IMG/VR virus record: IMGVR_UViG_3300036791_000224
Span: 1 to 43,699 of that record
From: a virus
DNA: 43,699 bases
Reading direction: 5' to 3' (one strand)
Each line of letters begins with the position of its first letter. Position 1 is the first letter of the stretch. The notes below the pieces were generated by a model that saw nothing but the letters and a program-made list of their open reading frames with translations, searched no databases and was not told where the DNA came from. This document shows positions 1-43,699 of the stretch, one piece after another. The position numbers and the translations under genes were made by a program.

Positions 1-127
1 CAAGTCACGAGCAGCTTGAGAGCGCGTGGTTCGCGCTCATGCAGGGCGAGCTTGGGATCGCGCGCGACCGTCACGTCAGCGACACCTTCCAAGCTCTCTA
101 CGACCGCCTCGTCGCCGAGACGAAGCG
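1..127. repeat. Direct terminal repeat, left copy (contig circularity overlap)
   Basis: Bases 1-127 are identical to 43573-43699. The length of exactly 127 is a common maximum assembler k-mer, so this is most simply the overlap left when a circular or circularly permuted genome is linearised, not a biological terminal repeat. Joining the copies restores an intact 92-codon gene across the ends. Confidence 0.95.
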
Positions 128-236
128 CGGGATGCCCGTCTTCGGCGCCGACGACGAGCCTATGCGCGCCGTGAGCAGCGACGAAGTCGCCAAGCGTCTT
201 GTCGCCGCCTACGCCTGCATCTTCTACGGCGCCTGA
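1..236 (+). CDS. Hypothetical early protein, C-terminal part (split by contig ends)
   Basis: This is the 3' part of a gene that starts at 43530 and crosses the circular join. When joined it encodes 92 residues. Base 1 is the second base of a codon, and the frame is open from the left edge to TGA at 234-236. The internal ATG at 39 is not the real start. The product is a small, mostly helical soluble protein with two cysteines and no motif I recognise. It is the first gene of the short rightward operon that ends at 1819, which suggests an early or regulatory role, but no function can be assigned. Confidence 0.8.
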   Translation, partial: SHEQLESAWFALMQGELGIARDRHVSDTFQALYDRLVAETKRGMPVFGADDEPMRAVSSDEVAKRLVAAYACIFYGA

Positions 237-309
237 GCGACGCTGCGCGTCCCGCTCACCGAGCGGGGCACGGAGCAGCCGCTCCCTTACCGCCACGGAG
301 GCGACCAAC

Positions 310-996
310 ATGACCACGAAGACCCAGACCAAGACCGTCAAGACTTCCGAGCTGCGCTCGGGCGACGTCGTGCTCGCGCACGGGATGCGCCTGCTGATCG
401 ACCGCCCGATCGCGCAGTCGACAGCGCACCCCGCCGACGACACGCGCGGCCCCGTGCTCTTCACGCAAGCGCTCGTCCTCAACCGCGACGACGTCCCGAA
501 CAGCCTCGTCCCGATCGCATGGACCCGCGAGTGGAACCGCAGCGGCGACAACGCCAACGAGCACCGCTGGACCATCCAGGGCAACGACCTCGCGACCTGG
601 GCAGTCGAGCGGCCCCTGCCGCTGCTCGACATGAGCAACCCGCTCCAAGCGTCGATCGCGCGAGCGCGTGCCGACGAGATCGTGCTCGCGAGCGAGCGCG
701 TCCCGACCGTGCACGAGTTCGAGTCGACGAGCTGCGCCTACGACATGAGCCAGTGCGACGACGCGATCCACGACGGCGACGTGCTCGTCGTCCGCTCCGA
801 GAACGCCGTCGCGATCCTGCTCAGCGCGTGGCCGACCGCCGTCACCGCGCTCGTCGCCGGGGAGCACTTCCACGTCCCCGAGTCGCTCGACTGGACCCGC
901 GTGCCCGCGATCGACCCGTCCCTGCCCTCGAAGTCCTACCTGCGCTCGCTTGAGATCGCGATGCCGATCATCGACGAGCTGAGCGCGCAGTCGTGA
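310..996 (+). CDS. Hypothetical protein, 228 aa, early operon
   Basis: The ATG at 310 follows a strong ribosome site (CGGAGGCGACCAAC, GGAGG at 297-301) that is nearly identical to the one before the gene at 43530. The N-terminus reads SELRSGDVVLAHGMRLLID, an opening that recurs in hypothetical proteins of actinobacterial phages and mobile elements. The rest has an alternating beta-rich pattern with conserved-looking tryptophans (AWTREWN). No catalytic motif, signal peptide or membrane segment is visible. It overlaps the next gene by four bases at 993-996. Function unknown. Confidence 0.85.
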   Translation: MTTKTQTKTVKTSELRSGDVVLAHGMRLLIDRPIAQSTAHPADDTRGPVLFTQALVLNRDDVPNSLVPIAWTREWNRSGDNANEHRWTIQGNDLATWAVERPLPLLDMSNPLQASIARARADEIVLASERVPTVHEFESTSCAYDMSQCDDAIHDGDVLVVRSENAVAILLSAWPTAVTALVAGEHFHVPESLDWTRVPAIDPSLPSKSYLRSLEIAMPIIDELSAQS

Positions 997-1169
997 AGCC
1001 CGAGACGATCATCGCCCGCGCCGCCGTGAAGCACGACGCCGCGCGTACCGCCTTCCACGCCGCCCTGATCTCGGGGCGGCGTGAGGGGCTCTCGTGGCGC
1101 CAGCTCGCAGCCGCGAGCGGCCTCTCGCAAGCGGGCGTCCGCAAGATCGTCGAGCGAGGCGAGTCGTGA
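993..1169 (+). CDS. Small helix-turn-helix protein, 58 aa
   Basis: A GTG at 993-995 overlaps the previous stop (GTGA). The C-terminal half reads SWRQLAAASGLSQAGVRKIV, a compact homeodomain-like helix-turn-helix: a short helix, a glycine-containing turn, then a recognition helix. The N-terminal 30 residues form an Ala/Arg-rich helix. Its size and place in the early operon suit a DNA-binding regulator such as a Cro-like or excisionase-like protein, but the exact role is inference. It ends in another GTGA overlap at 1166-1169, so it is translationally coupled on both sides. Confidence 0.72.
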   Translation: MKPETIIARAAVKHDAARTAFHAALISGRREGLSWRQLAAASGLSQAGVRKIVERGES

Positions 1170-1333
1170 GCCTCGCGACCGCGATCGGCCCGCGCTGGGT
1201 GCTCGTGCTCGACGCGCGTACGCGCTGCACGCGCTGCGCGAAGCTCGTCACGCGATCGTGGCGCTGGTTCCCGACCCCGTCGACGTCGACGCTCTGCTAC
1301 TGCGAGCCGTGCGTCGACGAGCTGCTCGCGTGA
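1166..1333 (+). CDS. Small zinc-ribbon protein, 55 aa
   Basis: The GTG at 1166 overlaps the upstream stop by four bases. The product carries a CTRC pair and, after a loop of about 20 residues, a CYCEPC cluster, which together look like a four-cysteine zinc ribbon. The short basic and aromatic loop (SWRWFP) could contact nucleic acid. The gene is sandwiched by GTGA overlaps, so it belongs to the same operon as the HTH protein upstream and the metallopeptidase downstream. No specific function recognised. Confidence 0.72.
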   Translation: MSLATAIGPRWVLVLDARTRCTRCAKLVTRSWRWFPTPSTSTLCYCEPCVDELLA

Positions 1334-1383
1334 GCAGGCGCGAGCGCTACGAGGAGGCGGCGGCGGCGCTCGTCGTCGCCTAG
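1330..1383 (+). CDS. Possible 17-codon coupling peptide
   Basis: A GTG at 1330 overlaps the upstream stop (GTGA). The frame runs 17 codons to TAG at 1381-1383, one base before the GTG of the metallopeptidase at 1385. That gene has no good ribosome site immediately upstream, so this mini-frame may exist mainly to carry ribosomes to it. The peptide is Glu/Ala-rich and may have no function of its own. Chance is a real alternative. Confidence 0.3.
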   Translation: MSRRERYEEAAAALVVA

Positions 1384-1384
1384 C

Positions 1385-1819
1385 GTGACCGTGCGCAAGT
1401 ACCGCTCGGGCAGCACCGGGACCGCCTACACCGAAGCCGACGATTGGGGCATCGAGGCGCCCCACCCACGCGGCCCCGTCAGCTTCGCCGTCTTCGCGCA
1501 CGAGGTCGGCCACCAGCTCAAGCACCGCGACGGCTCGCGCCCGCGCTGGCTCGAAGAGATCGAGGCGTGGGAGTTCGCGCTCTCGTGCTTCGAGCGCTTC
1601 GAGCTGCCCGGCGTCGAGCGTGCCCGAGCCAGCGCTGCGAGGCATCTGCGCTACACCGCCGCGCGTCTCGCACGTCGTCGACGCCTCTCGCCTGAGACGG
1701 CGCAGCGCGTGCTCGATCGGATGCCCGCCTGGGTGTGGAAGCTCGACGACCCGCGCGAAGCGGTCGTCGGCTTCGACGTCTACGCGCGCGGCGACCTCGA
1801 ACGGATCGCCGCTACCTGA
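1385..1819 (+). CDS. Zinc metallopeptidase, ImmA/IrrE-like (HExxH), 144 aa
   Basis: The chain carries FAHEVGHQLKH, an HExxHxxxH-type zinc site, near residue 40, followed by EEIEAWEFA. This spacing matches the zinc ligand helix and second Glu helix (E-xx-A-xx-FA) of ImmA/IrrE-like (DUF955) peptidases. In other temperate elements ImmA cleaves the element's own XRE repressor. Here an XRE regulator lies at 18653, so anti-repressor proteolysis is a plausible job (inference). It is the last gene of the rightward operon. The in-frame stop at 1331-1333 and lack of other starts fix GTG 1385 as the only usual start. Confidence 0.75.
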   Translation: MTVRKYRSGSTGTAYTEADDWGIEAPHPRGPVSFAVFAHEVGHQLKHRDGSRPRWLEEIEAWEFALSCFERFELPGVERARASAARHLRYTAARLARRRRLSPETAQRVLDRMPAWVWKLDDPREAVVGFDVYARGDLERIAAT

Positions 1820-1829
1820 GAGTGCGACG

Positions 1830-1857
1830 GGGGCCGTGGCCTAGTGGCCTCGGCCCC
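1830..1857. terminator. Hairpin between convergent operons
   Basis: GGGGCCG-T-GGCC-TAGT-GGCC-T-CGGCCCC forms a near-perfect stem (7 + 4 bp around one T:T mismatch) between the convergent metallopeptidase and PLP enzyme genes. It includes the PLP gene stop. There is no U-tract in either direction, as in the U-less hairpin terminators proposed for actinobacteria. It probably terminates both operons. Confidence 0.55.
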
Positions 1858-2752
1858 GCGCCTCGACAACGCTGCTCGTCGCGCGTGTCAGGTTACCCGC
1901 GCGTACGGCTCTCGAATCGCCGACGACCCAGAAGCAGACGCGCTCGCTGTCGAGATCGGGGCGGGTGTCCATCCACTGCCACGCCTTCGCCTCGTAGATC
2001 GGATCGAGCCCGAAGCCGGGCGCGACGTCGACGTGCACGAGCCGCGAGTAGGGGACGCCCGTGATCACGTGCCACTCGTAGTCGCCGAAGTCGCCGACGA
2101 TGTTGTCGATCGTCGGGGTGCGGTCGTAGCCGCTGATCTGGACGCAGACGACGCGCGCGTCGGGCCGGTGCTCGCGTGCGCCGAGGATGATCCCCCCGGC
2201 CGTGATGCCTGCGCCGACGGGGACGACGATCGTGTCGACCGACTCGGGCAGGTTCGCGCACTGATCGGCCGTCGAGCCGATGATCGCGTCGGGGTCGTCT
2301 TCGAGGTTGATCCCGAAGCGGACGAAGTAGCCGCGCCCGTCGTGCGCTGCCTGCCAGCGCTTGACCTCGGCGACGAGCGCCGACTCGTACCCGAGCCGCG
2401 CGCTCGTGTCGAGCAGCGCGCCCGTCCGGAGCGCCGCGACGAGCATCGGGTGCTTGGCGAGCGCCTTCGACGTCGTCGTCGCGCCGACGAAGATCACGCA
2501 GCGCAGACCCAGCTCGTGCGCCACGCGGGCGATGATCAGCCCTTGGGGCGAGTGCACGCTCGTCGTCGTCAGCACGTAGCCGTCGTGCTGCTCGACGATC
2601 TCGTCGCGCTTCGCGCCGAGCAGGCGCATCGCTTGCCGGACCTTGCCGCCCGAGAGCGGCACGTCGGCGAAGGGCATGAAGAGGTCGTCGCGCTTGTACC
2701 AGCGGCGCCCGTGCTGCTCGACGGGCGTCAGCTCGTCGGGGTCGACGATCAT
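1841..2752 (-). CDS. PLP-dependent enzyme, fold type II (ACC deaminase/cysteine desulfhydrase-like), 303 aa
   Basis: This is a tryptophan-synthase-beta-fold PLP enzyme of nearly full family length. The Schiff-base lysine is predicted at K37 in PLSGGKVRQ, the equivalent of the GGNKxRKL motif of ACC deaminase and D-cysteine desulfhydrase. TSVHSPQG at 64-71 matches the SNHxRQ substrate loop, and VPVGAGITAGG at 177-187 matches the Gly-rich phosphate-binding loop. The ATG at 2752 overlaps the upstream stop (ATGA). The family eliminates or deaminates small amino acids, but the substrate here is unknown. It is the last gene of the long leftward operon. It could be metabolic cargo or make an amino-acid-derived group, for example for DNA modification. 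Both are inference. Confidence 0.85.
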   Translation of the reverse strand: MIVDPDELTPVEQHGRRWYKRDDLFMPFADVPLSGGKVRQAMRLLGAKRDEIVEQHDGYVLTTTSVHSPQGLIIARVAHELGLRCVIFVGATTTSKALAKHPMLVAALRTGALLDTSARLGYESALVAEVKRWQAAHDGRGYFVRFGINLEDDPDAIIGSTADQCANLPESVDTIVVPVGAGITAGGIILGAREHRPDARVVCVQISGYDRTPTIDNIVGDFGDYEWHVITGVPYSRLVHVDVAPGFGLDPIYEAKAWQWMDTRPDLDSERVCFWVVGDSRAVRAGNLTRATSSVVEARGRGH

Positions 2753-2952
2753 CGCCCGGCCCCGGCGAGGCGCTCGGCCTCGGCGCACTCGTTGCAGACG
2801 TCCTCGCGCTGACCGTCCTCGTCGACGTGGCACTCGTCGAGCGTCAACGGCTTGAAGCAGAGGCAGCAGTAGAGGCAGCGCCCGTGCTCGTGCTCTGACC
2901 AGCGCTTGCCGTGGATCAGGCAGACGGGGTCGACGGGGCCGGGCTTGGTCAC
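2749..2952 (-). CDS. Small Cys-rich zinc-binding protein, 67 aa
   Basis: A GTG at 2952 sits in a GTGA overlap with the upstream gene, and the 3' end overlaps the PLP gene by ATGA. Cysteine and histidine pairs CLIH, CLYCCLC and CNEC suggest one or two structural zinc sites. The protein is acidic overall and too short for an enzyme. Tight coupling to the PLP enzyme gene hints at a joint role, but that is weak evidence. Function unknown. Confidence 0.75.
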   Translation of the reverse strand: MTKPGPVDPVCLIHGKRWSEHEHGRCLYCCLCFKPLTLDECHVDEDGQREDVCNECAEAERLAGAGR

Positions 2953-3197
2953 TGCGGACGCGTGACGAATCGCGTCACGCCTTCGCCGTGCTCGGTGACC
3001 TCCGTTCGGTCGATCAGATCGAGCGCCGCCTGCACGAGCGGGGAATCCGAGGCGTTGCGGACCATCAGACCGATCGCCGTCAGCGCCCCTGACATGCGCT
3101 CGGGCTGCCCGAGGCCGGGCGTCAGTCCTGCCGAGACTTGCCCGGCGATCGCGACTGCCAGCACCGGGTCGATCTGCTTGTCGTAGCCGTGGCTCAT
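2949..3197 (-). CDS. Hypothetical protein, 82 aa
   Basis: ATG at 3197 is preceded by a clear ribosome site (AAGGAG). The chain is a small, probably helical soluble protein with a Gly/Pro hinge (GLTPGLGQPERM) and no recognised motif. The good ribosome site and 20-base gap to the upstream gene suggest independent re-initiation inside the leftward operon. Confidence 0.75.
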   Translation of the reverse strand: MSHGYDKQIDPVLAVAIAGQVSAGLTPGLGQPERMSGALTAIGLMVRNASDSPLVQAALDLIDRTEVTEHGEGVTRFVTRPQ

Positions 3198-3216
3198 GGT
3201 GCTCTCCTTTCGTTCG

Positions 3217-3522
3217 TCATCGCGCGGGGCGGTAGACGCCGAGCTTGCGGTCGATCCGCTCGCACGCCCTGCGGATCGCGCGCAGCTCGTGCTCGACGTC
3301 GGGCTCGGCGCGGACGCTGGCGACAGCGAGCAGGATCGTCGAGCGCGCCGATCGCCACTGCTCGCGCTCGCGGTCGAGCTTGAGCCGTGCCGCCTGCCGG
3401 GTTTGGTAGCGCTGCTCGGCTGCGCTGACGGCCTCGGGCTCGTCTTCGAGCGCGCGGTCAAGGCGCTCGGTGTAGCCGATCTCGGAACGGGCAGCGAGCA
3501 GCCTGATCGCGTCAGCGCCCAT
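3217..3522 (-). CDS. Hypothetical helical protein, 101 aa
   Basis: ATG at 3522 overlaps the upstream gene by 11 bases. The sequence is rich in Arg, Glu, Ala and Leu with long uninterrupted helical stretches (AARLKLDREREQW), consistent with a helical bundle or coiled coil. No catalytic or metal motif is seen. It lies in the accessory end of the leftward operon. Function unknown. Confidence 0.72.
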   Translation of the reverse strand: MGADAIRLLAARSEIGYTERLDRALEDEPEAVSAAEQRYQTRQAARLKLDREREQWRSARSTILLAVASVRAEPDVEHELRAIRRACERIDRKLGVYRPAR

Positions 3523-3712
3523 CGCCCGGCCCGATCTGCGCTCTCGTGCGTTCCTCGGCCCAAGCGTTCAGCACGGTGAAGACAGCCTCGCAGACCTTCT
3601 CGTAGACGTCGGGCGACACCGTTGGATCATCGGCGAGATCGAGCAGCGTCTCGGCGACAGAGCCGAAGCCCGCCTCGTGCAGCCGGGCGACCCCGATCGC
3701 CTCGATGCTCAC
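3512..3712 (-). CDS. Hypothetical protein, 66 aa
   Basis: A GTG at 3712 overlaps the upstream SLOG gene stop by four bases. The product is a small acidic helical protein (VYEKVCEAVFTVLNAWAEER) without a recognisable domain. Operon position is the only clue. Confidence 0.7.
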   Translation of the reverse strand: MSIEAIGVARLHEAGFGSVAETLLDLADDPTVSPDVYEKVCEAVFTVLNAWAEERTRAQIGPGDGR

Positions 3713-4047
3713 GAGATCACTTCGACGTCGACGCCCTGGTCGCGTGCGAGCCCGATCGTGTGGCGCGTGCCCGGCGACGTGCCGTCCCAGAAGGCGAGCA
3801 CGAGATCGGGCTTCGAGTGCAGCATCCGCGAGTTGCGCACGTAGCCCGCCTGCTTGGCGTCGCGCTTCCAGTTGGCCGGGTAGACCTCGCGATCGAGCCC
3901 GAGCTGCGCCGCTGTCGAGTCGGCCATCTGATCAGCCCCGAGCGCGCCGCCCGTCACGATCACCGCGTCGGCGGGCAGCTCGGCGAGACGTCGACGGATC
4001 GCCGTGCGATCAGTCCAGCCGCGCGACCCGCAGACGAGCACCCTCAC
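3709..4047 (-). CDS. DUF2493/YspA-type SLOG-domain protein, 112 aa
   Basis: The N-terminus VLVCGSRGW and the later VTGGALGADQMA are the two Gly-rich nucleotide-binding loops of the DUF2493 (YspA-like) branch of the SLOG superfamily, a Rossmann-like fold that binds nucleotide-derived ligands. Length matches single-domain phage members. SLOG proteins are common in phages and defence islands, and proposed roles include sensing or processing of nucleotide messengers. No partner effector is fused. Both ends overlap neighbours as GTGA, so it is expressed with the ParB cluster upstream. Confidence 0.85.
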   Translation of the reverse strand: MRVLVCGSRGWTDRTAIRRRLAELPADAVIVTGGALGADQMADSTAAQLGLDREVYPANWKRDAKQAGYVRNSRMLHSKPDLVLAFWDGTSPGTRHTIGLARDQGVDVEVIS

Positions 4048-4304
4048 CCGCGCCCCAGCGGGACGATGACGAGCTTCTGCCCGTTCGCCTTGAAGACGGC
4101 TGCAAGGTGGGCGAAGACGGCCGCGATCGCCTCACCGTCTGAGTCCCAGCCACCGAGCATCGTCGCGCAGCGCTCGTCGTCCTCGATGATCAGGAAGATT
4201 CGCCGCCCCTCGCTCTCGGGCATCGCGTCGAAGACGTCGAGCAACTTCGCGCCGACGCCGGTCAGCTCGTCGTGAGGCTCGCCCTCGCTGCGCTCGACGG
4301 TCAC
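4044..4304 (-). CDS. Hypothetical protein, 86 aa
   Basis: A GTG at 4304 sits within the stop of the ParB gene (GTGA), which I prefer to longer upstream reading. The central part (FLIIEDDERCATMLGGWD) looks like a small alpha/beta fold with strands FLIIED and KLVIVPL. No motif recognised. Similar small proteins occur in actinophages as unknowns. Confidence 0.7.
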   Translation of the reverse strand: MTVERSEGEPHDELTGVGAKLLDVFDAMPESEGRRIFLIIEDDERCATMLGGWDSDGEAIAAVFAHLAAVFKANGQKLVIVPLGRG

Positions 4305-5035
4305 TCGCGGCGCTCTCTGCGCGCTGCTCGCGTCTTCTGCTTGCCGCCGTAGGCGGGGAGATGGCTCAGGTAGCGCCAGTCGTCTTCGTCGGTCGGCGGC
4401 GCGACCTTCGCGAGCACCCACTGCGGGGTGAAGCGTCCGCAGCCGGGACAGGTGTATTCGGCGCGCAGATGCTCGGGGGCGATCGTCCCCTCGCGTCGCT
4501 TGCGCAGCTCGCGGTGAGCGGGCTCGACCTTGCCCGTCGCGTCCATCTGCTCGACGAGATCGGCGTTCTTGTCATCGGCCTCGGCGGCTTCGACGATCTC
4601 GCGCGCCTTCGCGAGCGTGGTCGCCCCCATCCCGGTCGCAGCGGCGACCCGGTCGCGTGTGTTGCCGTGACCTTCTGTCGAATCGACAGGAGGTGTCTTG
4701 CCCGCCCTCTGACGTTCGCTCGCAGCCGCTCGCTCGATCGGCTCAAGCTCACGCGCGATCGCTACCGCCTCGGACGGTGAGAAGTCGAGCCGCTGCGTGT
4801 TCTCATCGCGCTCGGCCTCGACGATCCCCGTCAGATCGACGATGCGCGTGTCGATCTCGTCCCAGCCGAGTAGCTGCACGGCCCGTAGACGTCGCTCGCC
4901 TGCGACGAGACGCTTGTCGCTCGTGACGACGACCGGGTGCAGTAGGCCGACGTTGTCGATCGACTGCGCGAGCGAGACGAGGTCGCCGAGATCGCGACGA
5001 TGGCGGACGCCGACGATGATCTCGTCGAGCCTCAC
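4301..5035 (-). CDS. ParB-family DNA-binding protein with C-terminal zinc knuckle, 244 aa
   Basis: The N-terminal ParB/Srx fold (residues about 1-70) carries LHPVVV and VAGERRLRAVQLLGWDEI, with GERRLR as the ParB box II that binds CTP in chromosomal ParB. Next comes a KorB-like helix-turn-helix region (SPSEAVAIAREL, then VAAATGMGATTLAKAREIV). The C-terminus adds CPGC, half of a zinc knuckle. No ParA is encoded nearby, so a classical partition role is uncertain. It may act as a regulator or centromere-like binder. Its stop overlaps the next GTG, and it directly follows the DGQQR protein gene. Confidence 0.88.
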   Translation of the reverse strand: MRLDEIIVGVRHRRDLGDLVSLAQSIDNVGLLHPVVVTSDKRLVAGERRLRAVQLLGWDEIDTRIVDLTGIVEAERDENTQRLDFSPSEAVAIARELEPIERAAASERQRAGKTPPVDSTEGHGNTRDRVAAATGMGATTLAKAREIVEAAEADDKNADLVEQMDATGKVEPAHRELRKRREGTIAPEHLRAEYTCPGCGRFTPQWVLAKVAPPTDEDDWRYLSHLPAYGGKQKTRAARRERRE

Positions 5036-5865
5036 GCCGCGCCCTCGCTCGCCCGGCGATACGACTGCTCGCCGTGGCGCTTGTAGACGCGCTCGATCAC
5101 CGTCTCGACCTTGCGCCCCTTACCGCTACCGGAGCCGCCCGCCTGTAGTTCCTTCGCCTGCTGGTGAACCATGCTCGGCTCGATCGTGCGCAGCGCAAGG
5201 CCGAGCGCGTGCGCTGGCACGTTCGGGTTGACGGAAATCCAGCGCGCGACGCCTCGCAGCATCGACCCGGTCTTGCCCTGCTGCCACGTGACCGTCGTCC
5301 CTCGCCAGGCCGAGATCGCTTCGAGCGTCCGCGCGAGGACTTCCGGCCCTTCGAGCGCGGGGCTGCGCACGACGTCGGTGTCGCCTCGATAGATCGCGAT
5401 CAGCGTGTCGGGCGAGCCGATCATGTCCTCGGGAGCAGCGCTGTGCCCGACTCGGTACGCCTGCGCTTCGACGAGGTCGTCGATCGCGCAGACCAGCGAG
5501 TCCCTCGCGACGCGGAGGGCGCGGTAGTGATACCAGGGCTGCGCGTTCTTGCGCCAGAAGTTGAGGCTTGCGAAGAGCGACGCCTCTTGCGCGATCGTGA
5601 GGCCGGTCGAGAGCAGCACGGGCGCTGTCTCGAAGTCGCAGATTTTGAGGGCACTCCATCGCTGCTGCCCGTCGATGAGGGCGATCTTGTCGTTGCGTCG
5701 CACGTTGCCGCGCAGTGTCCCGATCAGCTCGGGTTGGAGATCGTCGGCGATCGCCTGGATGAAAGCCGGAAGGGTCGGGCGCTGATAGGCGTCGTCGACG
5801 AAGCAGCGATCGAGCGCGACGACGGCGTACTGGTAGGGCCACGGGTTGCCTTGTGCTGGGCTCAT
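5032..5865 (-). CDS. ParB/DUF262-like YQRP-DGQQR protein A, 277 aa
   Basis: Start at ATG 5865 is supported by AGAGGAAA upstream and avoids overlap with the previous gene. Residues 27-30 are YQRP and residues 65-69 are DGQQR, the pair of signatures of the ParB/Srx-fold NTP-binding domain known from DUF262 (GmrSD and SspE type) and related proteins. Further on, PWYHYRA matches PWYTFRA in the protein at 7758-9215, so the two are paralogs. There is no HNH or other nuclease motif, unlike GmrSD. The C-terminal 100 residues are helical and basic. Likely a nucleotide-dependent DNA-binding protein; precise role unknown. Confidence 0.75.
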   Translation of the reverse strand: MSPAQGNPWPYQYAVVALDRCFVDDAYQRPTLPAFIQAIADDLQPELIGTLRGNVRRNDKIALIDGQQRWSALKICDFETAPVLLSTGLTIAQEASLFASLNFWRKNAQPWYHYRALRVARDSLVCAIDDLVEAQAYRVGHSAAPEDMIGSPDTLIAIYRGDTDVVRSPALEGPEVLARTLEAISAWRGTTVTWQQGKTGSMLRGVARWISVNPNVPAHALGLALRTIEPSMVHQQAKELQAGGSGSGKGRKVETVIERVYKRHGEQSYRRASEGAA

Positions 5866-5881
5866 CTGACGGTTTCCTCTC

Positions 5882-6124
5882 TCATAGCTCGCTGGGACTG
5901 ATCGGCTCGTAGCTGTCGGGGTAGACGTCCCACTCATCGAGTCCGCGCTCGCGCCGTAGATGGTTGATCACCCCGATGCACGACTCGCAGATCGGCTGTC
6001 GTCCGCCTGGCTTCGAGGGGTCGTCGAGCGAGGGGTCATAGCTCGGCACGCGGTGCGGGTTGAAGGTGAACGAGCGCCCGCAGACGAAGCAGGCGCCGAG
6101 CACGACGACGACGGGCTCATCCAT
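5882..6124 (-). CDS. Small zinc-finger protein, 80 aa
   Basis: ATG at 6124. Two cysteine pairs, CFVC near the N-terminus and CESC about 32 residues later, make a typical structural zinc ribbon, followed by a helix (IGVINHLRRERG) and an acidic tail. HNH-like histidines are absent, so I do not call it a nuclease. It overlaps the upstream gene by eight bases. Function unknown, perhaps nucleic acid or protein binding. Confidence 0.72.
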   Translation of the reverse strand: MDEPVVVVLGACFVCGRSFTFNPHRVPSYDPSLDDPSKPGGRQPICESCIGVINHLRRERGLDEWDVYPDSYEPISPSEL

Positions 6125-6413
6125 CGCCGAGCGCCTCATCGACGCGAGCGAGCCAGTCGTGCGTCGGGTAGGCGACGTGCTGTCTGATCCACTCGTCGCG
6201 GCAGTCCCGCAGCAGCGCCCGGATCGAGGCAAGCTCGGGGTCGGGTTCACCCCTCGCGAGCGTCTCGGCGAGCGCGACGAGTCGCATCTGCTCGGCGTCG
6301 CTGAGATCGTTCCACGCCTCGCCGACGCGGTCGTAGCGGGCGTTGCTCTCGCCGACGAGACGTCGCAGCTCGGCGATCGACTTCCCCTCGGGCGGGCGCT
6401 CGTGCTCGCTCAC
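6117..6413 (-). CDS. Hypothetical helical protein, 98 aa
   Basis: A GTG at 6413 lies in a GTGA overlap with the upstream stop, which I take as the start in preference to an upstream Arg-rich extension. The sequence is helical with leucine-rich stretches (LSDAEQMRLVALAETLARG). No motif recognised. Confidence 0.68.
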   Translation of the reverse strand: MSEHERPPEGKSIAELRRLVGESNARYDRVGEAWNDLSDAEQMRLVALAETLARGEPDPELASIRALLRDCRDEWIRQHVAYPTHDWLARVDEALGDG

Positions 6414-6637
6414 GAGTTCGGCTCCGTCCCGGCCAACGCCGCCCCGAGCCTGCACGCCTCGCCCTCGCAGCCGCACTCCTCGTCGTGCCTGTCGCGGGCC
6501 TCACGGGCGATAGAGAGAAGCACCGCCGCCGCGTCCTTCCCGCGCTGCTTCTCGCCCTGGTTCGGCATGTAGTCGCCGCCGTAGTCCAGCGCCTTCGCGA
6601 GCGCGGCTTCGAGGGCGGCTGTGTCTACACCGCTCAC
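6410..6637 (-). CDS. Hypothetical protein with CxC-x(4)-C cluster, 75 aa
   Basis: GTG at 6637 overlaps the upstream stop. An N-terminal helical half is followed by CGCEGEAC, a compact cysteine cluster that may hold a metal with a further ligand from elsewhere. The opening VSGVDTAA is echoed in the next upstream protein (VSGGGVDTAA), suggesting shared ancestry of the 5' ends or a recent local duplication. Function unknown. Confidence 0.68.
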   Translation of the reverse strand: MSGVDTAALEAALAKALDYGGDYMPNQGEKQRGKDAAAVLLSIAREARDRHDEECGCEGEACRLGAALAGTEPNS

Positions 6638-6843
6638 GGCTTCGCCTTCCGCACGGCGTCCCAAAGGCCATCGCAGCAGTAGAGACCGCCCTCGCCGCAG
6701 TCACCCCAGCAGTCCTCATAGCGGCCATCGGCCCGGAGCAGCCTGCCTTCCGGCATCTTCGGCTCGATCCCCAGCCAACGACGGATGCGACCGCGCAGCG
6801 TGATTCCGGGCGGCGCGGCTGTGTCTACACCGCCGCCGCTCAC
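6634..6843 (-). CDS. Hypothetical Cys-containing protein, 69 aa
   Basis: GTG at 6843 in a GTGA overlap. The chain has a basic amphipathic stretch (LRGRIRRWLG) and a Trp/Cys-rich end (CWGDC then YCCDG), a possible zinc site. Its first ten residues resemble those of the downstream neighbour at 6410-6637. No function assignable. Confidence 0.65.
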   Translation of the reverse strand: MSGGGVDTAAPPGITLRGRIRRWLGIEPKMPEGRLLRADGRYEDCWGDCGEGGLYCCDGLWDAVRKAKP

Positions 6844-6995
6844 GTCCGCGCCTCCTCTTCGATCTCGCGGCGCATCCGGGCGGCGAGCTGCTCGACGTAG
6901 GCGATCAGCTCGTCGGGTTCGAGATGAGCGGCGAGGTCCATGAGGCCGCTCTCGACGCGCTGCTTGAGGATCGCGATCGCCTCGTCGGCGTTCAC
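6840..6995 (-). CDS. Small acidic helical protein, 51 aa
   Basis: A GTG at 6995, within a GTGA overlap and preceded by GAGGAGGGG, opens a 51-codon frame that ends in a GTGA overlap with the next gene. The product looks like one or two amphipathic helices (ELIAYVEQLAARMRREIEEE). The perfect coupling at both ends and the strong ribosome site support it as a real gene despite its size. Function unknown. Confidence 0.72.
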   Translation of the reverse strand: MNADEAIAILKQRVESGLMDLAAHLEPDELIAYVEQLAARMRREIEEEART

Positions 6996-7456
6996 GTCCC
7001 CTCCTCGACGGGCGTTGTCGCTCGCTCACTCTCGTCGATCATCTCGCGCAGCGCGTCGGCGCTGATCTCGACGCCGTTGAGCGCGAGCGAGAGCAGGTCG
7101 CGCAGCGTCTCGACTCGCTGCTCGGAGCGGGCGACGCGCCTGACCTCGGCGTTGTACGACGCGACCGGGCTCGGGACGATGAAGGGGTCTTCGTCGGCGG
7201 CGCCGTGGCTCATGCGGTGCACCGCCCCGGTCGACTTCCAGATCGCGTAGCTCTGGATCGCGTACGCCTCTGTCTCGCCCTCGCTCGGCTGCCCGAGATC
7301 GACGCGCAGCCAGGGCGAGCTGAGCGGCGAGGCCATCCGGGCGCCGAGCCCGAGCTGCTCGCCGGGGAAGTAGGCGCCGATCAGGTCGAGATGCGGGGCG
7401 ACCGCGAGCAGCACGTCGAGCCCGCGCCTCGCGAGTGAGGGGTCGAAGCCGCTCAC
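6992..7456 (-). CDS. Hypothetical protein, 154 aa
   Basis: GTG at 7456 overlaps the upstream stop (GTGA). The protein has a mixed alpha/beta character, a Trp-containing central part and a helical C-terminus (LRDLLSLALNGVEI). I do not recognise a family. No signal peptide or membrane helix is convincing. It is coupled at both ends inside the leftward operon. Confidence 0.72.
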   Translation of the reverse strand: MSGFDPSLARRGLDVLLAVAPHLDLIGAYFPGEQLGLGARMASPLSSPWLRVDLGQPSEGETEAYAIQSYAIWKSTGAVHRMSHGAADEDPFIVPSPVASYNAEVRRVARSEQRVETLRDLLSLALNGVEISADALREMIDESERATTPVEEGT

Positions 7457-7761
7457 GACGGTTCCTCGATCTCGCGCCAGCCGATCAGATCGCAGGCGAG
7501 CCAGACGCGATGCCCGGTCCCGCCGTCGTGCTCGGCCGGGACGTCAACGCGCACGACGTCGCCGACCGAGAGGCTGCGCTCGATCTGCCCGTTCGGGCGG
7601 TCGTCTTCGTTCATGAGCCCCCAGATGACGTTCGCCGCGCTCTCGGGCGTGCCGCTGCGCACGACGATCTCGTCGAGCGCAGACGGGCGCAGCTCGTCGC
7701 CGTCGACGAAGCCTTCGAGCATCGCTTCGGGCCGCTGGTTGAAGTACGCGAGCGCGATCAC
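7453..7761 (-). CDS. Hypothetical protein, 102 aa
   Basis: GTG at 7761 overlaps the stop of the large DGQQR gene. The C-terminal half, with LSVGDVVRVD and HRVWLACDLIGWREI, resembles phage proteins of unknown function that pair a small beta-barrel with an aromatic tail. The N-terminus is helical with strands (ALAYFNQRPE). No catalytic residues identified. Confidence 0.7.
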   Translation of the reverse strand: MIALAYFNQRPEAMLEGFVDGDELRPSALDEIVVRSGTPESAANVIWGLMNEDDRPNGQIERSLSVGDVVRVDVPAEHDGGTGHRVWLACDLIGWREIEEPS

Positions 7762-9215
7762 GACGCGCGCCTGCGTGCTCGACGGCGATGCTCGCTGATC
7801 ACGACGTCGGCGACCGCTTGCGCGGCTGAGCGCCCGCCGTGCGTCGAGTCGCGAGCACGGCCGATGATCAGGCCGGGGCCAAGCTCGACGAGCGTCTCGA
7901 CGAGCAGGTCGCGATCGGCGTCGGGCTGCTGCTGGTAGACGAGCGCCATCCCTCGGATCAGGATCGAGTCCTGGCCGTGGTCGCGCCCGAGCGTCGAGCG
8001 CTTGAGCGTGTCGAGCACGGGATCGAGGACGCTCGTGCCGTCGGGCATCTTGCGCGCGTACGACGACGTCACGGCTGAGATCGCAGAGATGTTGCGCTCG
8101 CGCCTCTCGTTCGGGGCACCGATCGCGAGCACGTAGCCGTGGCGCTCGACGATCGCTTGCGTCTCGCGCGCCGCTGCGTCACCCGAGGCGACCGTGGCGC
8201 GGAACGTGTACCAGGGGTGCACGCTCTTGCGGTTCGCGTTCTTGTGCAGGAAGTAGCGGGCTTCGCTCTCGGCGTCGAGCCCGACGTAGATCGAGCAGTA
8301 GATCGACGACTTGCCGACGAGACGCACGATCTGCGAGCGCTGCTGCCCGTCAAGGATCGCGAAGCTCGACGGCGAGCGCTGCGCGACGTCGATCGTGCCG
8401 ACGAGCGAGCTGTCGAAGCGCGCGGCTTCCTTGCGCACGAAGGGCCAGTCGACGGGGCGCTGGTAGCTCTCGTCGACGAGCAGCGCGTCGAGCGGGAGCA
8501 GCTCGACACGGAAGGGCCAGTCGCTCTCGCTGTCCTTCGGCAGCCGCACCGAGACGGTGTCGGCGGGCAGGCCGCGCGCCTCCCGGACGAGCGTGAACCA
8601 CTCCCCGACCGCGTTCGGTGCGTCTTCGAGCCGGGCGATCAGCGTCTCCCAGATCGCGGCGTACTCGGGCTCAACCCAGCCGCCGTTGAGCATCCGATGC
8701 GCGTTCTGCACGAGCAGGTCGGGTGTCTTGAGTCGTCTGCCGTTCACTTCCATGTCGCGCAGCAGCAGCGCCCCGACACGGCCGACGTCGCCGCTGAGGC
8801 CGGGCGTCCCGAGCCCGTTCATGCGGTTGAAGACGGCAGCGAAGCGTTTGCGCAGAGCGGTCGCTTGCGCCTGACGCTTGCGCTGACGCTCGCGCTGTAT
8901 CGCGACGTTCGCCTCGCGCTTGCGCTTCTCGGCCTCGGGCGTCGGCGGGCGCTGAGCGGTGCCCTTGAGCGCGAGCGCTTCGCGCAGCTCCTCCTCGGCC
9001 CCGCGCACGACGCCGGGGCTCGGGCTCATGCTGATCTGGAACGGTCGTCCCCGGTACTCGACGAGCCGATCGCCCTTCGTGTCGCGGACGCGGTAGTGGT
9101 TCGAGCCGGTCTGCTCGAAGCGGTAACCCTGCTTGAGCTTGCGCTGCAGCTCGCGCAGCGGCTTCGGTAGACGCTCCTGCACCTTGGGCGGTGTCGGCGC
9201 TTCGGTCGTGGTCAC
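7758..9215 (-). CDS. HicA-like domain fused to YQRP-DGQQR ParB-superfamily protein B, 485 aa
   Basis: GTG at 9215 has a strong ribosome site (CAGGAGGGACAA); a longer reading from 9272 lacks one. Residues about 20-65 (KLKQGYRFEQTGSNHYRV) resemble the HicA/YcfA dsRBD-like fold, with the Gly-Ser-x-His at about 37-40 matching the HicA catalytic histidine. A Lys/Arg-rich helical linker (90-125) follows. The C-terminal half has YQRP at 251-254 and DGQQR at 289-293, and then PWYTFRA, all shared with the paralog at 5032-5865. No HNH or nuclease motif follows. Likely a nucleic-acid-binding NTPase-fold protein; mechanism unknown. The combination of HicA-like and DGQQR domains is unusual. Confidence 0.72.
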   Translation of the reverse strand: MTTTEAPTPPKVQERLPKPLRELQRKLKQGYRFEQTGSNHYRVRDTKGDRLVEYRGRPFQISMSPSPGVVRGAEEELREALALKGTAQRPPTPEAEKRKREANVAIQRERQRKRQAQATALRKRFAAVFNRMNGLGTPGLSGDVGRVGALLLRDMEVNGRRLKTPDLLVQNAHRMLNGGWVEPEYAAIWETLIARLEDAPNAVGEWFTLVREARGLPADTVSVRLPKDSESDWPFRVELLPLDALLVDESYQRPVDWPFVRKEAARFDSSLVGTIDVAQRSPSSFAILDGQQRSQIVRLVGKSSIYCSIYVGLDAESEARYFLHKNANRKSVHPWYTFRATVASGDAAARETQAIVERHGYVLAIGAPNERRERNISAISAVTSSYARKMPDGTSVLDPVLDTLKRSTLGRDHGQDSILIRGMALVYQQQPDADRDLLVETLVELGPGLIIGRARDSTHGGRSAAQAVADVVISEHRRRARRRAS

Positions 9216-9393
9216 TTGTCCCTCCTGGGGCGTTGACGGCTTGAGCGGGTCGCTCGGCTCCATCGGCCGCATGGGGGGAAGAGATCATCCGACGAGTCGA
9301 GATCGCCGCGCTGGTGTGAGCCGAGAGCGTAGCGCGAGCGGCGGCCGGTAGCACGCTTGCGGCTCTCGTGCGTGTCGCTCAGCGCTCGCATCG
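9216..9393. other. Intergenic or weakly coding 178-bp segment
   Basis: A minus-strand frame of 59 codons (9391 to 9212) overlaps the next start by GTGA but has no ribosome site and an Arg/Ser-rich, unconvincing product. I think this is mostly a spacer that may hold an internal promoter for the downstream genes. No clear -10/-35 pair was identified. Confidence 0.4.
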
Positions 9394-9879
9394 TCAGTAG
9401 CCCGCCATGCGCCAGAGCCGCTCCTCGTGCCGGGCCTGCGCCTGCTTGGCCTTGACGAAGCGCATCGACGCGCCGTTGCGACGGTCGACCTTGCGCTGCT
9501 CGGCGAGCGCGACGAGCAGCTTCCGCCCCGTCGCGAGCCGGACCTGCGCCTGCCGCTTCTCCGCGATCGAGCGCAGCGTCGTCTCGGTCAGCCCCGAGCG
9601 CCTGACCGCCGCGTCCCACGTCCCGCAGCGATCGACCAGCTCGCGGGCGAAGCGCGAGAAGCTCTCGACCTCGGCGAGCCCATGCGGCCCGCCCTGCACC
9701 TTGAGCACGTGCCAGTGGTGGCAGAGCTTGCAGTGCCCGAGCGGCCTCCCCTGCCTCGGCCCCGAGCGGTAGAACGACCAGTGGCGAGCGTCGAGCGGGA
9801 GCCAGGTCGGGTTCGGGTGCGCCGGGCCTCGGCAGAGCCGCGACTCAGCGACGATCGGGGCGACGACGTCGACGCTCAC
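9394..9879 (-). CDS. Zinc-finger/HTH putative DNA-binding protein, 161 aa
   Basis: GTG at 9879 is the only usual start in this frame. The first third carries CRGPAHP and HCKLCHHWH, a plausible Cys/His zinc site. Residues about 70-120 read like a helix-turn-helix (GTWDAAVRRSGLTETTLRSI), and the C-terminus is a basic helix (MRFVKAKQAQARHEERL). Together these suggest a DNA-binding factor of the replication operon. It overlaps the previous gene by about 35 bases, longer than usual here, so the start is less certain. Confidence 0.65.
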   Translation of the reverse strand: MSVDVVAPIVAESRLCRGPAHPNPTWLPLDARHWSFYRSGPRQGRPLGHCKLCHHWHVLKVQGGPHGLAEVESFSRFARELVDRCGTWDAAVRRSGLTETTLRSIAEKRQAQVRLATGRKLLVALAEQRKVDRRNGASMRFVKAKQAQARHEERLWRMAGY

Positions 9880-10048
9880 CGGCCCGCACCCGACAGGCGA
9901 GGAAGACGGCGTGCGAGTAGTCGCGAGCGATGAGCACGTCGACCGACCAGCCGTAGCGGCGCGAGCGCTTCGCCTGCCCGAGCCGCTGCGAGAAGTCTCG
10001 ATCGCCGCCCTTGAGCTGCACCCGCTCGATGCGCGACTCGACGATCAT
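9845..10048 (-). CDS. Hypothetical protein, 67 aa
   Basis: ATG at 10048. Third positions are strongly GC and the amino acid mix (QLKGGDRDF, YGWSVDVLIARDYSHAVFLA) is typical of a folded alpha/beta protein. The competing frame 9876-10070 shares the operon-style GTGA overlaps but has an Arg/Ala/Leu composition typical of a shadow. The Arg-rich tail overlaps the next gene. No ribosome site is obvious. Function unknown. Confidence 0.6.
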   Translation of the reverse strand: MIVESRIERVQLKGGDRDFSQRLGQAKRSRRYGWSVDVLIARDYSHAVFLACRVRAGERRRRRPDRR

Positions 10049-10066
10049 CGGCGACGTCTTCGAGGG

Positions 10067-11356
10067 TCACTGATCGAGCCCTTCGAGCAGCGGATTCGGC
10101 TTCGACTGTTCGGAGCGGTCAGCGGGGGCCGTACGACTGTTCCCAGCCCTCTCCCCCCTTACAGGGGGGGAGAGGGGAACAGTGACGTCCTCGGCCCGAG
10201 TAGGATCGAGTGTTCTGGACTGTTCGGAGCCCCCTGGAACAGTCAGCAGAGGGTTACTCGACTCGTCACCCAGAGCAGTCGAGAACAGTCCGTGTAGGTG
10301 CTCCTGGCGCGTCGAGTAGCACTTCGCCTTGGCACTTCGACCGTCGGGGCCGACGGCGTACGCGATCAGCCCGCGCGTCGCCATCGCTTCGAGGATCGTC
10401 TTGACCCGGACGTGGGTCGCCTTGATCTGCTTCGCCCACTCGCGCGTTGTCGCCCAGCCGAACTCGGTCTCGCCGATCAGCGTCTCGACGCCCTCGTCGG
10501 TCTCGGTGGATCGGGGATCGAGATGGAACCCGGTCGCCTTGTCGTACAGCATCCCGATCGAGTCGCCGATCGGGAGGTCGCCGTCGCGGTCCTTGAGGTA
10601 GCGCAGCCGCGCGTAGCCGTGCCCCATCCGCTCGACGGCGAGCACCGTCTCGACGCCCCACGTCAGCGCGCCCGACCCGGCGACGTCGTGCAGCGAGAGC
10701 TTCCGCGCCCCGTCGCGTGCCCCGGCGACGTCCTTGCGCGGGTGCGCCGGGAGGATCAGCGCGAACCCGAAGACCGTCCGCAGCGCGTCGAGGATGCGCA
10801 TGAGGTCGATCACGGGCCGGGCGGCGTTCGGCTCGTCGGCGCGGTGCGCCTTGTAGTAGGGGTCGAGCAGGACGGCGATCGGGGCGTGCTCGGCGCAGGC
10901 GGTCGCGAGCGCGCGGACGTGGTCGGCGTCCTGGTCGAGCGCGAGCCCGTCGGGGACGCTGACGTGCAGGCAGCCGTCGTCTTCGGCGAGCTGACTCTCG
11001 CGGAGCCCGCGCTTGATCGAGCGGATGCCCTGCTCCAAGTCGACGACCATCACCGGCCCCCGCCCGGCGCCCCGGTAGCCGAGCATCTCGTCGCCGTGCA
11101 GGATCGTGGCGAGCATCTGCAGCGCGAACGAGGTCTTGCCGTGCCCGGTGTCGCCGACGACGATCGTGCGGGCACCCTGGAAGACGAACGGCCCGAGCAG
11201 CACGCTTGAGGCGTCGGGCTCGGGCAGCGACATAACCTCGGGCGCGGAGCGTACGAGCAGGCGGTACTCGCCCTCGCTCGGCTCGCCCCGGAGGACTCTG
11301 AGCATCTCGTCGGCCGAGAGCCCTTCGCGTCCGTTCTGGGCTGCGTCGTCACTCAT
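10067..11356 (-). CDS. RepA-like AAA+/RecA-fold ATPase (putative replicative helicase), 429 aa
   Basis: Start at ATG 11356, overlapping the upstream gene by eight bases. Walker A is GDTGHGKT (68-75), Walker B VMVVDLEQG (Asp106), and later LILPAHPRKD resembles the sensor/motif H3 region of RepA/AAA_25 helicases. A winged-helix-like region (TREWAKQIKATHVRVKTILE) sits near 320-360. The last 70 residues are low-complexity (SEQS repeats), matching the DNA repeat cluster listed separately. No polymerase or primase is encoded, so this ATPase is the main replication candidate, recruiting host machinery. A DNA-transposition or recombination ATPase is a less likely alternative. Confidence 0.82.
   Translation of the reverse strand: MSDDAAQNGREGLSADEMLRVLRGEPSEGEYRLLVRSAPEVMSLPEPDASSVLLGPFVFQGARTIVVGDTGHGKTSFALQMLATILHGDEMLGYRGAGRGPVMVVDLEQGIRSIKRGLRESQLAEDDGCLHVSVPDGLALDQDADHVRALATACAEHAPIAVLLDPYYKAHRADEPNAARPVIDLMRILDALRTVFGFALILPAHPRKDVAGARDGARKLSLHDVAGSGALTWGVETVLAVERMGHGYARLRYLKDRDGDLPIGDSIGMLYDKATGFHLDPRSTETDEGVETLIGETEFGWATTREWAKQIKATHVRVKTILEAMATRGLIAYAVGPDGRSAKAKCYSTRQEHLHGLFSTALGDESSNPLLTVPGGSEQSRTLDPTRAEDVTVPLSPPVRGERAGNSRTAPADRSEQSKPNPLLEGLDQ
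10104..10290. repeat. Iteron-like GACTGTTC/GAACAGTC cluster (candidate replication origin)
   Basis: Five exact copies of GACTGTTC or its complement lie at 10104, 10135, 10218, 10237 and 10283, plus near-copies at 10177 (GAACAGTG), 10209 (AGTGTTCT) and 10273 (GAGCAGTC). Two copies extend to the 13-mer GACTGTTCGGAGC (10104-10116 and 10218-10230). All lie in the 3' coding end of the ATPase gene, as lambda origin iterons lie inside gene O. They encode the SEQS-containing low-complexity tail, which suggests that DNA function shaped the protein. Confidence 0.6.
10147..10176. repeat. Perfect 12-bp hairpin CCCTCTCCCCCC/GGGGGGAGAGGG
   Basis: Left arm 10147-10158 and right arm 10165-10176 are perfect complements with a six-base loop, inside the iteron-like cluster and within the ATPase reading frame. 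Similar CCCTCTCC...GGAGAGGG elements occur as short dispersed palindromes in many bacterial genomes, so it may be an inserted REP-like element or part of the origin. Confidence 0.6.
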
Positions 11357-11600
11357 CGACCGCCTCTGAGACGGCACGGTCGGCGCGCTCGCCGAGCAGA
11401 TCGAGGCAGCGCTGATAGCTCGCCTGCGCGGCCTCGCGCCCGGACCGCTCAGCGCGGAGAGCCTCGGTCAGTTCGAGCACGTCGCGGGCGACGAGCCGGG
11501 AGCGGCGGGCGCTTTCGTGCATCCCGGCGTCGTCGAGCCCGTCGGTGAACGCGATCAGCTCGGTCGCGCGCCGCTCGATCGTGGCGAGGTCCTCGATCAC
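11349..11600 (-). CDS. Hypothetical helical protein, 83 aa
   Basis: GTG at 11600 starts one base after the stop of the RDF-like gene; the longer Arg/Pro-rich upstream reading lies inside that gene and is rejected. The product is almost entirely helical with heptad-like Leu and Ala (VARDVLELTEALRAER), likely a small coiled coil. It precedes the ATPase gene and overlaps it by eight bases. Perhaps a loader or accessory factor, but that is a guess from position. Confidence 0.68.
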   Translation of the reverse strand: MIEDLATIERRATELIAFTDGLDDAGMHESARRSRLVARDVLELTEALRAERSGREAAQASYQRCLDLLGERADRAVSEAVDE

Positions 11601-11601
11601 G

Positions 11602-12831
11602 TCAGTACCCGGGCGGGAACTCGCCGTAGGGGACGGGGCCGGGGTCACCCTCGGAAGTGCTCGCCGGGCTCTCTGGCTGCTCGCCTCCCGCGCTGCCAGC
11701 GCTCGCGCGTCCCTCAAGCTCGACGAGCCGGTCGATGAGCTGCATCGCTTCCGGTCGCGTCAGGCTGTCCCGCAACGGGCCGAAGTGGAGAGCGCCGCTC
11801 TCGTCGCGGGCGCCCTCGATCACCGAGACCATGATCTCGACGTCGAGCCTGCGCATCTGCGCGACCGCCGCCCAGAGATGCTCGGTCGTCAGATGCGCGG
11901 GTCGCAGCGTCCCGATCAGCACGTTGAGCTTGCGCTTCTGCGCGTCGGTGATCGCCTTCGTCTGCTCGTCGGCGGGCGCTGCGGTAGCCTGCTCGGGCTC
12001 CGAAGGGGGAACCGGGGCGGGCTCGACGTCGAGATCGAGATCGTCAGGCCCGAACGCCGCCGCTGACCGGCCCGGGCTCCTCTGGGGGGAAGCCGGTACA
12101 GCGACGGCGCTCAAAGCCTGCTCGACGGTCGCCTCTCGCCTCGGGGCGTGCGTCGCACCCGAGGGCAGCTCCCGTACCGAGCCGTCGGCGGTGGGAGCGG
12201 CCAGAGCGAGGTAGCTGACCGCGAGGTCAAGGACGGGGACGACGTAGCGCACCGTCTGGCCGTCCTTGACGCCTCGACGCTGATCGAGACGCAGCTTCGC
12301 CGGGACGAACGTCTGCGCGCCCGCCTGCGCCTGGATGAGCGCCATCATCGTCGGCAGCTCGTGCCCCGCGATCGCGCCCCTCGTGATCAGCCGCCAGCCG
12401 AGCAGCGTGTCGAGCGCGGGCAAGCAGACGACGAGCCTTGTGTAGAGATCGCACTTGTCTTCCCCCTCGGCGTTGCAGATGCACGGCTGGCCGCTCAGCT
12501 CGTCCTCGACGCCGTCGCAGAGCCGCGTCCGCTTCGTCGCACCCTCCCACAACTCGTACGACTGCCGGACCGAGTAGCTCGGCATCACGAGCACGTCCAG
12601 CTCGTCGCGCTCGCTGTAGCACTGCCACTCCTCACCGACGGGGCTCGTCCACTTCGACACCGCGCCGCCGAAGATCGACGCCGCCTGCTCGACGAGCTGC
12701 CTGCGCGGGCTCGTGATCCGCCACGCTTCGAGCTTGCGCCCGACCCCCCGCTCGGGCTTCTCACCCCCGGCCCTGATCGCGCCGACGAGCGTCAAGCGGC
12801 GCTGCAAGTTGATCAGCGGCTCGGGGCTCAT
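11602..12831 (-). CDS. Gp3-like recombination directionality factor candidate, 409 aa
   Basis: ATG at 12831 in an ATGA overlap. The opening INLQRRLTLVGAIRAG, the block AWRITSPRRQLVEQAASIFGG, the SYELWEG segment, a Cys motif (LCDG, then PCIC and KCDLYTRL) and the later PAKLRLDQRRG follow the pattern of the Gp3-like RDF family of actinobacteria, named after phiC31 gp3. Gp3 binds its large serine integrase and switches it from integration to excision. The C-terminal third is a low-complexity linker plus a helical tail. A serine integrase is present at 16913, which fits. The family is broad, and many members have no tested RDF activity. Confidence 0.75.
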   Translation of the reverse strand: MSPEPLINLQRRLTLVGAIRAGGEKPERGVGRKLEAWRITSPRRQLVEQAASIFGGAVSKWTSPVGEEWQCYSERDELDVLVMPSYSVRQSYELWEGATKRTRLCDGVEDELSGQPCICNAEGEDKCDLYTRLVVCLPALDTLLGWRLITRGAIAGHELPTMMALIQAQAGAQTFVPAKLRLDQRRGVKDGQTVRYVVPVLDLAVSYLALAAPTADGSVRELPSGATHAPRREATVEQALSAVAVPASPQRSPGRSAAAFGPDDLDLDVEPAPVPPSEPEQATAAPADEQTKAITDAQKRKLNVLIGTLRPAHLTTEHLWAAVAQMRRLDVEIMVSVIEGARDESGALHFGPLRDSLTRPEAMQLIDRLVELEGRASAGSAGGEQPESPASTSEGDPGPVPYGEFPPGY

Positions 12832-13163
12832 AGCTCGATGCGCGGACGCCTCGGCCCCTCGTTCGCGTACGCCGCTTCGAGCTGGTCGATCGCCTTGCGC
12901 AGCGTCCCGACGATCGTGGCGACCTGGGCGTCAGTGTAGGCGTAGTGACCTCGGTCGGCGGTCTTCACGAGCCTCTCGATGGAGGCGAGTGCCATGTTGG
13001 CGCGTCGACCGGCGACGCGCTTGAACGCCTCGGCTCGCGCGTAGTCGCGCATCGGGTCGGGCTGACGGAGAGGGGTCGGCGGTGCGAGCGGCTGCTCGGT
13101 CGACGGCTCTGCGGGCGGTGCTTCCGTAGCCGCAGGCTGCATCTCTACGGACGTCTCAGACAT
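12828..13163 (-). CDS. Hypothetical protein, Pro-rich N-terminus, 111 aa
   Basis: ATG at 13163 has an AAAGGAG ribosome site. Residues 1-45 are Pro/Ala/Glu-rich and probably disordered. The remainder is helical and basic (FKRVAGRRANMALASIERL, then TLRKAIDQLEAAY). It overlaps the RDF-like gene by ATGA and sits between two recombination-related genes. No family recognised. Confidence 0.75.
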   Translation of the reverse strand: MSETSVEMQPAATEAPPAEPSTEQPLAPPTPLRQPDPMRDYARAEAFKRVAGRRANMALASIERLVKTADRGHYAYTDAQVATIVGTLRKAIDQLEAAYANEGPRRPRIEL

Positions 13164-13668
13164 GGGAACTCCTTTGGTCGCTGGTGTGCTTGAGGTACTT
13201 CGCGAGCAGCTCGTCGGCACTGACTAGCTCGGTCGTCGGCACGTAGAGGCGGTCGCCAGTGCCGAAGTTGCGGGTCGTACCGTGTTCGAGCATCTCGCGG
13301 GTCGCGTAGCCGAGCGGCTGGCAGAGATGCCGTTCCAGGTCGACATCGACCAGGAAGTAGAGAGGCGCCTTCGGCCTCCCGAAGATCGAGAGGCCGAGCT
13401 GGCGCGCACGGCCTGACGCCTTGACGTCGACGCCGGGGAAGTCTTCGCTCCCCTGACCCCAGATGTCGGGCGACAGGTTCATCGGCTGCCCACTCAGGAG
13501 CCCGTAGACCCACTCGCCGCAGAGCCCGACGATGTTCGGGTCGCCCCGCCAGTAGCGCGTATTCGAGGCGACTGCGGTCTTCGTCTCGCGGACCGATGCG
13601 AGCGCGGCCAGCTCATCCCACTCCCCGTTGGGAATCTCGTACCAGGGATAGGCGGGCGGCGCTCGCAA
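13156..13668 (-). CDS. Putative PD-(D/E)XK endonuclease-like protein, 170 aa
   Basis: The likely start is TTG at 13668, three bases after the previous stop, with a weak GAGGCGAG upstream. GLCGEWVYGLLSG supplies a conserved Glu helix, and DFPGVDVKAS then looks like the D-x-DxK core of PD-(D/E)XK nucleases, followed by a strand (PLYFLVDVDL). This arrangement matches restriction-enzyme-like folds that act on DNA. The gene lies among a Cas4-like exonuclease, a VRR-NUC protein and an RDF-like factor, consistent with recombination or defence. Assignment rests on motif pattern only. Confidence 0.6.
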   Translation of the reverse strand: MRAPPAYPWYEIPNGEWDELAALASVRETKTAVASNTRYWRGDPNIVGLCGEWVYGLLSGQPMNLSPDIWGQGSEDFPGVDVKASGRARQLGLSIFGRPKAPLYFLVDVDLERHLCQPLGYATREMLEHGTTRNFGTGDRLYVPTTELVSADELLAKYLKHTSDQRSSHV

Positions 13669-13671
13669 GGC

Positions 13672-14019
13672 TCAGCTCGCCTCGGGCCGGTGCAGGTAGA
13701 CGTCCGAGACGACGAGCGACTTCGTCTGCACGATCGCGTCGACGTCGCCCTCTGAGTCGCGGCGGTGGCGCATCTGCGCCCCGGCGACGTGCACGGTCAC
13801 GACCAGCTCGGCGGGCTTGCCTGCGGCGAGGTCGTTGTAGAACGCGGCTTCGAGCCCGTTCGTGCGGTCGAGATCGACCGAGCCCGAGAACGCGAGCTTG
13901 AGCACGGTCGGGTCGGCGTCGTCGATCACGATCCCGACCCGGGGGACGTCGAACATCTTGCCCTTGTCGGCGTCCTCGCCCTTGCTCGTCCCCTCTACGA
14001 GTGAGACTGCGTTGCTCAT
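13672..14019 (-). CDS. Hypothetical beta-rich protein, 115 aa
   Basis: ATG at 14019 with GAAGGGAG upstream. The chain alternates strands (VGIVIDD, TVLKLAFSGSVDLDR, AELVVTVHVAG, KSLVVSDVYL), the pattern of an OB- or Ig-like barrel. Similar unnamed beta proteins sit beside recombination genes in actinobacterial phages and plasmids. It could be a single-strand-binding or sliding factor, but no diagnostic motif supports that. Confidence 0.72.
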   Translation of the reverse strand: MSNAVSLVEGTSKGEDADKGKMFDVPRVGIVIDDADPTVLKLAFSGSVDLDRTNGLEAAFYNDLAAGKPAELVVTVHVAGAQMRHRRDSEGDVDAIVQTKSLVVSDVYLHRPEAS

Positions 14020-14291
14020 GCTGCTCCCTTCGGTTGTGGTGGCTTGCGCCACCTGTCGGCGTTTGGACAGCTCGCGAAGTGCGAGAGATAGAGATCGACC
14101 GCCCCGTAGACGCGGGCGAGATCGAGGTCGGCCTGCCGGAAGACGTGCGCGATCGGCGTCCCCTGCGCCGTGCGACCGACGATCGCGATGTTCCCGTCGC
14201 GGCTCGTCGTCGTGTCGAGCGGGATGCGCCGCCCCGTCTTCGACGTGACCGCGAACACGATCGGCGCCTTGCAGCTCGCGCAGGTGGTCAC
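14016..14291 (-). CDS. Zinc-ribbon-like protein, 91 aa
   Basis: GTG at 14291 sits in a GTGA overlap, and the longer Pro/Val-rich reading upstream is antisense-like and rejected. CASCKAPIVFA near the N-terminus, GRRIPLD in the middle and HFASCPNADRWR at the end match a recurrent actinophage family in which C-x2-C and H-x3-C ligands bind zinc. Function of that family is unknown. It overlaps the next gene by ATGA. Confidence 0.78.
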   Translation of the reverse strand: MTTCASCKAPIVFAVTSKTGRRIPLDTTTSRDGNIAIVGRTAQGTPIAHVFRQADLDLARVYGAVDLYLSHFASCPNADRWRKPPQPKGAA

Positions 14292-14506
14292 TCGGCCTCG
14301 TCTCGTGAGTGATGCGACGACAGATGCCACCAGGCGCACTCGGGGCAGCGGTACACCTTGACCGGGAACGGGCTCGCTGACGGCGTCGAGCACTGCGGGC
14401 GCTGCCAAGCCCGTTCGAGCGCGTCGAGCGCCCGCTCTCGCGTCGGGTAGGCGCGCTTGCGCGAGACAGGGCAGCGCAAGTCTTCGAGCCGAAGGACGAC
14501 CGCCAT
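14288..14506 (-). CDS. Small zinc-ribbon protein, 72 aa
   Basis: ATG at 14506 overlaps the exonuclease stop by one base (TGATG). A C-terminal CPEC with following HLSSHH provides a probable zinc site, and the N-terminus is basic (SRKRAYPTRERALDALERAW). It may assist the adjacent exonuclease or be an independent DNA-binding protein. No named family. Confidence 0.7.
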   Translation of the reverse strand: MAVVLRLEDLRCPVSRKRAYPTRERALDALERAWQRPQCSTPSASPFPVKVYRCPECAWWHLSSHHSRDEAE

Positions 14507-15372
14507 CACTCGGCCTCCCTGCGCGCGTCGAGCACGCCGCCCCGGAAGACGTCGCGGCTCGTCTCGACCTGCCAGCGAGCGCACGCTTGCACGTGCAGGA
14601 ACGCCCGGAAGACGTCGTCGTCGATCCGCACCGGCTGCGCGAAGCAGTCGTAGGGCGAGATGACGATGCAGAGCGCCCCGTCGACGGCGGGCATCGGCTC
14701 GTGGGTCGACGTCGGGTCGAAGAGGTAGTAGCGCTTCGAGCGCCCGTCGTAGCGCTGCTCTGAGATCAGCCCGACCATCTCGGCGCGCGAGTACGCGCAG
14801 AGCTGCAGCGCGACCTCGGGCCACGGCGGGCGGGCCTTCTCGCCGTCGGGCGGATGCTCGGTGGTCTTGTAGTCGAAGAGCAGCCGCCGCCCGTCCAGCT
14901 CCATCACCCCGTCGCAGGTTCCGGCGTAGGCGCGCGTGACGTTGTAGACCGGCGCCTCGGCGAGCAGGTAGGTCGGCTTCCACTTGTCGAGCCAGCGCGC
15001 GAGCTGCTCGACGTAGGGCCGGATCACCGCGCGCTGCTCGGGCGCGATCTCGGGCGGCGCGTACCCGAGCGCGAGCGCCTCGGCGGCGGCGTGCACGTCG
15101 GTCCCCCGCACCTTCGCCTTTTCGCTCTTCGCCCAGCGCTGATCGACGAGCCACTTGATCGCCGCGTCGCGCCCCGACTCTTCGAGCATCACGTCGAGCG
15201 TCTTGCGCTTGTCGACCGCCGTCTCGGCGATCAGACGGATGAGCCAGTTGATCAGCCCCGGCCCCTTGCCGAGGCCGTCGTCGATCAGCGTCGTGACGCT
15301 CCACAAGCGCAGCACTTCCGCGATCGACTCCTGCACGACGTCGTCGAGCGGCGGTGTCGGCTCGGCGCTCAT
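14506..15372 (-). CDS. Cas4/RecB-like PD-(D/E)XK exonuclease, 288 aa
   Basis: ATG at 15372 in an ATGA overlap. The nuclease core reads GTCDGVMELDGRRLLFDYKT, giving the D-x(n)-D-x-K triad of RecB/Cas4 nucleases, followed by EVALQLCAYS, the QxxxY motif of that clade. An N-terminal helical part (GKGPGLINWLIRLIAE) and a His motif (VHAAAEAL) match the RecB-like exonucleases encoded by many actinophages. The four cysteines of the Cas4 iron-sulphur cluster are not evident. Likely resects DNA ends for recombination. It pairs with the VRR-NUC gene upstream. Confidence 0.85.
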   Translation of the reverse strand: MSAEPTPPLDDVVQESIAEVLRLWSVTTLIDDGLGKGPGLINWLIRLIAETAVDKRKTLDVMLEESGRDAAIKWLVDQRWAKSEKAKVRGTDVHAAAEALALGYAPPEIAPEQRAVIRPYVEQLARWLDKWKPTYLLAEAPVYNVTRAYAGTCDGVMELDGRRLLFDYKTTEHPPDGEKARPPWPEVALQLCAYSRAEMVGLISEQRYDGRSKRYYLFDPTSTHEPMPAVDGALCIVISPYDCFAQPVRIDDDVFRAFLHVQACARWQVETSRDVFRGGVLDARREAE

Positions 15373-15755
15373 ACCGCCGCCTCGTCGAAGAGGCGCGACG
15401 ACGAGAGATCGCCGTCGAGCACTTCCTCGATCTCGTGCTGGTCGCTCGGCCCCCAGACGTAGGCGCGCTGGCCCGACTCACGCAGCGTCGCGAGCCAGAT
15501 CACCTGCTCGGGACGCAGCTTCCCGAGCCGCCCCGACCTGTCGGGCATCTTCAACTCGGCCCAGATGACGCCGTAGTCGTGGTGCACGAGCACGACGTCG
15601 GGAAGCCCGGCCGCGTCCTTGTCGGCGACGAAGTGGAGCCCGTCCCGTCCGGCTCGCGGCTGCACGTTCGCGGGGTGCGCAGCGAGCCAGTAGCGCGCCC
15701 GCGCCTCTTTCAAGACCCAGCGGGTGAACTCGCGCTCGTCCTTGAAGAGCCTCAC
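15369..15755 (-). CDS. VRR-NUC-type nuclease (Hjr-like), 128 aa
   Basis: GTG at 15755 overlaps the upstream stop. GLPDVVLV then WAELKMP gives the P-D-x(n)-E-x-K catalytic core of the VRR-NUC branch of PD-(D/E)XK nucleases. Next, LRPEQVIWLATLRESGQRAYVW matches the Q-x2-x2-L and terminal strand of that family. Stand-alone phage VRR-NUC proteins are thought to act as structure-specific or nicking nucleases in replication or recombination. Length is normal for the single-domain form. Confidence 0.88.
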   Translation of the reverse strand: MRLFKDEREFTRWVLKEARARYWLAAHPANVQPRAGRDGLHFVADKDAAGLPDVVLVHHDYGVIWAELKMPDRSGRLGKLRPEQVIWLATLRESGQRAYVWGPSDQHEIEEVLDGDLSSSRLFDEAAV

Positions 15756-15934
15756 GACGACGGCCTCTCCTCGATCGGGCGCATCTGCCCGAGCGCGACG
15801 CGCTCGTGGCGCTGACAGAGCCGCACTTCGACTTCGAGGTCGTCGAACATCGCGACCTGATAGACCCACGGGCGCGCGGGCTCCTCACACCCGCGCACCG
15901 CGCAGATCAGGTAGCCGTCAGCGTCGCGGCTCAT
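15752..15934 (-). CDS. Small zinc-binding protein, 60 aa
   Basis: ATG at 15934 in an ATGA overlap. CAVRGCEEPARPW and LCQRHE give a C-x4-C plus C-x2-H set of ligands, a pattern seen in tiny actinophage zinc proteins of unknown role. It precedes the VRR-NUC gene with a GTGA overlap. Confidence 0.72.
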   Translation of the reverse strand: MSRDADGYLICAVRGCEEPARPWVYQVAMFDDLEVEVRLCQRHERVALGQMRPIEERPSS

Positions 15935-16242
15935 GCCGACCAGTCCTCGACCTGGCTACGCTTCTCAGTGGCGGCGGCGACCTTCGGTGGTTTGGTCGCC
16001 TCCGTGTCGTCGCCGCCTTCTCCCTCGGGGTGCTGGCTTTCCCAGAGACGATCGAACTCGTCGGCGACGAGCAGCCACTGCCCGGCGCCGTGCGCGAGAT
16101 CGACCGTCGCCCCGAGCGGTATCGACGGGTCGTCGAGCTGCTCCGCAGCGAGTCGAAGACGACGAGCAGCTTCGCGACGGGCGACGTCGCCCAGCTCGTC
16201 GGCCTCGACACCGAGCGCGAGAGCGACCCGCTCAGCGTCCAT
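15931..16242 (-). CDS. Hypothetical protein, 103 aa
   Basis: ATG at 16242 has a good ribosome site (GAAGGGAGAG). The N-terminal half is helical and acidic (RVALALGVEADELGDVA), and the C-terminal 30 residues are charged and probably disordered. It is the first cytoplasmic gene of the leftward operon after the Rpf-like gene, separated from it by 15 bases. Function unknown. Confidence 0.75.
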   Translation of the reverse strand: MDAERVALALGVEADELGDVARREAARRLRLAAEQLDDPSIPLGATVDLAHGAGQWLLVADEFDRLWESQHPEGEGGDDTEATKPPKVAAATEKRSQVEDWSA

Positions 16243-16257
16243 AGCTCTCTCCCTTCG

Positions 16258-16608
16258 TCAGATGAGCCCGCAGAGGCGGGCAGACGTCGGCCACGGGGTG
16301 AAGCCCCGCCCCGACAGGTACGCGCGCATCGCGACCGCGATCTGCACGCTGGGAGGCCAGTGATCGGCCGTCCCCCAGGCACGGAGGTACTCCGCGCCAT
16401 AGGTCGACATGAAGCTCCAATCCATCTGCAGCCCGCCGTAGTACGGCGCGCCCGGATCGGTCCAACTTCCTTCGTAGCGGTGGATGCAGGCGAAGTCCTG
16501 CGCGAGCACGGCTGCGCTCGTCGACGGGGACGCACCTGCACTGGTCGGCATCGCCACGACAGCCACGAGGACCGCCGCGCAGAGCAGAGATCGTTGAAGC
16601 ACCCTCAC
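16258..16608 (-). CDS. Secreted Rpf/transglycosylase-like muralytic protein, 116 aa
   Basis: GTG at 16608 is six bases after AAGGAG; the nearer ATG would be too close. A Sec signal peptide (basic start, then LLCAAVLVAVVAMP, cleavage near AGA) precedes a single small lysozyme-like domain. Its FACIHRYEGSW contains the likely catalytic Glu, then YYGGLQMD and GRGFTPWP, with a Cys pair. This is the pattern of resuscitation-promoting-factor-like domains. The RYEGSW...GTADHW form resembles proteins I recall from Thermoleophilia. The gene is divergent from the integrase and heads the replication operon, far from the lysis genes. It may act on the host wall during lysogeny or early infection (inference). 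Confidence 0.75.
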   Translation of the reverse strand: MRVLQRSLLCAAVLVAVVAMPTSAGASPSTSAAVLAQDFACIHRYEGSWTDPGAPYYGGLQMDWSFMSTYGAEYLRAWGTADHWPPSVQIAVAMRAYLSGRGFTPWPTSARLCGLI

Positions 16609-16711
16609 GGGCATCTCCTTGATCGGGGGCAGTGCCGACACGAGCAGGGCCGGGCGCGCGCTGGTTGACAGCCACGACGCCGCCCGGCGTCCCGCTCGCG
16701 TCTAGTCGAAG

Positions 16712-16751
16712 GGCGGGCGCGGGCGCCTCAACGCCGAGTCCCGCGCCTGCC
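16712..16751. repeat. Imperfect inverted repeat, candidate attP
   Basis: Arms GGCGGGCGCGGG (16712-16723) and CCCGCGCCTGCC (16740-16751) pair over 12 positions (one G:T) around a 16-base centre. Serine integrase attP sites are imperfect inverted repeats of about 45-50 bp that often adjoin the integrase gene, so this is a candidate. A transcriptional hairpin is the main alternative. Confidence 0.3.
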
Positions 16752-16854
16752 GAAGCTCCACCGCTTAGCAGAGCTGCAGTGTCAGAGCGGCTTAGGTCGG
16801 GCCGGACACCCTTCGAGTCCTTTTTGCTAAATAGCCGGGAGCGATCTCTCACGA

Positions 16855-16882
16855 CTTGGTGTTGTCGAAAACGCGCTACACT
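16855..16882 (+). promoter_or_regulatory. Candidate integrase promoter
   Basis: TACACT at 16877-16882 fits a -10 box; CTTGGT at 16855-16860 is a weak -35 at 16-bp spacing. The context CGCTACACTG recurs as CGCTACTCTG before the early operon (43472-43481). In both places it is followed by CCACCAAC and a CGGAGGCGACC ribosome site. Confidence 0.45.
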
Positions 16883-16912
16883 GTCGTCTCCACCAACGAA
16901 CGGAGGCGACCC

Positions 16913-18325
16913 ATGAGCAGCATCACCGCACCACCACTCGTACAGCAGCGCAGCTCGCGCGATCTCGACACGCTGACGGCCTCGCTCGTCGCGCGCCAGT
17001 CGCGATCTGACGACGGCTCGCTGAGCGTGCAAGATCAGATCGCGCAGATGCGCGACTACTGCGAGCGTCACGACTACGTCGTCGGCGCCGTCTACGAAGA
17101 GCGAGACGTCTCGGGACGTCGCCCGCTTGAGAAGCGTCACGGCCTCAAGCGCGCCGTCGACGACATCGAGAGCGGTCGCTCGCAGGTCCTGCTGACCGCC
17201 TACTTCGACCGCTTCGTGCGCAGCGTGCGCACCCGAGCCGAAGTCGTGCAGCGAGTCGAGCGCGCGGGCGGCGTCGTGATGACGATCGACGCCGGACGCA
17301 CGAGCGACGCGACAGCCGCCGACAAGCTCTCGGGGACGCTGCTCGCAGCCATCGCCGAGTTCTACGCCGATCAGACGGGAGAGAAGCTCATGTCCTCGAA
17401 GCAGCGCAACATCGACCGGGGCGTACCGCCCTTCCCGCGCGTCACGTCCGCGTACGAGCGCATCGCCAGCGGCGACGACAAGGGCAGGCTCCGTCCGCAT
17501 CCGATCAACGCGCCGCTCTGGCGCGAAGCCTGCAAGATGCGCGCCGACGGCAAGTCGTATATCGCGATCCAGCGCTACCTCGCCGCGAACGGCCTCACGC
17601 TGAGCCTCGCCGCTGTCGAGACGACGCTGCAGTCGCGACTTCTGATCGGCGAGCTGCACTTCGGCGACTTCACCCCGAACCTGCACGCGATCGAGAACCC
17701 GATCACCGACGCCGCGACCTTCCGTCGCATGAATCAGGCCCGAGCCCCGCGCGGTCGCCACTCGAAGAGCGATCGTCTGCTCGCCCGTCTCGGGGTCCTC
17801 GTCTGCGGGACCTGCGGCGCCCGCATGAGCGTCCACTCGACACGCAGCCGCGCGGGCACGCTGTACCCGTACTACACCTGCGGCAACCGCCTCTGCACGC
17901 AGAGCGCGACGATCTCTGCCCCGACCGTCGAAGACGCCGTCCGCGACGCAGCGATCAGCCTCTCGCACGACGTCGTCGGCCGCGTGAGCCTCGCAGACGA
18001 TCTCGAAGCAGCTCGTCTCAAGCTCGAAGCCGCCGACGAGACCTTGTCGAACGCGATCCGCACGCTGAGCGGTCTCGCCGGGGAGCCCGCCACGCGCGAA
18101 GTGCTCGACGAGCTGACCGCTGCGCGTGACGCTGCCGCTGACGAGCATCGTCACCTACTCGCCCTCTCGACCCCGGACCTGACCGTGTCGCTGACACTCG
18201 ACGAGTGGAACGAGATCACCCTCGACGAGAAGCGTGACGTCGTCCGAGCTGTCATCGCTCGCGTCGTCGTCGCCCCGGGGCGCGGGTCCGAGCGCATCAC
18301 GATCGAGGCCCGTCTCCGCGCGTAG
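16913..18325 (+). CDS. int: Large serine recombinase (phage integrase), 470 aa
   Basis: ATG at 16913 follows CGGAGGCGACCC. The N-terminal resolvase domain (about 20-165) opens with SLVARQSRSDDG, placing the nucleophile at Ser30, and contains AYFDRFVRSVR and LSGTLLAAIAEFYADQ, the catalytic Arg and long E-helix signatures. The recombinase domain follows, then a zinc ribbon (VCGTCGARM then YTCGNRLC) and a C-terminal coiled-coil segment (ADDLEAARLKLEAADETL). This is the full architecture of phage integrases such as phiC31 and Bxb1, though somewhat short. It should integrate the phage at a host attB, with excision controlled by the Gp3-like factor at 11602-12831. Confidence 0.95.
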   Translation: MSSITAPPLVQQRSSRDLDTLTASLVARQSRSDDGSLSVQDQIAQMRDYCERHDYVVGAVYEERDVSGRRPLEKRHGLKRAVDDIESGRSQVLLTAYFDRFVRSVRTRAEVVQRVERAGGVVMTIDAGRTSDATAADKLSGTLLAAIAEFYADQTGEKLMSSKQRNIDRGVPPFPRVTSAYERIASGDDKGRLRPHPINAPLWREACKMRADGKSYIAIQRYLAANGLTLSLAAVETTLQSRLLIGELHFGDFTPNLHAIENPITDAATFRRMNQARAPRGRHSKSDRLLARLGVLVCGTCGARMSVHSTRSRAGTLYPYYTCGNRLCTQSATISAPTVEDAVRDAAISLSHDVVGRVSLADDLEAARLKLEAADETLSNAIRTLSGLAGEPATREVLDELTAARDAAADEHRHLLALSTPDLTVSLTLDEWNEITLDEKRDVVRAVIARVVVAPGRGSERITIEARLRA

Positions 18326-18465
18326 CCGCCTGCGCGCGACTCGATCGAGCGCACGCTGTAGATCATCGAGAGCGTCGGGTGCAAGCTCGACGCTCTCGTC
18401 GGTCGTGCCGCCGCAGTCGACTCGATCGCTCATCGTGCCCCCTCGTGTCGAGTGCCGAGGTCGAA

Positions 18466-18487
18466 GGAGCGAAGCCTACCTCGCTCC
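18466..18487. repeat. Inverted repeat GGAGCGA-N8-TCGCTCC
   Basis: Perfect 7-bp arms at 18466-18472 and 18481-18487 flank an eight-base centre. It lies between the integrase and the regulator gene, so it could be an operator for the XRE protein or, less likely, part of attP. It has no U-tract and is not a terminator. Confidence 0.4.
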
Positions 18488-18520
18488 ATCCTCGCGTCAA
18501 GGTCACGCCGAGATCACTTC

Positions 18521-18540
18521 GCCGCTCGGAGCGGCTTTTT
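18521..18540 (+). terminator. Intrinsic terminator downstream of integrase
   Basis: GCCGCT-CGG-AGCGGC followed by TTTTT on the plus strand is a compact GC stem with a U-tract. It would end integrase transcription about 200 bases after the gene and isolate the regulator promoter. Confidence 0.75.
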
Positions 18541-18652
18541 CGTGTTTGGCGCCTCGCCTCGCTCGGTACTGCGAGCATCGTAGACTTGCGACCTGCGAGG
18601 AGGCGACCCGGACCTGTCGACGACTGCGGACAACCCAGAGCCCGGCTCTGCG

Positions 18653-19009
18653 ATGGCGAAGCGCCTGCGCGAGCTGCGCGCTGCAAGCGGGCTCACGCAA
18701 GCGGAGGTCGCAGAGAGGATCGGCGTCAATCGCCGCACCGTCTGGGTCTGGGAGCGCGGCGAGAACGTGCCGACGTTGCATCTGCCCGCGCTCGCTGAGC
18801 TGTACGGGACGACGTCGCGCTTCCTTCTCTACGGCGTCGACGAGTCGAGTCTCGAACTCGCGTCGCTACGCCACGAGGTCGCTCACCTGCATCTGCAGCT
18901 CACGCGGTCGTCGGACGCGACGGCGGCAGCGCTCGAAGCTCTGGCGGGGATGCTGGACGATCTGATCGTTCGCGTCGACGCGCTGCGTCGAGACGACCCC
19001 GGCGAGTGA
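18653..19009 (+). CDS. XRE-family HTH regulator (putative repressor), 118 aa
   Basis: Residues 1-60 form a classic XRE/Cro-C1 helix-turn-helix: KRLRELRAASGLTQAEVAER, then GVNRRTVWVWERG. The C-terminal half is a helical, heptad-like segment (LASLRHEVAHLHLQL) suited to dimerisation. No LexA-like autoprotease domain is present. I annotate ATG 18653, but it has no ribosome site. A strong AGGAGG (18598-18603) instead precedes an in-frame CTG at 18614-18616, which would add 13 residues. Place beside the integrase makes it the leading lysogeny repressor candidate; it converges on the PAS gene and overlaps it by 110 bases. Confidence 0.85.
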   Translation: MAKRLRELRAASGLTQAEVAERIGVNRRTVWVWERGENVPTLHLPALAELYGTTSRFLLYGVDESSLELASLRHEVAHLHLQLTRSSDATAAALEALAGMLDDLIVRVDALRRDDPGE

Positions 19010-19385
19010 TCAGCTCGACGGCGACGCGCTGTAGCCGTGTCAGGCTCGGCTCTTCGGTGAAGGGGCTCAAGATCGTTACGTGGATCGGGCCGAGCTTGCG
19101 CAGCGTGTAGCTCACTTCGATCTCGGAGCCGTCCCGGGCGACGAGCACGGTGACGTCGACGACGGTGTCTGACGACGCTTCGGCGATGTTGCGGTAGACC
19201 GTCTCGCGCCGCCCGTCTTCGTTGCGCAGCGTGTAGGTCCAGACGTCGCGACCGCGCATCTCTTCCGGTGTGTACCCGAGCAGAGCAGCGAAGCCCTCGC
19301 TGGCGGCGAGAATACGCCCCGTCGCCGCGTCGACGACTACGAGGTAGTGACCGGGCAGCTCGCCATCGAGACCGCGTCGAGCCAG
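18900..19385 (-). CDS. PAS-domain protein with non-canonical start, about 161 aa
   Basis: A full PAS/PAC fold is readable: YLVVVDAATGRILAASEGF, then LLGYTPEEMRGRDVWTYTLR, and later VDVTVLVARDGSEIEVSYTL. PAS domains sense ligands, redox state or light, or mediate dimerisation. No output domain follows; the last 45 residues are basic and Pro/Ser-rich. No in-frame ATG, GTG or TTG precedes the domain. An in-frame CTG (19385-19383) lies eight bases after GAAGGGG, and I use it as start. An ATG between them is out of frame and stops after 18 codons. The gene is antisense to the 3' end of the XRE regulator. Confidence 0.65.
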   Translation of the reverse strand: MARRGLDGELPGHYLVVVDAATGRILAASEGFAALLGYTPEEMRGRDVWTYTLRNEDGRRETVYRNIAEASSDTVVDVTVLVARDGSEIEVSYTLRKLGPIHVTILSPFTEEPSLTRLQRVAVELITRRGRLDAARRRERSDRPASPPELRALPPSRPTTA

Positions 19386-19451
19386 CGCGTCATCCCCTTC
19401 AACTTCCGAACGAAGCGGGGAGCATAGCGCGCGCTTTTTCGTCGGGGCATG

Positions 19452-19500
19452 AAAAAACGGGCGAGAGTCGAGCCCTGCGGTGGCTCGTGCTCTCGCCCGT
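19452..19500 (-). terminator. Strong intrinsic terminator of the late operon
   Basis: On the minus strand an 11-bp stem (ACGGGCGAGAG with CTCTCGCCCGT, 19457-19467 and 19490-19500) encloses a second 6-bp stem (CGAGCC/GGCTCG) and is followed by TTTTTT (19457-19452). It ends leftward late transcription just after the lysis genes and insulates the PAS gene. Confidence 0.88.
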
Positions 19501-19528
19501 CGTGGTCGCGGGGGTCTGGCCGCGATGT

Positions 19529-19627
19529 CTAGGTCGTCTCGTCCTCGTCGCCGTCGCCGTCGGGCTCGCTCGGGTCCGGCTCGCCCGGGGTCGGCTCGGT
19601 CGGCGTCGGCTCGGTCGTCTCGTTCAC
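19529..19627 (-). CDS. Acidic PT/EP-repeat peptide, 32 aa
   Basis: GTG at 19627 overlaps the upstream stop (GTGA) and has an AAAGGAGAG ribosome site. The product is extremely acidic and Pro-rich (TEPTPTEPTPGEPDPSEPDG), surely disordered. It is the last gene before the late terminator, next to the putative holin and endolysin. Roles in lysis timing or as a virion decoration are only guesses. Confidence 0.6.
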   Translation of the reverse strand: MNETTEPTPTEPTPGEPDPSEPDGDGDEDETT

Positions 19628-19881
19628 GATCTCTCCTTTGGCTTCGGTGGGGTGGACGGGAACTCGCGCGTGGTCTCATCGTCGAACGTCGGCCATCCGG
19701 TCTGCTCGCTCGGGTCGACGTCTCGCTCCCAGAAGACACCGACGCGGGTGCGGCGGAAGTGCGGACGGGCTTCGGCGCGGATCGCTCGATAGACGAGCCC
19801 CATGCCGATCACGACGACGAGCGCGATGATCGAGACGAAGACGAGCCCCTGCCAGTCGAGCGAGACCAGCTCGGCGCTCAC
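19624..19881 (-). CDS. Single-span membrane protein, putative holin or spanin-like, 85 aa
   Basis: GTG at 19881 overlaps the endolysin stop. One clear transmembrane helix near residues 11-33 (GLVFVSIIALVVVIGMGLVY) is followed by a basic, then acidic, Pro-rich C-terminal tail. Place immediately after the endolysin gene, which lacks a signal peptide, makes it the best holin candidate (class III-like topology). Other membrane lysis factors are possible. Confidence 0.65.
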   Translation of the reverse strand: MSAELVSLDWQGLVFVSIIALVVVIGMGLVYRAIRAEARPHFRRTRVGVFWERDVDPSEQTGWPTFDDETTREFPSTPPKPKERS

Positions 19882-20798
19882 GCGACGCGCACGAAGACGG
19901 TGCCCTGGCTGCTCGTCGAGCGACGGCAGCGCATCACTTGCCCGCCGTTCGAGTAGTTGCTCGGCGACGTGTTCCCCTCGATCACATCGAAGCTCGACCC
20001 ACCAGCCCAGCGCTCGAAGATGCCGACGTGGTCGTGCTCGCCGTCATACGACCAGTCGTAGACGACGACGTCACCGGGCACGGGCGAGCTTGTCACGCTG
20101 AGCCCGTTGCGCTGATTGCGGGCGTCGCTGACGATGTAGGGGCAATACGCGTAGTTCGAGCCCCGGGCGAAGCTCGGAGAGCCGCCGCCTTCCGTCTCGA
20201 AGCACCACGTGACGAACATCGCGCACCAGGGCTGGTGATTCATCCCGTACCAGTCGCCGTACTTCGTCGCGTTGTCGCCCGACTCGACGTAGCCGATCTC
20301 GCCGATGGCGGCGTCGAGCGCTCGCTCGCGCGTCGACTTGCCCGGCGTCGACGGTGCTGGCGGGGTCGCTGGCGGCTCCTTGCCGCCGTAGAGCTGCCAC
20401 GCCTGCGCGATCAGGTTGGCGGCGGTGACGTCCATCGCCATGTCGCCGCCGTGGGGCAGCTCGACGGGGATGCGGATCGAGCGGAGCGTGTTGAAGGTCT
20501 TCTCGCCGACCCAGCCTGTGTCGTCGATCTTCTGCTGACGCTGGATGCCAGCGATGCCCGTCTCGGGCACGTTGCCGCTCTTGCCGTGCGCGAACCCGTT
20601 GGAGTAGGCGCGATCGAAGGGCTGCCACGGCCAGCGTCCGGCCCTGCTGACGGTGCGCTTGTACGCCTCGACGTCGGGGCCGTCGACGCTCGCCGTCTTG
20701 CCCTGCTTGCTCGCGTCGGGCGGGTAGAGAGGGCGCGGGAACCCGGGCACGGCGACCATCGGCCCGCCCTTGTACGCCTGCTCCCACCAGTCGGTCAT
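19878..20798 (-). CDS. CHAP-domain endolysin with peptidoglycan-binding-like segment, 306 aa
   Basis: ATG at 20798. Residues about 80-110 (GIAGIQRQQKIDDTGWVGEK) look like a PG_binding_1-type repeat. A Pro/Thr linker (142-156) leads to a C-terminal CHAP domain with Cys192 in PWCAMFVTW, His257 in HDHVGIFE and an EGN motif at 274-276, the expected Cys-His-polar triad. CHAP enzymes cut peptide cross-links or the sugar-peptide amide bond of peptidoglycan. No signal peptide is present, so release should need a holin. It is followed directly by the single-span membrane protein, completing a lysis cassette. Confidence 0.88.
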   Translation of the reverse strand: MTDWWEQAYKGGPMVAVPGFPRPLYPPDASKQGKTASVDGPDVEAYKRTVSRAGRWPWQPFDRAYSNGFAHGKSGNVPETGIAGIQRQQKIDDTGWVGEKTFNTLRSIRIPVELPHGGDMAMDVTAANLIAQAWQLYGGKEPPATPPAPSTPGKSTRERALDAAIGEIGYVESGDNATKYGDWYGMNHQPWCAMFVTWCFETEGGGSPSFARGSNYAYCPYIVSDARNQRNGLSVTSSPVPGDVVVYDWSYDGEHDHVGIFERWAGGSSFDVIEGNTSPSNYSNGGQVMRCRRSTSSQGTVFVRVA

Positions 20799-21064
20799 GC
20801 GTCCTCCTCGGCTGCGAGTCGGTAGCCGCCCGGGATCGTCTCGGGCTCGCCGTCGGTGTCTGCGTGCTCGATCGTGACCGTGATCAGCTCGCGGTCGAGC
20901 TTGCCCTCGGCGTGCAGCTCGTCGAGCACGTCTGCGACCTCGGCGGGGTCGAGCCCTTCGGCTGCGAACGCGGCGGCGTTCGGAAAGATGAAGTAGTCGG
21001 CGCTCTGCCCGGCGAGCACCTTGAGCACTGCGAGCCGCACGTCGGCGTCCTTCGCCGCGCTCAC
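20795..21064 (-). CDS. Small winged-helix-like protein, 89 aa
   Basis: GTG at 21064 in a GTGA overlap. The sequence (ADVRLAVLKVLAGQSADYF, then LDPAEVADVLDELHAEGKL) resembles a small helical winged-helix fold, and a short beta tail follows. It sits between the collar gene and the endolysin gene, so it may be a late regulator or a minor tail factor. No named family. Confidence 0.68.
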   Translation of the reverse strand: MSAAKDADVRLAVLKVLAGQSADYFIFPNAAAFAAEGLDPAEVADVLDELHAEGKLDRELITVTIEHADTDGEPETIPGGYRLAAEEDA

Positions 21065-21825
21065 GTCTTCACCACCTTCGAGCAGACGACGTAGGCGGGT
21101 GCGTCGACGGCGACACCGGCCGCGCCGACCGTGCCGCCGACGGCGAGGGTGCCGATCGTCGGGGCGCCGCCGATCGCGGGGTGCGACGTCACGCCTGCAA
21201 CGCCGAGCCCCGTCGTCGCCGACACGATCGGGCCTGCCGCTGACCCGAACGCGCCGCTGCGGTCGCTACCGCTCGGGTTCTGCGGAGAGGCCGACTGCGG
21301 CACGTTGGCGGGACCGCCCGAGTCGTAGCTGACGAAGCTATGGAAGTGGCCCGGGTCGCTGACGCTGTGAGCGTGGTCGGGGAGCTGCAGGCTGCCGACA
21401 CCGGGGGCGCCCGTGAGCGCGAGCCCGTTCGTGTGCGGGTGACGAGGTCGACGGTTCGCGAGCGGCGAGCCTTCGGTGAGCCCGACCGTCGCGACGTCAG
21501 CGTGCGTGCCGAGCCCGACGATGACTCGGCCGCGCGTGTCGGGCAGGTTGAAGGTGGTCGTCCCGTCGCCGACGCCCCAGGTCGTGCCGAGCGCGGCGAA
21601 GAGGGCGGCGTACGTCGTGCGTGAGACTGCGGAGCCGTCGCAGGCGAAGAACCCCGCTGGCGGGGCTGCTGCCGAGTACCAGTCGCAGCCCATGCCGGTC
21701 TTGATCCCGACCCCGGGGAGCACCGCCTCGATGCGGTTGGCGAGCGCTTGCACGTCGCGCGGGACGTCGGCGGTGTCCGTCTCGTCGGGGTAGGGCAGCG
21801 CGTAGATCGGCGTGGTATGGGCCAT
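21061..21825 (-). CDS. Tail collar-domain protein (receptor-binding/fibre component), 254 aa
   Basis: ATG at 21825 with GGGAGG upstream. The N-terminus (YALPYPDETDTADVPRDVQAL) is common at the start of actinophage minor tail proteins. The middle has WYSAAAPPAGFFACDGSAVS and TTFNLPDTRGRVIVG, the signature of the phage tail collar domain, followed by a Gly/Ala/His-rich C-terminus with HPHTNG and LPDHAHS. Likely the distal adhesin or fibre tip. It is the last structural gene of the baseplate block. Confidence 0.88.
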   Translation of the reverse strand: MAHTTPIYALPYPDETDTADVPRDVQALANRIEAVLPGVGIKTGMGCDWYSAAAPPAGFFACDGSAVSRTTYAALFAALGTTWGVGDGTTTFNLPDTRGRVIVGLGTHADVATVGLTEGSPLANRRPRHPHTNGLALTGAPGVGSLQLPDHAHSVSDPGHFHSFVSYDSGGPANVPQSASPQNPSGSDRSGAFGSAAGPIVSATTGLGVAGVTSHPAIGGAPTIGTLAVGGTVGAAGVAVDAPAYVVCSKVVKT

Positions 21826-21839
21826 CGGACCTCCCGGGC

Positions 21840-22505
21840 CTAGGGCTCGTCGGCGAGGACGAGCGCGTAGTCGGCATATGCGGCGTCGAGCGCGGCGTAC
21901 GTCGCGAAGCGCGTGACGACCTGCGAGTAGACCTGCCCCGTCTGGCAGATGTAGGTGAGCACGATCCCGGCTGGCTTCTGCGCGAGGATCGCGGCCTCGG
22001 TTGCGGCCGGGTCGGGCGTCTCGGACGAGTAGGTGACGACGGTCAGCGCGTACGCGTCGGGGTCGCGCTCGTAGAGGTAGACGCGCTGCTGGCCGGTCAG
22101 GGTGCGCCAAGCGGCCTGCTGGATATTGGCGGGGGTGCCGCGCCACCAGCCCGAGACGTTCGCGATCCGGTGGCGGCTGTCGCTGTCGCTCGCGCCCGGC
22201 AGCAGACGGACGCCGACGAGCTGCGCGAGCCAGCCGAGCGCCTCGGTCGGGCAGCGGTTGACGTCGAGCAGCAGCGACCAGCCGGGGCCGTCGGGCGTGT
22301 CACGAAGCCACGTGTCGGGGAGCTGGAAGCCTTGCCCGATCGCGTTGCAGAGGATCAGCAGCGACCAGCCGTTCGTCGGGTCGTACTGCGCGAGCGGCCC
22401 GAGCGCGTTGTAGAGCCGCGCGGCGAAGCTCGCGGGCGCGAGCGCGGGCGGGGGCGTCAGGACCGCGCGGGGCTGCACCCGGGGGAAGCGCTCGGCGAAG
22501 CTCAT
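21840..22505 (-). CDS. Baseplate protein I-like (Tail_P2_I), 221 aa
   Basis: ATG at 22505 overlaps the baseplate J stop (ATGA). The chain carries LPDTWLRDTPDGPGW and TEALGWLAQLVGVRLLPG, then HRIANVSGWWRGTPANIQ, the pattern of phage baseplate I proteins that follow J in P2-like clusters. This protein connects the baseplate wedge to the tail fibres. Gene order gp25, J, I, fibre/collar is retained here. Confidence 0.85.
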   Translation of the reverse strand: MSFAERFPRVQPRAVLTPPPALAPASFAARLYNALGPLAQYDPTNGWSLLILCNAIGQGFQLPDTWLRDTPDGPGWSLLLDVNRCPTEALGWLAQLVGVRLLPGASDSDSRHRIANVSGWWRGTPANIQQAAWRTLTGQQRVYLYERDPDAYALTVVTYSSETPDPAATEAAILAQKPAGIVLTYICQTGQVYSQVVTRFATYAALDAAYADYALVLADEP

Positions 22506-23680
22506 GTCGCGGTGACAGCGATCGCGCCCGGCTGCGTCAGCGGGGCGACACCGCCGAGCGCGACGTCGGCTGCCGCCTGCGCGCCGCCACCGACGCCGAG
22601 CGTGAGCGATGAGACGTAGCTGAGCCCGGCGACACGGTCGAGCACGCCGATCACGTCGTTGTACCGCACGACCGTCGTGTTGAGCCACGAGTGCACCGAG
22701 GGGTCGCCGTAGGTCGGCACGCCCCAGCTCGCCGACGAGAGGTAGTTCGCGAGCGCGTTGCTCGCCGCCGACTGCACCTGCGCCGGGTCGTAGCCGGGGT
22801 TGCAGACGACGTCGGCGGTGACGTCGATCGTCGTGTAGGTCGGGTCGACGACGAAGACGAGGAAGTTGACCTCGCGCTCGCTCTGCAGCAGATCGTCGGC
22901 CTGCGTCTTGATCGCGGCCGAGCACGGGTTCCCGCTCGCGTCGCAGATCGCGACGGTGACGCAGCGCTCCTCGTTCGTGACGATCGGCGGGCCGGGGTTG
23001 TAGAGGTCGATTGCGGTCGCTCTCGCGACCCCGGCGATGTCGCTGACGACGAGCGTCGCGAAGTCTTGCGGCAAGATCGGGCGGCGCGCGAGCAGCGTCA
23101 GCAGCGCCGAGAGGCGCGAGCGGTAGGCGTCGTCTGCCTCGGCGTCAGAGCCGCCGCTCGTCGCGGCGTCGAGCGTGACGCTCTGCACGAAGTCGAGCGC
23201 GTCGATCACCTGCACCGTGCCGGTGATGCCGCTCGACGCTGCGCCCGGCGCGAGCGCGGTCACCTGCACGTTGTCGACGACGGTCTGCCCCGCCGCGATC
23301 GCGAAGCTCTGCGCGACCTGGAAGGTGTACGAGCTGCTCGACGACGGCGGCGTGATCGCGACGACCGTGCCCGCGTTGACGACGTAGCCCGCCGCGTCGA
23401 CGGCCGTCCACTTCGTCATCCCCGTCGCGGCGACGGCCGGGTAGGGCGGCAGCCCGACGATCGTCTCGCCGAAGTAGCCGAAGACCGAGTCGGGCACCTG
23501 TGAGACGAGCGTGAGCAGCTCGCTCGCGATCTGCGCGAGCGCCTCGATCAGCCACGCTTCGAGGTTGCCCGGGCTCGGCAGCCAGCCGGGCACCTGCTGC
23601 TCGATGTAGGTGAACGCGTTGGCGGCGACGTCGGTCGGGACGGCGTCGATCTCGACGGGTATGTAGTTGCTCGTGGACAT
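22502..23680 (-). CDS. Baseplate J/gp47-like protein, 392 aa
   Basis: ATG at 23680. An N-terminal helical part (EAWLIEALAQIASELLTLV) leads to the central baseplate J core (SGGSDAEADDAYRSRL, then GVARATAIDLYNPGP) and a C-terminal beta region with YDPAQVQSAASNALANYL. J-type proteins form the wedge of contractile-tail baseplates and trigger sheath contraction. Length is normal. It is flanked by gp25 and I homologues. Confidence 0.93.
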   Translation of the reverse strand: MSTSNYIPVEIDAVPTDVAANAFTYIEQQVPGWLPSPGNLEAWLIEALAQIASELLTLVSQVPDSVFGYFGETIVGLPPYPAVAATGMTKWTAVDAAGYVVNAGTVVAITPPSSSSSYTFQVAQSFAIAAGQTVVDNVQVTALAPGAASSGITGTVQVIDALDFVQSVTLDAATSGGSDAEADDAYRSRLSALLTLLARRPILPQDFATLVVSDIAGVARATAIDLYNPGPPIVTNEERCVTVAICDASGNPCSAAIKTQADDLLQSEREVNFLVFVVDPTYTTIDVTADVVCNPGYDPAQVQSAASNALANYLSSASWGVPTYGDPSVHSWLNTTVVRYNDVIGVLDRVAGLSYVSSLTLGVGGGAQAAADVALGGVAPLTQPGAIAVTAT

Positions 23681-23998
23681 CTACTCCTCCGTGCGCACCT
23701 GCACGCGTAGCTCAAGGTGCTCGACCATCACGTCGAGCAGGTCGGGCTGCTCGGTCAGCGCCATCGCGGCGCGGGGCTCCCACGTCTCGATCGACGTCTG
23801 GATCGCGTCGAGGTCGATCGGGCTCTCGAAGGTCGGGTCGGGCGTCCCGAACGTCGGCAGCTCGACGCGGAAGCCGACGGGGCAGACGAGGATCGAGAGG
23901 ATGCAGTCGCCGACCTCGTCGACGGTGTCCTGCTCGCTCACCGCCGCCTGCGGCGTCGCGAAGCGGAACGGGAGCGAGAAGTGCGGGACGTCGCTCAC
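23681..23998 (-). CDS. Baseplate wedge protein gp25/W-like, 105 aa
   Basis: GTG or ATG region with start at 23998, overlapping the previous stop. The family pattern is present: FATPQAAVSEQDTVDEVGDCI, then LVCPVGFRVELPTFG and ESPIDLDAIQTSIETWEPR, the phage GPW/gp25 fold. Gp25 nucleates sheath assembly at the baseplate. Its presence, with J and a sheath protein, establishes a contractile tail. Confidence 0.93.
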   Translation of the reverse strand: MSDVPHFSLPFRFATPQAAVSEQDTVDEVGDCILSILVCPVGFRVELPTFGTPDPTFESPIDLDAIQTSIETWEPRAAMALTEQPDLLDVMVEHLELRVQVRTEE

Positions 23999-24192
23999 GA
24001 CTCCCTGGCGCTCGGGAAGTCGCCTACCGCGCTCGCCCCAGCCGAAGCGTGCTCGACTTTCATCACCGAGACGTGGCTCGTGTCAACGGTCGGGTTACCG
24101 CCGAGCGCGGCGAGCACCTGCGCCTGCTCGGTCGTGTAGGCGAGTTCACTCGGGTCGTCGACCTCGATCGTCGTGCGGATCGTCATCGGCAT
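23995..24192 (-). CDS. Small paralogous protein A, 65 aa
   Basis: ATG at 24192 with GGGAGGAACCG upstream. It aligns over most of its length with the neighbour at 24209-24406: both share TT.V near the start, AY, then QVLAALGG and D-x-S-x-V-x-V. The pair must be a tandem duplication. Located between fibre and baseplate genes. No function known; small assembly factor is possible. Confidence 0.78.
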   Translation of the reverse strand: MPMTIRTTIEVDDPSELAYTTEQAQVLAALGGNPTVDTSHVSVMKVEHASAGASAVGDFPSARES

Positions 24193-24208
24193 CGGTTCCT
24201 CCCTTCGG

Positions 24209-24406
24209 TCAGGACGGCGGCTCGGGCGGTGGCCCTTCGGGCACGGGTGCGCCCGCCTCGCCCGAGTCGTGGTGGGTCACGGTGACGAGCGAGCGATCCG
24301 TCGCCGGGTCGCCGCCGAGCGCTGCGAGCACTTGCCCGGCTGCGGCGTCGGCGCTGTAGGCGAAGCTCTCGCCGCTCTCTAGGACGACGGTGGTCGTGAT
24401 CTGCAT
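24209..24406 (-). CDS. Small paralogous protein B, 65 aa
   Basis: ATG at 24406 with GAGGAG upstream. Paralog of the preceding entry, sharing the QVLAALGG core, but with a Pro-rich C-terminus (PVPEGPPPEPPS) in place of the Ala/Ser tail. Each copy keeps its own good ribosome site, so both are probably made. Function unknown. Confidence 0.78.
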   Translation of the reverse strand: MQITTTVVLESGESFAYSADAAAGQVLAALGGDPATDRSLVTVTHHDSGEAGAPVPEGPPPEPPS

Positions 24407-24416
24407 GGACTTCTCC

Positions 24417-25100
24417 TCACGGTGAGAACGAGTCGAAGACGGCGAACGAGAAGGGGGCGTCGTACCAAGCCGAGGGCGTCGTTATGTAGACGTTGAAGGC
24501 GTTGTTCGAGGTCTGCGCCGTCCCGATCACGATCGACTGCCCGTTCGGGGTCGCCATCGGCTCGAACTGGCTGCTGCTGAACCCGTTGGTGATCGTGATC
24601 GTGAAGTTGCCCGCCGACGTGTGCGCGACGGTGAAGCCGCTGCCGTGGATGATCGCGCCCGTGTTGTTGACGAGCCCTGCGGCGACGCACTGGCGCTGCC
24701 TGAGCCACGGCCCCCAGGTGCCGTTCGAGAGCTGTCGGGTGAAGACGCGCGGCCAGCCGCCCGCCGAGACTGACTCGGTGAGCGTCTGCGTCTGCCAGGC
24801 CGAGCTAAAGGCGACGCAGAGGCCGTACCACGTCCCAGGGGCGGGAGCGTTCGCGGCCCCGGTCGCGAGGTACCAGCCGCTCGCGGCGACCGCGTTCCAG
24901 TCGGTGGGGGTAGCCGTGCTCGGCCCGACGTTCGCCGGAAGGTCGCTCTGCGCGATCGGCGACCACACCGCCGCGCCGCCGACGCCCTTGATCCACTGCC
25001 CGTTGACGACCGGGGGGATGCCCGCCATCGTCGGGCCGACCGGGACCCAAGCAGTCGAGGCTGGGCTCGGGGATGCTTGCGGCTCGACGGTCGTGGTCAC
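24417..25100 (-). CDS. Tail fibre protein with pyocin-knob-like domain, 227 aa
   Basis: GTG at 25100 in a GTGA overlap. The central part, [20 protein letters not shown] followed by [20 protein letters not shown] and [10 protein letters not shown], fits the knob domain found in pyocins and fibre proteins, a small domain before a receptor-binding region. The C-terminal 80 residues are beta-rich ([10 protein letters not shown]). Likely a host-binding fibre adjacent to the collagen-like spike protein. Confidence 0.8.
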
Positions 25101-26224
25101 GCGACCCTCGCAGGGACGACGACGAGGTGCCTGCGAGCGAAGTGCGCGGTCCCGCCGCCACTCACCTTCGCGTAGATCGTGAGCGTGGCACCCGCCCCGA
25201 CCCCCGTCACGCGCAAGTCTCGGGTGCCGTAGGTCGACTCAGTCGCTCCGAGCACGGTGTTGACGATCGCGCTGTTATCGCTCGTAGCCGCCGCGCTGAC
25301 CGCGACGACCGTTGCGGTGTAGCCGCCCGTCGCGGTGTCGCAGTAGTGCATCGACGACCAGCGCACGTCGTAGTCGCCCGCGTGAGGGACCGCGGCGCCG
25401 AGGTCGGTGGCAACGTAAGCCGCGCTCGCGGTCGACCAGTCGGCGAACGAGTCGAGCTGGATGGGAGCGCCACCGACGAACTCCCACTTGTACGCGCTCG
25501 TCGACCCGGCGTTGTAGCGGAAGCGCCACTGATAGGTCGGGTTCGAGACGCTGTCGACGAGGACGGCCTCTTGCCCGTCGAAGGGCGAGGCCGGGAGCGT
25601 CGTGCCGTAGGAGACGAGCCCGACCCCGGTGACCGGCCACGGCGTCGGGGCGGCGCTCGTCGGCTGGACGCACTCGTAGAGGACGCCGTTGTAGACGACG
25701 ATGTCGCCGTCGACGTAGGAGTTGCCCGAGACGAAGTCGCCGAGGTAGCTGAGATCGGCGGGTGTGCCCGCTGGCCCCGCCGGTCCTGTCGCGCCCGCTG
25801 GCCCTGCCGCACCTGCCGCACCCGCTGGCCCCTGCGGACCTGCCGCGCCGGTCGCGCCCGTGTCGCCCTTCGGCCCTGTCGCGCCTGCCGGGCCTGCAGG
25901 ACCCGCCGGGCCTTCTGGCCCCTCGGGTCCGGGCGGACCGGGTGCGCCCGTCCCGGAGACGGACGCGATCGTCATCACCCACGGGGTGCGCTGCTCGTCG
26001 AAGACGACGAGACAGGGCTCGCCGCGCACGGGTAGCGCGGTCGAGGGCACCCACTGGCACGGCCCCCAGCGCTGACGCGAGCCGTCGTAGGCGGGGACGA
26101 GCACGTAGAGGTCGCCGCCGACGCCGACCGAGTTCGCGATCACGCCCCGGACGGCCGAGATCGGGACGCTGTCGGGGGCGCGCTGCGCGATCTGCGCTCG
26201 CATGACGAGGTCGGGGTCGGGCAT
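25097..26224 (-). CDS. Collagen-like tail spike/fibre protein, 375 aa
   Basis: ATG at 26224. An N-terminal OB-like domain ([20 protein letters not shown] ... [15 protein letters not shown]) resembles the start of spike or gpV-type baseplate proteins. Residues about 92-155 are a Gly-X-Y collagen-like run ([19 protein letters not shown] and similar), which forms a triple-helix stalk in phage fibres. The C-terminal 210 residues are beta-rich, with a carbohydrate-module-like [20 protein letters not shown] segment at its start. It follows the hub gene, so it probably forms the central spike or a trimeric fibre. Confidence 0.82.
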
Positions 26225-26227
26225 CTC

Positions 26228-28231
26228 TCAGCAGCCGGGCCAGTGTCGCGGGGTGAAGCCGTCGGTCGAGCGAAGCGAGGGCTGGAAGCCGTCGGGCTCG
26301 ACGTCGGTGCCGAAGTGCTGGTCGCCCGTCGACGTGTGGAAGTACGAGAAGACGTGATCGTTGTTCGCGTACAGCGTGAAGAACTGGCCGGGGCCGGGAT
26401 CGCCCCACGTCGCGGCCATCGTGCCGCTACCGGGCACGGACTGCCCGGGCGTGAAGCCCATCCCGACTTGAGAGAGGATCGCCGCTTGCGTGCCTGAGCA
26501 GTCGAAGCCGATCCCGGGGTTGATCGCGCCGCCCTGCCACGGGTCGGGTATCTGCGGGTTGTCGGCGACCCCTGCGTGCGCGTGCCCGCCGCCCCAGACG
26601 TAGGGCCAGCGCTTCGCCGAGAACGCGATCGCGGCCTGGTAAAGCTGCGCGATCACGTCGGGCGCCTGCCCGCCGAGCGCTGAGCCCGCCATGCCCGGAT
26701 CGCTCGCGCTCGGCCCGCTGAGCGCGGCGCCGGGGACGCTGATCGTCTTCGTCGGGTTCGGCGGCTCCTTGAGCGGCGCGGTCGCGCGCTTGAGCGTGAT
26801 CGTCGACTCGGGGTCGAAGAGCGAGCGCTCGATCGTCGTCACGAGCCAGCGCCCATCGGCGGGGCCGCAGTCGAGCAGCTCGACGACCGAGCCGGGCGGG
26901 ACCCCCCAGCGCGTCGCGCGCGCTGTCACGTGCGACTCGCTGATCGCCTTGCCGTTGTCGACGTCGAAGTCGATCCCGTCGACGCCTTGGGTGCGCTCGT
27001 TGATCGCGAGCACGGGCTTGGCTGCGAGCAGTGCCGTCTCGGCGGCGAAGTAGCACGCGTTCGAGGTCACGAAGCAGCGCCAGTTGACCTCCTGCGCGAG
27101 ACGCTGCAGGCACGCCCAGCTCGTCTCACGCTTGCCGTTCGTCCCGCCCCGGGTGAACTGGTAGGGGAGCGTCTCGGTGACCGTCGTAGGGGCTGCTGCG
27201 AGCGCGCTCGTGCCGGTCCCGACGGGCATCGTGCCGCCGCCCGAGACACCCCCGTAGGCGGTCACGATCGCCTCGGCGTCGGCCTGGTAGCGGTCGTACG
27301 GGTCAGCGAAGGCCGAGCCCTGCACCGCCTGCGCGACCGTCCCGGCGGACCATCCCGGGTTCTGAGCTGCAAGCGCGATCGCGCCGCCCTTGCCGGTGAA
27401 GCCGCGAGTGAGGAAGGCGTTGGCGCACTGCTCGGGATTCATCGGGTCGACGCCCATGTCTTGCCCCGTCGTCTGCAGCACTTGCAAGATGCCCGTCGAC
27501 GAGCCCGTCCCGTAGGTGATGTTGCGCATCGTCGACTCGTCGATGCACGCCTCGATCAGCGCGAGCGTCGCGAGCGTCCCAGCGTTCAAGCTCGAAGCGA
27601 CGTCCATCATCCGCTGAGCGAGGTCGCGCTGCTCGGCGTCGAGCGCGCTGCCCTCGATGCTCAGCTTCGCGCTCGGCGAGAGCCCCTGCTGCACGCTCGC
27701 CGCGCGTGTCGCCGGATCGTTCGAGAGCTTGTTCGACTTGCTCGTGATCGCGACCGGCTGCACCGTCGCGAGCTGCGGCGAGACGAAGCGTATGCCGCCG
27801 AACGGCTTGACCTCTCTCACGAGCGACTGCGCGAACTCGGCTCGTGTCATCGAGTCGCGGCTCGCCTTCCGGGGTGAGGAGTAGAGACGCAGCAGCGAGA
27901 CGGCGCGATCCTCGAACGTCATCGTGACCCCGTCGCCCTGCTTCGTCACCTGCACCGAGCGCCACCACACCCCGTCCAGCTCCATGTCGCACTGCGTCGA
28001 GCAGACGCCCGATCGGAGCAGCGCCCGTAGCGGGTCGTGGAGCTGCAGCGTCAGCGTCGACGCGCCCTCCATCGTGCGGCTCAAGCTCCCGTCGACGACC
28101 ATCCTGTCGATGCGCTCGTCGGGGATCGCGAGCCCGCCCGTCTTCGCGACCGCGTCGAGCACGAGACGACCGAGGTCAAGCCCGTCTGAGCCGCTCAGCT
28201 CGGGGAGGGTGCCGCTCGCAAGGTTGCTCAC
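26228..28231 (-). CDS. Tail hub (gpD-like) with lysozyme-like and NlpC/P60 domains, 667 aa
   Basis: GTG at 28231 in a GTGA overlap. The first 150 residues and the segment about 395-500 resemble the gpD/late-control hub fold (SLSRTMEGASTLTLQLHD; SESHVTARATRWG). Inserted between them, ALIEACIDESTMRNITYGTG then STGILQVLQTTG is a lytic-transglycosylase-like domain, with the catalytic Glu in DES. The C-terminus (from about 542, WPYVWGGG) is an NlpC/P60 peptidase with Cys578 in FDCSGT and His626 in NNDHVFSYF. Two wall-cutting activities on one hub suit penetration of a thick actinobacterial wall. Confidence 0.82.
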   Translation of the reverse strand: MSNLASGTLPELSGSDGLDLGRLVLDAVAKTGGLAIPDERIDRMVVDGSLSRTMEGASTLTLQLHDPLRALLRSGVCSTQCDMELDGVWWRSVQVTKQGDGVTMTFEDRAVSLLRLYSSPRKASRDSMTRAEFAQSLVREVKPFGGIRFVSPQLATVQPVAITSKSNKLSNDPATRAASVQQGLSPSAKLSIEGSALDAEQRDLAQRMMDVASSLNAGTLATLALIEACIDESTMRNITYGTGSSTGILQVLQTTGQDMGVDPMNPEQCANAFLTRGFTGKGGAIALAAQNPGWSAGTVAQAVQGSAFADPYDRYQADAEAIVTAYGGVSGGGTMPVGTGTSALAAAPTTVTETLPYQFTRGGTNGKRETSWACLQRLAQEVNWRCFVTSNACYFAAETALLAAKPVLAINERTQGVDGIDFDVDNGKAISESHVTARATRWGVPPGSVVELLDCGPADGRWLVTTIERSLFDPESTITLKRATAPLKEPPNPTKTISVPGAALSGPSASDPGMAGSALGGQAPDVIAQLYQAAIAFSAKRWPYVWGGGHAHAGVADNPQIPDPWQGGAINPGIGFDCSGTQAAILSQVGMGFTPGQSVPGSGTMAATWGDPGPGQFFTLYANNDHVFSYFHTSTGDQHFGTDVEPDGFQPSLRSTDGFTPRHWPGC

Positions 28232-28995
28232 GGGAGCCGGATCACCTGCCCGGGAGAGATCGCGCGCGGGTCACGGATGCCGTTGAGCTGCGCGATCTCG
28301 ACCCATCTGCTCGCGTCGCCCAGCTCGCGCGCCGCGATCGTCAGGAGGTCTTCGCCCTGCGCGAAGCTCGACGTCGACGTCGCCGAGACAGCGGCTCGCG
28401 CGGGCGGGTTCGCTGGCACCTGCAGCGCTGCTTGGTGCACGAGCGCCGAGATCACGCTCTTGGAAGGTGCGCCCGCCTTTTTCACGTACGCGGCGGCTTT
28501 GACGCGCTGACGAGCTGCCGCTGACAGCTCTTCGAGGAGCGTGTCGTGCACGTACTCCAAGAGCCCGATGATCACGTCCTGGCGGATGCGGTTGCCGCGC
28601 CTGTTCATCACCGCGTTGTCGCCCCACTGCAAGTTGTCGATCACCCAGACGCGATCCTGGTGCGGGACGGCGCCGCCCGTCGTCGCGATCGTCACGCGCG
28701 GCGGGGTGTTGTCCTTCGCGCTCGGGAAGGCGAGGCGTTCGAGCTGCGCGAGCGGGCGCTCGACGCTCGCGCCCGAGATGTAGCCGTCGAAGACGACACC
28801 GACGGTTTGGTGCAGCACCGGGGTCCCGGCCCAGGTCGTGTAGGGGTGACGCCGGGGCCGTACGACCGCGTTCCAGCCGCCGTAGCCCGAGTCGATGTTC
28901 GGGCGCTGGTCGCTGAGACGCACGAGCAGCGACGTCGGCGGGTCGTCGCTTGAGATGCGCAGCCAGCCGACGGGTGCGCGCTTGCTCGACTTCAC
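28228..28995 (-). CDS. LysM-domain tail protein (tube initiator/gpX-like), 255 aa
   Basis: GTG at 28995 overlaps the tape measure stop. The C-terminus (GEDLLTIAARELGDASRWVEI then GIRDPRAISPGQVIRLP) is a LysM repeat, typical of the gp53/gpX family that lies after the tape measure in contractile phages and links tube and hub. The preceding part has a beta-rich tail fold (TVGVVFDGYISGASVERPL). Probably structural rather than wall-binding in the virion. Confidence 0.82.
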   Translation of the reverse strand: MKSSKRAPVGWLRISSDDPPTSLLVRLSDQRPNIDSGYGGWNAVVRPRRHPYTTWAGTPVLHQTVGVVFDGYISGASVERPLAQLERLAFPSAKDNTPPRVTIATTGGAVPHQDRVWVIDNLQWGDNAVMNRRGNRIRQDVIIGLLEYVHDTLLEELSAAARQRVKAAAYVKKAGAPSKSVISALVHQAALQVPANPPARAAVSATSTSSFAQGEDLLTIAARELGDASRWVEIAQLNGIRDPRAISPGQVIRLP

Positions 28996-30824
28996 CGTCG
29001 CGCCATCATGTCGGCCGTCACCTGCGCGACCGCTCGCGCGATCACCTTCTCGTTGAGCATCACGGGAACCTCGATCACGAGCGAGCGTCCCTCGCCGCGA
29101 TGATGCCCGGCCATCGGGACCTGGCCCATCTGCAGCGGCACGACTCGCGCCGCCTGCGGCAGGAAGACCATCTCGGGGCCACGCTCGCCGACGAGCACGG
29201 CGCCCGACTGCGTCACCGTCCCCCCGGCCTGCAGCCCGATCGCGCCGAGTGCCTTCGAGCCGAGCGAGATCACGCCGCCGACGCCGGGAACCGACTTGAC
29301 CGCCTTCGTGATCATGTGAGGGATCGACGTCAGATCGCGGGCGAGCTTGTGGATCGCGCGCTCGACGGCGTGGATGACGCTGAGCGCGGCGTCTTCGATC
29401 TTCTTGAAGTGCGTCACGATCAGGGCGATGGCGATCCCGAAGGGGCCGAAGAGCGCGCCCACGAGCAGCGGCCAGTTCTTCCTGATCCAGTTCCAGACGT
29501 CGAGCAGGATCGCCTTGACCCGCTTCCAGTGCGTCGCGATCAGCGCGACCGCGAGCCCGAAGGGGCCGAAGAGCACCCCGACGAGGAGCGGCCAATACTG
29601 CTTGACCCACTTCCAGACGGTCTGGATGATCGAGAGCGCCGCGCTGAACGCCTCGTTGACGATGTCGCGGAAGACCTTGCAGTGCTTGTAAAGCTCGTAC
29701 AGCGCCACGCCGATCGCGATCACCCCGGCGATGATCAGGAACACCGGCCCGGCTTCGAGGGTGTCCATCGTGACGCCGAGCGCTGCGAGCGACGGGATGA
29801 GCACGGTGTTGGCGAGGAAGACCGCCGCCTCTGCCGCCTTCCAGGCGAGGAACGCGGTCGCGAGCCCGAAGATGATCGTGCGCACGAGCGGACCGTTCTT
29901 CAAGAGCGGCTGCAGCGCCCGGAAGATGCTGGTCAGCGCCCGCGCGAGCGAGAGCATCACCGGCAGGAGTGCCTGCCCGAGCTGCAGCTTCGCCCCTGCG
30001 AACGCGGCCGACATCTCGCGTTGCTGCCGGACGTATTTCATGGTGTCGGTGAGCCCCTTGCCCGCGAGGTAGTTGCCGCTCTTCTGCTGCGCGGCGAGGA
30101 ACTCCTCGACGCCCTTGCGACCGCCCGCGAGCACGGGTAGGAGCTGCTGCCCCTGACGGCCGAAGAGCTGCAGCACGAGCGCGGCACGCTGAGCAGGGTC
30201 CCGCATCGTCTGGAAGCGATCTGCGACGCGGAGCAGCACGTCTTCGGTGTTGCCCTTCGAGATGTCGGCGAGCGGTATGCCGAGCAGGTGCAGCGTCTGG
30301 CGGGCCTTCTCGCCCGACTGCTGAGCGCGCACGATCGCGGCGCTCAAGTGCTGGATCGTGGCGACGGCCTTCGGCCCTCCCGCCGCTGCGACTTCGCCGA
30401 TCTGCGCGCGCAGCGCGGCGATCGTCTGATTCTCCTTCACGGTCCCGAGACGCGACGACTCGATCGACTTCGAGAGCCGGATGAACATCGTGTCGAGCGC
30501 GCGGCCCTGGATGCCACGCTCCTTCGCGGCACTGATCCACTCGCTCGCGGTCTGGGTGTCCATCCCCGTGACCTTCTGCAGCGCGAGCGTCTGCGTGGCG
30601 AGATCGGAGACGGCCTTCGTCGACGACGAGATCACCTTCGTCCCGGCGTACAGCGCGACCCCGGCTGCCGCCCAGCCGAGCAGCCCCTTCGCGCCCTTGC
30701 CCGCCTTCGCCCCGGCGACCTGGCTCTCTTCGCCGACGGCAGCCGTCGCCCCAGCCGCCTTCCGGGCGTCCGCTACGAAGCTGTCGACGTTGCGAGCGAG
30801 GTAGAAGACCTCGACGAGTTCCAT
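28992..30824 (-). CDS. Tape measure protein, 610 aa
   Basis: ATG at 30824, right after the chaperone stop. It is the longest helical tail protein, with N-terminal helices (SDLATQTLALQKVTGMDTQT), hydrophobic segments (GPVFLIIAGVIAIGVALYELY) and a C-terminal Gly/Ala part. Two tandem copies of a roughly 47-residue unit are visible near 420-500: YWPLLVGVLFGPFGLAVALI and NWPLLVGALFGPFGIAIALI. Length of tape measures scales with tail length, so this tail should be short for a myovirus. Order chaperones, tape measure, LysM, hub is canonical. Confidence 0.93.
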   Translation of the reverse strand: MELVEVFYLARNVDSFVADARKAAGATAAVGEESQVAGAKAGKGAKGLLGWAAAGVALYAGTKVISSSTKAVSDLATQTLALQKVTGMDTQTASEWISAAKERGIQGRALDTMFIRLSKSIESSRLGTVKENQTIAALRAQIGEVAAAGGPKAVATIQHLSAAIVRAQQSGEKARQTLHLLGIPLADISKGNTEDVLLRVADRFQTMRDPAQRAALVLQLFGRQGQQLLPVLAGGRKGVEEFLAAQQKSGNYLAGKGLTDTMKYVRQQREMSAAFAGAKLQLGQALLPVMLSLARALTSIFRALQPLLKNGPLVRTIIFGLATAFLAWKAAEAAVFLANTVLIPSLAALGVTMDTLEAGPVFLIIAGVIAIGVALYELYKHCKVFRDIVNEAFSAALSIIQTVWKWVKQYWPLLVGVLFGPFGLAVALIATHWKRVKAILLDVWNWIRKNWPLLVGALFGPFGIAIALIVTHFKKIEDAALSVIHAVERAIHKLARDLTSIPHMITKAVKSVPGVGGVISLGSKALGAIGLQAGGTVTQSGAVLVGERGPEMVFLPQAARVVPLQMGQVPMAGHHRGEGRSLVIEVPVMLNEKVIARAVAQVTADMMARR

Positions 30825-31028
30825 CTATCGCTGCGCCTTCGCGTAGAGGTTGAGCACGGTCGCCGCGAGGTTGTTGTCGAGCCGCTGCCGGTGCTCTTCG
30901 GCTGCGACCGAGAGCGCTTGCAGCACGAGACGTACCTCGTGGTCTTCGGTCGTCAGGAAGAGCCAGCCGGGGAGGCCGAGAGCTGCGAGCTGCGCGGCGA
31001 CCTGGACGGGGCCACCGCGAGCTATTCC
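30825..31028 (-). CDS. Tail assembly chaperone, frameshifted C-terminal part (T/E' frame)
   Basis: This frame ends at TAG 30827-30825 directly before the tape measure ATG. It has no ATG, GTG or TTG start before a coherent helical protein (VAAEEHRQRLDNNLAATVLN). It is entered from the upstream chaperone by -1 slippage on the GGGGGG run (31032-31027 on the minus strand), right before that gene's TAG stop at 31024-31022. The fusion would be about 257 residues (190 + 67). Lambda G/T and P2 E/E' use the same arrangement. Confidence 0.8.
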   Translation of the reverse strand, partial: GIARGGPVQVAAQLAALGLPGWLFLTTEDHEVRLVLQALSVAAEEHRQRLDNNLAATVLNLYAKAQR

Positions 31029-31597
31029 CCCCGGAACTCCTCGTCGACGTCGTCGGAGGCTTCGCGCGCCCAATCGCTGTAGTCGGCGTTCGCCGCCTGG
31101 ATCGCGACGTCGGGCGCGTTCGCCCCGGCGTACAGCGCGAAGAGCACGCCCCGCGCCGTCGTGATGTTGGCGCCGAGCCCGAGCGCGTCGGTCAGCTTCG
31201 CTTCGAGCCCGATCTCGACCCCGTCGACGGTGACGGGCTCGAACGCGTCTGACGCGTCGGCCCGGATGAGCACGCAGCGCGTCGCGGCGACGAGCGTGTC
31301 GGTCGCAGCGCCGAGCTGCTCACTGGTCGAGCCGCGCTTGACGCGATCGAGCATCGCCCCGATCTGTCGTGTCGTGATCGGCCCGAGTCGCAGCCCGAGA
31401 CGGCGGTGCCATCCGGGGATGACGATGTCGAGGGTGTGCTCTTCGGCGATCTCGGCCCGGTCGGCGCGGAGCTGATCGAGCAGGCTCAGCGGGGCGTCGC
31501 CGTTCGGGCTCGGGGCGCCGTCGTCGAAGTAGCCCGCCTGGTGCGCGAGTGTCGCGTCGTCGACGTCGAGCGGCGGGGCGTCCTGCTCGGTGCTCAT
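31022..31597 (-). CDS. Tail assembly chaperone (G/E-like), 191 aa
   Basis: ATG at 31597 in an ATGA overlap with the tube gene. An acidic N-terminus precedes a folded core (HTLDIVIPGWHRRLGLRLGP, then TTRQIGAMLDRV) and a DSWARE-type acidic end. It lies between the tail tube and tape measure genes, the place of the chaperone that coats the tape measure. The 3' end carries the slippery G run that yields the longer fusion. Confidence 0.82.
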   Translation of the reverse strand: MSTEQDAPPLDVDDATLAHQAGYFDDGAPSPNGDAPLSLLDQLRADRAEIAEEHTLDIVIPGWHRRLGLRLGPITTRQIGAMLDRVKRGSTSEQLGAATDTLVAATRCVLIRADASDAFEPVTVDGVEIGLEAKLTDALGLGANITTARGVLFALYAGANAPDVAIQAANADYSDWAREASDDVDEEFRGE

Positions 31598-32019
31598 GCG
31601 ACGGTCCCGAAGGGCGAGAGTTCGAGCTGCAGCATCGCCGCGTCGGCGAGCATCGAGTCTGCCTCTGGCGGGGTCACCTTCTTGAGCCGTGTCGTGTACG
31701 TCATCGCGGGGCCGTAGACGTTGCCGTCGGTGTCGAGGCTCTTCTTGGAGACGACGACCTTGCCCTTGCCGACGCGCGTGATCAGCCAGTGAATCTGCGG
31801 CCCGTCGCGGTCGATGTCGTAGAGCCGTTGCACGGTGAGCGCGCCGACGGTGACGTACCCGCCGAGCGAGATCGGTGGCCCCATCGCCCCCGGCCGGTAG
31901 ATGCTGTCGGCCGAGTCGATCTCGCCCCCGGTGAGCTGATCCCAGATACCGAGGTTGCGGCCGTCGACGACGATGCCGACGGCGAACTGATCCTTGCGTG
32001 TGGTGTGCCCAGCAGCCAT
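31594..32019 (-). CDS. Tail tube protein, 141 aa
   Basis: ATG at 32019. The sequence (AVGIVVDGRNLGIWDQLTGG ... GYVTVGALTVQRLYD) has the beta-rich plan and length of contractile tail tube proteins. It stands between sheath and chaperones in the normal sheath-tube-chaperone-tape order. It should stack as hexamers to form the DNA conduit. Confidence 0.9.
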   Translation of the reverse strand: MAAGHTTRKDQFAVGIVVDGRNLGIWDQLTGGEIDSADSIYRPGAMGPPISLGGYVTVGALTVQRLYDIDRDGPQIHWLITRVGKGKVVVSKKSLDTDGNVYGPAMTYTTRLKKVTPPEADSMLADAAMLQLELSPFGTVA

Positions 32020-32034
32020 CTCTTCCTCCCTTCC

Positions 32035-33294
32035 TTACGCCGCGAGCGCCGAGGGCGGTGGCGCCTGCGCTGAGAGCGGTTGCGTGATCGGCACCTTGAC
32101 GATCTCGATGACGACCCACTCGGCCATCGGCGCCATGCAGACCTCCAAGATGGCGTGCAGCTCGCCGTTCGTGATCGTCGTAGGTGTGTTGACGTTCGGG
32201 CCGACGTTGACCGAGAACGCGTCTTGAGCGGTGTCGCCGTACAGCGCGCCTGCGGTGTAGAAGTCGGTCAGCATCGACGACAGCTCCGAGCCGAAGTCGC
32301 CGATCGTGACGCCCCGGCCGTCGAGCTGCGTGAACACGTAGCTCTCACCGATCGCTTCGGCTTGCGCGGTGATCGCCATGTTGAGGCGCACGTTGCCGAA
32401 CTGGCCCCAGGTCACGAAGAGCTGCGACGTCGGGTCGACGATGCTGCGGTAGCCGTACGTCTCGATGACGCCGTAGATGACCCGGGCCATGTTGCACCCG
32501 GCCCCGTTGAGGTTCGAGAAGTCGGTGTCGGTGTAGCCCGGGCTCGGGGCGAAGAGCCCCATCGCGTAGAGGCTGATCCCGAGGTCGCCCGCAGAGGGCA
32601 CGTTCGGGTTGTTGCTCGCGTCGTTGCGGGCCATGATCCCCGCCGCGACAGCCGCCCACGGCACCGTCCGGGTCGTGCCGGGCGTGACGCCGGGCACGAT
32701 CGCCGACGGGGCGAAGAGAGCGCCGTACTGCGCGTTCGCGTCCGAGTGCAGCGCCGTCGCGGCGGCGGTGAGCGTCGTCGCGTCGCCGTCGGTCGTCGAG
32801 AGCAGCGCGACCCGGTTGGTGGCGGCGGCGTGCGCGAGAATCGCCGACTGATTCGCGACGTCTGCCGCGAGCACCGGGTCGGCGATGAAGACCTGGCCGG
32901 GGCCAAGGTCCTTCGTCAGCGCTGCGAGCGCGGCGGCGATCCCAGGGTCGGCCACCTGCTGCGCGGGAGCGTCCTCGCTCGTCGCCTCGCTCTTCGCGCC
33001 GCGCGACTTCTGGGTGGCGAGCAGCCCGGCCGGGATCGTCGTCGAGCCCATGTAGAGAGCTGCGCCGCCCTCGCGGAAGAACACGTCGGCGGCGTCGTAG
33101 CTGACCTCCTGCCCCTGCCGGTCGCCGTAGACGTTCACGAAGTCGGTCATCGAGTGCAGAAGCCCCGGGTTCGGTGGGTTCGGTGGCCCGCCCGTCGCGA
33201 GGTTCGGGCCGATCAGGAAGCCGACGCCCGTGTCAGTCGGGACGGTCGGCGGGACGGGTAGCGCACGACTGAAAACGTCAACGCCTGGCCTCAT
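32035..33294 (-). CDS. Tail sheath protein, 419 aa
   Basis: ATG at 33294 sits at good spacing from GAGAGGAG; a GTG one codon upstream is also possible. The N-terminus MRPGVDVFSRALP and DTGVGFLIGP motif, the central ATALHSDANAQYGALFAPSA and the C-terminal QDAFSVNVGPNVNTP with a final beta arm (AEWVVIEIVKVPITQ) are typical of phage sheath proteins. The sheath contracts to drive the tube through the envelope. Length is typical for compact sheaths. Confidence 0.93.
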   Translation of the reverse strand: MRPGVDVFSRALPVPPTVPTDTGVGFLIGPNLATGGPPNPPNPGLLHSMTDFVNVYGDRQGQEVSYDAADVFFREGGAALYMGSTTIPAGLLATQKSRGAKSEATSEDAPAQQVADPGIAAALAALTKDLGPGQVFIADPVLAADVANQSAILAHAAATNRVALLSTTDGDATTLTAAATALHSDANAQYGALFAPSAIVPGVTPGTTRTVPWAAVAAGIMARNDASNNPNVPSAGDLGISLYAMGLFAPSPGYTDTDFSNLNGAGCNMARVIYGVIETYGYRSIVDPTSQLFVTWGQFGNVRLNMAITAQAEAIGESYVFTQLDGRGVTIGDFGSELSSMLTDFYTAGALYGDTAQDAFSVNVGPNVNTPTTITNGELHAILEVCMAPMAEWVVIEIVKVPITQPLSAQAPPPSALAA

Positions 33295-33977
33295 CACTTC
33301 TCCTCTCTAGCGTTGGATGGCTGCGTGACCGAGCCCGGCTCCTCGATGTCGATCTCGATGCCGACCTCGCCTTCCTTGACGGTCGGCCAGTCCTGCCACG
33401 GCACGGTGTCGTCGGGCGAGAGCGGGGCGTCGGGCGTCGTCGGCCCTGCGTTGGCGACCGCAACCGCGTTCGCCTGGATCGCGACCTGCACCGAGCCCGA
33501 GTAGAGCGAGCGCGTGTCGTCGTAGGCGAGCCCGGTGTAGTCCTCGCCTGTCCAGATGATCCCGCCCCAGAGCTGCCCGTCGAGCGACGGTCGCTGCAGG
33601 ATCAGGTCGCGCGCCGCCCCGGTGTAGAGCTGCGCGAGCCGGTGGCTCTGAGCTTGCGTCGACGCTGAGCAGACGACACCGACGTCGACCGCCCAGCGGG
33701 CGTTGTAGATGCCGCCGCCGTCGCGGGTCGGTCGGTCGAAGGTGCCGCGTGTCGCGACGATCACGGCGGGCACCTGATCCTCGGGCCACTTGTCGAAGCT
33801 CGTCCCGATCGCGTACGCGAGCGGCCGGGGCAGGTCGTGCCCGCTCATCGCGTGCTGACGCTCGACTTCGGCGAGGTAGGTCGAGTACCAGCGCTTGAGC
33901 AGGGCGAGCGTCCAGTCCTCGATGTCGCCGCCCGTGATGATCGGGCCGAAGATCGACGGGCTCAGGACGACGCTCAC
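33294..33977 (-). CDS. Tail terminator/head-tail completion-like protein, 227 aa
   Basis: GTG at 33977 in a GTGA overlap; the longer reading upstream is antisense-like. An N-terminal IEDWTLALLKRWYSTYLAEV helix and a mixed alpha/beta core (VPAVIVATRG ... WAVDVGVVCSA) match the plan of small head-tail or tail terminator proteins that precede the sheath gene. The last 45 residues are Pro/Asp-rich. Assigned mainly from position and fold pattern. Confidence 0.65.
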   Translation of the reverse strand: MSVVLSPSIFGPIITGGDIEDWTLALLKRWYSTYLAEVERQHAMSGHDLPRPLAYAIGTSFDKWPEDQVPAVIVATRGTFDRPTRDGGGIYNARWAVDVGVVCSASTQAQSHRLAQLYTGAARDLILQRPSLDGQLWGGIIWTGEDYTGLAYDDTRSLYSGSVQVAIQANAVAVANAGPTTPDAPLSPDDTVPWQDWPTVKEGEVGIEIDIEEPGSVTQPSNAREEK

Positions 33978-34456
33978 GGGAGCCCCTTGGCGACGTAGAC
34001 CTCGCAGAGTTCGCGGATCGAGTTGCGCTCGCTCGGCAGCAGCAGCACCGGCTCGCGCTGCGGCATCGTGCGCGTGCCGCTGCCGTGGAAGACGGCGTAC
34101 GGGACCTTCGTGCCGAAGCGCAGCTCTTGCGGCGCGCGCTCGTCGATCTGATCGTCGGCCAGCTCGTCGGTGAGCGAGCGGTACAGCGCGCCGGTCGCGA
34201 CGAGCGGGGTGTCGGGCTCGCCCGCGCGCGCCTTCGAGTCGAGCGTCGACGACGCGAGCGGCGCCCACGTCCCGAGCCCGTCCGTCTCGAAGCGGCGCCG
34301 GTTCGATTCGAGGACGATCTTGCGGATGGCTTCGCTGACCGGGATCACGTCAGCAGCTCGGGCGCCGACTTCGAGGATCGCGTCGGCCGCGTGACGTGCG
34401 CCGACGACCTCGATCGAGACGCGCGGAGCTGCGACGGCTGCCGAGCTTTCAGCCAA
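33974..34456 (-). CDS. Virion morphogenesis (gpG/tail completion-like) protein, 160 aa
   Basis: TTG at 34456 overlaps the upstream stop (which lies at 34451-34449) and is the only start that avoids an antisense-like extension. The chain contains ESNRRRFETDGLGTWAPLAS and PLVATGALYRSLTD, then VPYAVFHGSGTRTMPQREP. These are the hallmarks of the phage virion morphogenesis family of head-tail joining proteins. Typical length for that family. Confidence 0.8.
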   Translation of the reverse strand: MAESSAAVAAPRVSIEVVGARHAADAILEVGARAADVIPVSEAIRKIVLESNRRRFETDGLGTWAPLASSTLDSKARAGEPDTPLVATGALYRSLTDELADDQIDERAPQELRFGTKVPYAVFHGSGTRTMPQREPVLLLPSERNSIRELCEVYVAKGLP

Positions 34457-35012
34457 CGTTGACGATGTCGTCCAGCGGGACGATCGAGCCGCTCGCACCG
34501 CTCGTGCCGAAGCCGAACTGATAGGCGAAGTTGGTCGTCGCCGACGCGACGTACAGCGTCCCGGCCTTCGTCGAGATGCCCGACGGCTGCACCGTCGCGA
34601 CGTACTCGGCGAAGGGGCCGATGTCGAGCTGGTACTGCTGCCAGAGCATCGAGTAGGGCGAGCGCTCGGTGCGCACCTGCTCGGGCCAGTACGAGAGTTC
34701 GATCTGACACGCCGCGACCAGGCAGGCGAGATGCGCCGCCTCTTCCCAGCAGTCATCGGGCAGGGTGTAGCCGACGACGCTCGCGACCTTCGCGACGCCG
34801 TTGGTGATCAGCCGCTCGACCTCGATGTCGGTCGGGCGGGTCGTGTTGTCGAAAGTGCCGACCTCGTTGCCGCTGCCGTTCTTCGTGCGAGCACGGAGCA
34901 GCGCGGCGACGTCGTCGACGGTCGGGCGCCAGGCTGCGTCTTGCGCTTGCGTGCCGGGCGGCGGTGTCGTCGGCGGCGGTGTCGTCGGCGTCGACGGGTC
35001 TACGTACGACAT
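34449..35012 (-). CDS. Head-tail adaptor/connector-like protein, 187 aa
   Basis: ATG at 35012 after GAGGAGG. A Pro/Thr-rich leader (TPTTPPPTTPPPG) precedes a helical region (VDDVAALLRARTKNGSGNEV, then VERLITNGVAKVASVVG) that resembles gp6-like connector proteins next to capsid genes. The C-terminus is beta-rich. Position between the capsid block and the morphogenesis protein supports the assignment. Confidence 0.75.
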   Translation of the reverse strand: MSYVDPSTPTTPPPTTPPPGTQAQDAAWRPTVDDVAALLRARTKNGSGNEVGTFDNTTRPTDIEVERLITNGVAKVASVVGYTLPDDCWEEAAHLACLVAACQIELSYWPEQVRTERSPYSMLWQQYQLDIGPFAEYVATVQPSGISTKAGTLYVASATTNFAYQFGFGTSGASGSIVPLDDIVNVG

Positions 35013-35025
35013 GGCTCCTCCTCGC

Positions 35026-35238
35026 TTAGAGGTCGTACTCGGGCGGGATCGGCCCCGCTTGCTTCTCGGCCGCGCCGAGAATCACGGGCATCCAGGCCGC
35101 GATCAGGTCTTGACGTGGCCCAGGCGGCGCTCTGAGAACGTTCAGCCATAGGTAGTTGCGATACGCAACGCGGTTCTGCCACTGCTGTCGCCAGAGCGCC
35201 GCCCGAGACTCTTCGTCGGTCGGGTCGGTCGTGCTCAC
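35026..35238 (-). CDS. Hypothetical small protein of the head operon, 70 aa
   Basis: GTG at 35238 in a GTGA overlap. The chain contains ESRAALWRQQWQNRVAYRNY followed by LWLNVLRAPPGPRQ, an aromatic-rich short helical protein. It lies between capsid and connector genes in the place of small head proteins or decoration/assembly factors. No family recognised. Confidence 0.7.
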   Translation of the reverse strand: MSTTDPTDEESRAALWRQQWQNRVAYRNYLWLNVLRAPPGPRQDLIAAWMPVILGAAEKQAGPIPPEYDL

Positions 35239-35468
35239 TCGTCCTTCCGAGCACGTGCGACCGCACCGGCATACGTCGGGTCGATGTCTGACTCCTTCGG
35301 CGTCGACGGGTCGCCGTACCAGCCGAGATCGAGCGCGGTCGTGTAGGGGTGCCCCTCTTCGAGCACCCCGGGATCGGTCGTCCCTGGATCGCCGCCCGGA
35401 TGGGCGGGCGTCGCTTCCGTGTCCGTCTTCGACGCGGTCTTCCTGGTGGGTGTCGCTCTCTCGCTCAT
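35235..35468 (-). CDS. Hypothetical Thr/Pro-rich protein, 77 aa
   Basis: ATG at 35468, or GTG one codon earlier at 35471, overlapping the capsid stop. The first 40 residues are Thr/Pro/Gly-rich and probably disordered. The remainder includes LDLGWYGDPSTPKESDIDP. Directly after the major capsid gene, it may be a small head or decoration protein. Function unproven. Confidence 0.68.
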   Translation of the reverse strand: MSERATPTRKTASKTDTEATPAHPGGDPGTTDPGVLEEGHPYTTALDLGWYGDPSTPKESDIDPTYAGAVARARKDE

Positions 35469-36439
35469 CACGCGTGGAGGAGGACGCCGAACGGGTAGCG
35501 GCTTGCCGCCGTCGGCTGCTCGTAGGTGAGCCGGTTCGCGACCTGGAAGGCGAAGCGGGCGACGACGCGCATCGCGACCATGTCCTGCTGCGCAAGGTTG
35601 TAGATCACCTGTGGCGGCGCCGAGTTGTCCATGATCACGGCCTGGTCGAGAATCTTCCAGGTGAGGTCTTGACGGATGCCGAGAAGACCCTGCGAGAAGT
35701 CGCCGACGACCGCTTCGGCCGCGCCCGTCGCCGGGGCGGGCCAGAGCCCGCGCATCGGGTAGTTGATCGGCACCGAGTAGACGACCGAGTCGGGCGTCGA
35801 CCCTGCGGGGCCGCTCGGCTCGGGGTTCGAGAGCTGCTCGCCTGTCGTCGCGCGGGCCTGACGGAGCTTGCCCTTGATCGTGCGGTTGGCGACGATCCCG
35901 TTGACGTCGTAGCCGAACGCTTCGACCTTGCCGAAGACGTCCGAGAAGTCGCCGACGATGCCGCCTGCCGCCGCCGCGTTCGCGCCCTCGGTGACGGTGG
36001 CCCCGACAGTGGTCGCCTCGGCGATGATCGCGCTGGGCCAGCTCGCGGGCTTGTTCGTCCCGAAGAACACGGCCGCGTCGAGCGCACGAGCGAGCGCCTC
36101 CGTGAGCTGCGGGCGGATCAGCCCCCAGATGTCATAGGCGACGTCGTCGAGGACGGGCTCGGGGATCGGGACGATCGCCGCAAGCTCTTCGGCGTTGAGG
36201 TAGAGGTTGGCCCACTGAGCCTCGGTCGTCTGCTTGATCCCCGTATCTCCGTTGACGAAGTACGCCATCGCAAGCGCCGACTCGGCGGGCATACGAAGCT
36301 GCCCGCGCGACATCGGGACGTGGCGGAACATGCTCAGCGCCGCCGACTCGTCGGGTATGTGCTCGATGATGTCTCGCGCGTACTCCTCGGGGATGAGGGC
36401 AGTCGCCCCCGTGCGGTCGACGATGTTGTTGTAAGCCAT
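35468..36439 (-). CDS. Major capsid protein, HK97-like, 323 aa
   Basis: ATG at 36439. The N-arm and E-loop region (ALIPEEYARDIIEHIPDESA, then PVPEPVLDDVAYDIWGLIRP-like) and the C-terminal AVIMDNSAPPQVIYNLAQQD with VVARFAFQVANR follow the HK97 capsid fold of many actinophages. No N-terminal protease domain is attached and a separate scaffold gene lies just upstream. It is the central gene of the head block. Confidence 0.93.
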   Translation of the reverse strand: MAYNNIVDRTGATALIPEEYARDIIEHIPDESAALSMFRHVPMSRGQLRMPAESALAMAYFVNGDTGIKQTTEAQWANLYLNAEELAAIVPIPEPVLDDVAYDIWGLIRPQLTEALARALDAAVFFGTNKPASWPSAIIAEATTVGATVTEGANAAAAGGIVGDFSDVFGKVEAFGYDVNGIVANRTIKGKLRQARATTGEQLSNPEPSGPAGSTPDSVVYSVPINYPMRGLWPAPATGAAEAVVGDFSQGLLGIRQDLTWKILDQAVIMDNSAPPQVIYNLAQQDMVAMRVVARFAFQVANRLTYEQPTAASRYPFGVLLHA

Positions 36440-36488
36440 CGGTACGTCTGTCCTTTCGTGACAGGCGAAGAGCGGGGCGTGCCCGGCC

Positions 36489-37061
36489 CTATGACCGGCC
36501 CGATGCCTCGCGGATAAGTGCGTTCATGTCGACGCCGCCGCGCCCCGCTGAGCCCCCGCCGCGTCCGACCCCGATCGAGCCCGTGCTCTGAGTCGGTCGC
36601 TCGTCGAGGAACTTCTGAGCGTCAGCTTTCAGGGACCGAAGATCGGTGCCCTGCAGGCGGTGCGCCGCACTGAGCGGGATACCGAACTCGTCGGCGACAG
36701 AGCGCTTCAACTCGTGAAGCTCGCGCTCCTGTAGCCGCCTCTCAAGCTCGGCCGCTCGGCCGCGCTCGCTTTCGAGTTCGGCTGACTGCCGATCGAGACG
36801 GGAGATCGCACGCTCGACTTCCGTCTTGCCCGCGTCTTCCAGCTCTTGCAGTCGCCTCTCGGCTTCCTGAGCCCGTCGCTCGGCCTCGCGCCTCGCGTCG
36901 CGCTCCTTGTCGAGAGCCGCCTTGCCCCGATCACGGAGCGCAGCGTCGTCGTCACGACCGGCAGCATCGCGCCGTCCAGTCGGCCCGTCGGGCGTCGCGC
37001 CCTCGGGGGTCGGGGGCTCGTCCGGCGTCGCGCCGGGGTCGCCCGAGTCGTCGTCAGCCAC
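36489..37061 (-). CDS. Scaffolding protein, 190 aa
   Basis: GTG at 37061 has a perfect TAGGAGG ribosome site; the longer Arg-rich reading is rejected. An acidic, Pro/Asp-rich N-terminus is followed by a long coiled coil (RREAERRAQEAERRLQELED) and a Gly-rich tail. This is the standard plan of phage scaffolds (GPO/Scaffold family), and it lies between portal and capsid. It would guide procapsid assembly and then leave. Confidence 0.88.
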   Translation of the reverse strand: MADDDSGDPGATPDEPPTPEGATPDGPTGRRDAAGRDDDAALRDRGKAALDKERDARREAERRAQEAERRLQELEDAGKTEVERAISRLDRQSAELESERGRAAELERRLQERELHELKRSVADEFGIPLSAAHRLQGTDLRSLKADAQKFLDERPTQSTGSIGVGRGGGSAGRGGVDMNALIREASGRS

Positions 37062-37071
37062 TTCTGGCCTC

Positions 37072-38562
37072 CTACTTCGTTGGTGGTACGGGTTGCGTCT
37101 TCTCGGTCGCGCTCGTCGGGGCGACAGTCGTCGCCTCACCGGCCTGACCGGGGAGCTGCGCGCTTGCTTCGCCGGGGCTCGCGGCGATCGTCTCGCGCGC
37201 CACGACGGGCGGGCCTTCGGGCTCGCCCTCGGTGATCCAGCGCTCGACCTGCTGCGGGGTCGCGCCGACGAACTCCCAGAGGGCCGGGCGGGGAACGCCG
37301 ATCGACGCGAGCTTCACCGCTGCGTCGACGATCTCGGCCGTCGAGCGGACTTCGGGGTTGCGCCAGATCGTCTCGCAGCTCGTCGACGTCGAGCGCATCT
37401 CGTCGCCCTCGATCTTGAAGCAGAGCCGCATAACCTCTTCCCAGCCCTCGCCGAGCGCGAGCTGCTTGCGCTTCACCTTCGCGACGAGCCCCGTCTCGGT
37501 CGCCTTGAGCGACTCACCCGACGGGAACGCGCCCGACTGCCCGAGCAGGTAGTGCGGCGGCGTGCGCGTCTGCGCGGCGACGTGCTGGATCAGCATCTCG
37601 ATCGCCTTCACGTAGATGCCGAGGTCGCTGACCTGGAAGTTGCCGAACTTGGCGTTGACGTCTTCGACTGCGAAGACGCGATCGGCGCCGCCGAGGAACT
37701 GCGTGAAGCTCGGGAGCGGCTGCCCGGCGAGCGTGTGGTCGGCCGGGTAGACCGGAATCTCGATCCCGGTCACCCAGCGCTGCGGGAACGCCGCGTACTC
37801 GGACGCAACGATCATGTCGGCGGCGATCTTGTTGACGGCGTCTTGGAGCGGGATCACGCGCTCGATGTCTGAGCGGCCCTGACGCTCGCGCAGCGTCGGC
37901 GCGTTCGGCAAGGGCACGAGCGGCACGACCCCGAGCGGGTTCGCGCCCGAGCCGACCTCGTCTTCGATCCAGATGTCGCGCTTCTCGTCGCGGTGGTACC
38001 ACACGATCTGATCGGGCAGGTAGACGACGCAGTGCTCGACGCCCCACTCGTCGACCCAATCGCGCAGCCCCGCGAGCCGCGTCCGGCCCATCGCCGGATC
38101 AAGCGCCACGATCGCGTTCGTCGGCGGCTCGATCTGCACCGTCGGCTCGCCGCCGTCGTCGGGGCCGACAAGCGCGTACGAGCAGCCGAGCTTGACCGAC
38201 TCGGAGTGCGCGAGATCGCTCTCAGCGTCGAGGTCGTTCGCCTGCCAGATGTCCCACGCCTTCGAGTCGCCCTGCGAGTCCTCGTCGAAGCGGAAGCCCT
38301 CGACGACGAGCCGCTCTGCGCTCGCGTCGACGACGAGGTCGCACCAGTTGTCCGAGAACGTCGCGAAGATGATCCCGAAGACCTCGCGGAACTTCGCCGT
38401 CGCGAACAGCAGCTTGTGCTCGCCCTTGTAGTAGGAGTCGAACTTCGCGAGGCCGGGCTGCCGCGCGGCGAGCTGGCTGAGCAGCGCGTCGCGCCAGTCG
38501 TCGGGCGTGCTCGACGTCGGCACGACGACCGGGGTGCTCAGCGGTTGCAGGGGGTCAGCCAT
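37072..38562 (-). CDS. Portal protein, SPP1 gp6-like, 496 aa
   Basis: ATG at 38562. Portal hallmarks are visible: KFDSYYKGEHKLLFATAKFR near the N-terminus, RLAGLRDWVDEWG with the wing region, QPLPSFTQFLGGADRVFAVE and the stem/crown helix AIEMLIQHVAAQTRTPPHYL. The last 60 residues are Pro/Ala-rich. It follows the large terminase and precedes the scaffold, the usual order. The portal is the 12-fold vertex through which DNA is packed. Confidence 0.93.
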   Translation of the reverse strand: MADPLQPLSTPVVVPTSSTPDDWRDALLSQLAARQPGLAKFDSYYKGEHKLLFATAKFREVFGIIFATFSDNWCDLVVDASAERLVVEGFRFDEDSQGDSKAWDIWQANDLDAESDLAHSESVKLGCSYALVGPDDGGEPTVQIEPPTNAIVALDPAMGRTRLAGLRDWVDEWGVEHCVVYLPDQIVWYHRDEKRDIWIEDEVGSGANPLGVVPLVPLPNAPTLRERQGRSDIERVIPLQDAVNKIAADMIVASEYAAFPQRWVTGIEIPVYPADHTLAGQPLPSFTQFLGGADRVFAVEDVNAKFGNFQVSDLGIYVKAIEMLIQHVAAQTRTPPHYLLGQSGAFPSGESLKATETGLVAKVKRKQLALGEGWEEVMRLCFKIEGDEMRSTSTSCETIWRNPEVRSTAEIVDAAVKLASIGVPRPALWEFVGATPQQVERWITEGEPEGPPVVARETIAASPGEASAQLPGQAGEATTVAPTSATEKTQPVPPTK

Positions 38563-38565
38563 CTC

Positions 38566-40005
38566 TCAGAAGCTCACGGGTACGCGCGAGCGCGGCTTCC
38601 AGCCGGTCGCGATCAGATCGCAGCGCGCCTCGTACGCGAGCACGGCTGCGGTCGCTAGGTCGATGTGGTCGCCTCTCGCCTTTTCGAGCCAGTAGCCGCC
38701 GCGCGTCTCGCGGACCGTCGCGGCGAGGATATGGCGGGTGAGATCGTCGTCCCCGGTGTGCGGCACGAGCCCCTCGCGCACGTCGGTGCGGAAGCGCTCG
38801 GTCGCCGCCATGAATCGCGAGCGGTTGGTCGGGTAGCGCACGACGACCTCTTCGCCGTAGTCGCGCGCCCACGAGTCGATCTCCGACTGCCAGAGCGGCG
38901 GGTCGAAGTACGCGCGAGCGACCTTGTACGTCTCGAACGCCTCGGCGACGATCGCGTCGACTTCGCTCGTCGGCACTTCCCACTCGCGCACGCCCTGCGG
39001 GCTCTCCCAGAGCCCGAGCGGCTGCACGAGCCCGTCGCTGAGCCTGCACGCCACGAGCCCGGTCGCGTCGCCGTAGCGCGAGCCGTCGAAGCCGAGCGCG
39101 ACGACGTCGCCGGGTTCGAGCACGAAGGGCGACTCGGCGTCGCGCCAGTCTTCGGGCTTGAGCCACCACGCCTCCGAGCCCGTCCAGATGCCGCACGCGA
39201 AGCGCTGCCACTGCCACGGCAGCATCGAGGGCGAAGAGTGCCGCTGCGCGAGCATCTCGATCGTCTGCCAGCTCGCCGGGTTGACGAGCTTCACGAGCTG
39301 CAAGTTGTCGGTGTCGTCGGTGTCGTCGAGCGCCCACTCGTGCATCGCGAAGGCGTCGTCGGGCGTGCGCACGTGCCGGTAGCGACCCTCGATCGTGAGC
39401 CCGGGCAGCTTGCGCGCCGCTTGCCGCATGAGCCCGAGCGCGCTCAGCTCGCGATCCCCGGCCGTCGAGATCGTGATCATCTGCCCGCCGCGCGGGCCGA
39501 GCCCGTCGCGGAAGATGCCGTAGAGGTCAGCCGACTTGTGGCGGTGCAGCTCGTCGACGAGCGCGAGCGTCGGGATGATCCCGTCGGCGGTGTCGACGTC
39601 GGCCGCGAGCACCCTGATCCGGCCCGAGTCGAGCTTCGAGCGCACTTCGCGGTAGCCGCGCTTCGTGACGACGCGCTCTTGCAGCTTCGGCGAGCGCGAG
39701 ACGAAGCCGACCGCCTGCTCGTACAAGATCGTCGCCTGGTCGCGGCTCGCGGCCCCGATCACGCACTCGGCGTCAGCGACGCGGATCAAGTGCCAGAGCG
39801 CGAGCGCGGCGAGCAGCGTCGTCTTCCCGTTCTTCTTCGGGATCAGCACGAGCGTCTCGACGACGCCGTCGAAGTAGTCGGCTAGCAGGCGACGCTGGTA
39901 GTTCTCAAGCGTGAGCGGCCCGCCCTGCTCAAGTAGAAGCAGCGCCTCGCAGAAGCGGCCGAACGCGCCAAGCTCACCCGGCCCGGAGGCTGCGCCGTGA
40001 GGCAA
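38566..40005 (-). CDS. terL: Terminase large subunit, 479 aa
   Basis: The N-terminal ATPase has LIPKKNGKTTL with Walker A at 56-62 and LALVDELH with the Walker B Asp-Glu at 151-152. The C-terminal nuclease has ALGFDGSRYGDATGLV with its first acidic residue and ARGDHIDLATAAVLAYE with the last. The start is TTG at 40005, the only usual in-frame start, which overlaps the small subunit by about 32 bases. TerL packages DNA through the portal at 38562. Family pattern is that of terminases of siphoviruses and myoviruses of actinobacteria. Confidence 0.95.
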   Translation of the reverse strand: MPHGAASGPGELGAFGRFCEALLLLEQGGPLTLENYQRRLLADYFDGVVETLVLIPKKNGKTTLLAALALWHLIRVADAECVIGAASRDQATILYEQAVGFVSRSPKLQERVVTKRGYREVRSKLDSGRIRVLAADVDTADGIIPTLALVDELHRHKSADLYGIFRDGLGPRGGQMITISTAGDRELSALGLMRQAARKLPGLTIEGRYRHVRTPDDAFAMHEWALDDTDDTDNLQLVKLVNPASWQTIEMLAQRHSSPSMLPWQWQRFACGIWTGSEAWWLKPEDWRDAESPFVLEPGDVVALGFDGSRYGDATGLVACRLSDGLVQPLGLWESPQGVREWEVPTSEVDAIVAEAFETYKVARAYFDPPLWQSEIDSWARDYGEEVVVRYPTNRSRFMAATERFRTDVREGLVPHTGDDDLTRHILAATVRETRGGYWLEKARGDHIDLATAAVLAYEARCDLIATGWKPRSRVPVSF

Positions 40006-40504
40006 GCTCGTCGACCTCGCGGAAGGGGTCGTCTGGGTCGGACGGCGTCACGAGCGGCTGCTCGGGCAGCTCGACGTCGCGCGTTCTCACGCTGACCGGC
40101 CCCCAGCGCTCGGGGTACTCGCGCTCAAGCAGCGCGAGCGCTGCGCGCCAGTCGTCTTGCGCTGCGCGAGCGATCGCGGTCACGAGCCTGACCTCGCCCT
40201 GCGCTTCCGCTTGCTCGACGCGCTCGCGCAGCTCACGGAAGGGCTCGTCGGCGAGCTTGCCCGACGTGCCGCGCGCCAGCCAGTCGCGGTAGGTCTGCGC
40301 TGGCACGCTCACCGCTGCGAGCGCGACGTGCCGGTAGTTCCCGGCTGCGAGCATCGTCACGAGGTTGTCGGCGATCGTCTGCGTCAGCGTCGTCGGCTTG
40401 CGCGCGAGCCCGAGATGCACTGCGCAGCGATCGGCGCCGAGCATCGCGAGCTTGCGGCACGGGTGCCCTGCTGCTGTCGGCTGTCCGCAGACGGGCTGGC
40501 TCAT
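39974..40504 (-). CDS. terS: Terminase small subunit-like protein with zinc knuckle, 176 aa
   Basis: ATG at 40504 in an ATGA overlap; the longer Arg-rich reading upstream is rejected. The first 30 residues (CGQPTAAGHPCRKL then CAVH) form a C-C-C-H zinc knuckle typical of many actinophage TerS proteins. Next come the HTH-like core (RHVALAAVSVPAQTYRDWLA) and the helical oligomerisation part (QGEVRLVTAIARAAQDDWRA, then EYPERWG). Gene lies directly before TerL. TerS selects the phage DNA for packaging. Confidence 0.85.
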   Translation of the reverse strand: MSQPVCGQPTAAGHPCRKLAMLGADRCAVHLGLARKPTTLTQTIADNLVTMLAAGNYRHVALAAVSVPAQTYRDWLARGTSGKLADEPFRELRERVEQAEAQGEVRLVTAIARAAQDDWRAALALLEREYPERWGPVSVRTRDVELPEQPLVTPSDPDDPFREVDELASRRSLRAG

Positions 40505-41940
40505 CGCTTCCGCAGCACGAGCACGGGCTCGGTGTGCACGACGTCGTCTTGCGGCCCCCAGCGGCGCGTCAGGGGCATCTGCTCGACGTCTTCGATCTCG
40601 AAGCCGACGTCGCGCGCCCCGGCGAGCGTCCAGTCGACGAGCGGGATCGTCTCGCGGCCGATCTCGACGTCGGCGATGTTCACGACCGCGACGCCCCGGC
40701 GACGCAGCGCGGCGTACTGCAGCGCGAGCATCGGGATCAGGAAGCGGTCGCGCCACTCTGCGCCCGTCGCGTAGCGCTTCCATGACTGCGTCGGCTCGTC
40801 TGAGTAGCGCTCTTTCGAGAAGTACGGCGGGCTCGTCACGCAGAGATCAGCGCAACCCTTGAGCTGCTCGGGCGCCACGTCTTCGGCGGCTTCGCAGATC
40901 AGCTCGACGCTCTTCGACGGCGGGCAGAGATCAGCGACGAGGCGCTCGTTCGCGGCGTGCGTCTCGGTCGCAGGGTCGATGCCGATGTAGCTCGCGCACG
41001 GCGACGCAAGGAAGCCGACGAGACGTCCGCCGTAGCCCGCCGAGGTGTCGACGACGGTCGAGCCGGGCTCGGCGAAGCGCCGCATGAGGAGGCACGCGAA
41101 GCCCGGGCGGAAGTTCGACGGCACTTGCGCGCCGTGCGTGAGAGTCATCACGTTCGCGAGCGAGGTCCAGCCGAGCCCGTACGTGAGCAGATGACCGATC
41201 GCGATGCGAAGCAGACGCTCGTCTTCGTAGACGTCGATCGCGTTCTTCTGCTCGCCGACTCGGGCGTGGAAGCGGTGCGGGTGATAGGTGTCGGCGACGG
41301 CGTAGCCGACGCGCGTGCGCACGAGCTGCGCGTCGCTCATCGCGGCGAGATCGTTGATGTCGCTCATCGCGACGTGGACGTCGACGTGCTTGTACGGGAA
41401 GCCCTTGGCGCGCAGCACGGTCGCAGCGGCTTCGATCAGCTCGTCGCGGGTGTAGACGTCGAAGCTGTAGCGCTCGCGCTCGGGCGTCGGCTCGGGCGGC
41501 TCGATCGCGAGCTGCGCGAGCAGCGCGTCGAAGTCGGGCTGCTCGTAGCCCGTGCCGCTGAGATCGGGGAGCGACTTGAGCAGCTCAGCGAGATCGAGCG
41601 CGTCGTACTCAGCGAGGTCGCTCGTGCGGTTGTCGACGAGCACGATGCGAGCTGCTTGCTCGTCGTCGACGTCGACGTAGGTGACGGCGATCTCGTCCCA
41701 GCCAAGCTCGATCGCGGCGGCGAGGGTGTGGTTCCCGGCGAGGACCTCGCCCGTGCGGCGGTTGACGACGAGCGGGCGGTACTGGCCGTGCTCGGCGAGG
41801 GACTCGACGATCGCGCGTGTCGAGCCGCGTCGCGGGTTGCGCGGGTACGGGCGCACGCTCGCGATCGGCACGACAAGCTCGGCGAGCGTCTGCGCGACGC
41901 CGCCTGTCTTACCGTGGAGTGATGCGGTCTGCGTGTTCAA
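40501..41940 (-). CDS. ParB-domain/DNA methyltransferase fusion, 479 aa
   Basis: Residues about 20-145 are a ParB/Srx fold (VRPYPRNPRRG; LAGNHTLAAAIELGWDEI). The C-terminal half is a SAM-dependent DNA methyltransferase: motif I VVDTSAGYGGR (297-306 region), acidic strand YIGIDP, and catalytic motif IV DLCVTSPPYF (369-374). Order I before IV is that of gamma-class N6A/N4C enzymes. A conserved middle region (YAVADTYHPHRFHARV, TLTHGAQVPSNFRPG) joins them. The start is TTG at 41940, since no ATG or GTG precedes the ParB core; ribosome site is poor. It sits between HNH and TerS, so it probably modifies phage DNA late, perhaps to protect or mark it for packaging. Confidence 0.85.
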   Translation of the reverse strand: MNTQTASLHGKTGGVAQTLAELVVPIASVRPYPRNPRRGSTRAIVESLAEHGQYRPLVVNRRTGEVLAGNHTLAAAIELGWDEIAVTYVDVDDEQAARIVLVDNRTSDLAEYDALDLAELLKSLPDLSGTGYEQPDFDALLAQLAIEPPEPTPERERYSFDVYTRDELIEAAATVLRAKGFPYKHVDVHVAMSDINDLAAMSDAQLVRTRVGYAVADTYHPHRFHARVGEQKNAIDVYEDERLLRIAIGHLLTYGLGWTSLANVMTLTHGAQVPSNFRPGFACLLMRRFAEPGSTVVDTSAGYGGRLVGFLASPCASYIGIDPATETHAANERLVADLCPPSKSVELICEAAEDVAPEQLKGCADLCVTSPPYFSKERYSDEPTQSWKRYATGAEWRDRFLIPMLALQYAALRRRGVAVVNIADVEIGRETIPLVDWTLAGARDVGFEIEDVEQMPLTRRWGPQDDVVHTEPVLVLRKR

Positions 41941-42021
41941 AGGAGTTTTTCTCGCGGCGACCCTGCGCTCGTCGAGCGCACGACGCGCCTGCCTCCTACC
42001 CCACCCTCGGCGCTGCCCAGC

Positions 42022-42342
42022 TCAGCCCAGCCGACCCGGCGCTGAGCGCCGCCCGCCCGGCGCCTCGCTCGTCTGACAGCTCGGGCACGTAGCGAGGAGA
42101 TGATCCACCGGCACGTGCTCAGCCCCGCCCTCGACGAGTGACTGCGGGTGATGCGCACTGAGCTTGGTGGATGGCTGGCCGCAGAGCTGACAACGGCCGT
42201 GGGCTGCAGCGATGGCCTCTCGGCTGAGCCGCTGCCATGCAGCGGAGCGTCGGCGGCGGTGCTTGGCGCAGCGAGTGTCTCCGCGTACGGCGATCTCCGG
42301 ACAGGCCCAGACGGCGCAGATCGAGCGTGCTCGGGGGGACAC
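42022..42342 (-). CDS. HNH endonuclease, 106 aa
   Basis: GTG at 42342. A Cys/His N-terminal part (CAVWACPEIAV, then CAKHRRRR) is followed by CQLCGQPSTKLSAHHPQ and HLLATCPSC. That provides the two CxxC pairs and the HH of the HNH fold. HNH proteins encoded next to terminase genes (as HK97 gp74) take part in DNA packaging. Here it is followed by the ParB-methyltransferase and TerS, the same context. Length is normal for such proteins. Confidence 0.85.
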   Translation of the reverse strand: MSPRARSICAVWACPEIAVRGDTRCAKHRRRRSAAWQRLSREAIAAAHGRCQLCGQPSTKLSAHHPQSLVEGGAEHVPVDHLLATCPSCQTSEAPGGRRSAPGRLG

Positions 42343-42345
42343 TTC

Positions 42346-42555
42346 TCACTTCCGGAGGTAGCGCCCTCGCAGGGTGTGCTCGGTGGCGACGGCCTTGTCG
42401 TGCGTCGCCCGTGAGATGCCCTTGGCGGGGGTCGAGGTGGCGAGCAGCGGCACGACCTGCGAGCGGCCGATCATCGGCGGGGTGCCGTCGTCCTGCAGCG
42501 GCGCCGGTACGGGCTGCGTCGAGGCGGTGTCGCCGTCCTTGGTGACGATGGTCAT
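42346..42555 (-). CDS. Hypothetical protein, 69 aa
   Basis: ATG at 42555 with AAGGGAGG upstream. Chain is Thr/Pro/Asp-rich at the start, then basic (SRATHDKAVATEHTLRGRY). No motif recognised. It is three bases upstream of the HNH gene in the late operon. Confidence 0.7.
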   Translation of the reverse strand: MTIVTKDGDTASTQPVPAPLQDDGTPPMIGRSQVVPLLATSTPAKGISRATHDKAVATEHTLRGRYLRK

Positions 42556-42575
42556 CGGTTCCTCCCTTGGTGCGG

Positions 42576-42710
42576 TCAGCGGGTCACGAGCCGAGAGCGA
42601 CGCTTGACCCGTACGAGCCGGACGCGCTTGCGCTTCGGGCGTCGCATGTCGAAGTCGTCGGCGTCGACGTAGGCGGGGCCGTGGTCGATCCATGCCGTCG
42701 CGGTCGTCAT
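42576..42710 (-). CDS. Small basic protein, 44 aa
   Basis: ATG at 42710 in an ATGA overlap. The C-terminal half is strongly basic (RRPKRKRVRLVRVKRRSRLV), like a nucleic-acid-binding tail. Too short for reliable assignment, but coupled at its start to the membrane peptide gene upstream. Confidence 0.55.
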   Translation of the reverse strand: MTTATAWIDHGPAYVDADDFDMRRPKRKRVRLVRVKRRSRLVTR

Positions 42711-42823
42711 CGAGTCGCCAGCCAGACGCCTGTCGCGACGCCTGCGATCAGCAGCCAGAGCACGCCGCCGACGACGAGCCCTCGGAAGAGCGCCAGCGGG
42801 TCGATCCCCGGCTTGCGGCTCAC
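42707..42823 (-). CDS. Small single-span membrane protein, 38 aa
   Basis: GTG at 42823 overlaps the upstream stop. After a short soluble start (SRKPGIDPLALFRG) nearly the whole chain is one transmembrane helix (VVGGVLWLLIAGVATGVWL). It pairs with the membrane peptide at 42820-42915. Possible holin, superinfection-exclusion or membrane-targeting factor; unproven. Confidence 0.6.
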   Translation of the reverse strand: MSRKPGIDPLALFRGLVVGGVLWLLIAGVATGVWLATR

Positions 42824-42915
42824 GAGCCCCAGCCGTTGAAGTAGGCGAGCGCGACGAAGACCGCGATCGCGATCCACGTGGCCGTCCGGACGTACTCGTG
42901 CGCCTGCGGGGTCAT
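42820..42915 (-). CDS. Small single-span membrane peptide, 31 aa
   Basis: ATG at 42915 overlaps the upstream stop (TGATG). The sequence TATWIAIAVFVALAYFNGWG is one membrane helix. It lies at the start of the late operon rather than by the endolysin. Real gene status is supported by coupling on both sides, not by similarity. Confidence 0.55.
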   Translation of the reverse strand: MTPQAHEYVRTATWIAIAVFVALAYFNGWGS

Positions 42916-43160
42916 CACTTCCCCTTCCCGAGCTTGCCGCCCGATCGTCTGGCGACGACGGTGCGTACCTTGCTCGCGCTGCCAGCGGTGTCCTTGCGCG
43001 CCGCGTAGCTGAGCGCCGCCCGGTGCGTCTTGAGCCGATCCGTCTCGCTGATCCCGGCCTTGGCTGCCTGCGACTTCGTCGGGACCGGGTACTTGCGTGA
43101 GGCCGGGTAGACGAACGCCGACGGCGGCAGCTTCGAGCGCTGCTTGCTCGTGAGAGCCAT
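42915..43160 (-). CDS. DUF6582-like small basic protein, 81 aa
   Basis: ATG at 43160 with AGGAGG four bases upstream, the best ribosome site of the region and the first gene of the late operon. The start TSKQRSKLPPSAFVYPASRK followed by YPVPTKSQAAKAGISE matches a short phage and bacterial family I know as DUF6582-like, with a basic Gly/Lys C-terminus. Members often lie at the edge of structural clusters; function unknown. Confidence 0.75.
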   Translation of the reverse strand: MALTSKQRSKLPPSAFVYPASRKYPVPTKSQAAKAGISETDRLKTHRAALSYAARKDTAGSASKVRTVVARRSGGKLGKGK

Positions 43161-43529
43161 CGTGCCTCCTGGTCGTAAGCGATCGAGCGTCGAGCGATGA
43201 GTAGGTGATGACTCGCCTCGCTCGGCGCGAGGGTGAGAAGCCGAGTCGGGCGATCGGGACGCACCCGATGCCCTCTGGCGATCCAACCCCGGAGCGGGGC
43301 GAGTCCGATCTTGAGCGCACGAGGGCTAGGAGCGCTTGCGCTTGCGGGGCGTATCTGCCCGCCTCGGCGACTCGGGCTCACCAGCCGACTGTCTCTGCCC
43401 GTCAGCTCGGCGGAAGCGTGCCAGAAGTGCACGCGCACCGCAACTCGTCCGTGCACGAAGTGCACACCTGCGCTACTCTGTAGATGCGCGCACGAAGCGC
43501 GTCCACCAACTGCCACGGAGGCGACCAAC
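43161..43529. other. Divergent control region between late and early operons
   Basis: This 369-bp gap separates the leftward late operon from the rightward early operon. It holds small inverted repeats (ATCGGG-N5-CCCGAT at 43253-43269; CCCCG-GAG-CGGGG at 43287-43299) and the operator/promoter block listed at 43427-43479. No gene-sized frame looks real. A possible minus-strand -10 (TACTCA near 43203-43208) could serve the late operon, but its -35 is poor. Confidence 0.5.
43427..43479 (+). promoter_or_regulatory. Early promoter with three GTGCAC operator-like sites
   Basis: The palindrome GTGCAC occurs at 43427, 43451 and 43460, each flanked by related bases (GAAGTGCAC twice). The block abuts TACTCT at 43474-43479, a good -10 box, and GTGCAC 43451-43456 falls at the -35 position with 17-bp spacing. 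A repressor bound here would block the early operon. The XRE protein at 18653 is the obvious candidate ligand, not shown by sequence. Confidence 0.55.
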
Positions 43530-43699
43530 ATGAGCAAGCACGACACCATCGCAACCCAATACGTCACCTGCCCAAGTCACGAGCAGCTTGAGAGCGCGTG
43601 GTTCGCGCTCATGCAGGGCGAGCTTGGGATCGCGCGCGACCGTCACGTCAGCGACACCTTCCAAGCTCTCTACGACCGCCTCGTCGCCGAGACGAAGCG
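43530..43699 (+). CDS. Hypothetical early protein, N-terminal part (split by contig ends)
   Basis: ATG at 43530 follows CCACGGAGGCGACCAAC. The gene reads into the terminal repeat and continues from base 1 to the TGA at 236, for 92 residues in all. The opening is MSKHDTIATQYVTCPSHEQL. It is the first gene behind the operator-rich promoter at 43427-43479, so it may be an early regulator. No family recognised. Confidence 0.8.
   Translation, partial: MSKHDTIATQYVTCPSHEQLESAWFALMQGELGIARDRHVSDTFQALYDRLVAETK
43573..43699. repeat. Direct terminal repeat, right copy
   Basis: Identical to bases 1-127. See the left copy: it shows that the contig is circular and that unique genome length is 43,572 bp. 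Confidence 0.95.

Follow-up and report, generated by a model that had tools for sequence, protein, structure and literature searches.

The DNA analysed here, which we call the window, is a virus record of 43,699 bases with a GC content of 69.6%. A late operon on its minus strand leads from the terminase, portal and head genes to a CHAP endolysin together with a small membrane protein and an acidic ORF of 32 aa (Table 1). The small membrane protein is holin-like, with one apparent membrane segment in its sequence, and gave no match in Pfam and NCBIfam profile searches. Between the late and the early genes lie a large serine integrase and an XRE-family regulator, both on the plus strand, and a minus-strand frame at 18900-19385 that encodes a PAS domain. 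The integrase begins at ATG 16913 with GGAGG upstream. An attP-like imperfect inverted repeat directly before this start is a candidate attP. The presence of a serine integrase, an XRE regulator and an attP-like repeat therefore indicates that this soil phage is temperate, and if the repeat is attP, the PAS gene would map to the end of the prophage nearest the integrase. The Gp3-like recombination directionality factor of the early region is the likely partner of the integrase. The early region also encodes, on the minus strand, a pyridoxal-phosphate-dependent enzyme (1841-2833; PALP, 3.7e-15) and a YspA/cpYpsA-related SLOG-family protein (3709-4047; 6.3e-16).

Table 1 Features of the window and, in the last row, of the related viral record L119.
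Feature	Positions	Strand	Details
Gp3-like recombination directionality factor	11602-12831	-	6.2e-25; early region
attP-like imperfect inverted repeat (candidate)	16856-16896		TTGGTGTTGTCGA / TCGTCTCCACCAA
Large serine integrase	16913-18325	+	Pfam Resolvase 8.9e-21, Zn_ribbon_recom 2.4e-9
XRE-family HTH regulator	18653-19009	+	118 aa; Pfam HTH_31 7.6e-12, HTH_3 9.4e-10; convergent with PAS
PAS frame, C-terminal tail up to the stop	18900-19001	-	antisense to the 3' end of XRE; codon bias absent; importance doubtful
PAS coding region	19002-19385	-	128 codons from CTG 19385 (probable start); core at about residues 10-110
Shine-Dalgarno-like sequence	19386-19402	-	AAGGGGATGA; AAGGGG 8 nt from CTG 19385; duplex -10.5 kcal/mol
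Late-operon intrinsic terminator	19457-19500	-	11-bp perfect basal stem; -32.3 kcal/mol; U6 at about 19451-19456
Small holin-like protein	19624-19881	-	
CHAP endolysin	19878-20798	-	Pfam CHAP 3.5e-11; late gene used to place relatives
Major head protein	35468-36439	-	late gene
Portal	37072-38562	-	late gene
Terminase	38566-40005	-	late gene
L119: PAS remnant, then excisionase-type HTH_17, in one frame	9264-9723	-	adjoins the lysis genes, convergent, on the strand opposite the lysin

The initial annotation had recognised the PAS domain from readable motifs such as LLGYTPEEMRG, and this assignment is confirmed. The frame is open down to its stop at 18900-18902, and the quoted motifs are present. 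The protein exceeds the curated cut-offs of both TIGR00229 (39.5 bits against 22.9, E 5.5e-10) and Pfam PAS_9 (PF13426; 31.4 against 27, E 2.4e-7). Among six-frame ORFs, a profile of cellular PAS domains only matched it at 4.6e-17, a value that is not independent because the members of the profile were fetched by similarity to the window PAS. The AlphaFold model that the annotation had proposed as a check shows a PAS core. A single-sequence model was poor, and the model used instead was built from a 43-row alignment, which itself included PAS domains; its block pLDDT is about 70-95 over residues 11-110. In Foldseek, solved PAS domains were matched at E of about 5e-7. There were 653 PDB matches at E <= 0.001, and among the matches listed the best were PAS or LOV domains. 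Lack of any profile match, or absence from all relatives, had been named as grounds against a PAS domain; profiles match and some relatives carry PAS genes, so the assignment stands.

The gene product would be essentially one PAS domain of about 128 aa plus the tail. Pfam finds only PAS in it, with neither an HTH nor any other output domain. PAS domains normally sense a ligand, redox or light. Residues 1-115 contain no Cys and no GxNCRFLQ motif with its flavin-reactive Cys. The helix at residues 59-69 of the AlphaFold model is devoid of His, and there is no proximal His in the F helix; His occurs only at residues 13 and 102. LOV-type light sensing and FixL-type haem sensing are thus unlikely, because the Cys, the LOV motif and the F-helix His are all missing.

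Codon bias in the PAS frame is gene-like over about 19010-19395 and absent both upstream and in the tail. No in-frame ATG, GTG or TTG lies between the terminator and the PAS domain. The start-like codons before the first strand of the domain are CTG 19385 and CTG 19358, the latter inside the leading segment of the domain. CTG 19385 is the probable start. Its Shine-Dalgarno pairing is similar to that of the endolysin (-10.5 against -11.6 kcal/mol) and is equalled or bettered by just 1.4% of the CTGs in the window. Since bacteria rarely start genes at CTG, the start may be mutated or the assembly may contain an error here. Every ATG in the stretch from terminator to domain lies in another frame and soon runs into a stop; these were rejected as starts. 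The upstream frames were likewise rejected as the true N-terminus, with a negative codon score and the terminator intervening. We conclude that the PAS gene is real but start-codon-poor. The annotation had placed a late terminator beside this gene, and the stem, the fold energy and the U6 run on the minus strand show that it is real. This strong terminator closes the late operon about 60-110 bases before the PAS gene, which therefore needs its own promoter or read-through. A sigma-70 scan recognised no promoter for the gene.

The window PAS protein has no close relative in viral contigs or deposited phages, and no near-identical copy was found on which selection could be tested. The matches in GTDB genomes were generic PAS domains only, with 28-56% identity across the aligned part. 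DNA similarity to phage records was absent from 17000-21000. Relatives of the head protein occur in 2 of 396 sampled genomes of Actinomycetota, the one phylum covered, at 54 and 46% identity. The integrase has relatives in 6 of 399 genomes of one actinomycetotal class, with no PAS nearby. We searched about 60 related viral records, many of them fragments, with PF13426 and then with a phage-PAS profile. PAS genes were found only in L083, L084 and L119, and most relatives lack one. Searching with degenerate patterns derived from all three of these phage PAS proteins added no relative.

L083 and L084 are the viral records with the nearest integrases, 53-54% identical to that of the window, and since they are nearly identical to each other they count as one independent case. 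Both encode a diverged 177-aa PAS protein between lysin and integrase, on the strand of the lysin, with an ATG start and GGAGG upstream. The PAS domain forms the C-terminal half. It exceeds the TIGR00229 cut-off (27.6 bits, 2.6e-6) and matches the cellular PAS profile at 4e-7, and it falls below the Pfam cut-off. About 75 N-terminal residues of the L083 protein are absent from the window protein. The stop of this PAS gene and the start of a small frame for a membrane protein overlap. In the L083 phage, a DnaA-box-like TTATCCACA (L140, about 17984-17992) stands between the acidic ORF linked to the lysin and the PAS gene. A small minus-strand ORF of the window (18155-18433), mostly antisense to the integrase 3' end, resembles L084 8093-8338 (41% over 66 aa, E 2e-7), a likeness that may stem in part from the integrase, conserved on the opposite strand.

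L119 was found through its endolysin, 63% identical to that of the window. It carries a PAS remnant followed in one frame by an excisionase-type HTH_17 (4.4e-8, over the cut-off). The remnant matches the window PAS pairwise at E 6e-7 and scores 20.2 bits with TIGR00229, just under the cut-off. Because it lacks the first strand and has an in-frame stop just upstream, the copy may be decayed, and its N-terminus is uncertain. The frame continues antisense to a holin-like gene. The annotation had suggested looking in related phages for a PAS gene next to an XRE gene. The PAS gene does recur in the same slot, while the XRE partner does not: no XRE was detected beside the PAS genes of L083, L084 and L119, and no other conserved partner gene was found. 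The comparison thus describes PAS genes that are sporadic, diverged and tied to a slot, not to XRE.

Phages are already known to encode PAS proteins, some of them receptors and others short and little annotated. VqmA of vibriophage VP882, a receptor for DPO, combines PAS with a LuxR-type HTH (PMC8284805, PMC12802170). Its PAS domain is both the binding site of DPO and a requirement for dimerisation (PMC8284805), and the protein controls the lytic switch and turns on the antirepressor gene qtip (PMC8284805, PMC12802170). The window protein is likewise a phage-encoded PAS protein, but it consists of PAS only, whereas VqmA has its own C-terminal HTH and the qtip target. In the XRE-LuxR modules of the Aeromonas phages Apop and ARM81ld, XRE and a LuxR receptor with an HTH form one operon (PMC10432266). 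As in these modules, an XRE gene of the window adjoins a sensory-type gene in a temperate phage; there the two are an operon, whereas the genes of the window converge and their pairing is not conserved. The single PAS proteins of TIGR00229 and PF13426, some from uncultured Caudovirales, have the same fold, and some are short with little besides PAS. Viral examples differ from the window PAS in sequence, with 8-20% identity in the best fold matches. The excisionase-type HTH_17 (PF12728, phrog_66) of the L119 frame is absent from the window protein. What appears new, on the basis of two independent relatives, is the PAS slot recurring by the integrase in soil phages together with the joining of PAS to HTH_17. 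None of the papers searched mentions both a PAS domain and an actinobacteriophage.

We tentatively prefer, at somewhat less than an even chance, the explanation that the window encodes a small single-PAS protein, started at CTG 19385, as an accessory regulatory gene in a variable slot with the lysis cassette on one side and the integrase on the other. The PAS domain might bind a small host molecule or simply dimerise. By protein-protein contact in trans it could then change the activity of a DNA-binding regulator, either of the phage or of the host, and phage gene expression or prophage maintenance would follow the state of the host. The occurrence of a PAS remnant and a DNA-binding HTH in one frame of L119 makes a regulatory link plausible. 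Since relatives keep other PAS genes in the slot, one of them fused to a DNA-binding domain, an accessory regulator is suggested; the L119 arrangement, the slot and the phage receptors VqmA (PMC8284805) and XRE-LuxR (PMC10432266) support a module acting in trans. Two curated models and the fold, codon bias confined to the domain and the Shine-Dalgarno sequence at the CTG also count in favour, as do the slot genes of L083/L084 and L119. Against it stand the missing standard start, output domain, conserved partner and sigma-70 promoter, the lack of PAS in most relatives, the possible decay of the L119 copy, and the failure to find a near-identical copy for a test of selection.

According to the annotation, the PAS gene would tie the lysis/lysogeny choice to host physiology by acting on the adjacent XRE protein or as its antisense. 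The location in the lysogeny module and the recurrence of the slot agree with the general proposal; specific action on XRE is unsupported, as L083, L084 and L119 have PAS without detectable XRE and L121 shows the reverse, an XRE gene past its lysin and no PAS. In viral contigs only one distant XRE relative was obtained, without PAS. A dedicated modulator of the XRE protein in a two-protein switch is quite unlikely, even though the two genes adjoin, pairs of XRE and receptor govern induction in phages of Aeromonas (PMC10432266), and L119 has PAS and HTH in one frame; the genes converge and do not form an operon. XRE could be the specific partner, but the comparison of relatives does not favour it. 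The only candidate for a shared operator of the XRE and PAS promoters was a 10-mer, GCTTTTTCGT, mostly a T-run. The XRE gene and its tail-to-tail overlap of 110 nt with the PAS frame lie where they had been placed, but the overlap does not couple the two genes as claimed, because genes arranged tail to tail are not translationally coupled and an overlap this long is expected by chance. The PAS frame enters the XRE gene because it meets no earlier stop. In the antisense frame of this genome stops make up 2.7% of codons, and 36 open codons have a probability of about 0.38, for which reason we reject the overlap as a meaningful feature. The codon bias inside it belongs to XRE. Convergence and overlap would also suit a locus that acts as an antisense RNA to the XRE 3' end. 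We regard this as highly improbable, since such an overlap is expected by chance in a genome of 70% GC, the PAS domain has protein-coding codon bias, and the PAS-bearing relatives do not share the arrangement.

Conversion cargo and a decayed fragment are serious rivals to the accessory regulator. As a moron, the PAS protein would be expressed from the prophage and act on host signalling with no part in the lysis/lysogeny choice of the phage. Its position by the integrase and the attP-like site, not in the late operon but behind its terminator, fits such cargo, as do its sporadic presence among relatives and the stand-alone PAS proteins of unknown role in other phages. We nevertheless find a moron rather unlikely, because diverged PAS genes recur in the slot beside integrase or lysis genes and the excisionase-type HTH in the L119 frame suggests phage regulation. 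The locus could also be a decaying or captured piece of a PAS gene, no longer made after loss of its proper start and output domain. The lack of an ATG, GTG or TTG start, the N-terminal residues of L083 that the window protein lacks and the truncated look of the L119 copy agree with decay. The frame, however, is intact across the whole domain with clear codon bias, the AlphaFold core is well formed and the Shine-Dalgarno sequence at the CTG is strong, and we consider a defunct fragment unlikely.

If the accessory regulator is taken further, a group of temperate soil phages may fill the slot that separates lysis genes from integrase with exchangeable PAS modules, stand-alone or joined to an excisionase-type HTH, that tie prophage maintenance to a host signal, with the module of the window translated from a CTG. 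We put this forward as a speculative and, at present, improbable generalisation. With one gene and two diverged examples behind it, the case is a lead, not a system. To our knowledge, phages have few described ways of sensing the state of their host other than LexA/RecA-type damage signals, quorum receptors and arbitrium. A PAS slot recurring by the integrase in uncultured soil phages would help to find new signals that prophages heed.
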